64,000 nucleotides of DNA. It comes from Acidobacteriota bacterium (GTDB taxonomy: Bacteria; Acidobacteriota; Blastocatellia; Pyrinomonadales; Pyrinomonadaceae). The notes under the pieces were generated by a model. That model saw only the letters and a list, made by a program, of their open reading frames with translations, made no database searches and was not told the DNA's origin. The DNA lies in contig QQUY01000002.1 of assembly GCA_003385635.1 (NCBI GenBank), positions 186,001-250,000 on the forward strand, in the 5' to 3' direction. Position numbers and translations under genes: made by a program. This document shows, piece after piece, positions 1-64,000 of the stretch. Positions within the stretch are counted from its first letter, which is position 1, and each line of letters starts with the position of its first letter.

Positions 1-345
1 CGGCTTTGCATCAATGTAAGCGTTGGTCGAAGCTCTCGGAATTCCCTCCCAGTATTTCTCAATACTTGGCCTGATTCTGTCCAGGCCGAACACGTAAGGC
101 GCCACAGTTCCTGTTCGTTCAGCTGCGGGATACCAGATCTGAACGGCCAGCCGCCTGCTGTCCCCCGGTTCTGTAGTCCAGACCTCTTCCCTTGAACGGT
201 CCTCGAAGTACCTGACCGTAGTTCCAACCGCATATTCCCCGGTGGCCTCGGGCAGTCCGGAACGCTCCTGCGCTTCGGCAGTAAACGGAAGGGTAAACGC
301 GATGAGTAGAACTGCGGACTTGAAAGGGCATATTTTATTTCGCAT
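1..345 (-). CDS. PAF-acetylhydrolase-like alpha/beta hydrolase, N-terminal part (runs off the window)
   Basis: Open reading frame of 115 codons from an ATG at 343-345 to the first base of the window, with no stop, so the C-terminal part lies outside. The first 25 residues are a signal peptide (basic start, hydrophobic core, cleavage near TAEAQ). The mature start contains YAVGTTVRYFEDRSREE and LAVQIWYPA, the pattern at the N-terminus of the plasma-type platelet-activating-factor acetylhydrolase / dienelactone hydrolase-like exported esterases. The catalytic serine is not in the window, so activity cannot be judged. The gene is divergent from the metallo-beta-lactamase-fold gene; the 130 bp between them must hold both promoters. 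Family call is moderate. Confidence 0.6.
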   Translation of the reverse strand, partial: MRNKICPFKSAVLLIAFTLPFTAEAQERSGLPEATGEYAVGTTVRYFEDRSREEVWTTEPGDSRRLAVQIWYPAAERTGTVAPYVFGLDRIRPSIEKYWEGIPRASTNAYIDAKP

Positions 346-475
346 TTGTTCACCAAACCCCGCGGCAAGTATTTTCGTGACACCGAGATCCAGAGGAGGT
401 CAGGTTTGGACGGCCTGATTCCGGCAGTGTATCCTTGCTGAAATTCAAAATTTCAGATCTTTAAGGGAGGAGTCT

Positions 476-1399
476 ATGAGGAGAATTCTGGCTGCCGGTT
501 TGTTCACAGTGCTTTTGACGGCTCAATCGTTCGCTCACATTTCTTTGATCAAATCCGACAATGACGTTCGTGGGGAGCAGGACAATTTCCGGCTCGAAAA
601 GGTGAACGGAACCGTTCATGTTCTTTTCGGCAGGGGTGGCAACATAGGTGTTTCGTACGGTGTGGACGGATTGCTGACGATCGACACCCAGTTCGAGAAT
701 GTGGCCGACAATATCAAGGCACAGTTAAAGACGCTCGGGAGCGACACGCCAAAATTCGTATTCAACACGCACTGGCACGGAGATCATACAGGCGGAAACA
801 CTGTATTCGGGACCGACGCGATCATCGTCGCTCACGAAAACGTCAGGGAGAGGCTCTTGAGCACAGTGAATCCACGAAACAACCAGCCGCGTGAACCGAT
901 CTCAAAAGAGGGCGCGCCGATGATCACTTACTCAAAGGGGCTCTCGATCCACTTTAACGGTGAAGAGATCAAGGCCGTCCATTTCCCGAAGGGCCACACC
1001 GACGGAGACACGGCCGTCTTTTTCACGGGTTCCAACGTCGTGCACCTCGGTGACGATTTCTTTGTCGGGAGATTTCCTTTCGTCGATCTTGCAAGCGGAG
1101 GTTCGGTTGAAGGCCTCGTGATGAATATCGGGAAGATGATCCAGATGATACCGGCTGACGCTAAGATAATTCCCGGCCACGGTCCCGTTTCGACGCTTGA
1201 GGACCTGAAGGACTATCACGCAATGCTCGTGGAGACGACCGTCATTGTCAGGACCCACATGACGGAGGGCAAGACTCTCGACCAGATCAAAGCGGCGGGG
1301 CTGCCCGAGAAGTTCAAAGATGCCGGTTCCGGTTTCATCAACCAGGATGCGTGGATCGAGACGATCTACAGGAGCTATTCACCGAAGATGGAGGGATAG
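476..1399 (+). CDS. Exported metallo-beta-lactamase-fold hydrolase
   Basis: 307-residue exported MBL-fold protein. A signal peptide covers about residues 1-20. The zinc motif HWHGDH (residues 99-104) gives the HxHxDH signature; later metal ligands are the His in FPKGHTDGD and the His in IPGHGPV. The overall order fits the quinoprotein-relay/cyclase-like MBL group rather than a proven beta-lactamase, so the substrate is open. A strong ribosome-binding site (AGGGAGGAG, 463-472 region) precedes the ATG and fixes the start. It stands alone, with repeat-filled spacer downstream before the convergent serine hydrolase. Confidence 0.85.
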   Translation: MRRILAAGLFTVLLTAQSFAHISLIKSDNDVRGEQDNFRLEKVNGTVHVLFGRGGNIGVSYGVDGLLTIDTQFENVADNIKAQLKTLGSDTPKFVFNTHWHGDHTGGNTVFGTDAIIVAHENVRERLLSTVNPRNNQPREPISKEGAPMITYSKGLSIHFNGEEIKAVHFPKGHTDGDTAVFFTGSNVVHLGDDFFVGRFPFVDLASGGSVEGLVMNIGKMIQMIPADAKIIPGHGPVSTLEDLKDYHAMLVETTVIVRTHMTEGKTLDQIKAAGLPEKFKDAGSGFINQDAWIETIYRSYSPKMEG

Positions 1400-1418
1400 T
1401 GAATAGGAAATCGTCAAT

Positions 1419-1632
1419 GGAAAATTGGGAACTGAGAATTGAGGCAAAGTGTGAAAAGGGCAGTGTAACTTTGAATGTGAGAAGTAAGGTGGATTCTGAC
1501 GAAACCGATTCTGAATTGTTTTCCGAGAATTGCCCGCAGACAACCAGCGCTTGAAATGAAGGTACCTGCCTTGGAAACCTCAAGTGCCTGTTCTTGTTAC
1601 ATCGTTCTCAGTTCTCAACTTTCAATTCTCAA
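1419..1632. repeat. Pair of inverted period-7 tandem repeats
   Basis: Between two convergent genes. Four 7-bp units at 1419-1446 (ggaaaat, tgggaac, tgagaat, tgaggca) face four units at 1605-1632 (ttctcag, ttctcaa, ctttcaa, ttctcaa). The second cluster is close to the reverse complement of the first. No gene is visible in the gap. Confidence 0.6.
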
Positions 1633-1654
1633 TCATCCATTTATGATTCGCGAT

Positions 1655-3760
1655 TCACTGCCCGCGCTTCAAATCCGCAAGTATCTTTTTCGCGTTCTCC
1701 GCCGCGGGATACTTGTCGTCAATAGCCAGGGCTTTTTCGTAGAATTCGATCGCCTTTGCCTTGTCGCCCATACGATTGTAGAAGTCTCCGACGCTGTCAA
1801 ACAGGTTTGCCTCGTCCGGATACATCTTCACAGCGGTCAGCAACAGCCTGAGCCCTGCTTCCGGTCTTCCTACGGATGCGAGGTCATAGGCAACAGCGTT
1901 CAGCCCTCTTCTTCCAGCAGGACCGTTCGGATTTATTCCAGCCGACTTCTTTAAGAGAGACACGCCTTCTTCCTCATGCCCTGTGATCACAAGAAGAATT
2001 CCGTATAGCCCGTTGGTCTCGGCTGAAAGCGGGTAGAGATCCACGGCGGCTTTCCCGGCCTTCAATGCTCCCGGCACATCCCCTTTCTCAACACGTGAGC
2101 GGATAAGACGATCGAAGTCAGGTATCAGATCGGGATAGACGCTGGCGCCTTTAAAAGTCGATCTTAGTTTCGCGGAAATTTTGTCAAGATCCGTGTCCTC
2201 ATCGACAGAAAAACCGGTCTCCAGCTCCCTCGAAGTCCTTCTCCAGTCGAGTGCCCATTTCGAAGCCTTCTTTCTAAGATCCTCACTAAGCCTCACTCGT
2301 GCGGGCAAGCCCGCTTCAGATGCGATCACCGAGTAATCATCTAGCAACGCAGGCACACCTTTCTTGTAATAGTCGCCAAGGTCGCCGCCTTTCATACGGG
2401 CCATCGTGGAGGCCATGTGAGAAATGACCTTCACCAGCGGGCTCCCTGTTACAGGATGCCGTCCGTCACCAAGGGCGTGGCGGATGACATCCGGATCCGT
2501 GCTCTCGATCGAGTTGAGATACTCGAACGCCTTGGCCAGATCGTGTGCGTCCTCGGACATCGCCCGGCCGTGCTGGTCGAAATATCGCATTCCAAAGTCG
2601 AAGCCGCCGTCGAGGCCTTCAAGCCAGGCGTTCTCAGACGGCTCCGGAGCGTAATACTGGATCGACCAGGGCTCTCCCAGAACGATCTCAAAGACCTGCT
2701 GGACATAAGCCGAAGGGTTCGCAGGTTCGAAATTGATCGCAACAGCGGCCGAAAAATTCTTCTTCGGCACCGTCAGCAGGTAGGTCTTGGTTTCCTGCTG
2801 GGCGCCTCCGTGACCTACGACAAATCTTCCGTTCGCGGTGTTGGTACCCCAACCGTAGCCGTAGCCTATGTCGCGTCCAACTTTCGTGACCTGCGAGGTC
2901 CACATCTCAATGACGTTTTCCTGCTTCAGAATCTCCCCATTCCGGAGACCTTCTGAGAAACGAAGCATGTCGCCGACGGTTGATCTCGTTCCTCCCCCGG
3001 CAAATCTGCTGCTGATATCCACGAACTCCGAATTCTTGAGTTTTCCGTTGACCAGCTGATATCCGCGCACGCGATTCGGAATGATCTCGAGAGGATCGTC
3101 CAGACGTGTGGCTTTCATTCCAAGCGGCCCCCAGATGTTCTCTTTCATATACTCGCCGTAAGATTTACCGCTGGCACCTTCGATCACGGCACCGAGAAGG
3201 TTGAATCCGTAGCTGGAGTAGCTGTAGCGTGTGCCGGGTTCCGCAATGAGATCAAATTCCTCGAAGATCGCGATCGCTTCCCGAGTGGTCTTCGGCTCCT
3301 TGATCCTGCCCTCGACCAAGTAGTTCCTGTAATGAGAGATCCCTCCGATGTGCCCCAACAGCTGACGGACAGTTACGGGATACTTCTTCTTGGGAAAGTA
3401 CGGAACGTAAGCCTGTACCTCGGCATCAAGATCGATCTTTCCTTGTTCGACGAGCTTCAGGATTCCGACGGCGGTCATCGGCTTTGTAACCGAGGCCATA
3501 CGGTACGACGAATCGGCGGTAGCTGCCGTCTTGTTCTCAAAGTCGGCATAGCCAAATCCTTTGGTCCATACGAACCCATCCTTGCTGAAGCCGATCGAGA
3601 GTCCGACGGAACCATCCCGCTTCATCTGCGCCTCGACGAACTGCTCTATCCTTCGGATTTCGTCGGCGAAATCGGCCTTTGAGACGGACTGCGCAAGCAC
3701 GCATTGAGCAAGAAGCAAGACTAAAGGAAAGAGACCGGCGACTGGTTTTCTGAGGTTCAT
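1655..3760 (-). CDS. LACTB-like serine hydrolase with C-terminal TPR repeats
   Basis: 701-residue exported protein: signal peptide (1-24), beta-lactamase/class C penicillin-binding-protein fold (about 25-380), linker, then TPR-like helices (about 540-695). The catalytic SxxK motif is SVTK (Ser90, Lys93). The second motif reads YSSYGF instead of YxN, as in mitochondrial LACTB, and the stretch FAGGGTRSTVGDML is also LACTB-like. The third box is HGG. Such proteins are usually peptidases or esterases, not antibiotic resistance enzymes. The TPRs suggest a protein partner. One of seven serine hydrolases of this fold in the window. The start is the ATG at 3758-3760 with only a weak ribosome-binding site. 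Confidence 0.85.
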   Translation of the reverse strand: MNLRKPVAGLFPLVLLLAQCVLAQSVSKADFADEIRRIEQFVEAQMKRDGSVGLSIGFSKDGFVWTKGFGYADFENKTAATADSSYRMASVTKPMTAVGILKLVEQGKIDLDAEVQAYVPYFPKKKYPVTVRQLLGHIGGISHYRNYLVEGRIKEPKTTREAIAIFEEFDLIAEPGTRYSYSSYGFNLLGAVIEGASGKSYGEYMKENIWGPLGMKATRLDDPLEIIPNRVRGYQLVNGKLKNSEFVDISSRFAGGGTRSTVGDMLRFSEGLRNGEILKQENVIEMWTSQVTKVGRDIGYGYGWGTNTANGRFVVGHGGAQQETKTYLLTVPKKNFSAAVAINFEPANPSAYVQQVFEIVLGEPWSIQYYAPEPSENAWLEGLDGGFDFGMRYFDQHGRAMSEDAHDLAKAFEYLNSIESTDPDVIRHALGDGRHPVTGSPLVKVISHMASTMARMKGGDLGDYYKKGVPALLDDYSVIASEAGLPARVRLSEDLRKKASKWALDWRRTSRELETGFSVDEDTDLDKISAKLRSTFKGASVYPDLIPDFDRLIRSRVEKGDVPGALKAGKAAVDLYPLSAETNGLYGILLVITGHEEEGVSLLKKSAGINPNGPAGRRGLNAVAYDLASVGRPEAGLRLLLTAVKMYPDEANLFDSVGDFYNRMGDKAKAIEFYEKALAIDDKYPAAENAKKILADLKRGQ

Positions 3761-3787
3761 AGATCAATTTCCAACTTTGCCAAACAA

Positions 3788-3849
3788 GCAACGCGGAGCG
3801 TTGCGCTAAACCTCTATAGTGAAACCGTTTAGAGCAGCGCACAGCGCTG
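3788..3849. repeat. Two REP-like hairpins
   Basis: GCAACGC-gga-GCGTTGC (3788-3804) and CAGCGC-aca-GCGCTG (3835-3849), joined by a spacer containing accgtttagagcagcgc. The motif resembles the REP copies around the RAYT gene at 24.8 kb. It lies between the start of the LACTB-like gene and the end of the SnoaL-like gene. Confidence 0.55.
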
Positions 3850-3899
3850 AATCAAAACACCCTTATGGCTTACGAGGAGATTAACTCAGCCCTTAGGTC

Positions 3900-4688
3900 C
3901 TAGCTTGAGATACCATTCAGAAGATCTAAATCTACCTGCCATTTCATCGTAGCTGAACGGTCCGTTAGTATCTGCAAGAAATTGAAGCGTTTGTCGGAGC
4001 TTGTTCGAATCACGCCGTAGCAATATTGGAATGACGTTGTACCGTCACATTTCGGCGTACCATCGAATGTGCGGGCCTCTTCCTTCAACTGCTTCCTTGC
4101 CAACGCCCCAGAAAGCGGAACCATACCCTCTCTGTAGATTCGCGCATTGTGAGAAAGGGACTTTAAAGGTGCTTCTACCGCTCCCCAGAAGCAACAAATG
4201 ATCCTTGGCAAAACTGACGGTTCTTCCGGATAGCGAAGCTTAAGAGAATGCCTTTCAGGTTTCTTGTGCGTAATTCCGATATCAAGTATCACCCTGAACT
4301 CACCGTTCTTCTGTTTCTTCCAGATCGAGACGTATTGACCGAACGCGACCGGTTTGCCGTCCTTTCCTTCCGGCCGGAATTCCCACGGACCTGTCGTATA
4401 GCCGATAGAGCCGTCAGCGCTGATATCGGCCCATATGGGTTCCCAGGAGAGAAGCGCGGGTGAATCCGGGCGCTTTGACCATACCTCCTTGGCATTCACC
4501 GCTTCCGGCTCGAATACGACGCCTTCGTCAGCCATGTAATAAAGGAAAGCCTCTTTCGTGCCTTTCTCGCGAGCCATCTGTGCAAAAGCCCGCTCTGTTT
4601 CCACGAGCTTTCTAAGATCAGGATTCTGTTGGGTAAACACCGAACCCGCGACGAACGTGACAAGGAAAAGGATTGCAAAGACTTTCAT
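3900..4688 (-). CDS. Exported SnoaL/DUF4440-like protein, C-terminal half doubtful
   Basis: 262 residues. A signal peptide (1-19) is followed by an NTF2/SnoaL-type domain (about 22-150). Its typical features are ERAFAQMAREKGTKEAFL, a buried ADEGVVFEP, TTGPWEFRP and WKKQKNGEFRVILDIG. These folds are often binding or cyclase domains with no fixed chemistry. The remaining residues contain one recognisable patch (NARIYREGMVPLSG, as in a second repeat of the same domain), but stretches such as RIICCFWG and FQYCYGVI look out of register. One or two frameshifts in the second repeat would explain this. The function is unknown. Confidence 0.55.
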   Translation of the reverse strand: MKVFAILFLVTFVAGSVFTQQNPDLRKLVETERAFAQMAREKGTKEAFLYYMADEGVVFEPEAVNAKEVWSKRPDSPALLSWEPIWADISADGSIGYTTGPWEFRPEGKDGKPVAFGQYVSIWKKQKNGEFRVILDIGITHKKPERHSLKLRYPEEPSVLPRIICCFWGAVEAPLKSLSHNARIYREGMVPLSGALARKQLKEEARTFDGTPKCDGTTSFQYCYGVIRTSSDKRFNFLQILTDRSATMKWQVDLDLLNGISS

Positions 4689-5255
4689 AGATTTGTTCTA
4701 TGCCCTTTCATATGCGTCTTGACCGGTGATTGGGCGGCAAAAGGATCCACGGTAGAAAAGTTAGCCGCGAAAAATCTGGAGGATCACACAGAATACACGG
4801 GATGTACGTTTCACCAACAGGGCGTTGCGATTCGGCTTTCTGGTTCTTTGTAAATCCCTCAGTTTCCTCTGTGGTAGAAACCTTATGGTCTCCTTGAAAC
4901 CTAGCATGAGAATCAACCACCAAGGACACAGATGCTCACACAGAGTACACGAAGGGAGACTCGAGACAAAAAAAGACCGAGTAGCCGAAATGAAACATCG
5001 GGTTACTCGGTTCTCAGTACTCTTTTTTAAGTACGCTTCTTGATGGGGGCAAGTCCGCCGCTAAACGGACAATGGTCGAATCGCGATCTTCTAGCGCTTC
5101 GCACTCTGACAGGCAAGGCTGCTTGTGCCTAGGTCATCAGACCCTCACTAGATCTACGTTTCACGATTCACTACTCACTACTCACTATTCACGATTTACG
5201 ATTCACGATTTTCCCGTTCTTCTTTGATACCTGATCCTTGATACCTGATACCTGA
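4689..5255. repeat. Gene-free gap with degenerate tandem repeats
   Basis: No convincing gene in 567 bp. The left part has patches of the CACAGA/CACGAAGG-type 9-bp repeat common in this window's spacers. 5047-5072 has a partial copy of the gcaagyccgccgctaaacgg hairpin element. 5161-5209 holds seven 7-bp units of tcacgat/tcactac type, and 5224-5258 holds five units of ttgatac/ctgatac type that run up to and over the aldolase stop codon. Confidence 0.7.
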
Positions 5256-6332
5256 CTACGCGACCGTAATCTCTTTAGTCAGATAGACGTCCTGGATCGA
5301 ATTCAGCAGTTCGACGCCTTCCGCAGTCGGCCGCTGGAAGGCCTTTCGACCCGAAATAAGTCCCATTCCGCCGCCACGCTTATTTACTACCGCAGTTCGA
5401 ACAGCAGCAGCGAGATCTCCGTCTCCCTTTGATTCGCCGCCGGAGTTGATCAATCCGCAGCGACCCATATAGTTGTTGGCCACCTGGTACCTTACGAGGT
5501 CGATCGGATTACTTGAGGTCAGTTCGTCGTATACCTTCGGATTTGTCTTCCCGTAGCTGCTTTCAACATTGAGCACGTTGTAGCCGCCGTTACGTGTCGG
5601 AAGCTTCTGCTTGATTATGTCCGCCTGAATGGTAACGCCGAGGTGGTTCGCCTGGCCTGTGAGGTCCGCAGCACTGTGCATGTCGCCTTCATCGGTCTTG
5701 AAGACCGGGTTCCGGAGGTAGCACCACAGAATGGTCGCCATTCCCAGCTCGTGCGCATATGCAAACGCTTCCGAGACCTCAATGATCTGCCGGGAGGATT
5801 CTTCGGAGCCGAAATAGATCGTAGCGCCGACCGCGACGGCCCCAAGGTCCTTCGCCTGATCGATCGTTCCGAACATCACCTGGTCGAACTTGTTCGGATA
5901 AGTCAGCAGCTCGTTGTGATTTATCTTCACTATGAAAGGGATCCTGTGGGCGTACTTCCTCGCCACCGACCCGAGCACGCCGAACGTAGAGGCCACAGCA
6001 TTGCATCCGCCTTCGATCGCTAGCTCGACTATGTTCTTAGGATCGAAAAGCTTCGGATTCGGAGCAAAACTCGCCCCGCCGGAGTGCTCTATTCCCTGGT
6101 CGACGGGAAGGATCGATAGATAGCCGGTTCCCGCAAGCCGTCCGTTGTCGAGGAGGGTCTGGATCGATCTGAGCACGGCTGGCCTCCGATCGGACTCGAT
6201 CCATACGCGGTCTACAAAATCGCCGCCCGGAACGTGCAATTGGTCTCTCGGAATCGTACTGCAGGTATGACCCAATAATGTCTCGGCGTCGTCGCCTAAA
6301 AGCTCCTGTATCTTACTGTAATCAACAGCCAT
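5256..6332 (-). CDS. fbaB: Class I fructose-bisphosphate aldolase (DhnA/FbaB type)
   Basis: 358 residues, the usual length of the bacterial DhnA/FbaB-type class I aldolase, which splits fructose 1,6-bisphosphate into dihydroxyacetone phosphate and glyceraldehyde 3-phosphate through a lysine Schiff base, in the cytoplasm. Supporting motifs are [40 protein letters not shown] (with the likely Schiff-base lysine) and [11 protein letters not shown], a phosphate-binding loop. No signal peptide. AGGAG seven bases before the ATG supports the start. It is transcribed alone, opposite to the next gene. Confidence 0.92.
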
Positions 6333-6623
6333 TCTGATTCTCCTGAAATAGATAGGAATTTTGTAATTGGTAAGGGATCGGGCACGGATTATAGCACAAG
6401 GCCCTGCAACCTAGGGACAGTGCTCGTCAGGAGGGTATCCCTGAGAACACAACGCTGTGACCTCGGTCGATCTCAGAAAGATCTGATCAGACGAAAACCT
6501 TGCCCGCGATTTAGCTTTTCGGATACTATCCGTGAACAGGTTCGGGGGGTCGGGGCCGGATAAGCGTAATTCGGACAAACCCCTTCCCGATGTTGCTCCC
6601 GATAGTTCGATACAGGCAAACCC

Positions 6624-8594
6624 ATGAACACTCCCTTTCTGCCGCGACCTCTTGTTTTTCTCGCGTCCCTTCTAGTTCTGTTCCAGGTTGCCACTGCTAA
6701 AGATGAGATCGTTTGGCGAACCGTCACTCAAGCCGAACTGGAGATGGCCAAACCCGTTGTCGATCCGGATGCCGATGCGGAGGCTATTTTCTGGGATGTG
6801 ACCCTCGACGATAAAAAGAAGAAGAGGATGACGCTTTACCACTATGTGAGGGTCAAGATATTTACCGAACGCGGCAGGGAAAAGTTCAGCAAGTTCGATA
6901 TCCCGTACTCAAAGCGGATCAAGATCGAGAACGTCGCGGCGAGGGTTGTAAAGCCCGACGGCACGATCATCAATGTCCAGAGAAGCGATATTTTTGATCG
7001 GGAGATCTTGAAGGCGGGGAAGGTGAAGATCTATGCGAAGTCATTCGCAGTCCCGGGAATCGAGCCGGGCGTGATCGTCGAGTACCAATACGAAGAGTCT
7101 AGAAAGGGTGATTCAGCAAGCGGCGAACGTCTCTTGTTTCAGAGGGACATACCGCTGCAGCGTGTTTCATATTACATCCGCCCCTACAAGGGGATGGATC
7201 TCCTGGCGGTCGCGTACAACATGACCGGAGATACACACTTTGTCGATGACAGCCAAAGAGAAGGCTTCAGGGTGCTCACCCGCACCAACGTTCCTGCAAT
7301 AAAGGAAGAACCTTATATGCCGCCCGACGATGAGGTGCGGAGATGGGTTTACCTTAGATATTCAGTGTTGGGTAATTACTTCGAATGGAGCCTACTGAAT
7401 CGAAGAGCGGCCGCCTGGTTCTTCAAAGCCAGCGAGCCGAATAAGAAGCTGACAGAACTGGCTAGGTCCGTAGCTTCGGGAGCCTCGACAGATGAAGAAA
7501 AGCTTAGGAAACTGTACCGCTATGCACAAGGTTCGATCAGGAATCTAACCTATGATCCGTCAGTGACTGAGGAAGAACTCGAGAAGATCAAGCTGGAAGA
7601 CGCAGAAGACGTACTGAAGCGGTCCGCAGGGACTGCCCCTTTCATCGATGTCCTTTTTGCCGCGCTTGCGAGGGCTCTCAACTTCGAAACGAACCTTGTT
7701 TTTACGGGGGACAGAAGTGAGCAGTTCTTCAATCCGGATAAGTACAACGATGCGGCATTCGTCCACCAATGCTGTATTGCAGTGAAAGTCGGGGAACTGT
7801 GGCAGTACTTTAATCCGGGAACGCCCTTTCTGCCTTTTGGAACTCTGGTTTGGTACGAGGAACACTCGAATGCGCTTCTGACCGGAAGGTACGGATTTCT
7901 GTGGAGGACAACCCGCTTGACCCCGCCCGAAGGATCGGAAGCAAAGAGGTGGGCGAGGCTTGTCTTATCAGACGAAGGCAGACTCGAGGGAACAATAAGG
8001 TACGAATACACGGGCCACCAGGCGATCGTTCGGCGAATGAACGGCTGGGACCAGTCGGAAGCAAAGCGCGAGGCTGAGTTTGTGCAGGACCTTAAAGAGC
8101 ACCTGTCAGAGATTGAGGTAAGCGGGTTCCGGATCGAGAACTTCTCTGACCCGTCGCTGCCACTCACCTACTCATTCCGAGTAAGGATCCCTAACTACGC
8201 GCAAAGGACCGGCAAACGTATGTTTTTGCGGCCTGGATTCTTCGAATACGGTGCGAAAGCCGTCTTTCCGTCCGAGAACAGGTCGTATGATATCTACTTC
8301 CCTTATCCATGGTCGGAATCGGATGATATCGAGATCGTTTATCCTGAAGGATTCGAGCCCGAGAACATCGAGTCGCCCGGAGAGGTCACCGACCGCAGCG
8401 GAATATCCAGCCAGAAATTTAACGTGAGCATCGATGAGGCGGAAAGGAAGCTAATGTACAAGCGGACTTTTCATTTCGGAAGGAAAAACATCTTCTTCCG
8501 AACCAACGCGTATCCAGCATTGAAGAAGATGTTTGATCTGTTCAACACGAATGATCAACATTCGGTGGCGCTGAGGAGGATCGAGGTGCCTTGA
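6624..8594 (+). CDS. Exported DUF3857 / transglutaminase-like protein, catalytic residues apparently lost
   Basis: 656 residues with a signal peptide (1-25). A DUF3857-type beta domain (about 55-230, with VKIFTERGREKFSKFDIPYS and VVKPDGTIINVQ) is followed by a transglutaminase-like core (about 280-430) and a C-terminal beta domain. In active relatives a conserved Cys sits where this protein has RSAGTAPFIDVLFAALARAL, so the Cys is replaced. The His region reads HQCCIAVKVGELWQYFNPG with no clear Asp. It may bind peptide or glycan without cleaving it. The start has a weak ribosome-binding site. It is followed by a strong shared terminator. Confidence 0.7.
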   Translation: MNTPFLPRPLVFLASLLVLFQVATAKDEIVWRTVTQAELEMAKPVVDPDADAEAIFWDVTLDDKKKKRMTLYHYVRVKIFTERGREKFSKFDIPYSKRIKIENVAARVVKPDGTIINVQRSDIFDREILKAGKVKIYAKSFAVPGIEPGVIVEYQYEESRKGDSASGERLLFQRDIPLQRVSYYIRPYKGMDLLAVAYNMTGDTHFVDDSQREGFRVLTRTNVPAIKEEPYMPPDDEVRRWVYLRYSVLGNYFEWSLLNRRAAAWFFKASEPNKKLTELARSVASGASTDEEKLRKLYRYAQGSIRNLTYDPSVTEEELEKIKLEDAEDVLKRSAGTAPFIDVLFAALARALNFETNLVFTGDRSEQFFNPDKYNDAAFVHQCCIAVKVGELWQYFNPGTPFLPFGTLVWYEEHSNALLTGRYGFLWRTTRLTPPEGSEAKRWARLVLSDEGRLEGTIRYEYTGHQAIVRRMNGWDQSEAKREAEFVQDLKEHLSEIEVSGFRIENFSDPSLPLTYSFRVRIPNYAQRTGKRMFLRPGFFEYGAKAVFPSENRSYDIYFPYPWSESDDIEIVYPEGFEPENIESPGEVTDRSGISSQKFNVSIDEAERKLMYKRTFHFGRKNIFFRTNAYPALKKMFDLFNTNDQHSVALRRIEVP

Positions 8595-8626
8595 CCGCCT
8601 TGATCCTTTAACGCCGAGACAAAAAG

Positions 8627-8656
8627 AAATGCCCCGCACCGAAAAGCGGGGCATTT
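8627..8656. terminator. Bidirectional intrinsic terminator
   Basis: Perfect 11-bp stem (aaatgccccgc at 8627-8637, gcggggcattt at 8646-8656) with an 8-base loop. A-rich sequence lies on the left and T residues on the right, so it can act on both strands. It sits between the convergent DUF3857 gene and yceI-like gene. Confidence 0.85.
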
Positions 8657-8675
8657 TACTAGATCTGTAAACATT

Positions 8676-9374
8676 TTAGTTGCCTGCGTCTGCCTTTTCT
8701 TCTTTCTTCTTCACCGACTCGACCTGAATATCGATGGCGACATTGTCCGCCAGAACCGCGGTGCCGTTCGGAAGGTTGCCGCCGTAGTTCACGTTGAAAT
8801 CACGCCGATTGATCACGGTCGAGCCGACGACGCCCATCCTGACCGCTCCGCGCTGGTCCTTGATAGGCCCGTAGATGCTGACCGGAATCTCAATCTCTTT
8901 TGTCACGTCTTTGATCGTGAGGTTTCCTTTAACAAGCAAACGATCGCCCTGCTTCTCGATCGCAGTGCTCTTGAACCTCATCTCGGGATAGGTCTCCACC
9001 TCGAAAAAGTCCTTCGAGCGCAGGTGATTGTCGCGGGCGTCGACCCTCGTGTCGATGCTCGTCACCTGAGCAGTGAAAGCGACCGTGGAGTCCTCAAGGT
9101 CACCCGGCTTGAAATCAATGTCGCCGGCAAAATCGGTAAATCCTCCCGGCACATCCACCAGACCCATGTGCTTGATCTTGAAACCGAGATAGCTGTGCGC
9201 CCGGTCAAAGGCGTATTGCCCAGCTTGTTCTTCCTTTGAAAGCTTGTCCTCGACTGTGATCAGGTAGAGCCTCTCACTGACCGAGGTCCTACGCGCGTCA
9301 GCCTCAAACTGAAACGCAGAAAGACCTGCGAATCCCAGGGTCAGTAAAACTCCCGCAAACAAATACTTGCGCAT
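8676..9374 (-). CDS. YceI-family exported protein
   Basis: 232 residues. The ATG at 9372-9374 is preferred over the GTG four codons upstream, because the GTG abuts the GAGGAG ribosome-binding site while the ATG is 11 bases from it. A signal peptide is followed by a YceI lipocalin-like domain (about 50-225): YAFDRAHSYLGFKIKHMG, SIDTRVDARDNHLRSKDFFEVETYPEM, KGNLTIKDVTKEI and GSTVINRRDFNV are family hallmarks. YceI proteins bind polyisoprenoid-like ligands in the periplasm; the ligand here is unknown. Monocistronic, convergent with the preceding gene. Confidence 0.9.
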   Translation of the reverse strand: MRKYLFAGVLLTLGFAGLSAFQFEADARRTSVSERLYLITVEDKLSKEEQAGQYAFDRAHSYLGFKIKHMGLVDVPGGFTDFAGDIDFKPGDLEDSTVAFTAQVTSIDTRVDARDNHLRSKDFFEVETYPEMRFKSTAIEKQGDRLLVKGNLTIKDVTKEIEIPVSIYGPIKDQRGAVRMGVVGSTVINRRDFNVNYGGNLPNGTAVLADNVAIDIQVESVKKKEEKADAGN

Positions 9375-9479
9375 AATTAGAAACACTCCTCAAACTGCTA
9401 TTTGATCCGTGAACACCTTCATTTTAGACGCTGAGATGCTTCAACTCAAAAGATCGCGGGTTTGGCGACGGGAAGTGGG

Positions 9480-9914
9480 TCACTGGGACTCGACAAACTT
9501 CTTCAGTTTTTTCAGATCGCCTTCAAGGTCTTCGCGTATTTTTCTGGAGAGTATTGTGATCGGCGAGTTGTAGTTGATCTCGCCAATACTTTGCACCGTG
9601 ATCCTGACGTCGGTTCCGCCCTCCGCTTCCGAAAGCATATACCGTTGCTTCTGCTCAAACGGCTCGTCGGCATAAAGCTCGACCATCCTGCCGGGTTCGC
9701 ACTTCATAACGACTACTTTCGCCGAATATCTACGGCTCATGAAATCGCCAACACGCTCAACCCTGTCGCCTTTTTCGTACAGGCCCGAACCCATCGGAAA
9801 CACCTCTGCAAGACTGCGTATCCAGATCTTGTCCCTTTTCGGGTTGAACATCGTGCCTGCTACTTCGTCCGGAGGTCTTGCAATAAAGATCTCGGAGTGG
9901 ACTTCGATTGCCAT
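9480..9914 (-). CDS. SRPBCC (START-like) family protein
   Basis: 144 residues, no signal peptide. The layout matches the SRPBCC/polyketide-cyclase-like fold: an N-terminal strand (IEVHSEIFIARPPDEVAGTMFNP), a glycine-rich middle (GSGLYEKGDRVERVGDF) and a long C-terminal helix (REDLEGDLKKLKKFVES). Proteins of this fold bind small hydrophobic ligands. AAGGAG nine bases before the ATG supports the start. The downstream yceI-like gene is on the same strand about 105 bp away. Confidence 0.75.
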   Translation of the reverse strand: MAIEVHSEIFIARPPDEVAGTMFNPKRDKIWIRSLAEVFPMGSGLYEKGDRVERVGDFMSRRYSAKVVVMKCEPGRMVELYADEPFEQKQRYMLSEAEGGTDVRITVQSIGEINYNSPITILSRKIREDLEGDLKKLKKFVESQ

Positions 9915-10029
9915 CGCGGCTGACTCCTTATGGCGGGATTAATGGAACGATCCGGAACGGACCGGGGAAACGATATCAACATAGGTCCACGGTGTAAAGG
10001 CTCTTTGGATCAACAGTTACAGGAATTCG

Positions 10030-10644
10030 TCAACCGATCTGCCAATCTTTCAGGGCCTCGAACGGGTAGATCAGAAGGATGATGTTGATTATCAGACTGT
10101 CGCGGATAGTGAGTATCAGGAAGATCTCGACGACGATAAAGACCGCGAGAGATTTCCAGAACTTCAACTTGTACGCAACTATGAACCCGACGATGCAAGC
10201 GATCACATCGCCCGCCGAATTTGCGATAGAGTCTCCAAAGTACTCCAGCGAGGCGGTGTTCTGCCGATATCGCTCGATTATAATTGGCGAGTTCTCAACC
10301 ACTTCCCATACCGCTTCCGCGAACACGGCAACCAGCAAAAGCCACGCAAAACCTACCTTTCCGCGAAACAGAAGCTGTGCCAGCCAAAGAAATAGAAATC
10401 CGTGCAAGAGGTGCGTCAGTGTGTAGGGATCGAAGAAGTGCTGAGAGGTGTGATCGCTTATCGGGTCGAGAGTGAGGATGTAGATCGGTGAATCGAGTTC
10501 GCACCACCATATCCTGCCCAGGAACCAGAGCTGAAGCGTCATCCATATGAGGACGGCCGCCATCAGTATCCACGGCAGGTAATCACGGAAGCTCTCGTGC
10601 CTGAATAGGCCGTCGATCTGCGTTTCGTTATTCGGCTCGGGCAT
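10030..10644 (-). CDS. DUF2585 (UPF0314)-type integral membrane protein
   Basis: 204 residues from the ATG at 10642-10644; a TTG four codons upstream also keeps the frame open. Five to six membrane segments are visible (near residues 26-45, 75-95, 100-120, 140-160, 165-190). YTLTHLLHGFLFLW, EAVWEVVENSPIIIERYR and FGDSIANSAGDVIACIVGF match the DUF2585 pattern with conserved His, Glu and Asp residues near the membrane. The function of the family is unknown. No operon partner is evident. Confidence 0.75.
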   Translation of the reverse strand: MPEPNNETQIDGLFRHESFRDYLPWILMAAVLIWMTLQLWFLGRIWWCELDSPIYILTLDPISDHTSQHFFDPYTLTHLLHGFLFLWLAQLLFRGKVGFAWLLLVAVFAEAVWEVVENSPIIIERYRQNTASLEYFGDSIANSAGDVIACIVGFIVAYKLKFWKSLAVFIVVEIFLILTIRDSLIINIILLIYPFEALKDWQIG

Positions 10645-10673
10645 AGACAAGAACAATATAACCCAGAAGTGAG

Positions 10674-10736
10674 GAGTCAGAAGTCAGGAGTCAGGAGTCA
10701 GAAGTCAGAAGTCAGGAGTCAGGAGTCAGAAGTCAG
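10674..10736. repeat. Nine-unit period-7 array, RAGTCAG
   Basis: Nine contiguous 7-bp units (gagtcag or aagtcag) directly upstream of the DUF2585 gene start. The same unit occurs in 12 copies at 44174-44257. Confidence 0.85.
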
Positions 10737-10828
10737 GAATCTGGATTCAGAAGGCAGTTCGATTTCGTAGCCGAAGACTCGGAAGATCGTTTGCTCGGGC
10801 CGAGTCCCGGCGGGACGAGTGTATGTTA

Positions 10829-10946
10829 ACCCCGTACAAGCCGAAGGCGCACTGCGGGGTACGAGCATACCCCCCTTTTTTTGAGCCGCGTAGCGGCGAC
10901 ACGAACAGTGACGTATCCCCTGGGTTGCGCCCTTCGGGCTGACCCA
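10829..10946. repeat. Two compound REP-like hairpins and a T-tract hairpin
   Basis: Copy 1 (10829-10860): outer stem ACCCCG/CGGGGT around GCC-gaa-GGC. Copy 2 (10921-10946): outer stem TGGGT/ACCCA around GCCC-ttc-GGGC. Between them GGGGTA-cgagca-TACCCC (10856-10873), then two C and seven T, looks like an intrinsic terminator for the plus strand, although no plus-strand gene precedes it. A cgcgtagcgg palindrome follows at about 10886-10897. Confidence 0.65.
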
Positions 10947-10973
10947 CGGCTAAACGCAGGCCGTCGCTACGCG

Positions 10974-11117
10974 ACTCAACAGACCCGATAGACTCAACAG
11001 ACTCGTCCAAGGCGTCGCTACGCGACTCAACAGACCCGATAGACTCGATCGACTCAAAGGACTCGATTGACTCGATCGACTCGACAGACTCTATTAGCTC
11101 ACCAAACTCGGTCAACT
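10974..11117. repeat. Period-9 tandem arrays, GACTCRAYM type
   Basis: Two blocks of 9-bp units (gactcaaca, gacccgata, gactcgatc, gactcgaca and variants) separated by a duplicated ggcgtcgctacgc palindrome. The array runs into the stop codon of the downstream-facing amidohydrolase gene at 11112. Read on the minus strand in one frame it gives a spurious Ser-Glu-Ile-rich peptide. Confidence 0.8.
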
Positions 11118-12572
11118 CCCCCTGATCCAACCGTACTGCCTGTTCGAACGGCTTCCTCCCGCTGCCGAGTAGTCTTTCTTGAGCCTTGTCACGTAGTCGC
11201 CCGGGATCGCCTTCATCTTTTCTTTTACATCGATCCCGTAAACGCGGGCTGAATTTAGACCAAAGATCTTTTCTTTCACCTCGTCTGTCAGGGGCTTGAA
11301 GCCAAAGTCTTCAATGAACCTCTCCGGCATCTGAAGGCGTTTCAGGGCCTCGATCTGCCACTGCGGGCTTCCCCACCAGATCGAATCCGTTCCCCAGAGC
11401 ACGTGATCTTCACCGAAAGCGTCGATCATCTCGCCAAGCATGTATGCGCACAGTTCAGGCGCGGTAATGGCGGTCATCCCGAATGTGGTGCCAAGATCCA
11501 TATAGACATTGGTCATCTTTGGATCTTTTTTCCGGGCTTCACAAAGGTCCGAGACCCACGGCACACGTGTTCGTTCTTTAAACTTGTCCCGTATTATCTG
11601 CATAATCCCCGGCCCGCCCTGGAAACCCGCGTGATAGATCAGAAAGTTCATATCCCGAAAGTCCATTGCGGCCTTCGGAACGTCTTTGGGACTGCTGTGG
11701 TCCAGGTCCCATCCGGGCAATGGCAAACCTTTGTGGACGCATATGTTCCTGATACCGATCTTCCTCGAATACTCGTACGCCGGGTATGCGGTCTTCTCAT
11801 CATCCATCCACCAGCCGACGCTACCATCAGCAAGCGGCTGACCCGGATAACCCTTCCAGGCCTCTACTTTGAGATCTTCGTGCTGGCGCTTCATCGATTC
11901 GAGATCAGATTTGCCGAGATCGGGCGAGAATAAACCGTGAGCGACGATCCGCTTCGAATCCGCAAGACCATTGACCTTTGTACGCGTCTCGATCATCTCC
12001 GCCGGTGGCAGCACGTTGTTCTTGTCTTCCTTGGCCGGAAGGCCGGTGATCACCGCCATCGATGTATCGCTGTCGAGAAACATCTCCTTGATGTAATTCT
12101 CAAGGTACATGTCCTCCCAGACGTGTTCCCTGCCGACAAGGTCCTTGTTTCCCCAGGCGGCGCCGGCATTCCGATAGTTGAGCAGCGGAGGGTCATTTAT
12201 CACCTTGCCCGTTTCAACGTGATGGGTGTGGATATCGAATATGAAGGGCTTCTTAGGGAACTTCTCGTCTGTCGCAGCTGACTCGAACATCTCAGCCGCG
12301 TCCACTGTAAAGTGATCGCCAAACACCGAGTTCATAGCCAGGAAAGCGGCGGCCATCCCACCGGACGTAGCAAGGAACTCGCGTCGTGAAATTCCAAGCT
12401 TCCTGGAAGACTCTTCAGCGAGTTCGATCAGCTTGTGCTGAACCTTCGCCTGCTCTCGGGTTTGAGGGATAGGAACGAACTCTTCGTTCGAGACGATCTG
12501 CGTAGGTACAGGCAGGTCAGGGCCCAGGTCGCATTTCTGGACCCAGCGTTTCTTGTTCTTTGGTTTCTTCAT
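11112..12572 (-). CDS. Tat-exported amidohydrolase (Amidohydro_2 type)
   Basis: 486 residues. An unusually long N-region (about 60 residues) carries a twin-arginine-like motif, SRREFLATSGG, before a hydrophobic stretch, suggesting folded export via Tat. The metal-dependent hydrolase TIM barrel follows: FDIHTHHVE gives the first HxH, YHAGF the later His and WGTDSIWWGSPQ the last Asp. These residues fit the PF04909 (decarboxylase/amidohydrolase) group. The substrate is unknown. The C-terminus ends at a 9-bp repeat array. The start ATG has a weak ribosome-binding site. Confidence 0.82.
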   Translation of the reverse strand: MKKPKNKKRWVQKCDLGPDLPVPTQIVSNEEFVPIPQTREQAKVQHKLIELAEESSRKLGISRREFLATSGGMAAAFLAMNSVFGDHFTVDAAEMFESAATDEKFPKKPFIFDIHTHHVETGKVINDPPLLNYRNAGAAWGNKDLVGREHVWEDMYLENYIKEMFLDSDTSMAVITGLPAKEDKNNVLPPAEMIETRTKVNGLADSKRIVAHGLFSPDLGKSDLESMKRQHEDLKVEAWKGYPGQPLADGSVGWWMDDEKTAYPAYEYSRKIGIRNICVHKGLPLPGWDLDHSSPKDVPKAAMDFRDMNFLIYHAGFQGGPGIMQIIRDKFKERTRVPWVSDLCEARKKDPKMTNVYMDLGTTFGMTAITAPELCAYMLGEMIDAFGEDHVLWGTDSIWWGSPQWQIEALKRLQMPERFIEDFGFKPLTDEVKEKIFGLNSARVYGIDVKEKMKAIPGDYVTRLKKDYSAAGGSRSNRQYGWIRGS

Positions 12573-13025
12573 ACGGCAAAGGCATCACTCATAGATTTGA
12601 GGGGGCATTGCCATTACGCAAGAGGAAGGGGAAGGTTTCAGGGAGAAGGTCTGTTGAGTCTGTTCAGTCTGTTCGGTCTGTTCGGTCTGTTCGGTCTGTT
12701 CGGTCTGTTCAGTGGGTTGAGTCTATTGGGTTGATCGGGTCAAGAGCCCGCGAAGCGGGCGTCATTTCGATAGCCCCACGCAAGCCGAAGGCGCAGCGTG
12801 GGGTTAAGTTCGCAAAATAACCGCCAGCCGCGTAGCGGCGACATAGAATCTTCGAATGTCTATTGGCGGATGCGGGCCTCCGTCTCTTAACGTCCTTGTC
12901 CAACCTGCTCCTGGGGCTGCGCCTGCGGCTTGCCCCAGGCTAACCTCCGCTGCCCCGTCGGCGCAGAAGACTCAACATACTCAATCAACTCAACAGACCG
13001 AACAGACCCAACAGACCGACCGGAC
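12573..13025. repeat. Repeat-filled gap: inverted period-9 arrays around covarying hairpins
   Basis: No gene. 12650-12739 has ten 9-bp units (tctgttcgg type). 12969-13031 has seven units of the opposite orientation (gaccgaaca/gactcaaca type) that run over the DUF2911 stop codon. Between them lie agcccgcgaagcgggc (12744-12759), compound hairpin CCCCACGC/GCGTGGGG (12774-12803), a gccgcgtagcggcg palindrome near 12829 and compound hairpin CCTGGGG/CCCCAGG (12910-12939). Confidence 0.8.
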
Positions 13026-13889
13026 TCATTTAATGCTTTCCCAAAAGATCTGCGTCTGTTCGGTGTAGTTGGAATTGTTGCTTTCTCTTGCCCACGCATT
13101 CGCTTCAGCTATCACACGAAGTGCATCCGTTCGTTTGCCCTGTTTATCTAGGATCTTGGCGTAAAGCAGGCCGAATCTGGGGTTCTTCGGGCTTTTCTCC
13201 AGACCGGTCGTGATCCATTCGACCGCCTTGTCCAGATCGCGGTCGTTGTGGAAATAGAACTCGGCGGCGAGAAAATAATTGAACTCGTTCGCGGTCGCTT
13301 CATCGGCCAGAAGCTTTGCGATCTGGGCGTCAACCTGCGCGTTCACGTCGAACTTGACCGTGAACGGTACCATCGTGTTCTCCCAGCTGAGCACGACATC
13401 GACCGAATCGGTAGTGATGTTGGCGAACTCGATGGTGAAAGTTTCCACGAATCCAGCCGTTCGTTTCGGCGTTGCCCTGAAGCGAAAGACGTCATCAGCT
13501 TCCTTGTAAACATCGCCCGCCAACGAACGCAGGCCGAGGTTACTGTGAATGATCATCGTCCATTCGTTATTTCCGGGTATCGTGTAAAGCGCATACGTTC
13601 CAGCCTTGAGCTGGTTCCCGCCTACGGTCACATCTTCCTTAAATGTGAGCTTTGTTGAGGCATTGGCTCCCGTCCGCCAGATTTCGTTAAAGGGTACCAG
13701 GCCTCCGAAGATCGTCCTGCCTTTCGCCGAAGGCCGCGCGTATGTCAGCTTGACGTCGGTCAATGCGACTTCCTGGGTGATCTCCGTAAATGGGCTCAGC
13801 GTCGGGACGTTCAACCTCTCCGGGCGGTCTTGCGCAAGACCGATCCCGGAAAGGAAAGTCAAAATCGCAGCAACAGCAAAAAATCTCAT
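13026..13889 (-). CDS. DUF2911 exported protein with helical C-terminal repeats
   Basis: 287 residues: signal peptide (1-19), a DUF2911 beta domain (about 30-165) with VKLTYARPSAKGRTIFGGLVPF and EIWRTGANAST, then TPR-like helices (about 195-285). DUF2911 proteins are frequent in Acidobacteriota and Bacteroidota; no biochemical role is established. AAGGAG six bases before the ATG supports the start. The stop lies in a 9-bp repeat array. Only 14 bp separate it from the M19 dipeptidase gene upstream, so the two are probably cotranscribed. Confidence 0.88.
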   Translation of the reverse strand: MRFFAVAAILTFLSGIGLAQDRPERLNVPTLSPFTEITQEVALTDVKLTYARPSAKGRTIFGGLVPFNEIWRTGANASTKLTFKEDVTVGGNQLKAGTYALYTIPGNNEWTMIIHSNLGLRSLAGDVYKEADDVFRFRATPKRTAGFVETFTIEFANITTDSVDVVLSWENTMVPFTVKFDVNAQVDAQIAKLLADEATANEFNYFLAAEFYFHNDRDLDKAVEWITTGLEKSPKNPRFGLLYAKILDKQGKRTDALRVIAEANAWARESNNSNYTEQTQIFWESIK

Positions 13890-13903
13890 TTCCTCTCCTT
13901 GAT

Positions 13904-15220
13904 CTATTCAGCTTTCTGAAGTCTTTTTGCTACTTTCTGGACCTCGTCGAGAACGCGCAGGAGGTTTCCGCTCCAGATCTTCTCGATCTCTTCCTTCGTG
14001 TAGCCGCGGCGTACCATCTCAAGTGTCACATTGAAGCTTTCAGAAGCATCGTTCCAGCCCGCGATCCCGCCACCGCCGTCAAAGTCGGAACTTATCCCGA
14101 CGTGGTCGATCCCGATCTTCTTGACCATGTAATCGATGTGATCGACGAAATCACTGACGTCTACGGGCGGCGCCGTATCTTTTAACTTTTCATCGATAAT
14201 GGGACGCGTCTTTCGCTGAAATGCCATAAACTTCGCGATGTATTCGTCCCTTTCCGCTTCTGGCAGCTTCATTACTTCGGCGCGTGATTCATAGAGCTTC
14301 AATCCTTCCTTTTCTGCAAGCTCCTGCATTATCCCGCGCGACATCTCCGCGCGCTTTGCAACCTTTTCCGTGTTGATATAGGAGTCGAGCGCGACGGTCT
14401 GGACCACTCCTCCGTTCTTCTTTATCCATTCAAGCTGTTCGTCGTCGAGGTTTCTAGAATGGTCCGCCAGGGCGCGAGCCGAAGAATGCGATGCGATAAC
14501 GGGTGCCTTCGAGAGCTCGATCATCTGGCGGATAGCCTCTTTCGACGGATGGGAAATATCGATCATGATCCCCCACTTGTTCATCTCCGCGACCGCCTTT
14601 TTACCGAGTTCGCTTAGCCCGCCGTGCAGGTACTCACCGTCCCTTTCACCGGTATTCGAGTCAGAGAACTGGCTGTGGCCGTTATGTGCCAAAGACATGT
14701 ACCTGGCGCCGCGTTCCCAGAATTTCTTGACGTTTCCAAGATCCGTGCCCATCGGATATGCGTTCTCGACCCCGATCATCGCGACAAGTTTGCCTTTCTT
14801 TGCGATCCGCCGGACGTCGCCGGACGTCGTTGCGAGCTCGATCTGGTCCGGGGCGTACTTCGTCACGAGCCGGTCGATCGCATCGAACTTGTCGATCGCG
14901 TTTGCGTAGGCCTTTTCATAACCTTCTTCAGTCAGGTCACTCTGGCCGGTGTAGACGATGAACCAGGCGACATCAAGCCCACCTTCTTTCATCTTTGGAA
15001 GATCGACCTGGGTTTCGAGCCTTTGTGTGTAGTTCTTGTCGTCGGTGAAGTTTGCGGTGTTTATGTCGGCGTGTGTGTCGAGAGTGATCACTTCGGCGTG
15101 GATCTTTCTCGCTTTCGCGATCAGATCCTGTTCGCTAATCTTCTTCATCTTCTGTTGCGATGCGATCGGGCCGCTGAGCAACAGCGAGAAAAGGACGACT
15201 GGCAATAGAATTCTCTTCAT
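13904..15220 (-). CDS. Membrane dipeptidase, peptidase family M19
   Basis: 438 residues with a signal peptide. Renal-dipeptidase-type zinc enzyme cleaving dipeptides outside the cytoplasm. The metal-binding HxD is in LDTHADI; later ligands are the Glu of IGVENAYP, the His of DISHPSK and the His of ASHSSARAL. DFVDHIDYMVKKIGIDHVGISSDFDGGG is the C-terminal M19 signature region. GGAG seven bases before the ATG fixes the start. First gene of a probable two-gene unit with the DUF2911 gene. Confidence 0.92.
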   Translation of the reverse strand: MKRILLPVVLFSLLLSGPIASQQKMKKISEQDLIAKARKIHAEVITLDTHADINTANFTDDKNYTQRLETQVDLPKMKEGGLDVAWFIVYTGQSDLTEEGYEKAYANAIDKFDAIDRLVTKYAPDQIELATTSGDVRRIAKKGKLVAMIGVENAYPMGTDLGNVKKFWERGARYMSLAHNGHSQFSDSNTGERDGEYLHGGLSELGKKAVAEMNKWGIMIDISHPSKEAIRQMIELSKAPVIASHSSARALADHSRNLDDEQLEWIKKNGGVVQTVALDSYINTEKVAKRAEMSRGIMQELAEKEGLKLYESRAEVMKLPEAERDEYIAKFMAFQRKTRPIIDEKLKDTAPPVDVSDFVDHIDYMVKKIGIDHVGISSDFDGGGGIAGWNDASESFNVTLEMVRRGYTKEEIEKIWSGNLLRVLDEVQKVAKRLQKAE

Positions 15221-15270
15221 ACGGGTCTCCGTTCAATTGACTGGATAGGTTTTGCGGGGAAAGACTAAGA

Positions 15271-16467
15271 TTAACTCGCACGCTTTCGGAGAAGCAAGAA
15301 CAAAACGATCCCTCCTGCGGCCATCACTAAAGGAACAGCGATCCAGAGCAGGGTGATGATCCGCGAGCGCTCCCTTTCGGCCCGCAGATTCGCCTCTCTC
15401 TCCGCATCGGCATTGCGGTTTGCGAATGCAAGCTCCGTGAATCTCCTGGTATCGGACATAAACTCGTTCAGCTTGCCTTTCGCGCGATCCTCGATCAGGC
15501 CGCGCATAAGCCCTCCGAGCCGACCTCTCAAAGCGCTAGCCCGTGAGCGGCTGACGAATATCAAAAGGCTCTCGGGATCTCCATTGTCTCCGGGAAACCC
15601 GAACAGGGCGGTCAGTCCGAGCGTCGAATCGATGTAGTGGTTTGCGAAGATCTGTTTTGAGACGCTATATCGTGCCGCGTGGTCCGGGAGGTAGCTGATC
15701 GTATGGGTGAACATCACCACCGGCTTGAGGCCTATCTTCACTTCAGACCAGCTTAGGACCTCTTCAGTTGATTCGGGGCGATCTGCCGGATAGCTTCGGA
15801 CGTGGATCGCCAGCGGCCGTGCAAACCTGTTAAGAAAAGGAATTCTAGGGCCGATCTCCTGATACTCCTCGCCGAGGTCAACTGCAGGGTCCGTATCCCT
15901 GTATATCATCAGCGAACGATTCCCATCGGCAAGGTAAGCGCGTACATATTCGACAAGCTCGCGTTTTAGGATCGCTTCCGCCCTCGCTTCCGCATCGTCT
16001 GCCTGCCAGTCAACCTCTGCTTCAAGCGCCTTGATTATCTCCTCTGAGAGGTTCCACTCGCATCCCCCTACAACGCAACCCCGAAGATCACCGATGTCCC
16101 CGGAGTCGAACTCGAGCGAGGCAAGGTCCTCGACGTCCGGAGACCTGGAGAAAGAACCGGCTTCTTTCGCGGACTCCCTTCGCTGGTTGTCGACCGCCCT
16201 TTCGAGGCCTTTTGCAGCAAGTTCAAAAGGGAAGCGAAGTTTCATTGCGCCGATTATCGCCACCTCGCGTCTGACACTCCTTTCGAGTTCCTTGATCACA
16301 GGCTCACCCGATTCCAGCCGTTCGAGGTCGGATTCGGCTAATCCGATCTTGCGAAGCTCGTCGATGACATCCGGCTTCGATGCTGTCTGCGCGGTGACTG
16401 CGATAACTGCGGCCAAAAGGAACACGACAGTTCGCGCAGTTGAGACAAATGAAAAAGGCTTGGCCAT
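15271..16467 (-). CDS. Unknown exported protein with C-terminal membrane anchor
   Basis: 398 residues, family not recognised. Signal peptide (about 1-27), a largely helical and charged ectodomain, one Cys pair (RGCVVGGCEW), then a basic, Arg/Ala/Glu-rich helix and a C-terminal membrane segment (about 371-392) ending LLLRKRAS. The topology is an exported domain held by a C-terminal anchor. It lies between mscS and the M19 dipeptidase on the same strand, with 50 bp to the dipeptidase gene, so cotranscription is possible. Confidence 0.6.
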   Translation of the reverse strand: MAKPFSFVSTARTVVFLLAAVIAVTAQTASKPDVIDELRKIGLAESDLERLESGEPVIKELERSVRREVAIIGAMKLRFPFELAAKGLERAVDNQRRESAKEAGSFSRSPDVEDLASLEFDSGDIGDLRGCVVGGCEWNLSEEIIKALEAEVDWQADDAEARAEAILKRELVEYVRAYLADGNRSLMIYRDTDPAVDLGEEYQEIGPRIPFLNRFARPLAIHVRSYPADRPESTEEVLSWSEVKIGLKPVVMFTHTISYLPDHAARYSVSKQIFANHYIDSTLGLTALFGFPGDNGDPESLLIFVSRSRASALRGRLGGLMRGLIEDRAKGKLNEFMSDTRRFTELAFANRNADAEREANLRAERERSRIITLLWIAVPLVMAAGGIVLFLLLRKRAS

Positions 16468-16605
16468 CTTATAAAGGGTTGAATTCTACCGCGTAAGCTA
16501 CTGCCTCTCGTATATCGACCCTCAAACCTGCCGCCGGGCCGTTCTTAAATGCGCGCATCAGGGCGGCAAACGGAAAAGAATGCAGGCCTCGCCCGTCGAA
16601 ATTCC

Positions 16606-19122
16606 TTATTCTCCGTCTTCAGGCGCCTTTTCCGTGAGCCCTGAAGCGCTCTTCTCGTCAGACTTGATGTGAAGGTCTCTCTGGGGAAACGGTATCTCGA
16701 TGCCGGCATCGTTGAGCGCATTATAAACGCCTATGTAGAGATCGCTTCTGGTGATCCACCACCGTGACTCGTTGTCGGCCCAGACTTTGAGATGAAAGTC
16801 GATAGAATTGTCGCCGAAGCCCACGAACAGAATCTGCGGCGGCGGTTCTTCGAGAATGCCTTCGTGACTGTTTCCGACCTCGGCCAAAAGTCTCATGACT
16901 TCGTTCGGGTCCGTGCCGTACTTAACGCCGACAAATATATCAAGCCGCTTCAGCTGGTCGGCGGCCATCCAGTTGGTGACCTCTTCGGAAAGCAGCTGGC
17001 CGTTCGGGACGATCACGTCCGCGCCTTCGGGCGTGCTTACGATACTGGCTCTCAGCCCTATGCTTTTCAGATTTCCCGTATTGTCGCCGACCTGGATCAT
17101 GTCACCAACGTTGAAAGGTCGCTCGAAGAGCAGGATTATCCCAGATACGAAATTGTTCACTATGTTCTGCAGACCGAATCCAAGCCCGACTCCGAACGCG
17201 CCGGCCAGAATGGCAAACCGCGTGAGATCCGTTCCCACGGCGGATATCGCGATGAAGAATCCGGCGAGAAGCACGAGGTAGTGCAGGATCGTAGAAACGG
17301 CGTATCCAACGCCGCCTGGGACGCCGGCCCTCGGATAGATGTCCTCCTCGAGCACGAACCGCGTCAGCTTTGAAAGCACGAACGCGAGCCAGACTGTGAT
17401 CACAAAGAGGAGAATGTCGGAAATACTGAATACCAGCGAACCGATTGCCAGATCGGCAGTCAAGACTTCGCCGACCCGCTGGACGAGCGGTGTCAGAAGA
17501 TAAAGGTTGCTCAGCAACAGCGCCAGCCAGAGAACGATCGCTATCCAGCGGAAGAACCTCGAAACCCTGCCGTGAAGGGCGTCGCCGTGATTCCTGACCA
17601 TCATCAGGTCCGAAAGCGGCCTTACGCGGAATGCAAACAGGATCAGCCCGTCGACGACCATATACAACGCGTAAATCAGCAGAGCCAGATACGCGCTTTC
17701 AAGCATTCCCTCAGCAAGAAGCCGCGCAAGGCTCACGAACCCGAACGCATTTGCCACTAGCGACACAGCGAACGGTATAGCCGCGAAAGGAACGATCGCG
17801 TGAAGTATTTTCGAGATCCTTGAATGGTCCGGCCTGTCCGCGTCGATCCCCTGCTGGGTCCTGAACAGCCAGACAAGGAGCGCAAGGACTACCGTCGTCT
17901 CGAGGATCAGAAGCGTCCGCAGAATGTACGGATACGCTATGAACAGATCACTGAAGGCGTCGAAGAAGAAAACGACGACTATCGCGCGCAGACTCGGCAC
18001 CAGCGGGCGCTGAACGATACGTTCGAGCACCAGATATCCCGGGATCAGGATCGCCGCTGCAAGGATCGCTTCGAGCAGGGCGGGCGCCCTTGGATAGAAA
18101 AAGCCGCTCAACGCTATCGAAAGAAGGAAGCCGGTGGCAACCGGCACTGCGAACACGGAAACGGCCCGGCGCAGCTTTGGCTCCTCTTCTATCAACTCCA
18201 CGGCTTTTCGTCTCACTACAAAAAGCAGGCCGATAAAGAGCAGTGTCAGCAGAAGGTGGACTACTATCGACGTCGTATGCTCTCTGGCATAGGCGTAGAG
18301 CTCGGCGTAAAGTTCGTTGAACGACCGGGTGACATCTCTTCCGAGGTTCCCCTCAAAGGCTCCTGCCTCCCAGACCGAGGGATAATCTTTTTGCAGCAGA
18401 TTGGCCAACGCCTCATCCCGTTCTCTCCTGATCTGCGAGCGAAGTTCTTCGATCCGGTTTTCACGCTCGCTGACCCTTGCCTGGAGACTGAGTACGGACC
18501 TGCGTTTCTCAGTCAAGCGCTCTCTAGCGGCTTCGACCGAACGTATGACTTCGCCGATCCTCGCTCTGACAGAAGCGGGGACGCTCGAAGGCGATTCCAA
18601 CGCCTCCGCATCCTGACTGCCCGATCCGCCTGCCACAGAAGCATTCAGCTGATTCCACAGTTCCAGGGTGTTCTCGAGACTCTTAAGCTGATCGGAAATG
18701 TCATCTGAAAGGCTCTGCAGCCTGGCCTTCCATCCGGAAACAGGGCCCGACAATCCGCGCCATTCCTCTTCGAGCGATTCGAGCGCCTCGAGGGACGGTA
18801 TCTGTGCCAAAAGGAGCTTTGTATCGGCACTCAACCGCGAAACGTCTGACGCCTGGTCCGAAAGGCTCCTGGTGACCTCTTCGACCGTGTTGTCCTGTGC
18901 GATCCTGGACTCGCCGGTTTCGAGTCTCCTGTCGACCTCTTCCGCGGCGTTGATCACTTCCGAAATGGGAATCGGAGTCGGGGAAGGCTCGGTCTCGGGC
19001 GAAACAGTGGGGCTCGGCGAACCGGAGCCCAACAGATCCACTTGTGCCGCGATGGCCGTTGCGGACAGCAGCAAAGTCGTCACGGCAATAGCTGATAGCA
19101 GCAAAGATCTCAAGGCTTTCAT
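16606..19122 (-). CDS. Large mechanosensitive channel of the MscS family
   Basis: 838 residues. Signal peptide, Ser/Pro/Thr-rich spacer, long coiled-coil periplasmic region (about 55-255), about ten membrane segments (about 285-640), then the MscS core. The pore helix and following region read ILAGAFGVGLGFGLQNIVNN and ERPFNVGDMIQV, near residue 640. The C-terminal cytoplasmic domain follows. The size and coiled coil resemble MscK/YbdG-like members. It relieves turgor during osmotic down-shock. Monocistronic, with 138 bp to the next gene downstream. The long antisense frames in this gene are codon-usage shadows. Confidence 0.92.
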   Translation of the reverse strand: MKALRSLLLSAIAVTTLLLSATAIAAQVDLLGSGSPSPTVSPETEPSPTPIPISEVINAAEEVDRRLETGESRIAQDNTVEEVTRSLSDQASDVSRLSADTKLLLAQIPSLEALESLEEEWRGLSGPVSGWKARLQSLSDDISDQLKSLENTLELWNQLNASVAGGSGSQDAEALESPSSVPASVRARIGEVIRSVEAARERLTEKRRSVLSLQARVSERENRIEELRSQIRRERDEALANLLQKDYPSVWEAGAFEGNLGRDVTRSFNELYAELYAYAREHTTSIVVHLLLTLLFIGLLFVVRRKAVELIEEEPKLRRAVSVFAVPVATGFLLSIALSGFFYPRAPALLEAILAAAILIPGYLVLERIVQRPLVPSLRAIVVVFFFDAFSDLFIAYPYILRTLLILETTVVLALLVWLFRTQQGIDADRPDHSRISKILHAIVPFAAIPFAVSLVANAFGFVSLARLLAEGMLESAYLALLIYALYMVVDGLILFAFRVRPLSDLMMVRNHGDALHGRVSRFFRWIAIVLWLALLLSNLYLLTPLVQRVGEVLTADLAIGSLVFSISDILLFVITVWLAFVLSKLTRFVLEEDIYPRAGVPGGVGYAVSTILHYLVLLAGFFIAISAVGTDLTRFAILAGAFGVGLGFGLQNIVNNFVSGIILLFERPFNVGDMIQVGDNTGNLKSIGLRASIVSTPEGADVIVPNGQLLSEEVTNWMAADQLKRLDIFVGVKYGTDPNEVMRLLAEVGNSHEGILEEPPPQILFVGFGDNSIDFHLKVWADNESRWWITRSDLYIGVYNALNDAGIEIPFPQRDLHIKSDEKSASGLTEKAPEDGE

Positions 19123-19340
19123 AGTCGACTAGAAAGTTCGGTGCGTGTGCGGTCGTTCGGTCAACGGCTGCAGCCACGGTGGAATGGTCATCTTTCCTTG
19201 GAATAAGTCTACAGGCTTTCTCCCCTATGTCCATAGCTTTGCCGTTTGTGGGGCGGGGACGCTCCGGTCTGTAAACAAAGTACCGGCCCGCCCTTTCGGA
19301 AAAAAGCGGACCGGCAAGATCTTCCTTGTTTCGATTCAGA

Positions 19341-20756
19341 TCACCTGGAGCGTTTTGCGACAGAGGTTCTGCCGGCAAAGGTCATCTTCATTTCGTTGAT
19401 CGCTCCGTCAGAGTCCGGGACAGGTTTGAACACGACCTCAGCCAAAGGCGAGGTGAGAGTACCGTCCGTGTCCGCAAGCATCTCGGCATCAGGAAGCCTT
19501 ATCCCTAGAGGTCTAGCGAAGAGGCGATTCTCATATGCGTAGAATTCCATTCCTATAGATTCATTGACCATATAGGTTCCTACGACCTTTTTCAGAAGTT
19601 TGGCCGGAATCGCTTTCAGAGACTTCAAAGGGACGGGCTTCTTGTCTGAGAGCGGCTCAACACGAACAGGTCCGGTGTTCGCTCCTGCGCCCGCTCCTTC
19701 ATTCCGCGCTGCCAGGATCTTCTCCACCAATTCTGCTCCCACCGAGTCCTGGATCCCGTTTCCCGAGTCGGTGTCGGCAAGGTGAACTACGAGAAGGTCG
19801 ATCTCCGGAAACAGGATCATTACCTGACCGCCGGCGCCTCTCGCCGCAATGCGATGATAGGACTGGAACTTCGATCCGGATTCCCGGTTCGCAGGCCAAA
19901 CCCACCAAAGCCTCCCGTATCCATTGCCTTCTCCACGGTAGCTGTCCTCTTCGAAAACCGTATGAGCGCGGGTGCTTTCGCGAATCCACTCTTCCGATAC
20001 GATCTGCTGCCCAGCCCATTTGCCCTTGTTCAGGTAGAGCTGACCGACACGCGCAAGATCACGAGCAGAGATCCGGTAAGTGACCGCCGGATATTTCGAA
20101 CTCCTTGGCTCGAGCCATCGGAAGACGTGATCGGACTGATAGTCTTCGAGACCGAGAGGCTTCGCGATCTCCTTCTCGAAAGCCGAATCGATCTCCGATC
20201 CCGTCATCTTCGAGAACGCAGCAGTGACCACATTGAAATCCCAGTTGTTGTAGTACCAGAATTTGCCCGGATCGTGCGCTCCCCTTTCGGGACGCCGGTC
20301 AGCGTTCGAACGCGTTTCATACGCAGCAGGATGATAGACGCCCGAGCGGGCTTCCATCAGTTGTTCGACCGTAGCGCGCTTTTCCGTTTCTGTGAGGGAT
20401 TCAAGGTCATCGAGACCAAGGGCGCCGACGGTCATTGAAAGATCCAGCTTCTTCTTCAGGCTGACCGCTCCGAAGGTCACGTCGTAGATGCTTTTTCTGA
20501 TCGACGCTGCCTTGAATGGGTGGTCGACGTGGCCCCAGGCCGCCACCACGTTCCCTCTTTCAACTACAAATACGGCAGCGGAACCCGATTCGGCCGCGAA
20601 CTGACGGGCTGACTCAAGCTTGTCCGAAGACCAGCCGGCTGCTTCCGGAGTCTCGTATTGCCTCCATTCCTGCGCTTCTACCGTTCCAGTTCCCACCATC
20701 GATATAGAGAAAGTAACTATGAATGCTGTGAGATTAACGGCTCTTTGCTTCCACAT
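19341..20756 (-). CDS. Serine hydrolase, beta-lactamase fold
   Basis: 471 residues from the ATG at 20754-20756. AGGAGGTG eight bases upstream decides this start over a longer frame that would overlap the tetR gene. Signal peptide, then class C-type fold. The SxxK motif is SIRK in KAASIRKSIYD, YxN is YNN in FWYYNNWDFN, and the third box is probably GAGGQVM. A lipocalin-like C-terminal domain follows (about 390-470). The substrate is unknown. It lies 52 bp downstream of a TetR gene on the same strand and is probably controlled by it. Confidence 0.85.
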   Translation of the reverse strand: MWKQRAVNLTAFIVTFSISMVGTGTVEAQEWRQYETPEAAGWSSDKLESARQFAAESGSAAVFVVERGNVVAAWGHVDHPFKAASIRKSIYDVTFGAVSLKKKLDLSMTVGALGLDDLESLTETEKRATVEQLMEARSGVYHPAAYETRSNADRRPERGAHDPGKFWYYNNWDFNVVTAAFSKMTGSEIDSAFEKEIAKPLGLEDYQSDHVFRWLEPRSSKYPAVTYRISARDLARVGQLYLNKGKWAGQQIVSEEWIRESTRAHTVFEEDSYRGEGNGYGRLWWVWPANRESGSKFQSYHRIAARGAGGQVMILFPEIDLLVVHLADTDSGNGIQDSVGAELVEKILAARNEGAGAGANTGPVRVEPLSDKKPVPLKSLKAIPAKLLKKVVGTYMVNESIGMEFYAYENRLFARPLGIRLPDAEMLADTDGTLTSPLAEVVFKPVPDSDGAINEMKMTFAGRTSVAKRSR

Positions 20757-20808
20757 GTTTGCGGCACCTCCTGGTCGCCTTGTTATTTTCGTTCCCGGAC
20801 CCTCTTCT

Positions 20809-21477
20809 TCAACCTTTCGGACTGATTCCCAGATAGCCCAGAGCAATGCGTCTGGCCAAATTCTTGAGTTCTGCCCTGTCCATCTTCAAAGTTCCGTAAT
20901 GCGGGCCCTGGTAAAGGATCGATTCCCTGATCACCGTCGAAACCGCAAAGACCATTAACTCCGCCGCTCTATCGGGATCCGGGACCTTAAACTCGTTCCG
21001 ATACCGGAGAACGCCTTTGACGATCTGGTCAAGAATCACTTTCCTGTCGCTGCGCACGGATTCAGAAACTACCTCGGGCCTGATCCTTGATAGAAGGCCC
21101 ATTTCTCGCAAAAGGCCTTTGTTCTCCTCAAGCGTCCTGATCAGGTTGTCGAGCTCTCTGTCAAGAAACTCCTCGAGATTGAGATTTGCTTTCGAAGCGG
21201 ACTTGAGCCATTCGGAATGCCTTCTTTTCAAGTGCGCGTCGTGGCGCTCGTAAAGTCCGACGAGAAGATCGTCCTTGCTCTTGAACCTGCCGTAGATCGC
21301 TCCGTTGGAACATCCCGCTTCGGCCATGATCGCTACGGTGGAGATCTGCTCCCAGGGCCTGTCCTTCAATAGCTTCTCAGCTGCATCGAGGAGCGCCTCG
21401 TATGTCTTCTTGCTTCGGTCCTGCCTCGGCGGCCTGCGCTTTCGCTGTCGCGCGAGTCTGCTCTTCGTCTTCTGCAT
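20809..21477 (-). CDS. TetR-family transcriptional regulator
   Basis: 222 residues. A basic N-terminus (about 1-20) precedes the TetR helix-turn-helix (about 24-72): YEALLDAAEKLL, STVAIMAEAGCSNGAIYGRFKSKDDLL is the classic signature. The ligand domain is all-helical, with RIRPEVVSES and a C-terminal AELMVFAVSTVIRESILY helix. It is likely a repressor of itself and of the serine hydrolase gene 52 bp downstream; a perfect palindrome sits seven bases before its start codon. Confidence 0.9.
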   Translation of the reverse strand: MQKTKSRLARQRKRRPPRQDRSKKTYEALLDAAEKLLKDRPWEQISTVAIMAEAGCSNGAIYGRFKSKDDLLVGLYERHDAHLKRRHSEWLKSASKANLNLEEFLDRELDNLIRTLEENKGLLREMGLLSRIRPEVVSESVRSDRKVILDQIVKGVLRYRNEFKVPDPDRAAELMVFAVSTVIRESILYQGPHYGTLKMDRAELKNLARRIALGYLGISPKG

Positions 21478-21483
21478 TACGAA

Positions 21484-21515
21484 ACGAGAGTAACACTCTC
21501 GTTCTTGTTTGACAA
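21484..21515 (-). promoter_or_regulatory. Candidate TetR operator overlapping a promoter
   Basis: Perfect inverted repeat ACGAGAGT-aac-ACTCTCGT at 21484-21502, 19 bp long, the usual size of a TetR operator. On the minus strand TTGTCA (21510-21515) and TACTCT (21487-21492) are 17 bp apart. The second is a poor -10 box (3 of 6 matches), but it would put the operator over the promoter and give a very short leader. Confidence 0.5.
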
Positions 21516-21632
21516 GAATATTTAGAACTGGACACAGAAAAACACTGATAAAGAGAGATAAGGACTAAGCCCGCTGCCAGAGCCTCTTCCAGTACCTTTA
21601 CCCATCGGCGTCTATCTGCGCTTTTTCTCTCT

Positions 21633-21668
21633 CAGTCCTCCGTGTCCTCCGTGTCCTCTGTGCCCTCA
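21633..21668. repeat. Short period-9 array
   Basis: Four 9-bp units (cagtcctcc, gtgtcctcc, gtgtcctct, gtgccctca) in the gap between the divergent tetR and M16 peptidase genes. Confidence 0.6.
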
Positions 21669-21769
21669 GTGGTTATCGCTCTCCTTAATAAACCCGGACG
21701 TGGTTCGCTGCGTAAACCATTCCTGCTAAACTTGTCATCGATATAAACGACAGTCCACGGATAGAAATT

Positions 21770-24610
21770 ATGAAAAGCCTAAAGGTCTTCGCTGCGCTCA
21801 TCTTCGTCTTCTCACTCATACTGCCGGTTTCTGTTCTCCCGCAGAAACCCGCAAAACAGCCCGAATTCAAGATCGAGTTCGAGAAATTCAAGCTCGACAA
21901 CGGTCTGGAAGTCATCTTTCACATCGATCGTTCTGACCCTGTGGTCGCCGTAGCTCTTACGGCACACGTCGGATCGGCGAGAGAAAAGGAAGGAAGGACC
22001 GGGTTCGCGCATCTATTCGAGCATCTTCTGTTTCTCGAATCGGAGAATCTCGGAAAAGGCGGGCTCGATAAACTCTCAGCACGTGTCGGCGGATCGGGGG
22101 CGAATGGTTCCACCTCGCGCGACCGCACCAACTATTTCCAGACTGTGCCTAAGGATGCCCTCGAGAAGATGTTGTGGGCCGAGGCGGACAAGCTTGGCTG
22201 GTTCATAAACACGGTCACGGAGCCCGTGCTTGCGAAAGAGAAACAGGTAGTCAAGAACGAGAAGCGGCAGGGCGTCGACAACCAGCCTTACGGTCACGCC
22301 TTCTATGTGATCGACAAGAACCTGTATCCGGAAGACCACCCCTACAACTGGCAGGTTATCGGCTCGCTAGACGATCTGCAGAACGCGACGCTCGCGGATG
22401 TGAAGGAATTCTTTAATCGGTGGTATGTGCCGAACAATGTGACGCTGGTCGTCGCAGGGGATTTCGATCCGGCTCAGGCAAAGAAATGGGTTCACAAGTA
22501 CTTTGACGAGATAAAGAAGGGAGAGGAGATCAAGCCGCTCCCGAAGCGTTCCGGGAAGGTCAAGGAGACGGTCAAGGTCTTTCACGAGGACAATTTTGCG
22601 AGGCTTCCCGACCTTAGGATGGTCTGGCCGACCGTTGAACAGTTCCATCCGGACTCGTACGCGCTTGATGTTCTTGCCCAGTATCTCTCGGACGGTAAGA
22701 AGGCTCCCTTGTACAAGGTGATCGTAGAAGACAAGAAGATCGCACCCGGCGTGTCGATGTTCAATCGCTCGGACGAACTAGCAGGCCAGATGTACCTGGG
22801 AGTGAGAGCATTTGACGGGAAGGACCTCGATGACGCAGAAAAAGCAGTAAATGAAGCCCTAGCGATGTTTGAAAAGGACGGGATCTCGGAGAAAGACCTG
22901 AACAGGATCAAGGCGGGACAGGAAACCGCATTTTACAACGGCCTTTCCAGCGTTCTCGGCAAGGGATTCCAGCTTGCGCAGTACAACATCTTTGCCGGCG
23001 ACCCCGGGTTCGTGGAACAGGACATCAAGAACATTCTTGCCGTTACAACAGACGACGTGATGCGCGTTTACAAGAAATACATCAAGGACAAGCCGTTTGT
23101 CGCCACAAGCTTTGTGCCGAAGGGCAGCGTTGCTTTGGCCCTGGAAGGCTCGAAGAAGGCCGAAGTCGTCGAAGAGGCCATAGTACAGGGCGCGGAAGAA
23201 TCGTTCGACGCCTCGCAACAGGCGGAATATAAACGGACTCCATCTACATTCGACAGGACCAAGGAACCGCCTTATGGCGAGGCTCCCGAAGTTATCGTTC
23301 CCGAGATTTGGACCGACAAGCTTTCTAACGGACTCGAGATCTATGGGATCGAGAATGACGAGGTCCCGCTAGTCCAGTTCAACATTGTTATCGATGGCGG
23401 TGTGCGCCTTGAGGACCTAAAGAAGGTGGGCGTCGCGAACCTGACCGCTGAAATGCTCACCCGCGGTACAAAGAACAAGACGCCCGAGGAACTGGAGGAG
23501 GCGATCCAGCAGCTTGGAGCGACGATCAACGTGTCGGCAGGCAGGGAGAGCGTTCGTGTTTCGGGCAACACTCTTTCGCGTAATTACGAAGAGACGATCG
23601 CACTTGTCGAAGAGATCCTGCTTGAGCCTAGATGGGACGAGAAGGAGTTCGACCTTGCGAAACAGAGCGCGATCAGCAACATCCGCCAGCAGATGGCGAA
23701 CCCGAACGCTGTCGCCAATCTGCAATACGGCGAACTGCTCTACGGAAAGAATGACATCCGTTCAAAGAATGTTCTGGGAACCGTTGAATCAGTAGAAACG
23801 ATCACGCTCGATGATCTGAAGAAGTATCACTCGATGTACATCTCACCTTCGGTCGCCACGATGCACGTCGTCGGAGCGCTCGATAAGGCGTCGATCACAA
23901 AACCGCTTTCGGGTCTCGCAAAGAACTGGAAAGCAAAGAAGGTCGAGGTTCCTGTATTTGATAATCCCGCTCCCCCCAAGGCATCGAAGATCTACTTTTA
24001 CGACGTACCGGATGCGAAGCAGTCGGTACTCCGCATCGGATACCCCGCCCTTGCCGCGACCGATAAGGATTTCTACCCGGCCACGATAACGAACTATATT
24101 CTCGGCGGCGGCGGATTCGCATCGAGGCTTACACAGGAATTGCGTGAAGGAAAGGGCTACACATACGGGATCAACTCTTCATTCAGCGGTTCAAAGAACG
24201 ACGGCACTTTTACTATCGCCAGCGGCGTGCGCTCCAACGTTACTCTTGAATCTGTCGATCTGGTCAAATCGATCCTGGCTGAATATCCGACAACGTTCAA
24301 TGAAAAGGACCTTGAAACGACCAAGGGCTTCCTGATCAAGAGCAACGCGAGGGCATTTGAGACCGCCGGTGCGAAGCTGAACATGCTTGAGAACATAAGC
24401 GACTACGGCTGGCCGCGCGATTATGTAAAGCAGAGGGAAGTGATTGTGCGAGGGATGACAATTCCGAAGATCAAGGAACTTGCTAGTAAATATCTCGACC
24501 CGGACAAGATGATCTGGCTCGTCGTCGGCGATGCGAAGACCCAGCTTCCGCGCCTGAAGGAACTCGGATTCGGTGATCCCATTCTGCTGAACAAAGTGGA
24601 AGCTGAGTAG
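21770..24610 (+). CDS. Exported two-domain M16 zinc peptidase
   Basis: 946 residues with a signal peptide (1-24). Two complete M16 (pitrilysin/processing-peptidase) units are fused. The N-terminal unit has the inverted zinc motif HxxEH as HLFEH (about residues 81-85) in GFAHLFEHLLFLES, and RTNYFQTVPKDALEKMLWAEADKL after it. The C-terminal unit (from about residue 500) has MLTRGTKNKTPEELEEAI at the equivalent place and lacks HxxEH, so it is the non-catalytic half. KGYTYGINSSFSG marks the R/Y pair near its end. It probably degrades peptides in the periplasm. Monocistronic. Confidence 0.93.
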   Translation: MKSLKVFAALIFVFSLILPVSVLPQKPAKQPEFKIEFEKFKLDNGLEVIFHIDRSDPVVAVALTAHVGSAREKEGRTGFAHLFEHLLFLESENLGKGGLDKLSARVGGSGANGSTSRDRTNYFQTVPKDALEKMLWAEADKLGWFINTVTEPVLAKEKQVVKNEKRQGVDNQPYGHAFYVIDKNLYPEDHPYNWQVIGSLDDLQNATLADVKEFFNRWYVPNNVTLVVAGDFDPAQAKKWVHKYFDEIKKGEEIKPLPKRSGKVKETVKVFHEDNFARLPDLRMVWPTVEQFHPDSYALDVLAQYLSDGKKAPLYKVIVEDKKIAPGVSMFNRSDELAGQMYLGVRAFDGKDLDDAEKAVNEALAMFEKDGISEKDLNRIKAGQETAFYNGLSSVLGKGFQLAQYNIFAGDPGFVEQDIKNILAVTTDDVMRVYKKYIKDKPFVATSFVPKGSVALALEGSKKAEVVEEAIVQGAEESFDASQQAEYKRTPSTFDRTKEPPYGEAPEVIVPEIWTDKLSNGLEIYGIENDEVPLVQFNIVIDGGVRLEDLKKVGVANLTAEMLTRGTKNKTPEELEEAIQQLGATINVSAGRESVRVSGNTLSRNYEETIALVEEILLEPRWDEKEFDLAKQSAISNIRQQMANPNAVANLQYGELLYGKNDIRSKNVLGTVESVETITLDDLKKYHSMYISPSVATMHVVGALDKASITKPLSGLAKNWKAKKVEVPVFDNPAPPKASKIYFYDVPDAKQSVLRIGYPALAATDKDFYPATITNYILGGGGFASRLTQELREGKGYTYGINSSFSGSKNDGTFTIASGVRSNVTLESVDLVKSILAEYPTTFNEKDLETTKGFLIKSNARAFETAGAKLNMLENISDYGWPRDYVKQREVIVRGMTIPKIKELASKYLDPDKMIWLVVGDAKTQLPRLKELGFGDPILLNKVEAE

Positions 24611-24778
24611 GGATCGGCCTGCGGCCGGATTTCAGATTTCACACGGTCGTCCCATCCAGCTCAGTTTAGAGCTGCGCTTGCGATGCTTCGAAGCCAGTCG
24701 CAGCCGCTTTGATTCAGAATAATTCGTCTTTATTTAAGACATTTAATCTCACAGTTCGTAGGATCAACCCCGTACCGC

Positions 24779-24823
24779 TTAGAGCAGCGCTTGCGCTGCC
24801 CTGAGCGGGTCACACCCGCTCTA
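24779..24823. repeat. REP element, left copy flanking the RAYT gene
   Basis: Two hairpins in tandem: GCAGCGC-tt-GCGCTGC (24784-24799) and GAGCGGG-tcaca-CCCGCTC (24803-24821). The element is inverted relative to the copy at 25432-25474 and overlaps the transposase stop codon. Confidence 0.85.
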
Positions 24824-25411
24824 TTCCCGTGACAAATGCAGTTCAGGCCGGGCACATTCGATCTCATCCGGCTTCCAGTCCGCCGGCCTGTCTACTGCTA
24901 GCGGTATCGGGTCACGGTTCGCAGGATGCAGGCCTCGATAGCTGGACCATCTCCAGTCCTTCGGGTGTTTGCACAATCCCGCCCTGACCGGATTGTTGTG
25001 TATGTATCCGGTCTTCTGGATCATGAACTCCGAAGAGACAATATCGACCGCCGCCGATCGCGTCTGCCACACTGCATATCTTCTGTTGGCGATGTTCAGC
25101 GTAAGTCGTTCGAGAGTCCTCTCCGCACCGTTCTTCATCAGTCTGTCCAGGATCAGTCTCGCTGATTTGCCCTTGATCTTGTTCAGGATCGTGCTCAATT
25201 CGGGTCGATGGGGGTTCACGATCATATGAACGTGATCGGGCATAAAGACGTAGCTGCAGAGCTTGAAAGGGTGTTTCTTGCGGATCTCGTCGAATATTCG
25301 TGCGAGAATCCTACAATTCCCTTCGTCCGCGAACAACCGAGAACGACGGGTACAGACCATCGTCACATAGTGGAACGTGTTCGGATCGTTGGTGAGGAAT
25401 ATTCGATCCAT
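24821..25411 (-). CDS. REP-associated tyrosine transposase (RAYT, Y1_Tnp)
   Basis: 196 residues from the ATG at 25409-25411. A TTG 17 codons upstream would translate through a REP hairpin and is less likely. This is a single-strand-DNA HUH transposase. DHVHMIV carries the HUH histidines (His60, His62), and the catalytic Tyr136 lies in KTGYIHNNPVRAGL, the hallmark RAYT sequence. KDWRWSSYR is the usual C-terminal motif. RAYTs are thought to mobilise REP hairpins, and this gene is bracketed by REP copies in inverted orientation. It looks intact. Confidence 0.93.
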   Translation of the reverse strand: MDRIFLTNDPNTFHYVTMVCTRRSRLFADEGNCRILARIFDEIRKKHPFKLCSYVFMPDHVHMIVNPHRPELSTILNKIKGKSARLILDRLMKNGAERTLERLTLNIANRRYAVWQTRSAAVDIVSSEFMIQKTGYIHNNPVRAGLCKHPKDWRWSSYRGLHPANRDPIPLAVDRPADWKPDEIECARPELHLSRE

Positions 25412-25431
25412 CAGCAGCAGGTTGAATAACG

Positions 25432-25587
25432 AAGCGGGTGTGACCCGCTTTGGTAAGCGCAAGCGCTGCTCTAATCAGAATTGGTATCATCTTATCTGCA
25501 GATGGATTAATAGTCTTTAACCCGCATGAATTCTTATGAATCGATTCAGATGTGACCCGCTTTGGGCAGCGCAAGCGTTGCTCTAAC
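25432..25587. repeat. REP elements, right copies flanking the RAYT gene
   Basis: 25432-25474 has AAGCGGG-tgtga-CCCGCTT, then AGCGC-aa-GCGCT and gctctaa. 25551-25587 is a partial direct repeat (tgtgacccgctttgggcagc, then gcaagcgttgctctaa). Both are inverted relative to the 24779-24823 copy. Confidence 0.85.
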
Positions 25588-25878
25588 CGGAACTGCTTCC
25601 TTCCTCTGAAATCTGAAATTTGAAAGTCGGCCGCAGGCCGACCGCGCTGCTCTAAACGGGGACTGATGCGGATTTCTGAGATACGGAATCTGAAATTCGG
25701 CCGAAGGCCGACACTTGACACGCGATTCCCTACCTGAACAGGTGGCGACACCTTTCCATTTCTCCTGTAGCCTTGGCCCGTTTCTAATCGACGATCGCGG
25801 ACAACGGTCTTCGGACAGACCTTTCCGAGCGCCGCCTGCGGTTGCGATTCGGTAGGTAAAAGGCAATGGAGAATAACG
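25588..25878. repeat. Spacer with period-7 runs and GGCC palindromes
   Basis: No gene. Contains ctgaaat/ttgaaag 7-bp units near 25605-25625 and two palindromes of the type tcGGCCg[ca/aa]GGCCga (about 25627-25642 and 25699-25714). The same palindrome recurs near 24614-24627. Confidence 0.5.
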
Positions 25879-26334
25879 ATGTTCTGTAGCCCGGAACTGA
25901 GAAATCTTGCGATCGAGATCGGCTTGAAGGAGAACGGTACGCTAAAAGGCGAGAATGAAGAGCGGATAAATGAATATACAAGCGCGGCCGGAGTGGGAAA
26001 GGGCGGCGCGTGGTGCGTGTCATTCGCCTACTGGTGCTTTTTGCAAGCGGCAAAGGAGCTCGGGTTTGAGAGGACCCCTATGATCCGGACCGGAAGCTGC
26101 GGGAAATTGTACAAGTGGGCGGATGCTCACAATTTGTTAGTCGATTCTCCTATGAAAGGAGATCTGTACATTACGAAGAAAAAGTCGCACACCGGGATGA
26201 TCGCGGTCGCCAATCCCGCATTCAAGACAACCAAAACGAACACCATAGAAGGGAACACTTACCGGGTGCCCGGAAAATGGGGGGTTCACAAGAGAAAGAA
26301 AAGCCTTGAAGAGGCTTTCTTTGTCAGAATATGA
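25879..26334 (+). CDS. CHAP-like cysteine amidase/peptidase domain protein
   Basis: 151 residues, no signal peptide. The segment GKGGAWCVSFAYWCF fits the catalytic cysteine region of CHAP/NlpC-like peptidoglycan hydrolases of the AWCxxFVxW type; KSHTGMIAVAN supplies the His, and IEGNTYR a possible third residue. Such single-domain proteins occur as phage endolysins, effectors or cargo. GGAG seven bases before the ATG supports the start. It lies alone between the REP cluster and a DUF2306 gene. Without a leader, it would need lysis or a dedicated secretion route to reach peptidoglycan. Confidence 0.7.
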   Translation: MFCSPELRNLAIEIGLKENGTLKGENEERINEYTSAAGVGKGGAWCVSFAYWCFLQAAKELGFERTPMIRTGSCGKLYKWADAHNLLVDSPMKGDLYITKKKSHTGMIAVANPAFKTTKTNTIEGNTYRVPGKWGVHKRKKSLEEAFFVRI

Positions 26335-26349
26335 ACTGTGGATCTTTGA

Positions 26350-26389
26350 AGAGCGGATCTCGCAGACAATGTCCTGCAAGTTCCGCTCT
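26350..26389. terminator. Nested hairpin between convergent genes
   Basis: AGAGCGGA (26350-26357) pairs with TCCGCTCT (26382-26389) around an inner GCAG/CTGC pairing. There is no T-tract, so intrinsic termination is uncertain. The position between two convergent genes favours a terminator role. Confidence 0.4.
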
Positions 26390-26405
26390 CTGCTTCCAAA
26401 CGGGT

Positions 26406-27041
26406 TTACGCCTTCCCAAAAATTTTACGACCCTGGATAACCCCTTCCGTTGCAAGTAAGGGAAACGCCCAGCAGATCCAGCTCGCCACCACAAGCCGCT
26501 CTTCGATCATCCCTATCTCCAGAACACTTGAGGCGACCAGAAACACCCTGAAGAACACGAATCCGAGAGTAACGACATAGCTTCTGATCATCCACTCCTG
26601 ATGCTGATCAAACTCATGCTTTAGAACTGCAGCGAACGCAAGTCCGGTCGACAAGACCCACGCCACGCCTAACCCAAAAAGGCCCATCCCGAACATCCAG
26701 CCGTTTTTAGTGGTGACTGCAAGATAGAAGGCTGCGGAACTGCTGATGAGTATAGAGACGAGATAGCCGTACCCGAGTGTGCGGTGATAGGCCATCGCTT
26801 TTCGCGTCGTACCAAGCCAGATCTGAAAAGGACCGAGGATGAGAGCGATAGATCCGGCCACGATGTGAGCAATGATCCAGGGCTCTCTCCCTGCGAAGCC
26901 ACTGATCGAATCCGAACCCGGTATGAGGTAAGGCACTCCGGCAACCGCAATAAATACAACACCTACGATCAACGAAGCCCAAAGCAGAAATGCCCAAAGA
27001 GGACTGATTAGATAGTTTGTTTTTTGAACTGATTCGCTCAT
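26406..27041 (-). CDS. DUF2306 membrane protein
   Basis: 211 residues from the internal ATG (27039-27041). The frame is open for 46 more codons upstream, but that part is not hydrophobic or conserved-looking. About six membrane segments. REPWIIAHIVAGSIALILGPFQ, AYHRTLGYGYL and HEFDQHQEWMIRSYVVTLGFVFFR carry the conserved His and Arg residues of the DUF2306 family, which resembles cytochrome b561-like four-helix membrane proteins. Function unknown. Same strand as the M1 peptidase gene upstream, but 141 bp away. Confidence 0.78.
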   Translation of the reverse strand: MSESVQKTNYLISPLWAFLLWASLIVGVVFIAVAGVPYLIPGSDSISGFAGREPWIIAHIVAGSIALILGPFQIWLGTTRKAMAYHRTLGYGYLVSILISSSAAFYLAVTTKNGWMFGMGLFGLGVAWVLSTGLAFAAVLKHEFDQHQEWMIRSYVVTLGFVFFRVFLVASSVLEIGMIEERLVVASWICWAFPLLATEGVIQGRKIFGKA

Positions 27042-27182
27042 CGATCCGACTACTGCGCAGATACGCCAGTCGAACGCGTAAAGTTCGAATCTGAGAGCTA
27101 AATAGAATTGCGAAGAGGCGAAATCGTTTGAGAAAACGGACAGGCCCCTCGGCCGCTTCCTTGCCACGAAGAACTGCAAAGT

Positions 27183-29207
27183 TTACGGTGCCGCCGTCGA
27201 ACTGGCAGTCCACTCGTTGTCATTCGGCTCATTGTCGGGAAAGCGCCTGTTCGGATCGAAGGTGACCTTCGAGACCTTTCGTCCTCCAAAGTCGAGAACC
27301 GCTTCAAACTCCTTTTTGCCGTCGAACCAGACATCGACAGGCCAACGGACTTCGGCCGAGGTGTCGCCTGTCATCTTCGCGTTAGGCATCTTCTTGATAG
27401 CAGGTCCGGAGGCCTCGAACTCGACGCCAAGAACCACCGGCGAGGGCATCTGACCGTCCTGACGAACAGTGACGATCGTCTTTCCGCGTTCGGTTCTGAC
27501 TCGTTCGATCGAACCGTTTACCGCCTCGGTCGTGAACAGCCAGTAGTACCAGAACCACCCCAAATCTTGTCCGAGCGCGTTGTCCATAAAGAACATGTAG
27601 TCCCAAGGCGAAGGATGCTTGAATGCCCACGTATGCGTATATTCGCTCATCGCTTTCTGGACTTCCTTGTCGCCGACTACCTCGCCGAGCATCGACAGCA
27701 TGAGCGGCGTTTTACCATAAGTTTGAAAGCCATAACCGGGTCCCGCAAAGTTTGCATTCCACATCATCGGGGCCTCGATCTCGTTTCCGCTGATGCTACC
27801 GTACCTTTGCCCAAGACCGTTCAGGTCCGGTTCTTCTCCTTCCCTGTGAGCGCGGGAGAGAATGTTCATATACTGATTGAATCCCTCATCCATCCAGCCG
27901 TATCGGCGTTCGTCTGTTCCGACCATCATCGGCCACCACTGATGCGCGACTTCGTGATCGGCAGCACCCTGGTTGGAATTGATCACCATCGGATACTCCA
28001 TCCCTGCACTCGGCCCGTCCTGAAGGGTCAGCTGCGGAAAAGGATACGGGGCCCACAATTCCGAATAGAACTCGAGAGCGTGACGGCTTAGCTCGGCTGC
28101 CCGTTCGAAATACCGTTCGCGTTCGGGGATGTGGACCATGTAGATCGGAACCGGCCCCTTGCCCGGGATGGTCGCGCGGGTCGCCTTGAAAACATAATCC
28201 CGCGCGGTCGCCCACGCAAAATCGTTGACGTTCTCGGCTATGAAATGCCAGACAAGATGATCTCCATCGACAGTCGATTTTCCGGGACCGACCTCGTCCG
28301 GACCAACGATCGTAATCTCCTCGTCCGACTCAAGGACTTTCGAAAGGCGTTCCAGAGCCTTTGGCGTGTACACCTCTTTCGGGTTCTGAAGTACGCCTGT
28401 ACCAGTGACGAGCCAGCCGGCGGGAACATCGATCTTCACATCGAAGCGACCGAAGTTATTGTGAAACTCGGCCGGACCTAGGTACGGATCGGTATTCCAT
28501 CCTCTCAGATCGTCGTATTTGGCGATCCTGGGAAACCACTGCGTCGGCTGAAAAAGCCTGTCGTCCCATCGCTGGGTCATCCGGTGACCCTGTCCGTTCG
28601 GTCCGCCCGGAAGCTTGGTGCTCCAATCGATCTCGATCGTCACTCGGCCTTTCGAAGGCACTGGTTTGTCGAGACTGATACTGCCGACCGTCTGGTCCAG
28701 CGACTGCGCGATCAGCCTTTTCGGAGGTTCTTCGCCATCCCTTGTCCGGATCCTCTGCGGCGCGAGATCGACTTCCCTTCCATCGACCGTTATTCGCGTG
28801 ATGACCATCCCGTCCGTGTTCTCGGCCGGAACTGAATACCCTCTAGGCACAAGGCCGCGGAAGATATTGTGGTCAAGGCGAAGGACTATCACTTCGAGAT
28901 CGTCCGGACTGTTATTGTGAAGAACGATCTTCTCACTGCCATGGATCGTTTGTGTCCAGGGGAGCAGGCGCGCGTTGATCGTGTAGTCTGTCTTCAGCTG
29001 CCAGTAGTTGGGGCCTGGACGGCCGGAGAAGTTGCGGGTCCCTGCTTTCATTGCGCGGCGAATCGAATCCGTCAGCGGCACGTCGCGCCGAATCGCACGG
29101 GTCGGATAGTCGATCGACTTCCTGATGGTGTTCTGCGCAGCGGTATCTGGTGCAAAAAGAAAAAGGGACTGGACAAGGACAACGGCGGCAATGATCTTAA
29201 TTCGCAT
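27183..29207 (-). CDS. Exported M1-family zinc aminopeptidase
   Basis: 674 residues with a signal peptide (1-24). N-terminal saddle domain, then the gluzincin core. The exopeptidase motif appears as SAGMEYP (GAMEN-like). The zinc site is HEVAH (residues about 419-423) followed 18 residues later by Glu in WMDEGFNQY. The catalytic Tyr is probably in the YGFQTYGKTP region. It removes N-terminal residues from peptides in the periplasm or outside. AGGT nine bases upstream of the ATG is a weak ribosome-binding site. Divergent from the gene at 29660. Confidence 0.92.
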   Translation of the reverse strand: MRIKIIAAVVLVQSLFLFAPDTAAQNTIRKSIDYPTRAIRRDVPLTDSIRRAMKAGTRNFSGRPGPNYWQLKTDYTINARLLPWTQTIHGSEKIVLHNNSPDDLEVIVLRLDHNIFRGLVPRGYSVPAENTDGMVITRITVDGREVDLAPQRIRTRDGEEPPKRLIAQSLDQTVGSISLDKPVPSKGRVTIEIDWSTKLPGGPNGQGHRMTQRWDDRLFQPTQWFPRIAKYDDLRGWNTDPYLGPAEFHNNFGRFDVKIDVPAGWLVTGTGVLQNPKEVYTPKALERLSKVLESDEEITIVGPDEVGPGKSTVDGDHLVWHFIAENVNDFAWATARDYVFKATRATIPGKGPVPIYMVHIPERERYFERAAELSRHALEFYSELWAPYPFPQLTLQDGPSAGMEYPMVINSNQGAADHEVAHQWWPMMVGTDERRYGWMDEGFNQYMNILSRAHREGEEPDLNGLGQRYGSISGNEIEAPMMWNANFAGPGYGFQTYGKTPLMLSMLGEVVGDKEVQKAMSEYTHTWAFKHPSPWDYMFFMDNALGQDLGWFWYYWLFTTEAVNGSIERVRTERGKTIVTVRQDGQMPSPVVLGVEFEASGPAIKKMPNAKMTGDTSAEVRWPVDVWFDGKKEFEAVLDFGGRKVSKVTFDPNRRFPDNEPNDNEWTASSTAAP

Positions 29208-29659
29208 TTCAGTTCAACCTGGAAGAATGATAATCGGTTCTAGTTTGTGGCGATAAATCTATCAGCCTTCTAATTCCGTTCCAAGTTCCTGGTTCCAATT
29301 TTCGAGTTTCCATTTCCAGATTCCTGGTTCCAAGTTCCAAGTTTCAAATCTCAAGCTTCGAAGATCTCCACGTTACTTTGCAATCTTTGAGATAACCTTC
29401 ATGCCCTTTGCGATAACCTTCGTGCACTCTGCGGTAAGTCTTCCTCTATCCGTTTCAAGTGTGAACGAAAGAAACAACCACCGAGGGGCACAAAGGATCA
29501 CGAAGCAGAAAGCGGCTTTCTGATTAAGCTCAGATCCCGGCACTTGGAACTCCTATCTCGGAACTTGGAACCGTAGAAAACCGTTGAGCAATTTGTCCCA
29601 TAGTCGAAGAACGCGATACCTTTAGCCCACAAGAATTCGAAATCTAACGAGAACCGATC
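29208..29659. repeat. Divergent promoter gap with period-7 arrays
   Basis: No gene. 29278-29361 is a 12-unit period-7 array (gttccaa, gttcctg, gtttcca and variants). 29541-29570 has four units of the complementary type (acttgga, actccta, tctcgga, acttgga). Between them are patches of the ctttgcgataaccttcgtgc repeat (29385-29445). The promoters of the two divergent genes must lie here but cannot be picked out with confidence. Confidence 0.7.
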
Positions 29660-31099
29660 ATGAAAAACATCCTGATCCTTTCAGCCGTGTTAGCAGCTGT
29701 CTTTTCGCAGCAAGTTTTTTCTCAGCCTCCAATGACACAGTCTCCCGACGAGGCACAGATAGTCACAACCGACATCGACAACTTTCTTGAGGCTCTCGAG
29801 AAAACTACTGCCGGCGGCAACAACGCCGCGGTCTTCAAGACACTGTACTTTGACCGCGGCTCGCCAGGCCTGAAAGAGTACGTTCGGAGGTTCCGGCTGA
29901 ATCCGGCTCAACTTGCGGAAGCTGTCGAAAAGCACAGGGATTCTTATGAGAACCTGAAGAATTTCCGCAAGAATCAAAGCGAGTTTGACTCGATATTCAG
30001 AAAAGACCTTCAAAAGCTGAAAGAGATCTATACGAGAGCCCTTTTCGCTCCAACCTATTTATTGGTTGGTGCCTATCGAGGGATCGGGCAGGCTTCCGCG
30101 GTCGGCCAACTAGTCACGGTCGAGACGAGCACGAAGAACGTCGAAAGGATAAGCACACTTGCGATCCACGAAGTAACCCACTTTCAGCAGGCGGTTGCGA
30201 TCGGCCCGGACAAGTATCAGGCTCTTTATTCACAGCCGAATAACCTTCTCGGACTGGTCCTACGGGAAGGCACCGCTGATTTCGTCACCTATCGACTTGT
30301 CGCCGAGAACCGCAGACCTTATTCAAGGCTTCGCCACCTTGAGAAGAACGAGATCGAGCTATGGGAGCGTTTCAAGGACGATCTGACGACACAGGATCAG
30401 AAGCTTTGGCTTGAGGCTTCATTCGACGACAGCGACGGCGGTTATTCATACATGCTTGGTTATCCGCTCGGGTACAAGATCGTCGCTGCTTATTACGAAA
30501 ATGCCGAAGACAAGTCTAGAGCGCTTGAAGAGATACTCGCCATCACCGATCCCCAAAGTTTTCTTGCGAAAAGCGGCTACAGCCCAAAGATCTCCAGCCT
30601 GGAGAAAGAACTGCGGTTCGGGAAGCCTGCCAAGGACGCACCGCCGGAGATCCAGGACTACAAGGAACTGATCGGAATTTCCGATTGCAAGAGCGTTTCT
30701 CGCTCGGCCAACACCGATTGGGGTGAACCAGTCGATATGGTCTGGACATTCCGGTATGAGCTAGGAGGAACGGCGGTAAGGGACGAAACGAAAAGAGCCG
30801 ACGGATTCCGCGCCGGTTCGATCAGGCAGTACAACGCGGATGACAAAAGCTGGTACGTCCATTACTACAGCAAGAACGGGCAGCCTTCCACGCTCCCATC
30901 CTGGAAAGGAGGCCGGGAGGGCAACAAGATCGAGCTGCTCACGGAACAGAAAGCGCCGAACGGAACGGACGGCTATTACCGGATCAGGTTCTACGACATT
31001 TCAGAGACGGGATTTAAGTGGCTTGGAAGCTGGACCAGCACCGACGGATCTTTTGTCTTCGACACCTGGAAGATCGAATGCACGAAACGAGCTTTGTGA
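29660..31099 (+). CDS. Exported putative zinc protease (HExxH, DUF2268-like)
   Basis: 479 residues with a signal peptide (1-21). A helical domain with HEVTH in LAIHEVTHFQQA and, about 40 residues on, EGTADFV, whose Glu is a plausible third zinc ligand. This HExxH...EGxAD layout occurs in DUF2268-like predicted proteases. The C-terminal 140 residues form a beta-rich lipocalin-like domain (VWTFRYELGG, YRIRFYDISETGFKW). Substrate unknown. The stop is directly followed by a 27-bp hairpin element that has an exact inverted copy at 61999. Confidence 0.7.
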   Translation: MKNILILSAVLAAVFSQQVFSQPPMTQSPDEAQIVTTDIDNFLEALEKTTAGGNNAAVFKTLYFDRGSPGLKEYVRRFRLNPAQLAEAVEKHRDSYENLKNFRKNQSEFDSIFRKDLQKLKEIYTRALFAPTYLLVGAYRGIGQASAVGQLVTVETSTKNVERISTLAIHEVTHFQQAVAIGPDKYQALYSQPNNLLGLVLREGTADFVTYRLVAENRRPYSRLRHLEKNEIELWERFKDDLTTQDQKLWLEASFDDSDGGYSYMLGYPLGYKIVAAYYENAEDKSRALEEILAITDPQSFLAKSGYSPKISSLEKELRFGKPAKDAPPEIQDYKELIGISDCKSVSRSANTDWGEPVDMVWTFRYELGGTAVRDETKRADGFRAGSIRQYNADDKSWYVHYYSKNGQPSTLPSWKGGREGNKIELLTEQKAPNGTDGYYRIRFYDISETGFKWLGSWTSTDGSFVFDTWKIECTKRAL

Positions 31100-31124
31100 G
31101 CCGTTTAGCGGCGGGCTTGCCCGC
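31098..31124. repeat. 27-bp hairpin element, copy 1
   Basis: Starts gagccgtttagcggcgggc and contains GCGGG-ctt-CCCGC-like self-complementarity. An exact inverted copy is at 61999-62025, and a partial relative is at 5047-5072. It overlaps the stop codon of the HExxH protein. The rest of the gap to 31382 holds cacgaaggtttcgcaagg-type repeats and no gene. Confidence 0.8.
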
Positions 31125-31382
31125 TTCATGAGCGGTGAGCGATCGTGCGTCAGTAGCCCGACCGTGAGGGAGGGCGAAGAGAAGCTTCGTGATGAGGATT
31201 CCACCACAAAGGACACGAAGGTTTCGCAAGGAGCGACTCGATTTGAAATAAACTTCGAATGCCTTTGAGTCGTTCGCGCATGCCTCTGTGTGCTTTGCGG
31301 TTAAATCTTCTTCTAACTTCTCAATTCGCTATCAGGAAGATTAGCCACGACGAACCCGAAATCTCAGAGAGGTCACGAAGAA

Positions 31383-32936
31383 CTATCGATAGCCGAACCA
31401 TTTTCCATCCCTGTCAAAGATCCAGTTATCCGGCAGGTCCCGAAGTTCGTATAGCGTAAAGGTCTCGGACTCAAAGAACACGTCCGGTTCATCCGACAAT
31501 TCTATCTGCCTCCTCGTCGCCGAATACCGTTCAATATCACTTAGTTCCCCGTCGTCGTCAGTATCTACCGGGCCTTCTCCCATTGGTTCGGTGTTTGTTT
31601 CGAGCACAAGAACTCTCGGATACCGCTCGAGGTCACCTTCTTGAAGTTCCGTTATCAGGGTCGCCTTCGTACTAAGAAACCAGTTGACCGCGGTATTTAC
31701 TCCGTAGGTCGTCACGACCAGATCGTCAGGCGACAGCAGACCGCTCTCGTTCAGCTTTTCAAGCTCGGCCTGAATCGCAGAGTTCGAGCCGTTCGTCATC
31801 ACGACGCTCATCGTCTCACCGAATGTCATAAAGACGGACGCACCAATAAGAAGAACCGCCGGCAATACACGCACGACTTTCGACTCCGCAAATTCCAGGA
31901 CATATGCGGACAAAACGATTGCAGGCAACGGAACGAACAGAAGAAAACGCGGAATAAGAGCCGTATCGATGAATGGCGCGGCAAACAGATAGATAAGCAG
32001 CAGATTGGCGAAAAGAAAGATGCGACCCGAAGCCGGAACCTCTCTGGATTTTTGCCTCAAAAGGAATGCAACTCCCGCAACCACAAGAAGTGGCACGAGT
32101 ATGCCGGCGAGGTAAAACATCTTGTCAGCGATCGATCCTTCGAGAATGAAAAGGCCCAGTAGAGAGTTCGCGATACTGCCGGCCGCGTATTCGACAAGGC
32201 GTCCGAATCGTTCGGGCACCGCAACAAGTATCACAACAGTTGAAACTGCAGTCGCTGCAACCCCCGCCGCAGCCAGATATACCGTCGGTTTTCTGAGTCC
32301 CTCGAAAATGATCGAAGCCGCAAGAAGCGAGGCCCCGAACATGAGCGCCGCCGCGAGGGTTCCGAAATGGGTAACGGCTATCAATGCCAAAAGACCAATG
32401 GATACAGCGACCCTGAAAGCCGATACCTTTTCAAGAAGATTCCCTACCGCAACAAACAGGAAGGCGAGAAGAAGAATCCCGAAAGCGTTCTTTTGAAGCA
32501 GTTCGGGCATATGAACAAAGTTCAGGGGCAGAAAAGCTCCGGCTGCGACGAGGAGCCATTTCCATTGCGACATTCCATCAACCTTCCCGACGCGCAATAC
32601 AAGCAGATAGACCGGAACCGCGGTCAATGCAGGGACCGAGGACATCAAGAACCGGCTTGCGGTAACCACGGCCTCCCCTGATTCCATCCCGAACACACCA
32701 AGGAAGCGGGCGATCCCGGCGTAGGTAAAAAATAGAAGAGGCAGGTCCGAGAAAGGAAGAACGCCCGTATCGATCAACGACCTGGTCTGAACGAAGTAGT
32801 AATAGGTGTGGTTGAACCATCCGGCAAATTCGGGCCGGAAGAACCAGATCGCGAGGGCGCGCGTGAGAAACGAAGCGGCAATTATCGAAAAGAGTATTGA
32901 GAGATTGCGACGTGACCCGATCACAAATTTGGTCAT
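31383..32936 (-). CDS. Polytopic GT-C-like membrane protein with an EF-hand-type loop
   Basis: 517 residues. About ten to eleven membrane segments (residues 10-395), then a soluble C-terminal domain (about 400-517). The arrangement, with a long first external loop (FFRPEFAGWFNHTYYYFVQTR) and small inter-helix loops, resembles GT-C lipid-linked-sugar glycosyltransferases of the ArnT/PMT type; no family-defining DD motif is obvious. The C-terminal domain contains DTDDDGELSDIE (31530-31565), which matches an EF-hand calcium loop at positions 1, 3, 5, 6, 8 and 12. Function is inferred only. No operon partner. Confidence 0.6.
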   Translation of the reverse strand: MTKFVIGSRRNLSILFSIIAASFLTRALAIWFFRPEFAGWFNHTYYYFVQTRSLIDTGVLPFSDLPLLFFTYAGIARFLGVFGMESGEAVVTASRFLMSSVPALTAVPVYLLVLRVGKVDGMSQWKWLLVAAGAFLPLNFVHMPELLQKNAFGILLLAFLFVAVGNLLEKVSAFRVAVSIGLLALIAVTHFGTLAAALMFGASLLAASIIFEGLRKPTVYLAAAGVAATAVSTVVILVAVPERFGRLVEYAAGSIANSLLGLFILEGSIADKMFYLAGILVPLLVVAGVAFLLRQKSREVPASGRIFLFANLLLIYLFAAPFIDTALIPRFLLFVPLPAIVLSAYVLEFAESKVVRVLPAVLLIGASVFMTFGETMSVVMTNGSNSAIQAELEKLNESGLLSPDDLVVTTYGVNTAVNWFLSTKATLITELQEGDLERYPRVLVLETNTEPMGEGPVDTDDDGELSDIERYSATRRQIELSDEPDVFFESETFTLYELRDLPDNWIFDRDGKWFGYR

Positions 32937-33142
32937 AGCATTCCAGTACGTCTGTCTTCGGAGTTAGTTCCCCTTTCCGACCAGCGTCCTGATTCTTTAC
33001 GCTTTTCTTCACTATGGTCAGGAACCAAAAGAAAACCGTGGTTTGAACATCATTTGCCGCTCGTGTCGCTTAATAGTTCTACTTCCCATAGAAGCGAGAT
33101 TTTCACACAGTTCATAACTCTCGGCTATAATCGGTCCTCGCA

Positions 33143-34369
33143 ATGTCATTTATAGAGGTACTTCGGCTGGCTATCGATTCGATGCGCTCTCACAAACTGC
33201 GCTCGTTCTTAACCCTGCTCGGAATAATTTTCGGCGTCGCGACTGTGGTCGTGGTCGTGTCGCTGATCGAGGGCTTTAATGCATACGTCGACGAAAAGAT
33301 AGCCAATATCGGTACGAACGCTTTTAGCGTCCAGAAATTCTCGATCGACGACTTTGCCAGCGTCGAATCCCTGAACTCCGCAAGACGCCGAAACAAGGAT
33401 GTGCGGATTGATGATCTTTACGCGCTGCGTGAGAAAGGCGGCTTCATAGCCGACGCGGCCGGCAAGGCGGGAACGATCGCCGATGTAAAGCTCGGTAGTG
33501 AAGAGCTTTTGAACGTCCGGGTAAATGCGACCACGCCAAACGTCGCACAGATCGAGAACATCGAGGCCGCAAGTGGACGATACTTCCTTGAGATCGAAGA
33601 AGAGAAACGCAAGTTCGTCACGTTCATCGGCTCCGAAGTCGCTGAGAAACTTTTCCCTGTTGAAGATCCCATCGGAAAGTTCATCAAGATCGATAACCGT
33701 CAATTTCGGGTTATAGGCGTCGGCGAAGAGCTGGGCTCGACCTTCGGGCAGTCGCGGGACATGTACGTCTCGATGCCCCTGACCACTTTCCTGTCCCTTT
33801 ACGGAATGCGCCGTTCGATCTCAATAAGCGTCGTATCGACCGGTCCCGAGACCTACGACGACGCTATTGAAGAAGCGCGAACACTGATGCGCGTCCGCCG
33901 GAAGCTCGAGCCGTCTGAGAAGGACAATTTCGGGATCGTGACTCCAAGTGCGATCAACGAGCTTCGTGACAACATCTTCGGGACCATTCAGGTCGCCGCA
34001 ATCGGCGTTACTTCGATCTCTCTCGTGGTAGGGGGAATAGTGGTGATGAACATAATGCTTGTAACGGTTACCGAGCGGCGGAAGGAGATCGGTTTGAGGA
34101 AGAGCGTCGGTGCGCGGCAGATGGACATCGTGAAGCAGTTTCTTGTCGAGTCTACATTGCTGGCCCTGATCGGCGGCTCGATCGGGGTCCTGATCGCCTA
34201 TTCGATCGCAGCGATCATCGCTCTTGCGACGCCGATCCCGACATCGTTGCCGATAGTCTGGGTGACGGTCGCATTGCTGGCGTCGAGTTCTGTAGGTTTG
34301 ATCTCGGGCGTCTATCCCGCCTGGCGAGCGGCGAGACTGGATCCGATCGAAGCGCTGCGATCGGAATAG
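33143..34369 (+). CDS. MacB/FtsX-type ABC transporter permease (1)
   Basis: 408 residues. N-terminal membrane helix (about 17-40) after MRSHKLRSFLTLLGIIFGV, a MacB periplasmic core domain (about 41-245), then three C-terminal FtsX helices (about 285-400) with VTERRKEIGLRKSVGAR and the terminal PAWRAARLDPIEALR. It fits permeases that work with a cytoplasmic ATPase to drive efflux or periplasmic processes. No ATPase gene is adjacent. A paralogue follows at 37725, and an inserted IS1595-type element separates the two. Confidence 0.92.
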   Translation: MSFIEVLRLAIDSMRSHKLRSFLTLLGIIFGVATVVVVVSLIEGFNAYVDEKIANIGTNAFSVQKFSIDDFASVESLNSARRRNKDVRIDDLYALREKGGFIADAAGKAGTIADVKLGSEELLNVRVNATTPNVAQIENIEAASGRYFLEIEEEKRKFVTFIGSEVAEKLFPVEDPIGKFIKIDNRQFRVIGVGEELGSTFGQSRDMYVSMPLTTFLSLYGMRRSISISVVSTGPETYDDAIEEARTLMRVRRKLEPSEKDNFGIVTPSAINELRDNIFGTIQVAAIGVTSISLVVGGIVVMNIMLVTVTERRKEIGLRKSVGARQMDIVKQFLVESTLLALIGGSIGVLIAYSIAAIIALATPIPTSLPIVWVTVALLASSSVGLISGVYPAWRAARLDPIEALRSE

Positions 34370-34401
34370 GAGTATGGCCACGAATTTCACGGATTTCACA
34401 G

Positions 34402-34409
34402 ATTGTTTT
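34402..34409. repeat. Target-site duplication, left copy
   Basis: attgtttt immediately outside the left inverted repeat. The identical octamer is at 37610-37617 outside the right one. Eight base pairs is the usual duplication for IS1595-family insertions. Confidence 0.92.
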
Positions 34410-34433
34410 GGGAATTATATACTTTACACACAC
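34410..34433. repeat. Left terminal inverted repeat
   Basis: 24 bp beginning GGGAATTATATACTT. It differs from the right repeat at one base (T instead of G at position 16), which changes TTGACA to TTTACA. It contains the last codons and stop of vsr. Confidence 0.92.
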
Positions 34434-34840
34434 TCGGAATCGGTTAGTTCGCGAATGCCCGTGATAATCCGGTCGCCGTCCTTCAGCTCGCATTCCCAGA
34501 ACCGCATCACCCGCCAACCCTTTTCTTCCAGCTCCTCCGTCACCCGCTTGTCCCTCGCCTTGTTCCTTGACAGTTTGTCCTTCCAATAGGCTTTTGAGGA
34601 CTTTGGAGCGCGGTAACAGTTTGGGCATCCGTGCCAAAAACAGCCGTCCAAGAACACGGCGAGTTTGGCTTTTGGAAACGCGAAATCCGGTTTGCCCGGA
34701 AGCGGCAGATGCCGCCTCCAACCCGTGACCTTATTCGCTCGAAACAGCGAAGCGATCTTAGCTTCCGTGCTTGCGTTCCCTTTGGACTTCACCTGAGCCA
34801 TTATCCGGGACCGCTCTGTCTGAGAAACCGTGTCAGTCAT
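34424..34840 (-). CDS. vsr: Very short patch repair (Vsr) DNA mismatch endonuclease
   Basis: 138 residues, the normal Vsr length. Vsr nicks beside T:G mismatches that arise when 5-methylcytosine deaminates, and so protects the methylase's recognition sites. Motifs: MAQVKSKGNASTE (N-terminal), GKPDFAFPKAKLAVFLDGCFWHGCPNCY (catalytic Asp and zinc-binding His/Cys), and GWRVMRFWECEL. It overlaps the endonuclease gene by 8 bp, so it is translationally coupled. The last codons (SECV, stop TAA) are encoded in the left terminal repeat of the mobile element, which fixes the C-terminus to the element boundary. Confidence 0.95.
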   Translation of the reverse strand: MTDTVSQTERSRIMAQVKSKGNASTEAKIASLFRANKVTGWRRHLPLPGKPDFAFPKAKLAVFLDGCFWHGCPNCYRAPKSSKAYWKDKLSRNKARDKRVTEELEEKGWRVMRFWECELKDGDRIITGIRELTDSECV

Positions 34841-35588
34841 CGGCCTCTTCCGTTTCGACGGCTTCGATCCAGTTGTCGTTATATCGAATCAGGCGCAGAA
34901 CGTGATGCTCTTCGATAATCCCCGGATTCTGCTTGATCCGAAACTTGTAGGCGGACGCGGGGACAGTGTGTATGACAGTGAATTGCGCTCCGTGAGGTTG
35001 CCAAGTGAAACAGTGCCGGTCCGATTCTCTGTCAAAGCCCTCGAAGTTCCTGTTCTTGTTCAGCCGCCATTCGTACTCCGCCGGAATGAATCGGGCGGCC
35101 TCGCTCTCGAACATAGCAAACTCCAGAGTTCCCATACTCCGAATGAACACAAAGATTCGCAGATCGTCGTGGTGATGGAGCGACTCGTCAACTCTGGCAT
35201 TCCAAACGTCCAACACGGCCCGTCCCGTCCGTTGTATGTCCTCAAACACATCGTGAACCCCGGCTGAATAAAGCGGATTGTTTCGGCCTGAAATCAACCG
35301 CACGGACTTTTGCCTGAACGGATACTTGGCTTGCACTGTTTTGACAGTCCAAGCGCAGCCGTCCCATACGACATCCGCAAGACCGAGAGGACTGGCCCGA
35401 TGATCGCCGCTGATCGCGGACGCGAAAATACTCGCGAAGTCGTCTCCAGTGATATTGGAGTGACCGATCGCGAGCCTGTGAATGATTCGCTTGCCAATTT
35501 CGATGGCTAGTTCGTGGGAGAGTTCTCCGAGGCCGTGGGGACAGTTACGCCGCTCTCGTTGCCCTCTCAGTCTGATTCTGTTCGGCAT
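34833..35588 (-). CDS. Putative type II restriction endonuclease of the mobile R-M module
   Basis: 251 residues, family not recognised from sequence. The call rests mainly on position: it sits between an m5C methyltransferase gene (44-bp overlap) and vsr (8-bp overlap). A PD-(D/E)xK-like core is plausible in SPLGLADVVWDGCAWTVKTV: an Asp, then a strand with xVK, with Thr in place of the acidic residue. DDLRIFVFIRS and FTWQPHGAQFTVIHTVPA are further beta strands. The large overlap with the methylase gene raises the possibility of a later start. Recognition site unknown. A specificity or methylation-dependent nuclease role cannot be excluded. Confidence 0.65.
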   Translation of the reverse strand: MPNRIRLRGQRERRNCPHGLGELSHELAIEIGKRIIHRLAIGHSNITGDDFASIFASAISGDHRASPLGLADVVWDGCAWTVKTVQAKYPFRQKSVRLISGRNNPLYSAGVHDVFEDIQRTGRAVLDVWNARVDESLHHHDDLRIFVFIRSMGTLEFAMFESEAARFIPAEYEWRLNKNRNFEGFDRESDRHCFTWQPHGAQFTVIHTVPASAYKFRIKQNPGIIEEHHVLRLIRYNDNWIEAVETEEADD

Positions 35589-36612
35589 AGATGACCTTTT
35601 CGAGTATCGCCTTTACGATAGGTACGGGAACGGCGTTTCCGGCCTGTTTCCGCGTCTGAGAATCGTTGCATACTATCTCAAAGGAATCGGGGAAGCCTTG
35701 AAGGCGGAGCATCTCTCGCGGGCTAAGTCGCCGCTCTCCGTCCACTAACAGATAGTTGTAGGAAGCTCCGGCCCTCAACGCGCAGGAAAAAGGGTGGCTG
35801 GATACGTTGCCGGACTTGTTCTCGTGCCAGATCATCGGAGACTTTTTCGCCTTGTGTTTCGTGTGTCGGGACTTGCGAATCCTCTCCGAAACGTAATGCC
35901 TTTCGTCAGGCTTCTTTTCGAGAATATCCGAAAGCGGTTTCATTTTCTTGTCGCCGGACGGGAACTCGAACGGCTTTGCGGAATCCCGGAAGCCGACAAT
36001 GAACACTCGCTCCCGTTTCTGCGGAAGCCCGAAATCCTTCGCGTTCAACACTTGATACTCGACATCGTAGCCGAGCTCATCCTCAAGAATCTCGATGATC
36101 CGCTCGAAGGTCTTTCCTTTGTTGTGGGAAACCAACTGCTTCACGTTCTCAAGCACGAACGCCTTCGGCTTTTTCGCTTTGAGAATCTTTGCGATGTCGA
36201 AGAAGAGCGTTCCCCTGGCATCTCCGAAGCCTTCGCGATTGCCGATGATGCTGAACGGTTGACACGGAAATCCCGCGAATAAAATGTCAAAATCCGGGAC
36301 GTTTTTCATCTGCAACCGGGAAACGTCCCCTTCAGGCGTGATCCCGTAATTATGCTCGTACGCCTTCCTCGCTTCCTTGTCGATGTCGCAAGCGAAGACG
36401 CACTTCAGCCCCAGTTCGTCGGCGGCCTGATGAAAGCCGCCGATCCCGCAGAACAGATCCGCGTAGGTCAAGGCGGACTTGTCGCCCCAATAATCGCCAA
36501 GTTCAAGTTGAGGCTGTTTCTCTGATCGAGCAACAGCCTTTACCACCTGATCGAATTTGCCGAATAACGGGTTTGTTTTTACAAGCTCCAGTTTCTTTGG
36601 CTTCTTAGGCAT
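35545..36612 (-). CDS. dcm: DNA (cytosine-5) methyltransferase
   Basis: 355 residues with all main C5-methyltransferase motifs in order: I, ADLFCGIGGFHQA (AdoMet loop); IV, AGFPCQPFS with catalytic Cys117; VI, VLENVKQL; VIII, QKRERVFIVG; IX, RRLSPREMLRLQGFP; X, KQAGNAVPVPI. The target-recognition region lies between VIII and IX (about 225-290). It protects sites cut by the partner endonuclease. The start codon overlaps the transposase stop by 8 bp, so expression depends on transposase transcription. The recognised sequence cannot be read from the protein. Confidence 0.95.
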   Translation of the reverse strand: MPKKPKKLELVKTNPLFGKFDQVVKAVARSEKQPQLELGDYWGDKSALTYADLFCGIGGFHQAADELGLKCVFACDIDKEARKAYEHNYGITPEGDVSRLQMKNVPDFDILFAGFPCQPFSIIGNREGFGDARGTLFFDIAKILKAKKPKAFVLENVKQLVSHNKGKTFERIIEILEDELGYDVEYQVLNAKDFGLPQKRERVFIVGFRDSAKPFEFPSGDKKMKPLSDILEKKPDERHYVSERIRKSRHTKHKAKKSPMIWHENKSGNVSSHPFSCALRAGASYNYLLVDGERRLSPREMLRLQGFPDSFEIVCNDSQTRKQAGNAVPVPIVKAILEKVIYAEQNQTERATRAA

Positions 36613-37561
36613 AATCAGTAACTTTCGTCAACGTCTTGTAAGTGAGCCTTCGTCCTTCCATTCCGGCGACGAAAGCGCGAACGGCTGTGATGCCGCAGTC
36701 CTCGCCTTCCGTGTCAAACGCGGGAAGTTCTTTCGTGTTCTGCTTGAACACAAACTCGTCAACGTAGCGCGACAAATGCTTCTTGCTGATCTTGTGGAAT
36801 GTGCCGACGTGGGCCCGTTTGAGGATAGCCCAAAAACTCTCGATGCCGTTGGTGTGAGCGTCTCCGACAACGTACTGGCCTCCACTGTGATTTACGGCTG
36901 TTCTTCGGTAATCGAAAAGCCCATAGTAACCGCGATTGTCATCCGTGTACAGGGTGGAACCAAAGGCGACATTCTGTCGCACGGCTGAATGCAGATTGAC
37001 GTGATCCACGCCGCTAATAACCTGCGCCCTAACCTCGCCGTTTCGGTGTCGCGCCCCGAACACTATCGACTTTCCCACGCCGCCGCGCCCCATATTCAGC
37101 TTCTTGTTAGCGTGCTTGTTCTTCTCTTTGCCGCCAATGTAGGTTTCGTCGGCTTCGACAACGCCGGAAAGCAACCCCGAAGACTTGCAGGCTTCGCGGA
37201 TTCGGTGAGCCATAAACCAAGCCGACTTCTGCGTCACGCCGATCTCTTTGGACAACTGGATCGAGGAGATGCTTTTGCGCGAGACGGTCATCAGATACAT
37301 CGCATAGAGCCATTTGCGAAGACTGATCTTGGAGTCCTCCATCACGGTGCCGGTCCGAATCGAGAATTGCTTGCGGCAACCCTTGCAGGTGTAGATTTTT
37401 CCGTCGCGAATCTTCCACACTTCCTCGTGCCCGCAATGAATGCATAAAATGCCTTCGGGCCATCGGGCGGATTCGAGATACTCTCTGGCTGTCTTCTCGT
37501 CGGGGAAACGCTCAAAGAACTCCATCGCGCTCGGTTGCTTTTGCATCTTTTGGCTCTTCAT
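36605..37561 (-). CDS. IS1595-family (ISXO2-like) transposase
   Basis: 318 residues. An N-terminal zinc ribbon (CIHCGHEEVWKI and CKGCRKQFSIRTGT, about 40-73) precedes the ISXO2-like catalytic domain. Likely acidic residues are in VVEADETYIGG, LYTDDNRGYYG and THTNGIESFW. The gene is full length with no visible lesion. The ATG is at 37559-37561, only 48 bp from the right end. The promoter boxes overlap the terminal repeat and predict a leaderless or nearly leaderless mRNA. It overlaps the methylase gene downstream. Confidence 0.95.
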   Translation of the reverse strand: MKSQKMQKQPSAMEFFERFPDEKTAREYLESARWPEGILCIHCGHEEVWKIRDGKIYTCKGCRKQFSIRTGTVMEDSKISLRKWLYAMYLMTVSRKSISSIQLSKEIGVTQKSAWFMAHRIREACKSSGLLSGVVEADETYIGGKEKNKHANKKLNMGRGGVGKSIVFGARHRNGEVRAQVISGVDHVNLHSAVRQNVAFGSTLYTDDNRGYYGLFDYRRTAVNHSGGQYVVGDAHTNGIESFWAILKRAHVGTFHKISKKHLSRYVDEFVFKQNTKELPAFDTEGEDCGITAVRAFVAGMEGRRLTYKTLTKVTDYA

Positions 37562-37568
37562 ACTAAGA

Positions 37569-37596
37569 ATTATATATCAAAAATCGTGTGTGTCAA
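37569..37596 (-). promoter_or_regulatory. Sigma-70-type promoter in the right terminal repeat
   Basis: On the minus strand TTGACA (37591-37596) and TATAAT (37569-37574) are both perfect consensus, 16 bp apart. The -35 box lies within the terminal inverted repeat. The predicted transcript start falls at about 37562, next to the transposase ATG, so the mRNA would be leaderless. It would drive all four genes. Confidence 0.75.
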
Positions 37597-37609
37597 GTAT
37601 ATAATTCCC
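37586..37609. repeat. Right terminal inverted repeat
   Basis: Inverted partner of 34410-34433, 23 of 24 bases identical. Contains the -35 element of the operon promoter. Confidence 0.92.
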
Positions 37610-37617
37610 ATTGTTTT
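37610..37617. repeat. Target-site duplication, right copy
   Basis: attgtttt, identical to 34402-34409. Confidence 0.92.
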
Positions 37618-37724
37618 CGATTCTTCATCGACCCAGTGATGATCACCACGCCAGCTTTCCCGCGGTTCTCTAAGAGATCTGCGTTCATCTGTGTCCTTCT
37701 TAAGGTTCGGATCTGCAAAGTTCA

Positions 37725-38993
37725 ATGAAACTCATTCGATCTGACATTTTGGAAAACCTGCGGATGGCGATGGATACGCTGCGGCAGAACAAGCTGCGGT
37801 CGGCGTTGACCATTCTCGGCGTCGCCATCGGGACGATAACGGTGATCGTAATCGCCGCCTTCGTATCCGGGATCGAGGCGGGAGTTTCCAAAGAGATCGA
37901 GTCCTTCGGCACAAATTCGGTCTACGCGTTCAAGTTCGATCCAGGGTTCAACTTCAATCCCTCGATGGAAGAGAGGACCCGTCCGCCGCTGACAGAAGAA
38001 GACGCGGATGCCATTCGTGAAGAATGCGACAGCTGCCTGCTCGTCTCACCCTTTATGTCGCCTGTCGACTACACCTCAGGACCCTTCGTCGACCGTGTGA
38101 TGGTTCGGAACAAGGAGATCGAGATGTCGAACGCAACGGTCACGGGCTCGTCATCCGATTATTTCCAGATGGGGGTTACCTATCTCGACGAGGGTCGAGC
38201 GTTCACGCGGGAGGAAGAGGAGACACGTGCAAAGGTCGCGGTTCTCGGAGTCGATGTGGCCAATACCCTTTTTCCGTTTACCAATGCTGTAGGCGAATAC
38301 ATCCAGATCGAGGGCCGAAGATATCGAGTGATCGGGGTTCTTGCCGAACGAGAGATATTTCTGACGAACAGCGACGACCCGAACAACGAGAACAAGTCGG
38401 TGTATCTTCCCTTCAAGACGATAAAACAGCAGTATCCGGCTAACGAAGACTGTTTCATCATGACCGTCGCAAAACCGGGCAAGGTCAATGAGGCGGTGGA
38501 GGAGATCCGCGATATCCTGCGGCAAAGGCGAAACGTTCCTTTTGGAAAGCCGGACAATTTCGGCGTGACGACCTCGGATCAGATACTGGAACAGTTCGGT
38601 GCGATAACCGGCGGTATCTTCATGCTGATGGTCGCGATCTCGAGCGTCGGGCTTTTGATCGGCGGAATCGGCGTGATGAACATAATGCTCGTCTCGGTTA
38701 CGGAAAGGACAAAAGAAATCGGAATCCGGAAGGCGATAGGCGCCCGGAGATTGGACGTGATCTCGCAGTTCCTGATCGAATCCGCGACGCTTACAAGTCT
38801 GGGTGGCACCGCCGGAATTCTGATCGGCATCGGCCTCACTCTGCTTATTAGTTCCTTCCTTCCTACCTTCGTACCGCTTTGGGCACCGGTCGTGGGCTTC
38901 GTGGTCTCTGTTGGCCTCGGCGTGGTATCCGGCCTCTGGCCCGCCTGGAAAGCCTCTAAACTGGACCCGATCGAAGCGTTGAGATTTGAGTGA
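37725..38993 (+). CDS. MacB/FtsX-type ABC transporter permease (2)
   Basis: 422 residues, paralogue of the 33143 gene with the same plan: an N-terminal helix after LRQNKLRSALTILGVAIG, a MacB periplasmic domain containing two Cys (EECDSCLLV), three C-terminal FtsX helices, VTERTKEIGIRKAIGAR and the terminal PAWKASKLDPIEALRFE. Before insertion of the mobile element the two genes would have been about 147 bp apart, probably one transcript. The insertion may now uncouple them. No ATPase subunit is in the window. Confidence 0.92.
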   Translation: MKLIRSDILENLRMAMDTLRQNKLRSALTILGVAIGTITVIVIAAFVSGIEAGVSKEIESFGTNSVYAFKFDPGFNFNPSMEERTRPPLTEEDADAIREECDSCLLVSPFMSPVDYTSGPFVDRVMVRNKEIEMSNATVTGSSSDYFQMGVTYLDEGRAFTREEEETRAKVAVLGVDVANTLFPFTNAVGEYIQIEGRRYRVIGVLAEREIFLTNSDDPNNENKSVYLPFKTIKQQYPANEDCFIMTVAKPGKVNEAVEEIRDILRQRRNVPFGKPDNFGVTTSDQILEQFGAITGGIFMLMVAISSVGLLIGGIGVMNIMLVSVTERTKEIGIRKAIGARRLDVISQFLIESATLTSLGGTAGILIGIGLTLLISSFLPTFVPLWAPVVGFVVSVGLGVVSGLWPAWKASKLDPIEALRFE

Positions 38994-39002
38994 GAATTGC
39001 AT

Positions 39003-39322
39003 TGAGCAGGGAACATTGACCAGGGACCAGTGGACATTGGTCAGGGATCAGGGATCAGGTAATCGGGAAAGTTTTTGATGGCGTGGGACTTCTTTCTTTG
39101 CCCGCTGGTCCCAAGTAGATGGTCCTTAACCAATGGTCAATGCTCCCCGGTCAATGTCCACTGGTCCTTGGTCCCTGGTCAATGTCCACTGGTCACTTGT
39201 CCTTGGTCCCTGGTCAATGCTCCCTGGTCAATGTCCACTGGTCCTTGGTCAATGCTCCCTGTTCCCTGTTCCCTGTTCCCTGTTCCCTGGTCCCTGGTCA
39301 CTGGTCCTTGTCCAATGTCAGC
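39003..39322. repeat. Large inverted pair of period-7 arrays, TGGTCNN
   Basis: 39003-39058 has eight 7-bp units (tgaccag, ggaccag, tggacat and variants). 39134-39322 has 27 contiguous units (tggtcaa, tgtccac, tggtccc, tgctccc, tgttccc and variants). The two parts are largely reverse complements and could form long stems. The array extends into the last codons of the SnoaL-like gene, whose stop is at 39298. Confidence 0.9.
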
Positions 39323-39651
39323 GGTCCCTGGTCGACGTTGTAGTATGAGACGATCTCTTTCAGCAGTCCGTTCTCAGCATAAAGCCACTCGGTGACCTCC
39401 ATTGCGAATGCCGGATTCGTGATCTTATACCTGATGCAGGCACGTTCTCCCTCAAAGATCTCGTCGTGAAATTCGAACTCGTTTCCGAGGAACTTGTCCC
39501 GGTTCGAACCCGCTATCTCCAGATAAACCTCTTTTCCGCTGATCGTGCCGTATGGGCTTGTGTGTGAGAAATCATCGGAGAGCGGGAGGTCAAGGTAGTC
39601 TCCGCTCTCCCATTTCGCAAACCAGTCGCGTACAAGTTCCTCAATCGTCAT
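39298..39651 (-). CDS. Small SnoaL-like (NTF2 fold) protein
   Basis: 117 residues without a signal peptide: MTIEELVRDWFAKWESGDY, FSHTSPYGTISGKEVYLE and VTEWLYAENGLLKEIVSYYN fit the SnoaL/NTF2-like fold of small cyclase or isomerase-like proteins. The last dozen residues (VDQGPLTLDKDQ) are encoded by the adjacent 7-bp repeat array, so the natural C-terminus may have been replaced. The stop of the DUF4199 gene lies four bases before this start, so the two are cotranscribed. Confidence 0.75.
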   Translation of the reverse strand: MTIEELVRDWFAKWESGDYLDLPLSDDFSHTSPYGTISGKEVYLEIAGSNRDKFLGNEFEFHDEIFEGERACIRYKITNPAFAMEVTEWLYAENGLLKEIVSYYNVDQGPLTLDKDQ

Positions 39652-39655
39652 CAGA

Positions 39656-40159
39656 TCAAACCTCCTCTCCTATACCGGAGCTCTTTAGCAGCAAAGCGCT
39701 GACGACACTTATCACCAGCCCGATCACAAATATCGAGATGCAGAGCAGAAGTGCCTGTACCCAGGGCGTATAGACCCACGCCGGAGACTGTGCGATCTGC
39801 TGTTCGTACGCCGCGAGTTCGGCTGTCGAAAGTCCTCGTTTTGTCCATTCGACGAACTCTTCGCCCTGAAAAAGAAAGAACAGCGCACTGTAGAAGTACA
39901 TCAGGACAGAGACCACGGCGGTGATTCCGAGCCCTATCTTCAGCCCCTCGCCAAAGCCTACACTGCCGTCGTTCAGCTTGTCCCGGAAATACTTCATACC
40001 AAGCGGGATACACATCAGCGAGAGGATGATCGAGAGCCAGCCGACTGTCTGAGATGGTATAGGCCCGAACCATTGGGCAACGGTGAACCAGTTGAGTATC
40101 CCGAGCACGATCGAAATCAAACCGCCGGCGATGCCGTATCTGAGAATGTAGTTTTTCAT
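39656..40159 (-). CDS. DUF4199 membrane protein
   Basis: 167 residues from the ATG at 40157-40159 (a longer frame to 40198 is open but adds no recognisable sequence). Four membrane segments (about 8-27, 33-52, 72-95, 135-158). VGFGEGLKIGLGITAVVSVLMYFYSALFF is typical of DUF4199. Function unknown. Followed at 4 bp by the SnoaL-like gene. A LuxR-type membrane regulator gene lies 220 bp upstream on the same strand, a neighbour seen with such genes in other phyla. Confidence 0.78.
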   Translation of the reverse strand: MKNYILRYGIAGGLISIVLGILNWFTVAQWFGPIPSQTVGWLSIILSLMCIPLGMKYFRDKLNDGSVGFGEGLKIGLGITAVVSVLMYFYSALFFLFQGEEFVEWTKRGLSTAELAAYEQQIAQSPAWVYTPWVQALLLCISIFVIGLVISVVSALLLKSSGIGEEV

Positions 40160-40379
40160 AATGCCGTCGAGAGTAATTGAACGGCGGCTATTGTACATCG
40201 GCCGAAAGTAGGATTTTTGGCGTTCGGGTGTGAATTGGTACGAAAGAAGGAGGAATTATCTGCGCTTTGCGGAACCTTGCGCCTTTGCGGGAGGCCTTGT
40301 GTTTCGTTCCAATGGAAAATTGCCAGAATGAGGGACTCCCGCAAAGACGCCAAGCCGCGAAGGACCGCTAAGAAGAACA

Positions 40380-40778
40380 TCAGATGATCTCAAGCTCGCG
40401 CCCGATCTTTACAGCTTCAGTCCTGCGCTTGGCCTGCAGTTTGGAGAGGATGTTCGAAACGTGGGTCTTGACCGTGCTTTCGGCGATGAAAAGCTCTTCG
40501 CCGATCTCGCTGTTCGACATTCCTTCCGCCACCAGTGCGAGCACCTTTTGCTCTTGTTTCGTTAGATCGCTCTCTTTAAGATTCTTCCGCTTCTCGTGCT
40601 TTTCCTCACGCGAGAAGAACCGGCTCAGCAAGAACCCGATCGCCACAAAAGCCACGCCGGTCAACACGATGAAGATCTCCGTCGCGTCACTCTGATTCGA
40701 CAGCGAGTACTTGTTCAACTCGAACAACAGGAAGATCGTTGCTGCGAGTAGACCAAATATAAGTATCGTCTGCTTCAT
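40380..40778 (-). CDS. Membrane-anchored LuxR-type HTH protein without receiver domain
   Basis: 132 residues from the ATG at 40776-40778, chosen because GAAGGTAAAGC precedes it; the longer frame adds nothing recognisable. Two membrane segments (about 3-19 and 35-54) are followed by a charged linker and a GerE/LuxR helix-turn-helix (about 72-130: LTKQEQKVLALVAEGMSNSEIGEELFIAESTVKTHVSNILSKL). There is no phosphoreceiver. DNA binding would occur at the membrane, or after release. It is divergent from the serine hydrolase gene at 40865 and a possible regulator of that gene or of the DUF4199/SnoaL pair. Confidence 0.85.
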   Translation of the reverse strand: MKQTILIFGLLAATIFLLFELNKYSLSNQSDATEIFIVLTGVAFVAIGFLLSRFFSREEKHEKRKNLKESDLTKQEQKVLALVAEGMSNSEIGEELFIAESTVKTHVSNILSKLQAKRRTEAVKIGRELEII

Positions 40779-40864
40779 TGCTTTACCTTCACGGAAATAT
40801 ACACTTTTGACTGCCGACAATGGTAATTTGAAGGCACCCAAGATTGCAGATCCTGGAAGTAGTT

Positions 40865-42295
40865 ATGAAGAAACTGATCATTGGCTTGCTCGTACTGGGC
40901 GTATTCCCGATTGCGTTGGTCTGCAATGCGCAGGACAGATCTGACGCGATCGAAGAATTTCTTATGGAAGAGATGGCGCGCCAGAATATCCCGGGTCTGA
41001 GCGTGGTCATCGCCCGTGATGGCAACATCATTCACGAGTCGCACCTGGGGTTTGCCAACGTCGAATTGCGGGCACCGGTCACAAGGCACACCACATTCGC
41101 GATCGCTTCGATGTCCAAGATCTACACCGCCGCAGCGGTTCATCTGTTGGCCGAGAGAGGAACGATCTCGCTGGAAGACAGCATCCGCAAGTACCTTCCC
41201 GATGCCCCGGAGCCGTGGCAGGAGATCACGCTTCAGCATTTGATCAATCATCAGTCCGGCCTTGCAGACGATTGGACGTTCTACAATGACTGGGAAAATA
41301 CCCAAAAGAGCATCCTTGCCACGGCTGTTTCGAATGACGAACTGCTGAGCGGGTTTTACAAGCGACCTCTGCTTTTTGAGCCGGGAACCGACCTCAGGTA
41401 CCAGGGCGGAACTTACGTCCTGGGGCTGGTCATCGAGAAGGTCACCGGCCTTTCCTACCCGGAGTTCATGCAGAAGAACATATTCGAGCCTTTGGGATTG
41501 GCCGAAACCCGCATAGAGGACCCTGAAGCGATCTTCCCAGATCGGGCTTCTGGGTATCTAATTGAGGGCGGCCGGCTAATAAACGGCTACACGCTTTCAA
41601 AAGTCACACTTGCGAGAGGAGATGTAGGGGTAAGGGCCTCGGCGCGCGATATTTTGAAGTTTTTGAACGGCCTCGATAAAGGGAAACTGCACAAGAATCC
41701 TTCTCGGATGCACGATCCCGGTCGACAGAAGAACGGGCAGATCACAACTCGGACCAACGGCGGCTGGTTCATTTCATTTCTCCGGGGCTGTGCGACGCGA
41801 GAGCACGGAGGGGTCTACAGGACAGGTTACGGATCGTCGATGTTCACCTTCGTCGATGACGGGCTAACGATAGTTCTTCTTACCAATCTTGCAGAGTTCT
41901 CAAAGTTCGAGATGATGCTGAAGCTCGCCTCTTTCTACAATCCGCTCTACTCACCAATAGGAACGCAGAAGTTTGCGGATAAGCCCGGGAACGACGTGAA
42001 ATACTCTTCAGCCTTGAAAGCCCTGAGCGAAAGCCGCGTCGACCCGGAGTCGATGCACGAGAGATTCCCTATCGGAATGCAGAGGCATTTCGCGTCCAGT
42101 TTCAAGGACGCAGAAGAGGTGGAAGCGATCGGGCAGGTCTCATTCAAGGGGAAAGGCAGATCCGTATTCGGAGTCCCGATAGAAGAGATCGTTTTCGTCA
42201 GGTTCAATGAGACCCGGTATACCGCGATCTACCTTGCACCGAACGGGAAGGTGATCTTTGTTGAGATTCCTGAAAATTTTAAGGGCGCGTCCTGA
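40865..42295 (+). CDS. Exported serine hydrolase, beta-lactamase fold
   Basis: 476 residues from the ATG at 40865-40867 (GGAAG upstream). Signal peptide (1-22). SxxK is SMSK (Ser82, Lys85). The YxN position reads YQG in LRYQGGTYVLG, so the Asn is replaced. The third box is HGG in REHGGVYRTG. The C-terminal region after about 360 is a small beta domain. A peptidase or esterase role is likelier than resistance. Convergent with the S15 gene, 13 bp apart. Confidence 0.85.
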   Translation: MKKLIIGLLVLGVFPIALVCNAQDRSDAIEEFLMEEMARQNIPGLSVVIARDGNIIHESHLGFANVELRAPVTRHTTFAIASMSKIYTAAAVHLLAERGTISLEDSIRKYLPDAPEPWQEITLQHLINHQSGLADDWTFYNDWENTQKSILATAVSNDELLSGFYKRPLLFEPGTDLRYQGGTYVLGLVIEKVTGLSYPEFMQKNIFEPLGLAETRIEDPEAIFPDRASGYLIEGGRLINGYTLSKVTLARGDVGVRASARDILKFLNGLDKGKLHKNPSRMHDPGRQKNGQITTRTNGGWFISFLRGCATREHGGVYRTGYGSSMFTFVDDGLTIVLLTNLAEFSKFEMMLKLASFYNPLYSPIGTQKFADKPGNDVKYSSALKALSESRVDPESMHERFPIGMQRHFASSFKDAEEVEAIGQVSFKGKGRSVFGVPIEEIVFVRFNETRYTAIYLAPNGKVIFVEIPENFKGAS

Positions 42296-42308
42296 CCGGT
42301 CTTCACGC

Positions 42309-44138
42309 CTAATCCTGATTCTCAAACGCCCCGTCATACGCTGACTGTCCTCCGACGATCGGCAGGTACAGTTTGGTAGCGTCAACATCAACCATCAGCA
42401 CGGTGCCCGGGTCGGGATGAAGCGTGAAATCCCGGTCGCTTGAGAAGATCATCAATCCGATCCTCTGTCCCGGTTTGATCACCTGGTCGTCCGGCTGAAG
42501 AGTAAAGGTCATCTCGTAAAAGCGATCCGGCGCAAGCGGCTCGCTTTCGGTCAGTGAGCGGTAGTTCTGTGGGTCAGCCCAACCGCGAGTGATGATGTTG
42601 TCCGTGATCTTCGACCTGCGTCCCTCCGTCCAGGGAAGAGATACAAGCCAGACCGATAGATTTGCAGCAGGCTTGCTGCTAGAAAGCCGGATTTTGATCC
42701 TGGCGATCCCCGAAATGTGGACCGGCTTTGAAAGGATCGGAGTGACATACATCAAACGATGGTTCGTGAACTCTGCCTGTGCGAGAGCGTCTCCGCTGAA
42801 AGAGAAGTTATCCACCAGTTTCTCAGTTCCCTGCTTTGGCAATGCAATGCTTGAAAGACCGCCGCTTTCCGGTGAACCTTTCGAAAGATGAAGGACAACA
42901 TCCTGTGCTTCCGGATGAGGATAGTCCGGATAGGAGGTCGGATTCGACATCTCGTCGTCCTCTCGAACGATCCAGGACTTCGGATCATTCTCAACACCGT
43001 TGTTGATTCCGTGAAGATACCGCGTGAACCAGCGGTTCATCAGCTTCATTGGCGGAGGCCCTCCGTGTCCGCCCTGATGATAGAAGATCTGCACGGGAAC
43101 ACCCTTCTTCCGGGCCTCCTCGTAGATCCTGTAGCTGTGTTCCGGCATCACGTTCCAGTCATTGAACCCGTGCGACATTAGAAGAGCCGCCTTGAACGGC
43201 TTCATATCGTTCAGATAATCACGGCCCGCCCAGAAGTCGTTGTAGTCACCCGTGATCCGGTCCATATTGGCTACAAGCTCGTTGTCCCGCACGACTTGAT
43301 TGTTCCTGGCACGCTTGGATTCGTCTCCGCTATGTATGAAGTCGTAAAGCACGTCTACATCCTCGCCAGGGTATCCGCCGGGATTCCGCACAAGGCCGTG
43401 CGAGCGATAGTAGTGGTAATAAGAAGTATTCGGTGCGATAGGAATGATCGCTTCAAGTCCCTTCACTCCTGTCGTAGCAGCAGCCACCGGAAGCGTTCCG
43501 TTGTAAGAAGTTCCTGTCATTCCGATCTTTCCGGTAGACCAGGAGGCCATCACCTTTTCGGTTCCTGTCCGCTCCTTGTATCCGTTGTCCTTTCCTGCCA
43601 GCCATTCGACAACCGCTTTCGGAGCAAGTGACTCATTGTCGCCTCCGACAGTAGGCGATCCGTCGGAAAGACCGGTGCCAGGCGACGAGGAATGCACGAC
43701 GATGTAGCCTCTAGGGATCCACGTCTTTTCCTGCGATGTCGATATGATCGGCCTTTCTCCGCGCCTTGTGACTTCGGGATGAACTCTCGGTTCAGGTGCA
43801 GGCTCTCCGAGGTTATGCCTGATATTCCAGAACAATCCCGGCACAAAACCTGCGGTTCCTGAATAATAGGGACTTGTTTCGTAAACAACGGGCAACTTAA
43901 GACCTTCGGTCTCGGTCTGTCTCGGCCTCGTCACACTGACGTGCATCCGATCCATCCGCCCGTCTCCGTCGGTGTCGAATTCCGTTTCAACCCAAAGGTC
44001 CTCGCGGATCCAGGATTCCGGATCGGAGAACGCATCAACGATCTGAGCTTCGCCGTCCTTGAATACGGGACCGGTCTGCTGGGCATATGCGGGAACAAGA
44101 AGAAGTGTTGCGACAAGAAGGAACCTGAGAGTTTTCAT
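42309..44138 (-). CDS. X-Pro dipeptidyl-peptidase (S15/CocE family)
   Basis: 609 residues with a signal peptide (1-19). Alpha/beta-hydrolase fold with the nucleophile elbow GMTGTSYNGTLP (Ser near residue 211), followed by the acidic/His part around FNDWNVMPEHS and YHQGGHGGPP, and a C-terminal jelly-roll (about 440-605) typical of CocE/NonD and S15 enzymes. The N-terminal part contains DTDGDGRMDRMH, a calcium-loop-like Asp pattern. It would remove X-Pro dipeptides or hydrolyse esters outside the cytoplasm. The start has no clear ribosome-binding site. Confidence 0.9.
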   Translation of the reverse strand: MKTLRFLLVATLLLVPAYAQQTGPVFKDGEAQIVDAFSDPESWIREDLWVETEFDTDGDGRMDRMHVSVTRPRQTETEGLKLPVVYETSPYYSGTAGFVPGLFWNIRHNLGEPAPEPRVHPEVTRRGERPIISTSQEKTWIPRGYIVVHSSSPGTGLSDGSPTVGGDNESLAPKAVVEWLAGKDNGYKERTGTEKVMASWSTGKIGMTGTSYNGTLPVAAATTGVKGLEAIIPIAPNTSYYHYYRSHGLVRNPGGYPGEDVDVLYDFIHSGDESKRARNNQVVRDNELVANMDRITGDYNDFWAGRDYLNDMKPFKAALLMSHGFNDWNVMPEHSYRIYEEARKKGVPVQIFYHQGGHGGPPPMKLMNRWFTRYLHGINNGVENDPKSWIVREDDEMSNPTSYPDYPHPEAQDVVLHLSKGSPESGGLSSIALPKQGTEKLVDNFSFSGDALAQAEFTNHRLMYVTPILSKPVHISGIARIKIRLSSSKPAANLSVWLVSLPWTEGRRSKITDNIITRGWADPQNYRSLTESEPLAPDRFYEMTFTLQPDDQVIKPGQRIGLMIFSSDRDFTLHPDPGTVLMVDVDATKLYLPIVGGQSAYDGAFENQD

Positions 44139-44628
44139 AGCGGGATATTTATAACACAGGAGACAGAAGACAGCAGTCAGAAGTCAGAAGTCAGAAGTCA
44201 GAAGTCAGAAGTCAGAAGTCAGAAGTCAGAAGTCAGAAGTCAGAAGTCAGAAGTCAGAGAAGATATTCCAAATTCCAAATTCCAAATCTAATATTTCGTT
44301 TTCAACCGAGATTCAACGCCGTTGGGAGACCGGAACGAGTCCCGGAGGGACGGGAACAAACAAGTTCCATGTTCCGGGTTCCACGTTCCGAGTCGGGTTC
44401 AGAGTCAAAGGAAGAGTTCCGGTGAAATTTGAAATCTGCAATTTGTAATCGCGTAGCGCTTCGAAATTCGTGCGAAGCACGATTCTGAAATCAGAGATCT
44501 GCAATTTGAAACCGCGCAGCGCTCCCCCGAAATCCTTCCGGCGCCGACCAATGTTCTGATACACTCCCGGGAGCCGATCAAAATTACCCAATTTTGCTCA
44601 AATGAGCGGAACTTCCAAGGAGTCGAAT
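44139..44628. repeat. Gene-free gap made almost entirely of period-7 arrays
   Basis: 44174-44257: 12 units of agtcaga. 44267-44287: caaattc/caaatct. 44364-44391: gttccat, gttccgg, gttccac, gttccga. 44422-44449 and 44480-44513: gaaattt/gaaatct/gcaattt units, separated by a gcgtagcgct palindrome. The promoter and ribosome-binding site of the ester-cyclase-like gene are at the right end. Confidence 0.85.
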
Positions 44629-45060
44629 ATGGGACTGGAAGATAACAAGGCAGTCGCGCGGCGGATCTACGAAGAGGTGTTGAATGGTCGGAACATCGAC
44701 CTCGCCGATGAACTTGTAGCCGAGGATTCCGTCGAGAACGACCCCTTCCCCGGAGTGGGACAAGGCAGGAAAGGATTCAAGCAATTCTGGAAGATGTTCG
44801 AGGCATCGTTTCCCGATTACCGGATCTCTATCGAGGACATTATCGCAGAAGGAGACAAGGTGGTACTCCGAATCAGGGTGAAAGCTGACTATACAGGTGA
44901 ACCCTTCATAGGCACGGTTCCTACGGGTAGGGAGATCGAGTTCGAATCTATAGATATATTAAGGATCGAGAACGGCGTGGTTACAGAGCACTGGGGAGAA
45001 ACTGACGCGATCGCTATGTTCGATCAGATCGGCGCTGTCGAGCTGGCTATCGAGGTGTGA
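44629..45060 (+). CDS. Ester-cyclase/SnoaL-like protein
   Basis: 143 residues from the ATG at 44629-44631; AAGGAG six bases upstream decides this start over an ATG nine codons earlier. No signal peptide. NKAVARRIYEEVLNGRNIDLADELVAED, GRKGFKQFWKMFEASFPDYRISIEDIIAEGDKVVLR and VTEHWGETDAIAMFDQIG are the standard pattern of SnoaL-like ester cyclases. The substrate is unknown. The next gene starts 48 bp downstream on the same strand. Confidence 0.88.
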   Translation: MGLEDNKAVARRIYEEVLNGRNIDLADELVAEDSVENDPFPGVGQGRKGFKQFWKMFEASFPDYRISIEDIIAEGDKVVLRIRVKADYTGEPFIGTVPTGREIEFESIDILRIENGVVTEHWGETDAIAMFDQIGAVELAIEV

Positions 45061-45108
45061 ATGCGTTTTGTGAGAAAAGCTTTTAGTTCATTTTTCGGTG
45101 AATCTTAA

Positions 45109-45999
45109 ATGAGAATGCCACTTTGCAGTATCGCACTTGGATCGATTCTCATGATCTCGGCCCTTGTTCCATCTAATGCAGGTCAGGAGATGGGCGAGAG
45201 CAATTTCTTCACCACAAGCGACGGGGTTAGGATCCATTACCTTGAGAAGGGCAAGGGCGAAACGCTTGTGTTCGTTCCGGGAATCCTGTTTCCCGCCGAG
45301 ATCTGGGAAAAACAGATCGAAAGGTTTTCAAAAGAATACAGGGTTGTCGCGATGGACCCTCGCTCACACGGCAGATCTGAACGACCTACCGAAGGCCACA
45401 CGCAAAGCCGTCGCGGAAGAGACATCGGCGAACTGATCGATCACGTAAGCGACAAGCCTGTTGTAGCAATCGGATGGTCGCTCGGAGTGCTGGAGATACT
45501 GACCTTCGCAAAGGAGAACGGCACCGACAAGTTCAAGTCACTGGTACTTGTGGACATGTTTCTCGGGTTTGATGAGAAACTCGGAACGCCGCATCCGTTT
45601 GGAAACGCCTGGATAGGATGGATGAAAGGACTTCAGACGGATCGCCGGAAATGGATCAGCGACTGGTCAAGAGCATTTCACCGGAGAGAGCATCCGGAAG
45701 AGTACTTTGAGCGTATGGAAGAAGCACTGATGATCACGCCGACCAACACGGCGGTCACATTGCTTTCGAACCTGATGCATATCGAGGAACGCGACTTCAG
45801 GCCGTTCATCGACACACTCGACCTCCCTGTTCTTTTCGTGTTTTCCTCCTCGACTTAAGCGGTGGATGAAGCTGAAATGGCAAGAAAGAGATGGCCGAAG
45901 ATGAAGGCTGTATCGTTGGAAAACACGGGCCACGGTGTCTTCGTCGACGATCCGAAAAGCTTTAACGAAACCCTTGCCGGTTTTCTTAAAGGGAACTAA
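45109..45999 (+). pseudogene. Alpha/beta hydrolase interrupted by an in-frame TAA
   Basis: A 296-codon frame with a single TAA at 45856-45858 (codon 250). Upstream: signal peptide, FVPGILFPAEIWEKQIE, DPRSHGRSERP and nucleophile elbow IGWSLGVLE with Ser124. Downstream in the same frame: AVDEAEMARKRWPKM and NTGHGVFVDDPKSF with the catalytic His (codon 275), ending at TAA 45997-45999. The fold needs both parts, so the 249-residue product would lack its His. A CAA-to-TAA change explains the lesion; sequencing error or readthrough are alternatives. It was probably cotranscribed with the ester-cyclase-like gene. Confidence 0.82.
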
Positions 46000-46335
46000 C
46001 GGATTCAGCCATTCCCTTTATGATCTGAAATTTGGAATTAGAGATTCGGCGAAAGGCGACCCACAAGCGCCGCTACGCGGCTAAAGCATTGGAGTGGGCT
46101 TTCGTGTGCTACAGATATCAGGCTCCTACGGAGCGGTGCCATTGGCCAATGCTCAATGGTCATTGGTCAATGTTGCACCGTCCGTCCGGGACTAGTTGTA
46201 TTCTTTCAACCTTCCGAGATTTCGATTGCGATCAGGGTCGAAGATTTGGAATTTGGAAGTTCTTCTCTGAAATCTGCGATCTGAAATCGCGAAGCCCGTC
46301 GGAACCTGAAACTCGGAACTTGATCATGCCTCTCG
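46000..46335. repeat. Repeat-filled gap
   Basis: No gene. Period-7 units at 46139-46173 (ccattgg, ccaatgc, tcaatgg, tcattgg, tcaatgt) and 46243-46291 (gatttgg, aatttgg, aagttct, tctctga, aatctgc and others). A gcgccgctacgcggc palindrome is near 46067-46081. Confidence 0.75.
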
Positions 46336-49089
46336 CTAGCGTTCCGGGTTCTTATGTCCGTTCCCGTTTCGCCCTTCGACCCTGACCGCGCACACCTTAT
46401 ACTCGCCAGTCTGCGTAACAGGATCGCCCGCATCGTTCGTCAAGAGGTTCGCCCGCGACTCTTCAAAATGCATAGGCATCCACACACAGCCGACGCGCAT
46501 TCGCGGAGAGATCATCACCTCGGCATCGATCCTTCCGCGCCTGGAAACAACGTCGACGATCTCGCCGTCGTGAAATCCAAGCCGACGTGCGTCCTTCCGG
46601 TTCATCTCTATAAAATTACGTCCGATCTTGGCCATTGATCCGGCCTCGCGCCGGGTCTGCGTTGCCGCATTGTAATGGTAAAGGACGCGTCCCGTAGAAA
46701 GAACAAGGGGATACTCATCGTCCGGGAGTTCATCGCTCGGCCTGTATTCGACCGCCTGAAAATCGGCTTTTCCTTTCAGAGGTCCGTCGATGTGAAGTGT
46801 AGGGGTACCCGGATGATCGGGATCAGGGCACGGCCATTGAAGGCCCATGATATTTTCCTCGAGCCTTCTGTGTGATATACCCGCGACCTTTGGAGTTAAG
46901 GCCGCCATCTCGTCGTAGATCTCCGAAGGCGATGCGTAATCCGGCATCGGATAACCGCTCGCCTTTGCGAAGTCTATAAGAATCCTCCAATCTTCGCGCG
47001 CATTTCCCGGAGGGTCGACCGCCTTACGGACCCTCTGCACCCTTCGGTCGCTGTTCGTGAATACGCCGTCCTTTTCAGCAAAGCACGCTCCGGGCAATAC
47101 CACATCTGCAAACCGGGTGGTCACATTGTGGAATATCTCCTGGCAGACCAGGAACTCGCAGTTCTCGTTTAGCCCCACCTCGAGTTTCGAGGCATTCGGC
47201 TCAGATATCACGATGTCCTCGCCCATAACGTAAAGGCCGCGGATCTTTCCCTTGATGACGCTTTTCATCATCACGTTCAGGTTCTGGCCTTCGTTCGGTG
47301 ACAGTTCGACTCCCCACGCTTCTTCGAACTTCTTTCGTGCCGACTCATCTGTGACGTTTTGGTATCCGGGATAAAAGATCGGCGAAGCTCCGGCGTCGTT
47401 CGCGCCCTGCACGTTGTTCTGGCCGCGAAGCGGATTCATTCCTGCCGAGCGTTTGCCGAGATGGCCGGTCATCAGAACAAGATTCGCGAGGCAATAAACA
47501 TTATCTGTCCCGTGAGTGTGCTCGGTGATGCCGAGCGTGTAATAAATACCGGCTTTTTCGGTGGTGGCGTATATCCTGGCGGCCTCGCGGATAAGTTCTG
47601 CGGGTGCGCCAGTTACCTTCTCGGCTTCTTCGGGCGAGTATTTTGCGGTCGCTGCTTTGACCTTCTCAAAGCCCTCTGTGCTACGCGCTATGAAATCATC
47701 ATCGGTCAGGCCTTCGGAAATGATCACATTTGCCATCGCGTTCAGAAGCCATACGTCCGTTCCCGGCCTGATCTGGAGAAAGATGTCGGCCATATCTGCA
47801 AGCCATATCTTTCTGGGGTCCGAAACGATCAGCTTTGCGCCGCGCTGAATGGCGCGTTTCATCTCCATCGCGATGATCGGATGCGCTTCCGTCGTGTTCG
47901 AACCGGTTACGAAAAGAAGATCCGCGTCCCTGATCTCGTCGATCGAGTTTGTCATTGCCCCTGCACCAAACATTGTCACCAGACCGGCGACGGTTGGGGC
48001 GTGTCAGGTAGCAGAGCACTGATGAATGTTGTTCGTTCCGTACACAGCCCGCGATATTTTCTGCATCAGGTAATTCTCTTCACCTGTACAGCGGCTGGAC
48101 GAAACAAACCCCAGGGCATCAGCGCCATATTTCTCCTTTACCCTGCCGATGCCTTCAGCAGCGGCAGTGATCGCCTCGTCCCACGTAGCGGGATGAAGCT
48201 CACCGTCTTCTCCTCGGATCAGCGGTTCGGTTATGCGGTCTTCGTGATGGATGAAGTCGTAAGCGAAGCGTCCCTTGATGCAAAGATTTCCGTCGTTGAC
48301 GGTCTCGCCCGGAGGAGGGCTCGTAACCTTCGCTACTCTGCTTGTACCATTCGTGCCTACGACGTGCAGATCAAGCTGGCATCCGACCCCGCAGAAGTTG
48401 CAGGTACTTCTGACCGTCTTCGCGTCAGCGGGAAGCGGGTCGGGCGATTTCTTTTCGATCAAAGCTCCGGTCGGACAAGTGTCGATGCATCCGCCGCATA
48501 GCTCGCACGTCGTATCGAGCAGACCACGCATTCCCGCAGTCGCGATCGTCGTTTCAGAGCCTCGGTTCGCCAGCGTGATAGCGTTTACCGCCTCGACCTC
48601 GTCGCAATACCTCGTGCACCGAGCACACAGGATGCAGAGGTCCGGCTCAAAAGCAATGTAGGGATTAACATCTTCCGGACGGCCTACCCTCGGCGCATCC
48701 ACCGAATGCAGAGCAAGCGGCTTGGTCTTTTGCGCCAGTTCTCTTAACTGATTTCCGTTTGCTGTTTCGACCGGAAGGCCCTCGCCGTCGAGATCGTGAT
48801 CGGCGAGATAGAGGCCGTAAAGAACTTTTCTGTGGCGCTCGATCCTGTCGGACTCGGTGGTGATCTCCATTCCTTCAGAGACCTTCCAGGCGCATCCCGG
48901 TTCAAGCCGCCGTTGTCCTTCGACCTCCACAAGGCAAACCCGGCACGCGCCGGCCGGCTCAAGCCGTGTGTCGTGACAGAGAGTCGGGATCGAAATCCCC
49001 TCTCTCGCCGCGACCTCGAACACCGTTTCGCCTTTGCTCGCGGTGCAGGTCCTGCCGTTTATCTTGATATCAAATTCGGTACTGCTCAT
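46336..49089 (-). CDS. fdhF: NAD-linked formate dehydrogenase catalytic subunit, probable selenoprotein
   Basis: 917 residues if the in-frame TGA at 48004-48006 is read as selenocysteine 362. Oxidises formate to CO2 at a molybdenum (or tungsten) bis-pterin centre and passes electrons to the NuoF-like partner. Order of sites: plant-type [2Fe-2S] domain (CHDTRLEPAGACRVC), two [4Fe-4S] clusters (CILCARCTRYC, CELCGGCIDTCPTGA), a [4Fe-4S] at CNFCGVGCQ, then the active site CSAT-U-HAPTVAG. The Sec is followed by the conserved His, as in known formate dehydrogenases. The C-terminal domain binds the second pterin. The ATG at 49087-49089 overlaps the upstream stop (ATGA). Reading the TGA as a stop would destroy the enzyme. 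Confidence 0.9.
47975..48006 (-). promoter_or_regulatory. UGA selenocysteine codon with bacterial SECIS-like hairpin
   Basis: On the minus strand, 12 bases after the TGA, GTCGCC (47991-47986) pairs with GGTGAC (47980-47975) through six pairs including one G-T. The apical loop is GGTCT (47985-47981). The loop and its distance from the UGA match the SelB-binding element of E. coli fdhF, whose apical loop is also GGUCU. Confidence 0.85.
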
Positions 49090-50609
49090 TGCTTTGACCT
49101 TGATCCAAATGCTTCCGGAAAATACTTCATCGCGCTTTCGAGCGGCTTGGCTGCTACCATTCCCAGTCCACAGATCGAGCCCTCTTCCATTTCCCAACCT
49201 ACGTCTTCGGCAAATTCGAGCGCGTCAGGATCGCCTTCCCCGATAAATGAGTCAACCTGCCGCCTGAGATAGCGGGTGCCGATCCTGCACGGAGCACACT
49301 GCCCACAGCTTTCCCGCTCAAAGAAATCCAGCTGCCAGCCTGTCGCCTTCGCCATATCGACAGAGTCGTTCAGGACGACAAGTCCCGCACTGCCAAGCAT
49401 CGACCCCTCCTTTGAGAGGTGACCGAAATCCAGCGGAACGTCGCGTCTTGAGATCGGAAGGAATCCGGAAGACGGACCGCCGGGGCTAAACGCGACCGGT
49501 TCGCCGTCATAACCTCCCGCGACCTCAACCAATTCATCCAGCGTTACGCCAAGAGGAAGCTCGAAGACTCCCGGTTTGTTGACGTGCCCTGATACGCAAT
49601 ATAGCTTGGTGCCAGGCTCCGTCTTACCAAGATCCTTAAACCACTCGCCTCCACGTTCGACAATGGCCGGCACGCAGGCCGCGGTCTCGACATTGTGCAT
49701 TAAGGTCGGTTTGCCTCTGAACCCGTACTCTGTTGGATACGGAGGCTTTAGGCGAGGCATTCCGCGCTTGCCTTCCATCGACTCTATCAGCGCGGTCTCT
49801 TCACCGCAGATATAAGCGCCGTGTCCGTTATAGATCGTCCACGTGAAATCGGAGATCTTCTCAGAAGCCGCCTCGAGCGCTTTCTCGATCATCCTCCGCT
49901 CGGACGTAAACTCGCCTCGGATGTATATGCAAATGTCCTTCGCCTCAACGGCGTAAGCCGCGATAGCGAGGCCTTCGAGCAGCAGATGCGGCTGACGAAG
50001 AATTATCTCCCTGTCCTTGAATGTTCCGGGCTCTGCCTCGTCGGCGTTGCAGATGACGTAGCGTTCCGTTTCTTTCTGTCCGCGGACGCCTTTCCACTTG
50101 ATGTGAGCAGGAAATCCCGCGCCGCCGCGGCCCTGCAGCTTTGCCGCCTCGATCTCGGCAATTACCGCATCGGATCCTGTCTCTCTTGCTTTTGCGAGTG
50201 AAGAATATGAATCCCTCACGGGTCCGCCCAGATTCATCGGCAGTTCAGGATCGTCCGGCACAATGCCCCTTGCTTCCACTCCGTAACAAACCTGCTCCAG
50301 ATCCTCATCGAGAGTCGCGGGCGCCCGATCGCACTGCCCCAGACAGCTGACCGGCTCGCACTCTTTACCGGCGTCGCGGAGCTTGCTGAACAGTTCGTCC
50401 GATCCTTTGATCCTGCACGACAGACCGTCGCACACCCGGACACGTTTACCGGGTTTGCTGACAAGCGTATAGAAAAGCCCCGTGCCCCAGATGTCGGCTT
50501 CAGGAACTCCGGTCTCCAGCGAGATCCTGCGGACCACATCCTCGGTAACACCTCCCTCTTCCTCCAAGAGGTGAAGAATCCGTTCTCTTTGGGCTCCTTT
50601 CTTTTGCAT
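49086..50609 (-). CDS. fdsB: Formate dehydrogenase beta subunit (NuoE-NuoF-like fusion, NADH/FMN)
   Basis: 507 residues. An N-terminal thioredoxin-like [2Fe-2S] domain (about 1-110; CDGLSC and CLGQCDRAP hold the cysteines, as in NuoE) is fused to a NuoF domain. GRGGAGFPAHIKW and NADEAEPGTFKDR form the NADH/FMN site, YICGEETALIESMEG follows, and ESCGQCAPCRIGT plus a later Cys ligates a [4Fe-4S] cluster. It passes electrons from the formate dehydrogenase to NAD+. The stop overlaps the fdhF start by 4 bp, so the two are translationally coupled. No separate gamma subunit or FdhD-type maturation gene is adjacent. Confidence 0.92.
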   Translation of the reverse strand: MQKKGAQRERILHLLEEEGGVTEDVVRRISLETGVPEADIWGTGLFYTLVSKPGKRVRVCDGLSCRIKGSDELFSKLRDAGKECEPVSCLGQCDRAPATLDEDLEQVCYGVEARGIVPDDPELPMNLGGPVRDSYSSLAKARETGSDAVIAEIEAAKLQGRGGAGFPAHIKWKGVRGQKETERYVICNADEAEPGTFKDREIILRQPHLLLEGLAIAAYAVEAKDICIYIRGEFTSERRMIEKALEAASEKISDFTWTIYNGHGAYICGEETALIESMEGKRGMPRLKPPYPTEYGFRGKPTLMHNVETAACVPAIVERGGEWFKDLGKTEPGTKLYCVSGHVNKPGVFELPLGVTLDELVEVAGGYDGEPVAFSPGGPSSGFLPISRRDVPLDFGHLSKEGSMLGSAGLVVLNDSVDMAKATGWQLDFFERESCGQCAPCRIGTRYLRRQVDSFIGEGDPDALEFAEDVGWEMEEGSICGLGMVAAKPLESAMKYFPEAFGSRSKQ

Positions 50610-50891
50610 CTGGCGGGTTCTTTCAGTTTACGGCGAAGCGTAGGCCGGTCGGTTCGGCGAAGGTCCGCTTGTCAGAATCGTGTTCCTGATTATATAGATG
50701 AAACCGGCCTTTACCAATACTTTCGTCAAGTACGAAGGTGATCAATGGCCCGCCGGCGCGGGTGTTGAAAGGCGTCGCAAAAGGCCCGGATCCTGCCCTC
50801 CGCAGCTTCTGAGAAGCGGCCAACACTGATAAGATTGCGCGGGTCCGAGGCATTACAGGGCCTTCTATCCAAACCCGGGAGGAATACCGAC

Positions 50892-51437
50892 TTGACCCGA
50901 TCGATACAATCCGCATTGTCAGCGCTGATCATCGTTGTCTTTGTCGCACTCGCGTGCGACGGAGACGCCAACGAAACGGTTACGGAAGAGGAACGGCGGC
51001 GCTCTGAGCAGACCGAGACGGAGCGCTCAACACCTGAACCGGATGTGGGCTTTGAGGATGAGGAGCCAGAAGAACAGCTTGAGGAAGAACCGGAACTAGC
51101 TCCTGAGCCTCCTGAGGCAGCTCCGGAACGGGTCAGATTCAGGCCGGGTGCGACCGAAGGAACGGTCAGGTTCACACTCGCCCCGAATGAGACGAAAAGA
51201 TATGTGATCGGAGTGGCACCGGCGCAGTACTTACACATCGGGATGGATGATGAGACGCCCGTCCTGAGCATCCCGAACAGATCCAGGATATCCGAGGTCA
51301 ATGAAGGAGAATCTTTTATCGACGGCGTGACGCTTAGTACAGGCGACATCGTTTTTGAGATCTCTAATCCGACGCAGAGGTCGGTCAGGACATTCGCGAT
51401 CGTTACGATCAAGGACCGCGAACCGATGGATCACTGA
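50892..51437 (+). CDS. Small acidic lipoprotein
   Basis: 181 residues from a TTG at 50892-50894. GGAGGA about eight bases upstream decides this start over an ATG at 50835 with none. Signal peptide with lipobox VALAC (Cys22), then a Glu/Pro-rich linker (about 30-85) and a beta domain (about 90-178) with GTVRFTLAPNETKRYVIGVAPAQYLHIGM, which resembles the pre-peptidase C-terminal type of fold. Family not recognised. Divergent from the formate dehydrogenase operon across a gap of about 280 bp. The next gene follows on the same strand after 46 bp. Confidence 0.7.
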   Translation: MTRSIQSALSALIIVVFVALACDGDANETVTEEERRRSEQTETERSTPEPDVGFEDEEPEEQLEEEPELAPEPPEAAPERVRFRPGATEGTVRFTLAPNETKRYVIGVAPAQYLHIGMDDETPVLSIPNRSRISEVNEGESFIDGVTLSTGDIVFEISNPTQRSVRTFAIVTIKDREPMDH

Positions 51438-51483
51438 GGCTCTCCGAAGAACACCATCACCTCTTCCTTCCCTTGATTTGCCG

Positions 51484-52632
51484 ATGAAAACTTACGACGT
51501 CATAGTCGCCGGACTCGGGGCGATGGGAAGCGCCGCGCTTTTCCAGCTCGCGAAATCGCGCGTGAAGGTCCTGGGAATTGACCGGTTCAGTCCCCCGCAC
51601 GACCTGGGATCGACCCACGGAGAAACAAGGCTGACGCGCCTCGCTATCGGCGAGGGCGAAGAATTTGTCCCGCTCGTGATGCGAACGAATGAAGTTTGGC
51701 GCGAGCTTGAAGAAGCCTCGGGGAACAAATTGCTGACAACAACAGGCGGTTTGATCTTTACATCGGGCGAAGGAGGATCGGTCCTTCACGGAAGCGATAT
51801 TCTTGCCGACACGATCAGGATCGCGCGGAATTTCGGGATCAAGCACGACATACTGGATCACAAAGAGCTTGAGTCGCGATTTCACGATCTGAAGTTCGAA
51901 CCGAATTCAAGGGGGTATTACGAATACGGCTCGGGTTATCTGAATCCCGAACTGTGTATCGAGACGAATCTCGGGCAGGCGAGGGTTCACGGAGCAGAAA
52001 CAGCGGTCAACGAGAGGATCATTGAGATCGATGAAACGGACGGCAAGGTAGAGATCATAACCTCCAAAGACAAGTATGAATGCTCGAGGCTGCTTCTATC
52101 GGCCGGTGCCTGGGTCAACAAGCTTCTTGGAGACCGGGTTCCAGAAAAGAGGTTCAGGATCTTCCGGCAGGTGATGATCTGGTTCAGGGGTCTCTCGGAC
52201 TATTCCGATGCGTCGTTCCCGGTCTTCATCAAAGGCGGTTCGGATGAACATTCGTCGTATTACGGATTTCCCGCGGTTGAGGGCAGTGACGCGATCAAGA
52301 TCGGGATCGAACAGTTCGAAACAGAATCTGATCCTGATGCGGTCGACAGAAGCGTTTCAGAGACGGATACCCGCAAGGCATTTGAACTTGTATCGAAGAA
52401 CTTCAACATTGAACCGGATCCGGTGAAGATCAAGACCTGCCTTTATACCGTGACTGAGGACTTCGGGTTTGTAGTCGATTTCCTTCCGGGCTCGGCGAAC
52501 ATTCTGGTCGTCTCACCGTGTTCCGGCCACGGTTTCAAGCACTCGGCCGGAATCGGCCAGCTTGCGAAACAGATGGTACTTGGCGAAGAGCCTTTTACGG
52601 ACGTTTCACGGTTCCGGTTTGAAAATAGCTGA
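51484..52632 (+). CDS. solA: FAD-dependent amine oxidase, sarcosine oxidase/SolA type
   Basis: 382 residues from ATG 51484; a longer frame upstream overlaps the lipoprotein gene and is not used. Rossmann FAD motif VAGLGAMGSAALFQLAKS at the start, then HGETRLTRLAIGEG, as in monomeric sarcosine oxidase / N-methyltryptophan oxidase. Cys319 in KTCLYTVTEDFGFVVDFLPG is the position that binds FAD covalently in this family. SPCSGHGFKHSAGIG closes the fold. It oxidises N-methyl amino acids with release of formaldehyde and hydrogen peroxide. The exact substrate is open. Confidence 0.9.
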   Translation: MKTYDVIVAGLGAMGSAALFQLAKSRVKVLGIDRFSPPHDLGSTHGETRLTRLAIGEGEEFVPLVMRTNEVWRELEEASGNKLLTTTGGLIFTSGEGGSVLHGSDILADTIRIARNFGIKHDILDHKELESRFHDLKFEPNSRGYYEYGSGYLNPELCIETNLGQARVHGAETAVNERIIEIDETDGKVEIITSKDKYECSRLLLSAGAWVNKLLGDRVPEKRFRIFRQVMIWFRGLSDYSDASFPVFIKGGSDEHSSYYGFPAVEGSDAIKIGIEQFETESDPDAVDRSVSETDTRKAFELVSKNFNIEPDPVKIKTCLYTVTEDFGFVVDFLPGSANILVVSPCSGHGFKHSAGIGQLAKQMVLGEEPFTDVSRFRFENS

Positions 52633-53467
52633 ATTTCATTCGACGCTGACTCAGGGTCGTTTTCTTTCCCACGTGTAATCTTCCTGATCGCGAGCAGTAA
52701 GCGGTGAGCAGTGAGCCGTTTAACTGCTCTAAGAATTAGCCCGCGCAGCGGGCGTCATACGTCCGCTCCACGTGGAGCGAAGCGGAACGTGGAGGAAGAA
52801 GCGTGAATGACATTCCAGCCGCATAGCGGCGGCATTCCCGGACAAAATATTCGAAATAGATCAGCCGACGACCTGTCCGACAAACGTGGACCATCTCTGA
52901 GGGCCGGTCGTTACTGCTTCCGGTACTGATTGCTTTCGCCTTGATCGACAGGTCTTCCGCCGCTGACGCGGCTGAGGGATTTGGGGGGTGTCCTGTTCCG
53001 TGGGCTGCGCCCTTCGGGCTTACCCACGGCTAAATGCATTTCGTCGCTGCGCGACTTGTTCAGATAAGGAACCGTGCCGAGTCTACCGCAGCGAAAGAAT
53101 CGAAAACCAATCCAGACTCAGTACTCATCACTCGGCACTCATCACTTTTTATCGCCCGTCCCTTCGGGACTCGTTGGATTTAAGCCACATTTCGGAGTGC
53201 CGTTTCAAACGGATTTGGTAAGCACCAAAACGAGTTACCTATATATTCTCTGCGCCTTAGCGCCTTCGCAGTTAATCTTGCAGAAGAAGATTAACCGCAA
53301 AGGACAAGAGGCATTGATCATCGCTCAACGATCATTTACCAATGAGCAGGATTTTTTCTCTTCCTGCCCCTTTTTGCCAATCCGTGATTGATCCTGTGGA
53401 CGTCGACTCCCGAATCTAAATCGAGACCAAAACCACGAAGCTTCACAAAGGGACACAAGAATGACGC
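52633..53467. repeat. Gene-free gap of 835 bp with several repeat types
   Basis: Contains 52693-52720 period-7 units (agcagta, agcggtg, agcagtg), agcccgcgcagcgggc at 52738-52753, a tccacgtgga palindrome near 52768, a gccgcatagcggc palindrome near 52821, compound hairpin CGTGGG/CCCACG at 52999-53028 with a conserved tail (cggctaaatgc) also found at 10950, period-7 units at 53116-53143 (actcagt, actcatc, actcggc, actcatc), and CACAAAGG-type repeats up to 53465. Small frames here are repeat translations. Confidence 0.8.
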
Positions 53468-54985
53468 CTACCTCTTTTCGTACCGATCACCGTCAAGAAC
53501 AAGCGCACCCGTGCCCGTCGAGTCGAATTCGAGAGGCCTCGGACTGATGACAAGGAAATCGACGGTGAACTTGTTGCCGGAATCGTGTTCCAGATAGGAA
53601 GTCAGGTTTCCCATCTCCGCAAACAGCTTTCCTTCGCGCAGGCTTACGGTGATCTCGCCGAACTCGCGATTGATGTACTTGCCCGCAAATCCGCTCAAGC
53701 TTGTCGGCGGTGTCGAATTTGCCACGTTCTCATTTCGCGCGGAAGAGGCCCTCTCGCGGCTCCTTTCCCGTTCGCGTTCCAGATTCCGCAGATACTCATC
53801 GATCAACGGATTCTCGGCAGCGTCAAGCGCCCTCTTTCCAAGCAGATGATCATAGATCTCGTTGGCGATCAGGTCTGGAAGGATGATGCTCTCGTCACTT
53901 TCATTGACCAGGACTACGACACCGATCTTATGCTCGGGCATAAAGGAGACGTGCGGTCTGAAGCCGGCGTAGGTTCCGAAGCAGTGAACGAATTCCTCGC
54001 CGTCGTAGGTCGCAATGTTCCAGCCCAGGTTGTAAGCGTACCTTCGATACTTATAGAAGCCGCGGTCCTGGTTGATCTGAGGCGCAAGGATCTCGCGCAT
54101 CGCTCGCGAAGAGATGATCCTTTTGTCTCCGAGCATCCCGTCGTTCATCATCACGCGGACCCATTTTGCCAGGTCCTCAGCTGTTGAGACCGTTCCGCCG
54201 GCGGCATGCATTGTCTGATCGTTCTTGTAAGGAAGCTCAGTGAACTCCCCTTCTTTGGATCGGTATGGTTTGGCGAAATTACCTGACGACTTCGCTTCGG
54301 AGGCGTAGGATGTCGTGTTCGTCATGCCGATCGGATCGAACAACAACTCCTTTTCCAGTTGTTTCCAAGTTTTGCCGGTCGCTTTTTCCATCGCGACACC
54401 CGTGAGGACGTAACCGAGGTTGGTATAGGAATACTCAGGAGAGCGCGGCTCGCTGAACTCGGCAAGCAGATCAAGCAAAAGATCTGAATCGTACTGGCCC
54501 GTGTAAGAGGTCCTTAGGCCTATCGCGTTGTTGCTGATACCTGCGCGATGGGTAAGGAAATCGCGCAGCGAGATCTGCTTCTCTGAAAGCGGTGCAGTTA
54601 ATTTCAGGTCCGGAAACACTTTCTCGATCGGGGCGTCGAGATCAAGCTTTCCTTGCTCATCCAGCAGCTTTGCCGCAGCTGCCGTAAATGACTTTGTCGT
54701 CGAGGCTAGATAGAACCCTGTGTCTTTTGCAACCGGCAGTTTCCTCTCGAGATCCCGGTATCCGAATCCTTCCGAAAAGATGACCCGATCGTCCTTTACA
54801 ACTGCTACTGCCACTCCCGGTGAGGTCGGGATCCGTTTCATCACGGCTTCGATGTGCGACTTGAGCTTCCCCGTTTCTACCTGCGGACGCGCTGCTGCCC
54901 GCTGCGGACCCGCTTCCTGAATACTGAGGCCGACGATCAAAGCGATCACAAATGTAAAAAGGCATCTGATGAACATATTTCTCAT
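53468..54985 (-). CDS. Exported serine hydrolase, beta-lactamase fold
   Basis: 505 residues with a signal peptide (about 1-24). SxxK is STTK in YLASTTKSFT. YxN is YTN in YSYTNLGYVL. The third box is HCFG. An Arg/Glu-rich helix (YLRNLERERERSRERASS) links to a C-terminal lipocalin-like domain (about 425-505). GGGAG about seven bases before the ATG supports the start. It follows an AraC-type regulator gene on the same strand after 86 bp, so joint control is likely. Substrate unknown. Confidence 0.87.
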   Translation of the reverse strand: MRNMFIRCLFTFVIALIVGLSIQEAGPQRAAARPQVETGKLKSHIEAVMKRIPTSPGVAVAVVKDDRVIFSEGFGYRDLERKLPVAKDTGFYLASTTKSFTAAAAKLLDEQGKLDLDAPIEKVFPDLKLTAPLSEKQISLRDFLTHRAGISNNAIGLRTSYTGQYDSDLLLDLLAEFSEPRSPEYSYTNLGYVLTGVAMEKATGKTWKQLEKELLFDPIGMTNTTSYASEAKSSGNFAKPYRSKEGEFTELPYKNDQTMHAAGGTVSTAEDLAKWVRVMMNDGMLGDKRIISSRAMREILAPQINQDRGFYKYRRYAYNLGWNIATYDGEEFVHCFGTYAGFRPHVSFMPEHKIGVVVLVNESDESIILPDLIANEIYDHLLGKRALDAAENPLIDEYLRNLERERERSRERASSARNENVANSTPPTSLSGFAGKYINREFGEITVSLREGKLFAEMGNLTSYLEHDSGNKFTVDFLVISPRPLEFDSTGTGALVLDGDRYEKR

Positions 54986-55071
54986 ATTTCCACTCCCGAA
55001 GGCGCAACATCACGCGCCCGATCGACTCGATCATATCGATCGGGAACCCGCTGGGTATTGGAGAATCGTGC

Positions 55072-55911
55072 TCAACTTGTAGGAATTTGATCTCTTCGGA
55101 GAACGCTTCTGTATTCTCCAGGAGTAAATCCTGTCAGCCGCTTGAAGTTCGCAGAAAAATGGCTCTGATCGTAGAAGCCTACTAGTGCTCCGATCGCTGC
55201 AAGATCCAGGTCCGTCTCCGCGAGTTTGCGGCATGCTTCGTCGATACGCAGCCTTCTTACACGTTCGCCGACGGTACATCCCGTCCTCCTCCTGAATTCT
55301 CTGGAAAGATGTGCGGGATGAACCCCCGCCTCCTCGGCAATGTCTTCAAGCAGGATCTTGTCGGCGAACCCTTCCCTTAGCATTTCATCGACCCTTGTCA
55401 ACCATTTCGGTGCGGACCCTCTTCGAGTTTCCGAGCTCTTCTCCCGAGCGGCACCGGCGACAAGTTCGAACACGAGACCCTTGATCGCAAGCGGTGAGAA
55501 CGGGTCATTCTTAAGGAACTCGCCATACATGCGCGCGGCGATCGAACCAAGCTCGCCGCCTCTGAATTCCGTGCGGTCGCCAAAAGCATTCGCGAGTTCG
55601 GGATTTCCGCGGATCCAGCCGTCAGAAAGATCGATCTCGAAGATACGGGTCAGGCGGTCGTGAAAGCGGACAGAGTGGGATTCCTGTGCTGTGTGAACGA
55701 TAAGATCACCGCTTTGCCGGACGTTCACGCGGGATCCAAGCTTCTCCGAGTAGCCGCCCTCCAAAACGAAGCTGAAATAAGGCGCGCCGTGGGAATGCTT
55801 GCGCATATAAAGATCCTCCGGGTAGAAGATCTCCCACAACTGAAACTCACCTAAATTCAAAGGCGTTTCAGATCTTTCCTTAAGCTGTTTGTAATAGGCT
55901 GACTTGTTCAT
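55072..55911 (-). CDS. AraC-family transcriptional regulator
   Basis: 279 residues. N-terminal cupin-like domain (about 15-110; HSHGAPYFSFVLEGGYSEKLGS and QSGDLIVHTAQESHSVRFHD) and C-terminal double helix-turn-helix (about 180-275; IAEEAGVHPAHLSREFRRRTGCTVGERVRRLRIDEA and IGALVGFYDQSHFSANFKRLTGFTPGEYR are textbook AraC signatures). The effector is unknown. The likely target is the serine hydrolase gene directly downstream, or the tandem serine hydrolase cluster upstream. Confidence 0.93.
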   Translation of the reverse strand: MNKSAYYKQLKERSETPLNLGEFQLWEIFYPEDLYMRKHSHGAPYFSFVLEGGYSEKLGSRVNVRQSGDLIVHTAQESHSVRFHDRLTRIFEIDLSDGWIRGNPELANAFGDRTEFRGGELGSIAARMYGEFLKNDPFSPLAIKGLVFELVAGAAREKSSETRRGSAPKWLTRVDEMLREGFADKILLEDIAEEAGVHPAHLSREFRRRTGCTVGERVRRLRIDEACRKLAETDLDLAAIGALVGFYDQSHFSANFKRLTGFTPGEYRSVLRRDQIPTS

Positions 55912-56150
55912 CGAACATGACCCTCATCTCCTCTGTTCTCTACGGAGAATGGATGGAACCAGTTCATTCCGAGCGCACAAGGGGCAACGTTGGCCATTGA
56001 CCATTGACCGAGCGATTCGAGCGATCGACTTCGTGTCCTTTGTGTGAACCTTTGTGCACTTTGTGGTTAGTTTTTTATGAGGAATGCAGTTGCTGACGTA
56101 CTTCAACCATGAAGGTCACGAAGGTTTTCACAAAGGACACAGAGGATCGT

Positions 56151-58160
56151 TCATTGCGCAACCTTCTTCCTGAACACCACGTTTCTAACCCGGCCGCTTG
56201 AGACTTTCACAAGTGCGATCTTTCCCGCAGCGTCTCTCTCAAACACGGCCCTGCCGAAGAACCAGGACGCCCCGTTGAAATCATCCTTTTTCGCAGGCGT
56301 GAACGAAATGTCCGGGTGCCTTTGATGGACAGCGACAAGCTTCCCGTCCTTGACGGTGAACTCGTATGCCGTATCAAGTTCGCGGCTGTAGAACCGGCCC
56401 GTGTACTCCTCAAGAGCCTTCGCATCCGGCTCAAATGGCTTGACCCTCTTCGCAGTGTTCGGCTGGCCATTCTGAGTCCATACGAATTCACTGACCTTTC
56501 CGTCAGCGCCCGTTTTAAACTCTAATTCGACTCCCGGTCCCTCGACCTTGAATTTCGTCTGAGATATCGGCACAAGAGTCAATCTCTGGTTTCCCATCGT
56601 GCCAAACAACGTTCCGCCCTGGCGTGAGATGGTTGTCACGGTGCCGGGCATCAGCTCCCATTCTCCAGTGTACGAATCCAGGACTGCAGTGGGAACGGAG
56701 ACCGAATTTGCGTCTTCATTTTCGGGGGTTTCGGGCTTCGGTTCGGGAGCAGGTTCCGGAATGTACAGGTTTGCGATCCGGAAAGCGATATTGCCGGGGT
56801 TGAATACCGCATCGTTGCTGAAAACGGTGATCGACAGTTTTTTGGACGGAAATCTCAGCAGGAACGTCCGGTAGCCTGCGTCGCCGCCGCCGTGGCTGAT
56901 AGACTCGACGCCCCTGTATTCGCCTACCGACTGCCCCAGAGCGTACGAGATCTTCCGGCCGTTGTTAAGAACTCCGCGCTCCTTCATCTTCTGTATGATC
57001 CCGGGATCGCCAACAACCGGATCCTCAAAATTCATCGCCCAAAGACTTAGGTCTTCGACCGTGGTAAAGAGGCTTGTCGCACCTACGTTCGCATAGCTCA
57101 ATACAAGTTTTCGATGGCCGGCCCCGGACGGCGCGTACGAGTACGCACGGTTCTTTACGATCCTCTCGTGATCGTCATAGAAAAGTGTATTCATCATCTT
57201 CAGGGGCTTGAAGATCCGCTCATCCGTAAATTCAGCAAACGACTTCCCGGAGACGCGCGCGACAACCTCGGCCAGAAGGGTATACCCCGTGTTGCAGTAC
57301 AGATACTCCTCACCGGGATCAAAGTTGAGGTCCTCCTGGTTCGATACCAGCTTCAGCACGTGCTCCCGCGTGATGACGTCGTCCAGCCGCCAACCTGCCA
57401 ATGCGAGCAGATTCCATTGATCACGGAGACCGCTTGTATGGTTCGCAAGATGCCGAAGAGTGATCTTTTTTCCAAAATCATGAAGCTCGGGGATGTACTT
57501 GCGGACGTCATCGTCCATTGAGAGCTTTCCGTCAGCCTCGAGCAAAAGAGCGGCAAACGTGGTGAACTGCTTGGATACCGAGGCAATGTGAAAGATCGTG
57601 CTCGGAGAGTTCTTGATCCCATACTCCAAATTGGCAAGACCATAGCCTTTGCTGAATACGATCCTCCCGTCCTTGGCCACTGAGACAGAAGCTCCCGGGC
57701 CATTGTCGTTTTCCCAAGGCGCCATCACCTGTTCGATCCGCCCTTCGGGAGTCTTGGCAATAGCGTCGATCCTGAGGATCTTAATGTCGTAGCTTCCCGA
57801 CCCGGTCTTGTTGAGCGGAAAGACCTCGAGCCTGTATTTACCCTTCGCAGAAGTCTCGATAGCTATGAACTCCGGTCCGTTGCTGCCGTTCGGGCTGTCA
57901 AAATCTCCGATCTTTTCGCCTTCGGGAGAATAACCGGATATCGCGAGGTCGACCCCCTTCTGTTCAACCACAAGCAATGCAAATTTGTCTTTGTCGAGCT
58001 CGACCGTGTAGTTGTGCTTCTCTTCGCCTCCGATTGTGGCCGACTCTACGGATCCTGTCCGAAGCGACTTGGCATTTCCCTGTCCTGATACTGCAACAGA
58101 AAAAAGAAAGAAGCAGAGCGTGATAAAAGCTGAGGAGGTTCGCATTCGTTGTAATCTCAT
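56151..58160 (-). CDS. Exported serine hydrolase with N-terminal pre-peptidase-like domain
   Basis: 669 residues from the ATG at 58158-58160, eight bases after AGGAG; a TTG two codons upstream is less likely. Signal peptide, then a beta domain (about 30-130; YTVELDKDKFALLVVEQKGVDL, YRLEVFP) of the bacterial pre-peptidase C-terminal type. The beta-lactamase fold follows: SxxK is SVSK in HIASVSKQFT, YxN is YCN in YLYCNTGYTL, and the third box is HGG in SHGGGDAGYR. C-terminal lipocalin-like domain (about 480-665). Last of three tandem serine hydrolase genes, 33 bp from the next. Confidence 0.88.
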   Translation of the reverse strand: MRLQRMRTSSAFITLCFFLFSVAVSGQGNAKSLRTGSVESATIGGEEKHNYTVELDKDKFALLVVEQKGVDLAISGYSPEGEKIGDFDSPNGSNGPEFIAIETSAKGKYRLEVFPLNKTGSGSYDIKILRIDAIAKTPEGRIEQVMAPWENDNGPGASVSVAKDGRIVFSKGYGLANLEYGIKNSPSTIFHIASVSKQFTTFAALLLEADGKLSMDDDVRKYIPELHDFGKKITLRHLANHTSGLRDQWNLLALAGWRLDDVITREHVLKLVSNQEDLNFDPGEEYLYCNTGYTLLAEVVARVSGKSFAEFTDERIFKPLKMMNTLFYDDHERIVKNRAYSYAPSGAGHRKLVLSYANVGATSLFTTVEDLSLWAMNFEDPVVGDPGIIQKMKERGVLNNGRKISYALGQSVGEYRGVESISHGGGDAGYRTFLLRFPSKKLSITVFSNDAVFNPGNIAFRIANLYIPEPAPEPKPETPENEDANSVSVPTAVLDSYTGEWELMPGTVTTISRQGGTLFGTMGNQRLTLVPISQTKFKVEGPGVELEFKTGADGKVSEFVWTQNGQPNTAKRVKPFEPDAKALEEYTGRFYSRELDTAYEFTVKDGKLVAVHQRHPDISFTPAKKDDFNGASWFFGRAVFERDAAGKIALVKVSSGRVRNVVFRKKVAQ

Positions 58161-58193
58161 ATTCAATTCTCCTGCCTGGCGTGCAGGAATCGG

Positions 58194-59555
58194 TTATTCT
58201 GTCTTCTTGCCCTCGAATTTGTTGCCGTCGTTATTGATCCAGATCATCGTTGTCGGCACACCCTCATCGTCGGTCCGAAAATCGATATAGGAATAGAGCA
58301 TCCGGCTGAAATACTTTCCATCCGTCAAAGGGACCATCTCCGAATAGCTCCCTTCGTTCGCTCTTGCCTTCAGCTTACCGTCCAGCACATCCACATAAAC
58401 GCTCAGAGTTGGAGCAAATTCGTATTTGCCCGCGAGCTTCTCAAAACCCTCGGGATAATTTCCCCTGGCAGGTGTCGACTTTGCTCTCGACTTGTATTCT
58501 TTGCCAAATACGATCGCTGCCAGGTCTCGTCTGAGAAAATCCGCAACTCCCGTCTGCAGGTTTCCCAGAATGATAATGGTCACATCTTCCTGCCTGTAGT
58601 GCAGATAGTCCGCGATATATCCGCTTATCCTTCCGTCGTGGCCAAATACATCATTCTCGTTTGATCTGTAGATCGAGATTCCGTAGCCGTAGCCACCGCT
58701 ATGCTCGGTAAAGAGTTTCTTCTGTGAGGCGGATTTTAGTATCTTTCCGTCCCGCAACGCGTTCACCCATTTTTCAACGTCGCCCACGGATGAGTAGATA
58801 GAACCCGAGCCTCTGAAGAAGACGTCGTTGACGTACTCCGGACGGGTCACTCCGTCGTAGCCAGCCGGATCGTATCCTTCCGCGAGATTCTCGATCACCG
58901 GCCCGTCAAAGTAGTCGCCGGTCGATGACATTTTAAGAGGTCCGAATATCCTTTCTTCAAGGAAGTCTCCATAGCTCTTACCGCTAACCTTTTCGATTAT
59001 CCTTGCCAGAACCGTGTATCCGGAGTTGCTGTACGCGTACGTCTTTCCCGGCTCGGAGACAAGGTCATTACCGAAGATCTCCGCAGTGACCTCTTCAAGT
59101 GATAGCGACTTGCGGTTGATCTTTCTGAAGTTGGGAAGGGCAAAGATATCTACCAGGCCGGAAGTATGGGTCAGCAGATGATGTATCGTGATGCGATCAG
59201 AAGGTCCCGTTTTACCGAGATGCTCGGACAGGAGATCGGTAGTCTCCAGTTTGCCGTCTTCTTCTAGAAGGAGTATCGCCGAGGCGGTGATCTGTTTCGA
59301 GATGGATCCGATCTTGAATTTGGTGCTGATCGTGTTCTGGAGACCGAACCTGTAACTCGCCTTTCCGAAACAACCTTTGTAGAGAGTCTCCTCTGCTTTC
59401 CTGATCAGAATACAGCCGCTGAAATCACCGGTCTTTGCATACGACATCGCGTATGCATCTACCTTTTCTTTAACAGCCTCTTCACCGTGCGGATCGCTTC
59501 CGAGCGTTCCCGCAACTAGAATCAAGAGCGTGGCGCAGATTCCTGCGAGTTTCAT
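58194..59555 (-). CDS. Exported serine hydrolase, beta-lactamase fold
   Basis: 453 residues with a signal peptide (1-20). SxxK is SISK in KIGSISKQIT. YxN is YSN in YAYSNSGYTVL. The third box is HDG in GHDGRISGY. A shorter C-terminal beta domain (about 370-450) ends at FEGKKTE. AAGGACC lies just upstream of the ATG. Middle gene of the tandem trio: 33 bp to the downstream gene and 118 bp to the upstream gene, so the trio may form one transcript. Substrate unknown. Confidence 0.88.
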   Translation of the reverse strand: MKLAGICATLLILVAGTLGSDPHGEEAVKEKVDAYAMSYAKTGDFSGCILIRKAEETLYKGCFGKASYRFGLQNTISTKFKIGSISKQITASAILLLEEDGKLETTDLLSEHLGKTGPSDRITIHHLLTHTSGLVDIFALPNFRKINRKSLSLEEVTAEIFGNDLVSEPGKTYAYSNSGYTVLARIIEKVSGKSYGDFLEERIFGPLKMSSTGDYFDGPVIENLAEGYDPAGYDGVTRPEYVNDVFFRGSGSIYSSVGDVEKWVNALRDGKILKSASQKKLFTEHSGGYGYGISIYRSNENDVFGHDGRISGYIADYLHYRQEDVTIIILGNLQTGVADFLRRDLAAIVFGKEYKSRAKSTPARGNYPEGFEKLAGKYEFAPTLSVYVDVLDGKLKARANEGSYSEMVPLTDGKYFSRMLYSYIDFRTDDEGVPTTMIWINNDGNKFEGKKTE

Positions 59556-59673
59556 AGGTCCTTCAATGCAAATTTCGGATCTTTAGCTGATTACACCCCC
59601 GACCTCGGAATTATGACATTGGTTATTCTTCTCACGCCGTGCGAACCATTAGGTAAGAGCGCTGCCGGCGTGG

Positions 59674-61380
59674 CTATCGGCGCACAAACTTCAGGTTCCT
59701 GACCCTTCCGGCATCCAGACGGAACCCTGTAGGACTGCCGTTCGAATCCGAGTCGATCGTGATAACGCCGACCGTTTCGTTTCTCCAAAGGTCTTTCACT
59801 AACGGCTCTAGCGCTCCCAGATCTTTGTCGTTTATGGAGAGCGAAAGCTTGCCGTCATTTAGCGTGAACTTGTAGTAGGCGTTTACTTCCTCACTGAAGT
59901 ACGAACCGACAAGCGCACTGAGTTGCGCTTCGCTGTAGTCAGGGGTCTCGTATGCGTCAAACCTGAGCGACGGTCGGCCGTTGATGACCTCTCCGTACCC
60001 GTGTTTTCCGCCGTCCCCGTTCTGAAAGGTCAGTACTACGTTCAGACCCGGAAACAAGACCTTCAGCGAGTTCTCGGACAAAGGCTTCACCTCCGTCGGT
60101 GGTATACCGTCCCTCTCGATCATCATCTTGCCTTCTTTGGTGAGGATCTTCGAGAAGATCGAGTTCTCGGGATTCCAGAATGTGCCTTCGAAACTCTTAA
60201 GCTGTTCGGCTGTTAGCGTCGCATACGTCTCTGGCTCTTTTTGGTCAGTCGAATTCGAAGCATTTCCAGCCGGCGCTTTTTCCTTGAATTCATCCTTCAG
60301 GAAGATCTCTGCTATCTCCCTTGATTTTCCGACCGAATTGAAACCGGCTAGATTTGCCAGCACGATCACTGAGAAGTTCTGGTCCGGATATCTAACCATG
60401 TAAGTGCTGTATCCCGCCAAGCCCCCGCTGTGCCCGACGGTTCTCAGACCCTTGTGCGTCCCGTTAGAAAGTCCGAAAGCATACCCGGTCGAGCTTCCAT
60501 CGTTGAGCAGGCCTTCCTCTTCCATCTTCTCGACTAGGGCCTCTTGCTTCTTTCCGAGCTTGTTGTCGTAAAAGTTCCGGTCCCACATCAGAAGGTCTTC
60601 GACATTTGAATAAAGACCGCCCGAGCCGACAAGATCGAACCTCATTATCAGGTTGCGATAGCCGTCCTTTCCCGGCGAGTAGCTGAAAACACGGTTCTTG
60701 ACGATGTGATACTGGTCGTCGTGAAAATGAGTGTTCTTCATTCCCAGAGGCTTGAACATTTCTTCCTCGGCGAATTCCTTTATCGGCTTGCCCGAAACTT
60801 TTTCCACGATCTGGGCAAGCATGAAATAGCAGGAATTGCTGTAGAGATATCGGTCGCCCGGCGTGAAGTTCAGCTCCTTTTGACGCCTGATCATCTGGTA
60901 CATCTCATCGACCTCGATCGAGTCGTAGATATCCCTGCCGGAAAGCTGCCACAGCGTTAGGTTGTCGCGAACCCCGCTCGTGTGATGGATAAAGTTGCGT
61001 ATCGTTAGCGGGCCGTCGTACTTCGGAAAGTCAGGAAAGTACTTCTGGATCTCGTCGTCAAGACCAAGCTTTCCCTGTTCTTCCAGCAGGAGGATCGCCA
61101 TCGTGACGAACTGCTTCGAGACCGAAGCCATATAGAAGACCGATTTCGGGGTTATCGGTACATCGTGCTCAAGGTCCGCCGAGCCATACCCTTTCTTTAG
61201 TATGAACTCGCCATTCGTGATCACACCGACAGCCGCACCGGGCGAGTCGGTCTTGTTCCATTCGGCGAATAACTTGTCGACGGCGGCTTCCTGTTCTTGG
61301 GTGGCCTGACCGAATGCCGTTGCTGCCAGGCAAAACAGGACTACAAGTGCGATGAAGAACGATCTGGGGGAAGTGCTCAT
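59674..61380 (-). CDS. Exported serine hydrolase, beta-lactamase fold
   Basis: 568 residues with a signal peptide (1-24). SxxK is SVSK in YMASVSKQFV. YxN is YSN in YLYSNSCYFML. The third box is HSG in GHSGGLAGYSTYMVRYP. C-terminal DUF3471/lipocalin-like domain (about 395-565). Close relative of the 56151 gene without its N-terminal beta domain. AAGGAG is 13 bases before the ATG, somewhat far. First gene of the tandem trio, so the promoter should lie in the repeat-filled gap upstream. Confidence 0.88.
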   Translation of the reverse strand: MSTSPRSFFIALVVLFCLAATAFGQATQEQEAAVDKLFAEWNKTDSPGAAVGVITNGEFILKKGYGSADLEHDVPITPKSVFYMASVSKQFVTMAILLLEEQGKLGLDDEIQKYFPDFPKYDGPLTIRNFIHHTSGVRDNLTLWQLSGRDIYDSIEVDEMYQMIRRQKELNFTPGDRYLYSNSCYFMLAQIVEKVSGKPIKEFAEEEMFKPLGMKNTHFHDDQYHIVKNRVFSYSPGKDGYRNLIMRFDLVGSGGLYSNVEDLLMWDRNFYDNKLGKKQEALVEKMEEEGLLNDGSSTGYAFGLSNGTHKGLRTVGHSGGLAGYSTYMVRYPDQNFSVIVLANLAGFNSVGKSREIAEIFLKDEFKEKAPAGNASNSTDQKEPETYATLTAEQLKSFEGTFWNPENSIFSKILTKEGKMMIERDGIPPTEVKPLSENSLKVLFPGLNVVLTFQNGDGGKHGYGEVINGRPSLRFDAYETPDYSEAQLSALVGSYFSEEVNAYYKFTLNDGKLSLSINDKDLGALEPLVKDLWRNETVGVITIDSDSNGSPTGFRLDAGRVRNLKFVRR

Positions 61381-62072
61381 ATAAGTACAGTTCTCCTTTG
61401 AGATCAGGTGAATTCAATGATTTTGTAAGCAATAGGGTACTCTAAATGACCAGAATTCGAAAATGGTCACAAAGCATTGGTCATTGATCAATGTGCATTG
61501 ACCATTGACCATTGCCCTCTCAGCTTTGCGGCCCTTTGTGAAAACCTCTGTGTTCTTTGTGGTTAAATATTCTTCAGAATCTGAGTAGTAAACGTGAGGT
61601 ATACCACGAAGAGCACGAAGGTTTCACAAAGAACACTGAGCAATGATCAGTGTGCATTGGTCATTGATCATTGACCATCGACCATCGACCAATGACCATC
61701 GCCCTCTCAGCTTTGCGGCCCTTTGCGAAAACCTTGGCGTGCTTTGCGGTTAATCTGGATTGAGGTTCTGAGTTTGTTACAGAAGATCTACCACGAAGTT
61801 CACAAAGATTTCACGAAGGTCGCTGAGCAATGATCGTCGTCCCACCCGTGAACGGGATGCTAAATGGGTTACCGTTCACTGCTTTGCGATCTAGTCTCAG
61901 CCGAAGAAATGATTCGTAACGCTAAGACCATCCTAAAAAACTTCAGATGTACTCGCGGAAGTTACGGAACTTAGCCGACTGTTCACAGTTTGCGTCTGGC
62001 GGGCAAGCCCGCCGCTAAACGGCTCACTGCTTACTGCTTACTGCTCACCGCTTACCGCTTACCGCTCACCGC
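61381..62072. repeat. Repeat-filled gap with a tandem duplication
   Basis: Two copies of a block of about 180 bp, each with a period-7 cattgac-type array (61475-61516, six units; 61641-61703, nine units), then gccctctcagctttgcggcc and a CACGAAGG-type stretch; the gccctctcag landmark recurs 177 bp apart. 61999-62025 is an exact inverted copy of the 27-bp hairpin element at 31098. 62023-62085 has nine period-7 units (ctcactg, cttactg, ctcaccg, cttaccg) that cover the stop codon of the amidohydrolase gene. No gene seen. Confidence 0.85.
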
Positions 62073-63794
62073 TCACTGCTTCCTGTACGCGATCTTTCCG
62101 CCGACGATCGTGTACAGCACTTCCGTAGAAGGGATCTCGTCTTCGGGAACCGTCAGTATGTCTTTCGAAAGCACGACAATATCGGCCAGCTTACCCGGTT
62201 CGAGCGAGCCCTTGATCTCTTCTTCAAAACCGGACTTCGCAACGTTGATCGTGTAAGACCTCAGAGCCTCCATCCTGCTCATCTTCTGATCCGGATAAAA
62301 GACCGATCCGTCATTCAGCTTTCTCGAAACGGTCGAATAGTACGAAGCGATCGGCGATACATCTTCGACCGGGGCATCTGTTCCGTTCGTAACGAGTGCA
62401 CCCGATTGCATAAGCTTCTGCCAAACGTAAGCACCTTCCTCGCTTCGCTTGTCGCCGAGTCGATCGGGCACCCAGGTTCCGTCTGACGTGCAGTGAACGC
62501 CCTGCATCGATGCAATGACTCCGAGCTTTCCGAACCTCGGAATGTCATCCGGATGAAGATGCTGTGCGTGCTCGATCCGCCATCGGAGGTCCTTCTTGTC
62601 CTCATTCGCCTTGTAGGCTTCTTCAAAGATATCGAGCACCTCGCGGTTCGCGCGGTCGCCTATCGCGTGAATACAAAGCTGATAGTCATTTGCGACGGCA
62701 AGTTCGGCGGTCTTCTTTGCAGATTCGATCGGGATGAGGTTCAGGCCGCTCAGTTCTGGTGCATCGCTATACGGTTCAAGAAGCCATGCGCCGCGAGATC
62801 CGAGTGCGCCGTCGATCGAAAGCTTGATCGCCCTCACGGTAAGCATGTTGTTTCCGTGACCGATCACTCTTGTGCTCGCAAGGTTCTTCTCATGGTTTTC
62901 GTTTGAATCCCGGATCATCATCCAGAGTCGAACCGGCATTTTGCCTTCATCAACCAGTTTCCTGAGGAACTCGACCACGCCGTAACTTGACCCGGCGTCG
63001 TGGAAGGTCGTAATCCCGTTCTCAAGGACTTCTTTGGCCGCAAGTTCCGCCGCCTCGCGCATGTTCGCATCACGTTCTTCATCCGTCGCGGGACCTATAT
63101 TCGCGCTTGAGACCAGCCCTTGCGCGGTTTCCCTCACAAAGCCGGTCGGATTCCCCTCAGCGTCCCTGAGGATCTCACCGCCCGCAGGATCCTTTGTCGA
63201 AGAATCTATGTTCGCGAGTTCCATAGCCTTCGCGTTGGCAAAAGAGCCGTGTCCGCTTGCGTGCGTCAGGATCACCGGATTGTCGGGAGACACTTCACTG
63301 AGCTTGTCGTGCACAGGTAGACCTTCAACCGCCGGTTCCGGCTTTTTATCCCACTTGTCCTGATGCCATCCTCTCCCCGTGATCCATTCGCCGGGCTTGG
63401 CTTTCTTTGCCGCCTCACCGACCATCGCGACGATCTCGTCCCAGTTCTTTGGCGTCGTCAGATCGAGGATCATCTTTGCGTTCCCGATCCCCATAAAATG
63501 GCCGTGTCCTTCGTTGAAACCGGGAATGGCAAGGCGCCCCTCGAGATCGATCTTCTCTGTTTCCGGACCCACGTATTTCTGAATCTCTTCGTCGGTTCCA
63601 ACCGCGACGATCTTATCGCCCTTCACAGCGAGCGCCTGAGCTTCTGTTTCCTTTTCGTCCACAGTGACGATCTTTCCGTTCAACAGCACAAGATCGGCGG
63701 GATCGTCGACGGTCGAAGCCGTGTTTTCGCAGCCGGACAATATAAGCGCGAAGATAGCGAGCAAGACGAATGTGCCGTGGGCTAACCGTTTCAT
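62073..63794 (-). CDS. YtcJ-like amidohydrolase lipoprotein (Amidohydro_3)
   Basis: 573 residues. Lipoprotein signal with lipobox LILSGC (Cys22), unusual for a family often cytoplasmic. Amidohydrolase fold with an N-terminal beta sandwich (VLLNGKIVTVDEKETEAQALAVKGDKIVAVGT), metal-binding HxH as GHGHFMG, FHDAGSSYG, CIHAIGDRANREVL and LRWRIEHAQHL, and a C-terminal strand set ending with LEPGKLADIVVLSKD. The YtcJ subgroup acts on unknown amide substrates. AAGGAG seven bases before the ATG fixes the start. The last codons and stop lie inside a period-7 repeat array. Confidence 0.92.
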   Translation of the reverse strand: MKRLAHGTFVLLAIFALILSGCENTASTVDDPADLVLLNGKIVTVDEKETEAQALAVKGDKIVAVGTDEEIQKYVGPETEKIDLEGRLAIPGFNEGHGHFMGIGNAKMILDLTTPKNWDEIVAMVGEAAKKAKPGEWITGRGWHQDKWDKKPEPAVEGLPVHDKLSEVSPDNPVILTHASGHGSFANAKAMELANIDSSTKDPAGGEILRDAEGNPTGFVRETAQGLVSSANIGPATDEERDANMREAAELAAKEVLENGITTFHDAGSSYGVVEFLRKLVDEGKMPVRLWMMIRDSNENHEKNLASTRVIGHGNNMLTVRAIKLSIDGALGSRGAWLLEPYSDAPELSGLNLIPIESAKKTAELAVANDYQLCIHAIGDRANREVLDIFEEAYKANEDKKDLRWRIEHAQHLHPDDIPRFGKLGVIASMQGVHCTSDGTWVPDRLGDKRSEEGAYVWQKLMQSGALVTNGTDAPVEDVSPIASYYSTVSRKLNDGSVFYPDQKMSRMEALRSYTINVAKSGFEEEIKGSLEPGKLADIVVLSKDILTVPEDEIPSTEVLYTIVGGKIAYRKQ

Positions 63795-63882
63795 AAGTTG
63801 TCTCCTTGAAAGCTGATCTAGTGGGGTCGCCTAAGAATATGTGCTAGCGTATTGCGTTTTCAAGCGGGCGGGACAAATCCGG

Positions 63883-63945
63883 GTTCCGGGTTCCGGGTTC
63901 CGGGTTCAAGATTCAAAGTTCAAAAATCAAAGTTTACGGTTCAAA
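63883..63945. repeat. Nine-unit period-7 array, GTTCMRR
   Basis: Units gttccgg (three), gttcaag, attcaaa, gttcaaa, aatcaaa, gtttacg, gttcaaa. The final 206 bases of the window (63795-64000) otherwise show no gene. Confidence 0.8.
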
Positions 63946-64000
63946 GAAGAGAGGGCACGTAGCATCGGCGGAAACGCGACCGTCAGGGAGCGTGCCCGGA

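Follow-up and report, generated by a model that had tools for sequence, protein, structure and literature searches.

Restriction-modification (R-M) systems often move between genomes. Insertion sequences (ISs) of the IS1595 family generate an 8-bp target duplication, and the subgroups of the family include ISNwi1, ISNha5, and ISSod11. According to PMC11891212, which cites Siguier et al. 2009, IS passengers include regulators in IS1595 (ISNha5), methyltransferases in IS1380 (IS220), and resistance genes in IS481. R-M modules and other defence systems are described in PMC8649781 as frequent cargo of Tn7-like transposons, elements with several core genes and median lengths of 14-29 kb. PMC3031569 describes IS-driven R-M movement in an experiment with PaeR7I, in which restriction activity selected for successful integration. 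R-M systems are reported to be rare in plasmids and prophages (PMC4176335).

The window analysed here, a 64,000-nucleotide stretch from an Acidobacteriota bacterium, contains at 34410-37609 a complete 3200-bp IS1595-family element with an R-M system inside it. Our main reading, to which we give a probability of about 0.85, is that this is a passenger-bearing element of the "transporter IS" kind, a tiny unit transposon that was inserted as one piece and whose R-M genes were captured from a chromosomal family. An IS with passenger genes is a known kind, and the window element is a new variation on it. It resembles the IS1595 transporter ISs such as ISNha5, which carries a regulator, in transposase family, terminal repeats, and internal passengers. 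It differs in that its passenger is an R-M-Vsr set continuing from the transposase gene, with what appears to be a transposase-linked peptide on the methyltransferase N-terminus, and in that related elements have other R-M and defence-like sets. Whereas Tn7-like elements are long, this one consists of one transposase and a few genes in 3.2 kb. In the PaeR7I work, the IS-flanked or IS-linked complexes are composites, or co-integrates located at IS copies, whereas the R-M genes in the window lie within a single IS unit.

Architecture and ends of the element

The first-pass annotation had proposed a single IS1595-type unit with 24-bp inverted repeats and an 8-bp duplication, and its coordinates proved exact. 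Repeat comparison places the passenger-side arm at 34410..34433 (plus strand), where it contains the last 10 bases of vsr, and the transposase-side arm at 37586..37609 (minus strand). The arms match at 23/24 positions (25 nt and 96% when the flanking T/A pair is counted) and are bounded by exact copies of an 8-bp target-site duplication (TSD), attgtttt, at 34402..34409 and 37610..37617. As a control, 2,000,000 pairs of window positions were drawn at random with a spacing of 0.8-5 kb. No pair attained 18/24 together with 7/8, and the highest total was 16/24 and 5/8, compared with 23/24 and 8/8 for the element, which rules out a chance origin of the ends and TSD. A composite transposon was also rejected, as there is one transposase between one pair of terminal inverted repeats (TIRs) and, apart from a 26-bp match, the genome has no second copy. 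The zinc-ribbon DDE transposase, the inverted ends, and the 8/8 TSD make this a member of the IS1595 family, and three passengers within the ends, one TSD around them, and empty sites in relatives make it a transporter IS. The genome holds one full-length copy, and its intact TSD is the sole sign of recent transposition there.

Genes and promoter

The four genes listed previously agree with the ORF coordinates. All lie on the minus strand in the order transposase, m5C methyltransferase, PD-(D/E)XK-like endonuclease, and Vsr, overlap by 8, 44, and 8 bp, and are full length. The transposase (36605..37561, 318 aa) is predicted to be an IS1595-family DDE enzyme with a zinc ribbon; it scores 186 bits against NF033547 (cut-off 75), PF12762 and PF12760 are above cut-off, and the motifs are present. 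Sequence scores also point to an m5C DNA methyltransferase at 35545..36612 (355 aa; TIGR00675 313 bits, PDLC03272 370 bits), whose best solved relative is M.HhaI (216 bits). Its catalytic motifs I, IV, VI, VIII, and X are present, as would be expected of the methyltransferase of a type II R-M system. The last gene (34424..34840, 138 aa) would encode a Vsr-type T:G mismatch endonuclease (TIGR00632 117 bits, cut-off 97.85; PF03852 58, cut-off 27; PDB 1cw0 E 2.6e-20), with the conserved segments present.

A promoter-like TTGACA-16-TATAAT sequence (12/12) lies at 37569..37596 on the minus strand, with its -35 box within the terminal repeat. Such sites are not unusually frequent in the region (2, against a shuffle mean of 2.2), and only the perfect match stands out. 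In 20/42 elements, a site of at least 10/12 has its -35 box close to the end of the element.

Homologous elements and the identity of the endonuclease

IS1595-type elements with the TNP-MT-RE arrangement account for 3 of 29 endonuclease-related loci (Nitrospirota, Verrucomicrobiota, and a viral contig). These elements, L005, L010, and L031, share their core gene order with the window element; one has a TSD of 8/8, one a TSD of 7/8, and in one the contig is the element itself.

The product of 34833..35588 (minus strand, 251 aa) is probably a type II restriction enzyme with a PD-(D/E)XK-like predicted fold. Its homologues adjoin a strong methyltransferase match in 27/29 related loci, and the candidate active-site residues D72 and K83 are near-invariant in the family alignment. 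Family profile searches returned no matches, a regular expression for restriction enzyme active sites found none in the protein, and no significant sequence match to solved structures was obtained. The AF2 model (pLDDT 89.8) is nearest in fold to ThaI (Z 8.8) and HinP1I (Z 8.0), values that by the tool's own note are close to those unrelated folds attain, and Foldseek alone gave no restriction enzyme match with E < 1e-3. Our weak guess at the recognition site is a G/C-only 4-mer such as GCGC. This tetramer is not avoided in the window (0.91 of expected), which lends no support to the guessed specificity or to a long residence.

It is possible, but unlikely, that the element merely carries a once-functional R-M-V set that is orphaned or decaying, with a methyltransferase that is perhaps active and an endonuclease that is not. 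Decay does occur in related copies: L010 has a frame-shifted transposase and a methyltransferase frame lacking an ATG, GTG, or TTG start ahead of motif I, while the L195 methyltransferase is split across two frames. Against this, the four window ORFs are full length, the motifs sought in the transposase, methyltransferase, and Vsr are present, and the endonuclease shares 61% identity with its L031 counterpart and retains the family-invariant columns.

A small-ORF-like peptide on the methyltransferase

The methyltransferase N-terminal extension contains a peptide, TNPLFGKFDQVVKAVARSEK (36517..36576, minus strand), that resembles a separate small ORF following the transposase in related elements. 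The peptide is a separate ORF in L191 and L010 and appears to be fused to the methyltransferase in the window; in L005 and L010 it is not in frame with the methyltransferase. At the N-terminal region where the window protein has 53 residues, 19/24 free-standing relatives have no more than 22. The peptide motif was built from short sequences, and its own seeds make up 5 of the 6 best rows. The L031 extension scores 6.2 against it, compared with a random-segment maximum of 18.4.

This peptide, found beside transposases, and the overlap of the methyltransferase and transposase genes would suit an improbable alternative in which the methyltransferase is kept chiefly to control transposition or establishment, by methylating the element or its ends, and not for defence. 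However, the guessed site GCGC is missing from the 24-bp terminal repeat, an endonuclease accompanies the methyltransferase, and relatives have other kinds of passenger in the same place.

Empty sites and free-standing relatives

The element is inserted between two FtsX/MacB-like permease genes. A comparison of empty and filled sites had been proposed in the first-pass annotation; at this site, 4/4 comparable genomes of the same genus are empty, having neither the IS nor the R-M genes. The single TSD around the whole unit, together with these relatives, rules out a separate arrival of the R-M genes. Homologues of the R-M genes outside the repeats, which had been named as telling against the proposal, are the majority case, with no transposase within the locus DNA examined at 26/29 endonuclease-related loci, and show no more than that the element took its R-M genes from an ordinary chromosomal family. 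Although this mostly IS-free family would suit an R-M system already present at the locus, with IS ends added around it or an IS inserted next to it by chance, such an origin is highly implausible given that one TSD encloses all 3200 bp, relatives lack both IS and R-M, vsr extends into the TIR, the transposase overlaps the methyltransferase, and three other elements share the core order. The idea of a compact self-mobile restriction module fits the structurally complete unit, the empty sites, and the homologous elements; the methyltransferase-endonuclease pair is also found in free-standing R-M loci, and the module is not unique.

Searches of mobile element records gave no plasmid matches for the endonuclease and one match (33%) in a phage record. 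Of the viral-contig scans with the two methyltransferases, one returned 4 distant matches (34-40%) and the other only the query itself. Transposase relatives were found in 46 plasmid records and 2 phage records; none of the 6 plasmid records inspected is annotated with R-M genes, and the neighbouring genes there encode, among others, an AAA ATPase and a PIN protein.

Exchange of passengers within the element

The claim that spread of the R-M genes is tied to their own transposase did not hold tightly. The transposases of the four R-M-bearing elements do not form a clade (p-AU 6e-58, with a partial row for L010), and the transposase and R-M trees disagree. The endonuclease and methyltransferase trees need at least 2 changes, with the chromosomal L011 nesting among element-borne copies; IS1595-like ends were sought around L011 and not found. 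The non-clade transposases and this nesting contradict a history in which R-M was captured once and then descended strictly together with the IS. In one genome, L010 and L191 share 81% DNA identity over L010 bases 1-1100 (the end, the transposase, and the start of the small linked ORF). Past base 1100 there is no blastn match with E < 0.06 until the terminal repeat (18/22 bases). A 47-bp match between them joins opposite ends, not the same end, where identity is 18/22. One carries R-M genes and the other a Panacea-domain gene; this shared core with different passengers indicates that cassettes swap inside the element.

A survey of transposase relatives covered 85 loci, 44 of which passed the end criteria. 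From these were removed L077, a 6.4-kb candidate taken to be false because its ends do not start with GG; L101, which lies on the contig of L100; and the window element, L005, and L031, which had been given or reached through the endonuclease. This left 39 elements. Sequence was taken from 33 of 38 places, and 2 more were already covered. The TSD matches at 7/8 or better in 35 of the 39 and at only 4-5/8 in 4 (L065, L081, L157, and L168). All but one (38/39) are 1.9-4.6 kb long, and 38/39 contain other ORFs of at least 100 aa. ORFs were mechanical calls, and 56 of the 69 passenger ORFs of at least 100 aa were scanned, the other 13 being of 100-142 aa, except one of 165. The suggestion that such elements might be found with other R-M sets was borne out, as 7/39 have R-M or methyltransferase-nuclease sets that differ in kind from the one in the window. 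Among sampled elements, further passengers include AIPR, GmrSD, OLD/TOPRIM-like, and toxin-antitoxin-like genes. By these gene calls, R-M systems are a recurrent passenger in this IS1595 clade, beside other defence or toxin-antitoxin-like genes.

A model for the element and its significance

For the passenger-bearing IS inserted as one piece, the following model may be proposed. The inward promoter, with its -35 box in the terminal repeat, would drive transposase, methyltransferase, endonuclease, and vsr wherever the element lands, as one translationally coupled operon. The transposase would mobilise the unit, generating 8-bp duplications. Since the methyltransferase precedes the endonuclease, it would be made first and a new host would be modified before restriction. 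The R-M pair would then act against foreign DNA and may also penalise cells that lose it. Vsr would mend the T:G mismatches that arise when m5C at modified sites is deaminated. The module itself would have been captured from an ordinary chromosomal family into a slot that runs from the small transposase-linked ORF to the far terminal repeat.

More tentatively, and with a chance that we would place a little short of even, this IS1595 clade may be a dedicated vehicle for small defence or addiction operons. It would have a fixed core (promoter end, transposase, and coupled small ORF) and a swappable slot ahead of the other end, which would have admitted R-M sets of about seven kinds along with genes resembling abortive-infection and toxin-antitoxin systems. 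Chimeric methyltransferases, formed by fusion with the small-ORF peptide, could interact with the transposase. If this is true, mobile units of 2-4.6 kb are an unrecorded route for R-M spread. IS-sized R-M units in several phyla, with cassette swapping, would be a concrete vehicle for R-M movement, and they are small enough for direct tests of whether restriction stabilises insertion and of how cargo is acquired and exchanged. The cassette slot would be a place to seek unknown defence genes, and tiny transposons of this kind may carry bacterial immune and addiction systems.

The R-M-Vsr Gene String and Its Insertion

The element at 34410-37609 of the window is 3200 bp long. It is bounded by 24-bp inverted ends, identical at 23/24 positions, and attgtttt is duplicated exactly (8 bp) outside both of them. 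Among 2 million random position pairs within the window, none came near this combination of ends and duplication. The element is filled by four minus-strand ORFs that overlap by 8, 44, and 8 bp, the last of which, vsr, has its final bases within the terminal repeat. The first gene is a transposase of the IS1595 family by profile match, the second a type II m5C methyltransferase, nearest to M.HhaI among solved structures, and the fourth a Vsr endonuclease; all motifs searched for in these three proteins were found. G+C content is 0.533 in the element and 0.534 in the remaining window.

Both permease genes that flank the element were located in four same-genus genomes, where they are adjacent in 4/4, about 10-510 bp apart, a gap too small in every case for the element or the R-M genes. 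In a fifth same-genus genome (G442) the contig stops short of the second permease gene, and G446 gave weak matches only. The endonuclease occurs in 1 of 396 genomes sampled across the phylum, the window's own. The first-pass annotation had described a single IS1595-type unit holding R-M and vsr genes, and this unit is real.

Reading inward from the transposase-side end, a TTGACA-16-TATAAT site matches at 12/12 positions, with its -35 box within the terminal repeat; apart from this match, promoter-like sequences are no more frequent there than in shuffles (2 against a mean of 2.2). A match of at least 10/12 lies within the first 120 bases of 21 of the 42 elements examined, and in 20 of those 21 the -35 box is near the element end. 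Because of the 12/12 site in the window and the end-proximal sites in 20/42 elements, the gene string probably carries its own promoter along.

Elsewhere in the window, CATG and CTAG occur at 0.41 and 0.65 of expectation, respectively. The stretch at 39075-39395 is repetitive, with three plus frames giving repeated Gly/Pro/Trp/Ser motifs, and looks like a short tandem repeat.

The Third Gene Product

Searches of Pfam, NCBIfam, and PADLOC to E 1 gave no family for the putative endonuclease, and PDB searches with the single sequence or a profile gave no hit stronger than E 1.5. Relatives were found at 27 loci by a pattern scan of bacterial genomes and at 2 on viral contigs. A strong methyltransferase match adjoins the endonuclease in 27 of these 29 loci, the exceptions being L027, with a short, weak match only, and L029, with none. 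A conserved core is visible across 25 aligned sequences (L024 and L030 were left out; L026, L028, and L029 are not included). The AlphaFold2 model is confident (pLDDT 89.8, pTM 0.83) and, although Foldseek alone gave no match below E 1e-3, structural comparison ranks ThaI (Z 8.8) and HinP1I (Z 8.0) first, scores near 8 being possible without kinship by the tool's own caution. Most of the next ranks go to other restriction enzymes (e.g., Eco15I, NhoI, DpnI, EcoRV, and HincII); Holliday-junction resolvases and MutH come further down. The predicted fold thus suggests, with moderate confidence, a PD-(D/E)XK restriction enzyme. The site of ThaI is CGCG and that of HinP1I and HhaI is GCGC, so a four-base, G/C-only recognition site may be guessed by analogy.

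Homologous Elements and Cassette Exchange

An IS1595 transposase lies upstream of the methyltransferase in 3/29 endonuclease loci. These are L005 from Nitrospirales (3965-6740, duplication CACTCGAC, 8/8), L031 on an IMG/VR contig (1029-3798, duplication 7/8), and L010 from Limisphaerales, whose 3016-bp contig is the element itself and hence has no flanks to read. The genome of L010 (G468) is heavily invaded, with 71 IS1595 transposase matches, many short or with stops. A search for vsr in the three loci found no match. Vsr relatives lie near three other endonuclease loci (L011, L014, and L025). In L014 the genes run M-R-V along a single strand and no transposase match accompanies them, so the R-M-V set occurs outside the element. 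At L025 (4963-5871 and upstream), a methyltransferase relative has, by eye, an HTH-like N-terminal extension, possibly a fused controller domain.

The transposases of the window, L005, L010, and L031 are not a clade (p-AU 6e-58, with L010 filling 48% of columns). In the endonuclease tree (27 rows; L026, L028, and L029 dropped as short) and the methyltransferase tree (28 rows), the four R-M-bearing elements group with L004 and L011, both without an IS, and a clade of the four alone is rejected (p-AU 0.003 and 0.0005, respectively).

The clearest case of cassette exchange is L010 and L191, otherwise similar elements of one genome that hold R-M and a Panacea-domain gene, respectively. They share 81% DNA identity over L010 bases 1-1100, covering the end, the transposase, and the start of a small ORF; past base 1100, blastn finds nothing below E 0.06 before the far terminal repeat (18/22 bases). 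Because the two diverge there, the cassette slot is placed after the small transposase-linked ORF and before the opposite end.

This small ORF is separate in L191 and L010 (MSTRKVNPLYGKFNDLVDSL..., MRARKVNPLYGKFNEVVDSL...). The window's methyltransferase has 53 residues ahead of motif I, and this N-terminal extension includes the corresponding peptide, NPLFGKFDQVVKAVAR. Among 24 relatives that lack an IS transposase, no more than 22 residues precede motif I in 19; the other five have peptide scores of at most 6.0, a weak test since L031 itself scores 6.2. A similar peptide opens the N6/N4 methyltransferases of L095 and L093. In L094, the transposase sister of L031, a free-standing small ORF aligns with the L031 extension along 28 residues. 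Scores of 41-52 in the window, L010, L191, L196, L095, and L093 compare with a maximum of 18.4 in random 300-bp segments (n=255), although five of these six are motif seeds and only L010 is independent. Non-seed L070 (26.2) and L176 (21.8) also exceed this maximum; L005, whose small ORF runs into the methyltransferase gene in a different frame, falls below it (14.6).

Passengers of IS1595-Type Elements

Most of 85 loci came from transposase searches, which matched 21/99 genomes of the taxonomic family (E <= 1e-40), 29/396 of the phylum (E <= 1e-60), and 11 viral-contig loci, and also took in five genomes of endonuclease loci. Ends were well defined in 44, of which 39 were kept after five were dropped. 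Duplications match at 7/8 or better in 35/39, and 38/39 carry at least one additional ORF of at least 100 aa, the exception, L089, being a plain IS. Of 69 such passengers, 56 were scanned. Among 25 of 41 Pfam families listed are N6/N4 methyltransferase (7), C5 methyltransferase (1), HNH (4), DUF3800 (3), AIPR (2), and single GmrSD_N, AAA_21, Panacea, RelA_SpoT, M78, and HEPN-type domains. Many passengers have no assigned function.

R-M or methyltransferase-nuclease sets occur in 7/39 elements, all with 8/8 duplications. L095 pairs a methyltransferase with type II enzyme PDLC03487, L179 with PDLC03583 (E 1.5e-7), and L162 a C5-like methyltransferase with an HNH protein. L177 and L193 encode methyltransferase-HNH fusions, and L186 a methyltransferase whose Mrr_cat match is borderline (20.8, cut-off 21). 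In L195 the methyltransferase is split between two frames, and the second has an additional weak match to Cas9 models that include HNH. Three more loci, with ends that are incomplete or imperfect, also hold such genes: L063 (from the window's taxonomic family) and L093 combine a methyltransferase with an MvaI/BcnI-family enzyme, and in L166 methyltransferase and HNH are fused. Including the window's own, there are about seven kinds of set.

As a control, PADLOC was run on 73 ORFs, the nearest ones flanking these 39 elements at each end. No methyltransferase model appears among 25 of 74 families listed, all but two single-member, so single cases are possible in the remaining 49; one ORF has a mad2 hit, and the same model picks up the L162 methyltransferase. 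PADLOC type II methyltransferase models match 7/56 passengers, for which one-sided Fisher p would be 0.002, 0.012, or 0.035 against 0, 1, or 2 of 73. Flanks also hold some defence genes (Cmr3, Cmr4, mads, and BrxHI-type); therefore no general defence-gene enrichment can be claimed.

Other passengers include AAA_21 with DUF3226 (OLD/TOPRIM-like) in L170, GmrSD_N in L080, AIPR in L067 and L187, HTH with M78 in L069, and the Panacea-domain protein of L191; these six elements may be small mobile units of a defence or toxin-antitoxin type. Three further IS1595-type elements, L169 and L189 (duplications 8/8) and L157 (5/8), have passenger proteins with no Pfam match where scanned, possible novel defence genes.

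Relation to Known Mobile R-M Systems

Among transporter IS, a review names regulators as passengers of IS1595, methyltransferases as those of IS1380, and resistance genes as those of IS481 (PMC11891212, citing Siguier et al. 2009). R-M carriage is well described for the larger Tn7-like transposons (PMC8649781), and IS-linked movement with restriction-dependent selection has been shown for PaeR7I (PMC3031569). Among the best open-access matches listed (e.g., best 20 of 25, best 15 of 232), titles, abstract starts, and cited passages hold no recognisable description of R-M inside an IS1595 element. The element described at first is real and more general than was then thought: as judged from sequence comparison, it belongs to a clade whose members frequently hold passengers that can be exchanged, some of them R-M sets.

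Follow-up and report, generated by a model that had tools for sequence, protein, structure and literature searches.

A gene for a MacB/FtsX permease is followed, in the window analysed here (the whole 64-kb stretch at positions 186001–250000 of contig C2 from the 4.13-Mb, three-contig genome G000), by two heptanucleotide arrays with a core between them (Table 1). The sequence-only reading had described 39003–39322 as one array whose register stays at exactly 7. Instead, the interval comprises a G-rich 5′ arm and a C-rich array that is its reverse complement, and TRF gives 5–22% indels at 39130–39333. The best match of the 3′ array to the 5′ arm lies at 39209–39264, with unit variants mirrored too, and the array overlaps the 3′ end of a SnoaL-like open reading frame (ORF; 39298–39651, minus strand). 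The window array folds as one stem of ~54 bp with a single 7-nt bulge (z −7.6).

In the sister genome G004, an inverted heptad array directly follows the same gene end. Its unit is GTGAGCG, and that of the window site is CAGGGAC/TGGTCNN: the same architecture, made from another heptad family. The SnoaL-like ORF is absent at the orthologous place in G004, where a DUF4199 gene follows directly. The closest named relatives of one window protein belong to MAGs of Pyrinomonadaceae/Blastocatellia.

No ORF matching PF05635, the family of the intervening sequence protein (IVP) described below, occurs in the 64-kb window, coding elements with matching arms lying elsewhere in G000 (8 copies), and the window has no Rfam match, rRNA included. 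Other repeats adjoin some of the arrays. A 187-bp direct repeat at 61475–61835 contains CTTTGCGGCCCTTTGCGAAAACCTCGGCG, and GCAAAG/CTTTGCG stretches like it form inverted repeats in other gaps (contig C1, 712687 and 809920). REP-like palindromes (GTTTAGCGGCGGGCTTGCCCGCC, GTTTAGAGCAGCGCTTGCGCTGC and ATGCCCGTCGCTGGCGCTCCGGGTT) lie beside heptad arrays at 62000–62020 and in many gaps of C1; some of their 12-mers occur 25–35 times between genes and almost never within genes. The flanking motif TATCTTTC/GAAGATA, present beside some arrays, failed as a general feature.

Table 1. Heptad and period-9 arrays of the window, in window coordinates
Feature	Positions	Strand	Remarks
Two adjoining heptad arrays, different families (TTCACGA; CTGATAC)	5156–5255		
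Heptad array AGTCAGA/AGTCAGG	10665–10748	+	Unit shared with the arms of G000 IVP element L243 (CAGAAGT)
Inverted pair of period-9 arrays	12649–13025 (12649–12722 and 12970–13025)		Same family as the arms of period-9 IVP element L369 (GAGTCTRTT)
Heptad array GTTCCAA	29314–29354		
5′ arm, G-rich, period 7	39004–39059	+	Starts 10 bp past the stop codon of the MacB/FtsX permease gene (37725–38993)
Core between arms	39060–39133		No similarity found, no IVP gene
3′ array, C-rich, TGGTCNN, ~28 units with indels	39134–39333	−	Reverse complement of the 5′ arm
Heptad array CAGAAGT (13 units), joined via AGAAGATATT to ATTCCAA units	44156–44287	+	
Self-complementary heptad array TTGGTCA/TGACCAA, almost no core	46138–46172		
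Two CATTGAC-family heptad arrays within a 187-bp direct repeat	61496–61698		
Heptad array GCTTACT/GCTCACC beside GGCGGGCAAGCCCGCC palindrome	62019–62080	−	Its family fills the G004 orthologue of the 39003 site
Heptad array TCCGGGT running into GTTCAAR	63878–63931		Inverted partner (TTGAAC...AACCCG) just past the window end

Period 7 in the window and the genome

Lag autocorrelation was applied to 1.34 Mb of the 4.13-Mb genome G000. In the window, where a run is at least 72% identity over 28 nt at a given lag, there are 12 runs at lag 7 and 4 at lag 9, with further runs at multiples of 7 and 9, and none at lags 2–6, 8 or 10–13. In 1.2 Mb of contig C1, lag 7 accounts for 158 runs, 144 of them intergenic, lag 9 for 33, lag 10 for 2, lag 5 for 1 and lag 8 for 0. 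By home-made gene calls, the arrays of G000 lie almost all between genes. The period-7 arrays proposed by the sequence-only reading are real, numerous and far above chance, with a sharp excess at lag 7 in both samples, and the units that it listed occur at or near the places it gave. It had missed the inverted pairing of arrays and a period-9 family (AACAGACTC), which is a second member of the same phenomenon.

Arrays form inverted pairs

In relatives of G000, a locus comprises an array, a short core and then the array again as its reverse complement; interruptions and variant units recur in mirror image on the two arms, as in L009 (CAATCTCAA/TTGAGATTG). The genome of L009 is G041; in 394 kb of it, adjacent arrays at most 300 bp apart form 42 inverted pairs, 0 direct pairs and 7 others. 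The 5′ arm is the G-rich arm in 38 of 41 pairs. Element outer edges lie at medians of 4 and 6 bp from the adjacent genes, in gaps between tandem or convergent genes, divergent gaps being depleted (2/31 versus 35/183). Cores have a median length of 61 bp (quartiles 50–81) and are mutually unrelated; shared cores of the kind found in MITEs were rejected, 2 of 861 core pairs being alike. By eye, the GGGTTCA family of G041, unlike other families, seems to share a homologous core (TTTGAATGGACAATTGACAATG...; C7 78920 and 104957, C11 10762, C4 48402). In G000 the pairing is looser, with an inverted-repeat score of at least 40 in 37.5% of array gaps versus 9% of array-free gaps.

Ordinary microsatellite slippage, with a preference for 7 nt set by DNA polymerase contact length as proposed by Mrazek 2007 according to PMC4692102 and PMC4679880, is one rival explanation of such arrays, heptads being the commonest long SSR unit in many genomes. 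Slippage, however, gives direct arrays anywhere, and the pairs of G041 are inverted.

IVP genes are bracketed by inverted arms

A 31-bp gap in genome G068 corresponds to 595 bp in its relative G041 (76% amino-acid identity at the flanking gene), which hold a heptad arm, an IVP gene and an inverted heptad arm. Pfam PF05635 and NCBIfam TIGR02436 name this protein '23S rRNA intervening sequence protein'; IVP/S23p, small and widespread, has to our knowledge no established role. It matches the Avd protein of diversity-generating retroelements (DGRs) at sub-threshold scores (NF033474, 5e-7, 30 bits, cut-off 80; PF22296, 7e-5, 23.6 bits, cut-off 40), which suggest a DGR-Avd-like four-helix protein distantly related to Avd. 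The solved homologues 2GSC and 2RLD have five chains each, which suggests, without proving, that IVP is a pentamer; a single-sequence AlphaFold model was poor (pLDDT 57) and was not used.

PF05635 is present in 13 of 15 genomes searched and in 0 of 14 well-known control genomes; by phylum, it occurs in 74/146 Cyanobacteriota (the phylum of G056), 43/249 Pseudomonadota and 45/121 Chloroflexota (the phylum of G053). Taking the best-scoring IVP loci first, we collected 126 at which both flanks were available, drawn from four phyla and from plasmids, and called arms at a local alignment score of at least 24. Inverted arms bracket 107 of these loci, compared with 15 of 319 similar-sized control genes from three IVP-bearing genomes, and 15% of IVP loci have no recognisable arms. 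Armed loci show the same period on both sides, the best period being 7 in 82 of the 107, 8 in 18, 9 in 5, 6 in one and 11 in one. Armed IVP genes occur in Acidobacteriota, Cyanobacteriota, Pseudomonadota, Chloroflexota, plasmids and one viral contig (L389), which has the same arm–IVP–arm layout. Slippage does not yield one gene family bracketed at 85% of its loci, nor period-8 and period-9 lineages with both arms alike.

The gene has a dN/dS of 0.08–0.14; it is under purifying selection, and the protein therefore matters to something. A crude census of gene-sized cores over ~2 Mb found no other recurrent cargo, and 20 IVP loci contained no Rfam rRNA. Two IVP elements of cyanobacterial plasmids, L259 and L261, lie inside CRISPR operons (cas10/cmr3 and cas6/cas4), the genes of which are otherwise intact.

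The distant match to Avd, under the cut-offs of both profiles, raises the alternative of a retroelement, with the hairpin RNA copied by a reverse transcriptase helped by an Avd-like IVP. Reverse transcriptase (RVT_1, PF00078), however, is absent from seven IVP-bearing genomes, MAG incompleteness being a caveat (G000, G004, G042, G043, G044, G049 and G058, with up to 17 IVP matches there). We rejected a reverse transcriptase acting in trans with the same caveat, and consider a retroelement very unlikely.

Filled and empty sites

Closed cyanobacterial plasmids that are 92–98% identical carry or lack an element at single sites. At site A, an armed IVP element lies between two genes in Trichormus and Scytonema plasmids (L257/L256), with GTAAT on both sides; four plasmids of ~98% identity (L265–L268) have there an uninterrupted 13-bp gap and no array. 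At site D, Nostoc plasmids (~92–96% identity) differ in which of three successive gaps (1–3) in a single operon are occupied, and one gap holds non-coding elements. The empty state again has no array, and at both sites arms and IVP appear together. Further, a homologue of the site A element lies at site D, an unrelated site, and there, in L279, a non-coding element is inserted within an IVP gene, the flanks being otherwise intact. Because closed plasmids carry or lack the element at single sites, we read the elements as mobile; this is shown by the empty sites, movement itself not having been observed. The element carries no recombinase. Arrays are present in independent assemblies, closed plasmids included.

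Duplications at the element ends vary, with 5 bp at sites A and D2, none at L279 and 7 bp for a carrier in G187. In this last case, more than ten near-identical IVP copies (L282, L379–L387) ride a TIR element with CTGAYGTTACGC ends on one cyanobacterial chromosome, with target duplications of TTACTAA, TAATTAA and TTAATAA. A universal 7-bp target duplication as the source of the heptads was rejected, 7 bp being found only with this carrier transposon. At one nested site within site D, L276 (425–770) and L260 (725–1020) have different cores between matching heptad arms, as if cores were exchangeable.

Arms also change by whole heptads: L257 differs from L256 by +14 nt, and G187 copies have 3 or 4 units. 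Whole-heptad slippage thus occurs inside the arms, and it accounts for copy number but not for architecture. Joint insertion of both arms and a gene into a non-repetitive site is beyond it. We therefore judge slippage very unlikely as the explanation of the arrays, and as a full account it is already contradicted. The sequence-only reading had offered slippage or a dedicated enzyme; neither free slippage nor a stand-alone repeat-making enzyme holds up, and what survives of that suggestion is slippage by whole heptads within arms.

The arrays might instead have come first, IVP genes being passengers that enter existing heptad pairs by recombination. IVP copies can travel on other elements, as in G187; non-coding pairs greatly outnumber IVP genes; and the same arms can enclose different cores at one site (L276 versus L260). 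Against this, the empty sites A and D have no array and receive arms and IVP together, and the arm unit tracks IVP relatedness (see below), as expected of parts that travel together. Passenger IVP genes are thus quite unlikely to explain the association.

Selection on the host side offers another explanation, in which the hairpins are regulatory or structural (bidirectional terminators, RNase III sites or insulators) and IVP is a host RNA-binding protein. The preference for tandem and convergent gaps, the long stable stem and the refilling of the G004 site by another heptad all agree with a host role, as does the finding that 90% of Xanthomonas repeats have the same flanking genes in two species (PMC4692102). 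By contrast, presence or absence among near-identical plasmids, insertion inside an IVP gene (L279) and a genome-specific burst of one unit (CTCAGTC, found 752+728 times in G041 and 0 times in nine family members) look selfish. A host role is, on balance, unlikely.

Unit length is kept while sequence drifts

Above 60% IVP identity arm units are alike, and below it they diverge (Mantel p 0.001). Mapped on the IVP tree, the period has switched 10 times or more; it is more clustered than expected by chance and nearly always stays at 7–9. Because this repeated switching remains inside so narrow a range, it points to a geometric constraint on the period rather than to mere inheritance. The 5′ arm of IVP-bearing elements contains 36% G and 11% C, with a skew above 0 in 94% of loci; AG occurs in 0.88 of IVP-bearing units versus 0.69 of shuffled units, and the unit motif holds 4.2 bits of information versus at most 3.6 bits for shuffled units.

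These results divide two earlier proposals. Units had been called unrelated in consensus: the unit does differ at nearly every locus, but IVP-bearing arms have in common that their 5′ strand is G-rich and that most units contain AG. A mechanism had been suggested that sets length and not sequence. In its favour, period 7 (or 8 or 9) persists despite differing units, including at the orthologous G004 site. Length is kept and sequence drifts, but this happens inside a mobile hairpin element and not by free slippage.

Loose arrays are tied to IVP arms

Of eight IVP copies in G000, all but one are armed, each with another unit (GAAGACC, CAGAAGT, GGAGACA, AGTACTG, AGGGATC and GTTGARR, and GAGTCTRTT at period 9). 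Among 181 loose arrays of this genome, 39.8% are within one mismatch of its own IVP arms, compared with 21% for the arms of other genomes (p 0.013) and 14% for shuffled arms. In G041 the corresponding values are 55%, 14% and 7%. For G000, the same explanation covers the period-9 arrays, 24 of 55 lying within two mismatches. About 60% of G000 loose arrays are more than one mismatch from every IVP arm of the genome; these may be decayed or descend from lost founders. An AG-per-unit rule for all arrays was rejected: it holds for IVP arms and G041, and G000 loose arrays show no AG enrichment.

Among 50 diverse genomes, IVP is found in 8 of the 9 with an array in a sample of ~20 kb versus 12 of the 41 others (p 0.0016). 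Genome G040 has arrays and no IVP was found in it; many of the compared genomes are MAGs.

A proposed mobile hairpin element

Taken together, the period-7 arrays are probably the arms at either end of short mobile hairpin elements, the coding version of which carries the IVP gene. On this account, each element consists of a 5′ arm of ~4–5 heptads, G-rich and C-poor on its strand, a core and a reverse-complement 3′ arm, so that a single strand, whether RNA or ssDNA, folds back on itself into a long stem-loop. Coding elements have one gene as their core, that for IVP (PF05635/TIGR02436). Non-coding elements, which are far more numerous and include those of the window, have ~60 bp of unrelated sequence there. 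The empty sites show that elements insert at new sites; the data also show that arms change by whole units and, for IVP-bearing arms, that units drift in sequence with the period held at 7 (occasionally 8 or 9) and the 5′ strand kept G-rich.

We infer the manner of movement and the reason for 7. The IVP protein may act on the arms and support non-coding elements in trans, and the period may be held at 7–9 by the spacing of an IVP oligomer that reads the G-rich arm. The hairpin RNA might be cleaved or folded out of the way, in the manner of the 23S rRNA intervening sequence (IVS), thereby limiting damage to the host transcript. In its boldest form, which we offer tentatively, this would be a class of mobile element that spans phyla and has neither recombinase nor reverse transcriptase: an Avd-like IVP ring would read the G-rich arm in 7 (8, 9)-nt steps, about one AG unit per subunit, and spread both its own gene and non-coding hairpins, and the class would be the source of most bacterial heptanucleotide repeats.

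IVP arms offer an origin for bacterial repeats of a kind hitherto tallied without explanation. Two puzzles, heptad repeats and IVP, become one testable question, that of IVP binding and moving hairpins with a 7-nt register. The elements are also a warning, in that they shape predicted proteins and assemblies across repeat-rich MAGs.

Comparison with known systems

Heptad STRR sequences of filamentous cyanobacteria are known as fingerprint markers; they share the unit of 7, in a host group that is also rich in IVP elements. Heptanucleotides are dominant among long bacterial SSRs and have been ascribed to polymerase slippage, according to 2007 work as cited in PMC4692102 and PMC4679880. Unlike a simple slippage microsatellite, the arrays described here have linked inverted partners (42 inverted versus 0 direct in G041). 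TAACTGA direct repeats of Beggiatoaceae, cyanobacteria and Bacteroidetes (PMC4679880) are likewise intergenic heptads, near start codons and with a patchy, horizontal-looking spread, but they are direct repeats with one indirect repeat, and no element or gene was assigned to them.

Closer are the heptanucleotide repeats of Xanthomonas (GGGAATC) and Nostoc (GGGGAYT) described by Rehm et al. 2015 (PMC4692102), which share the intergenic position, the G-rich 7-nt unit and, in Xanthomonas, the inverted arrangement, with 70–75 convergent inverted pairs per genome. That study read them as G-quadruplex repeats unlinked to mobile elements, with one unit per genome and no link to IVP. The solved IVP homologue 2GSC is the protein named XCC0516. 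REP/BIME and MITE sequences are also short interspersed inverted-repeat elements with many non-coding and few coding copies, but here the arms are tandem heptads and not a fixed sequence, the cores are unrelated, and no transposase was identified. Unlike DGRs, G000 has no PF00078 match, and the Avd profiles score under their curated cut-offs.

The heptanucleotide excess, the inverted GGGAATC pairs in Xanthomonas and the heptads of the Coxiella 23S IVS were thus already known; the link to IVP appears to be the new part, in that the literature searched gave no report joining heptad arrays to IVP, which does not establish priority.

Finally, the 23S rRNA IVS of Coxiella and Leptospira shares with the elements described here both the protein family and terminal inverted repeats that form a long stem. 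In Coxiella, the IVS has an S23p/IVP ORF, a terminal stem and heptameric repeats (GACAGAT) of strain-variable number in its stem region, and is cleaved by RNase III in vitro (PMC4990558). Its heptameric direct repeats adjoin the ORF, as the heptameric arm units do here. By contrast with the IVS, the elements reported here lie between protein genes and not in a 23S rRNA helix, occur in many copies that mostly lack an ORF, and have arms of many units with a period of 7, 8 or 9.
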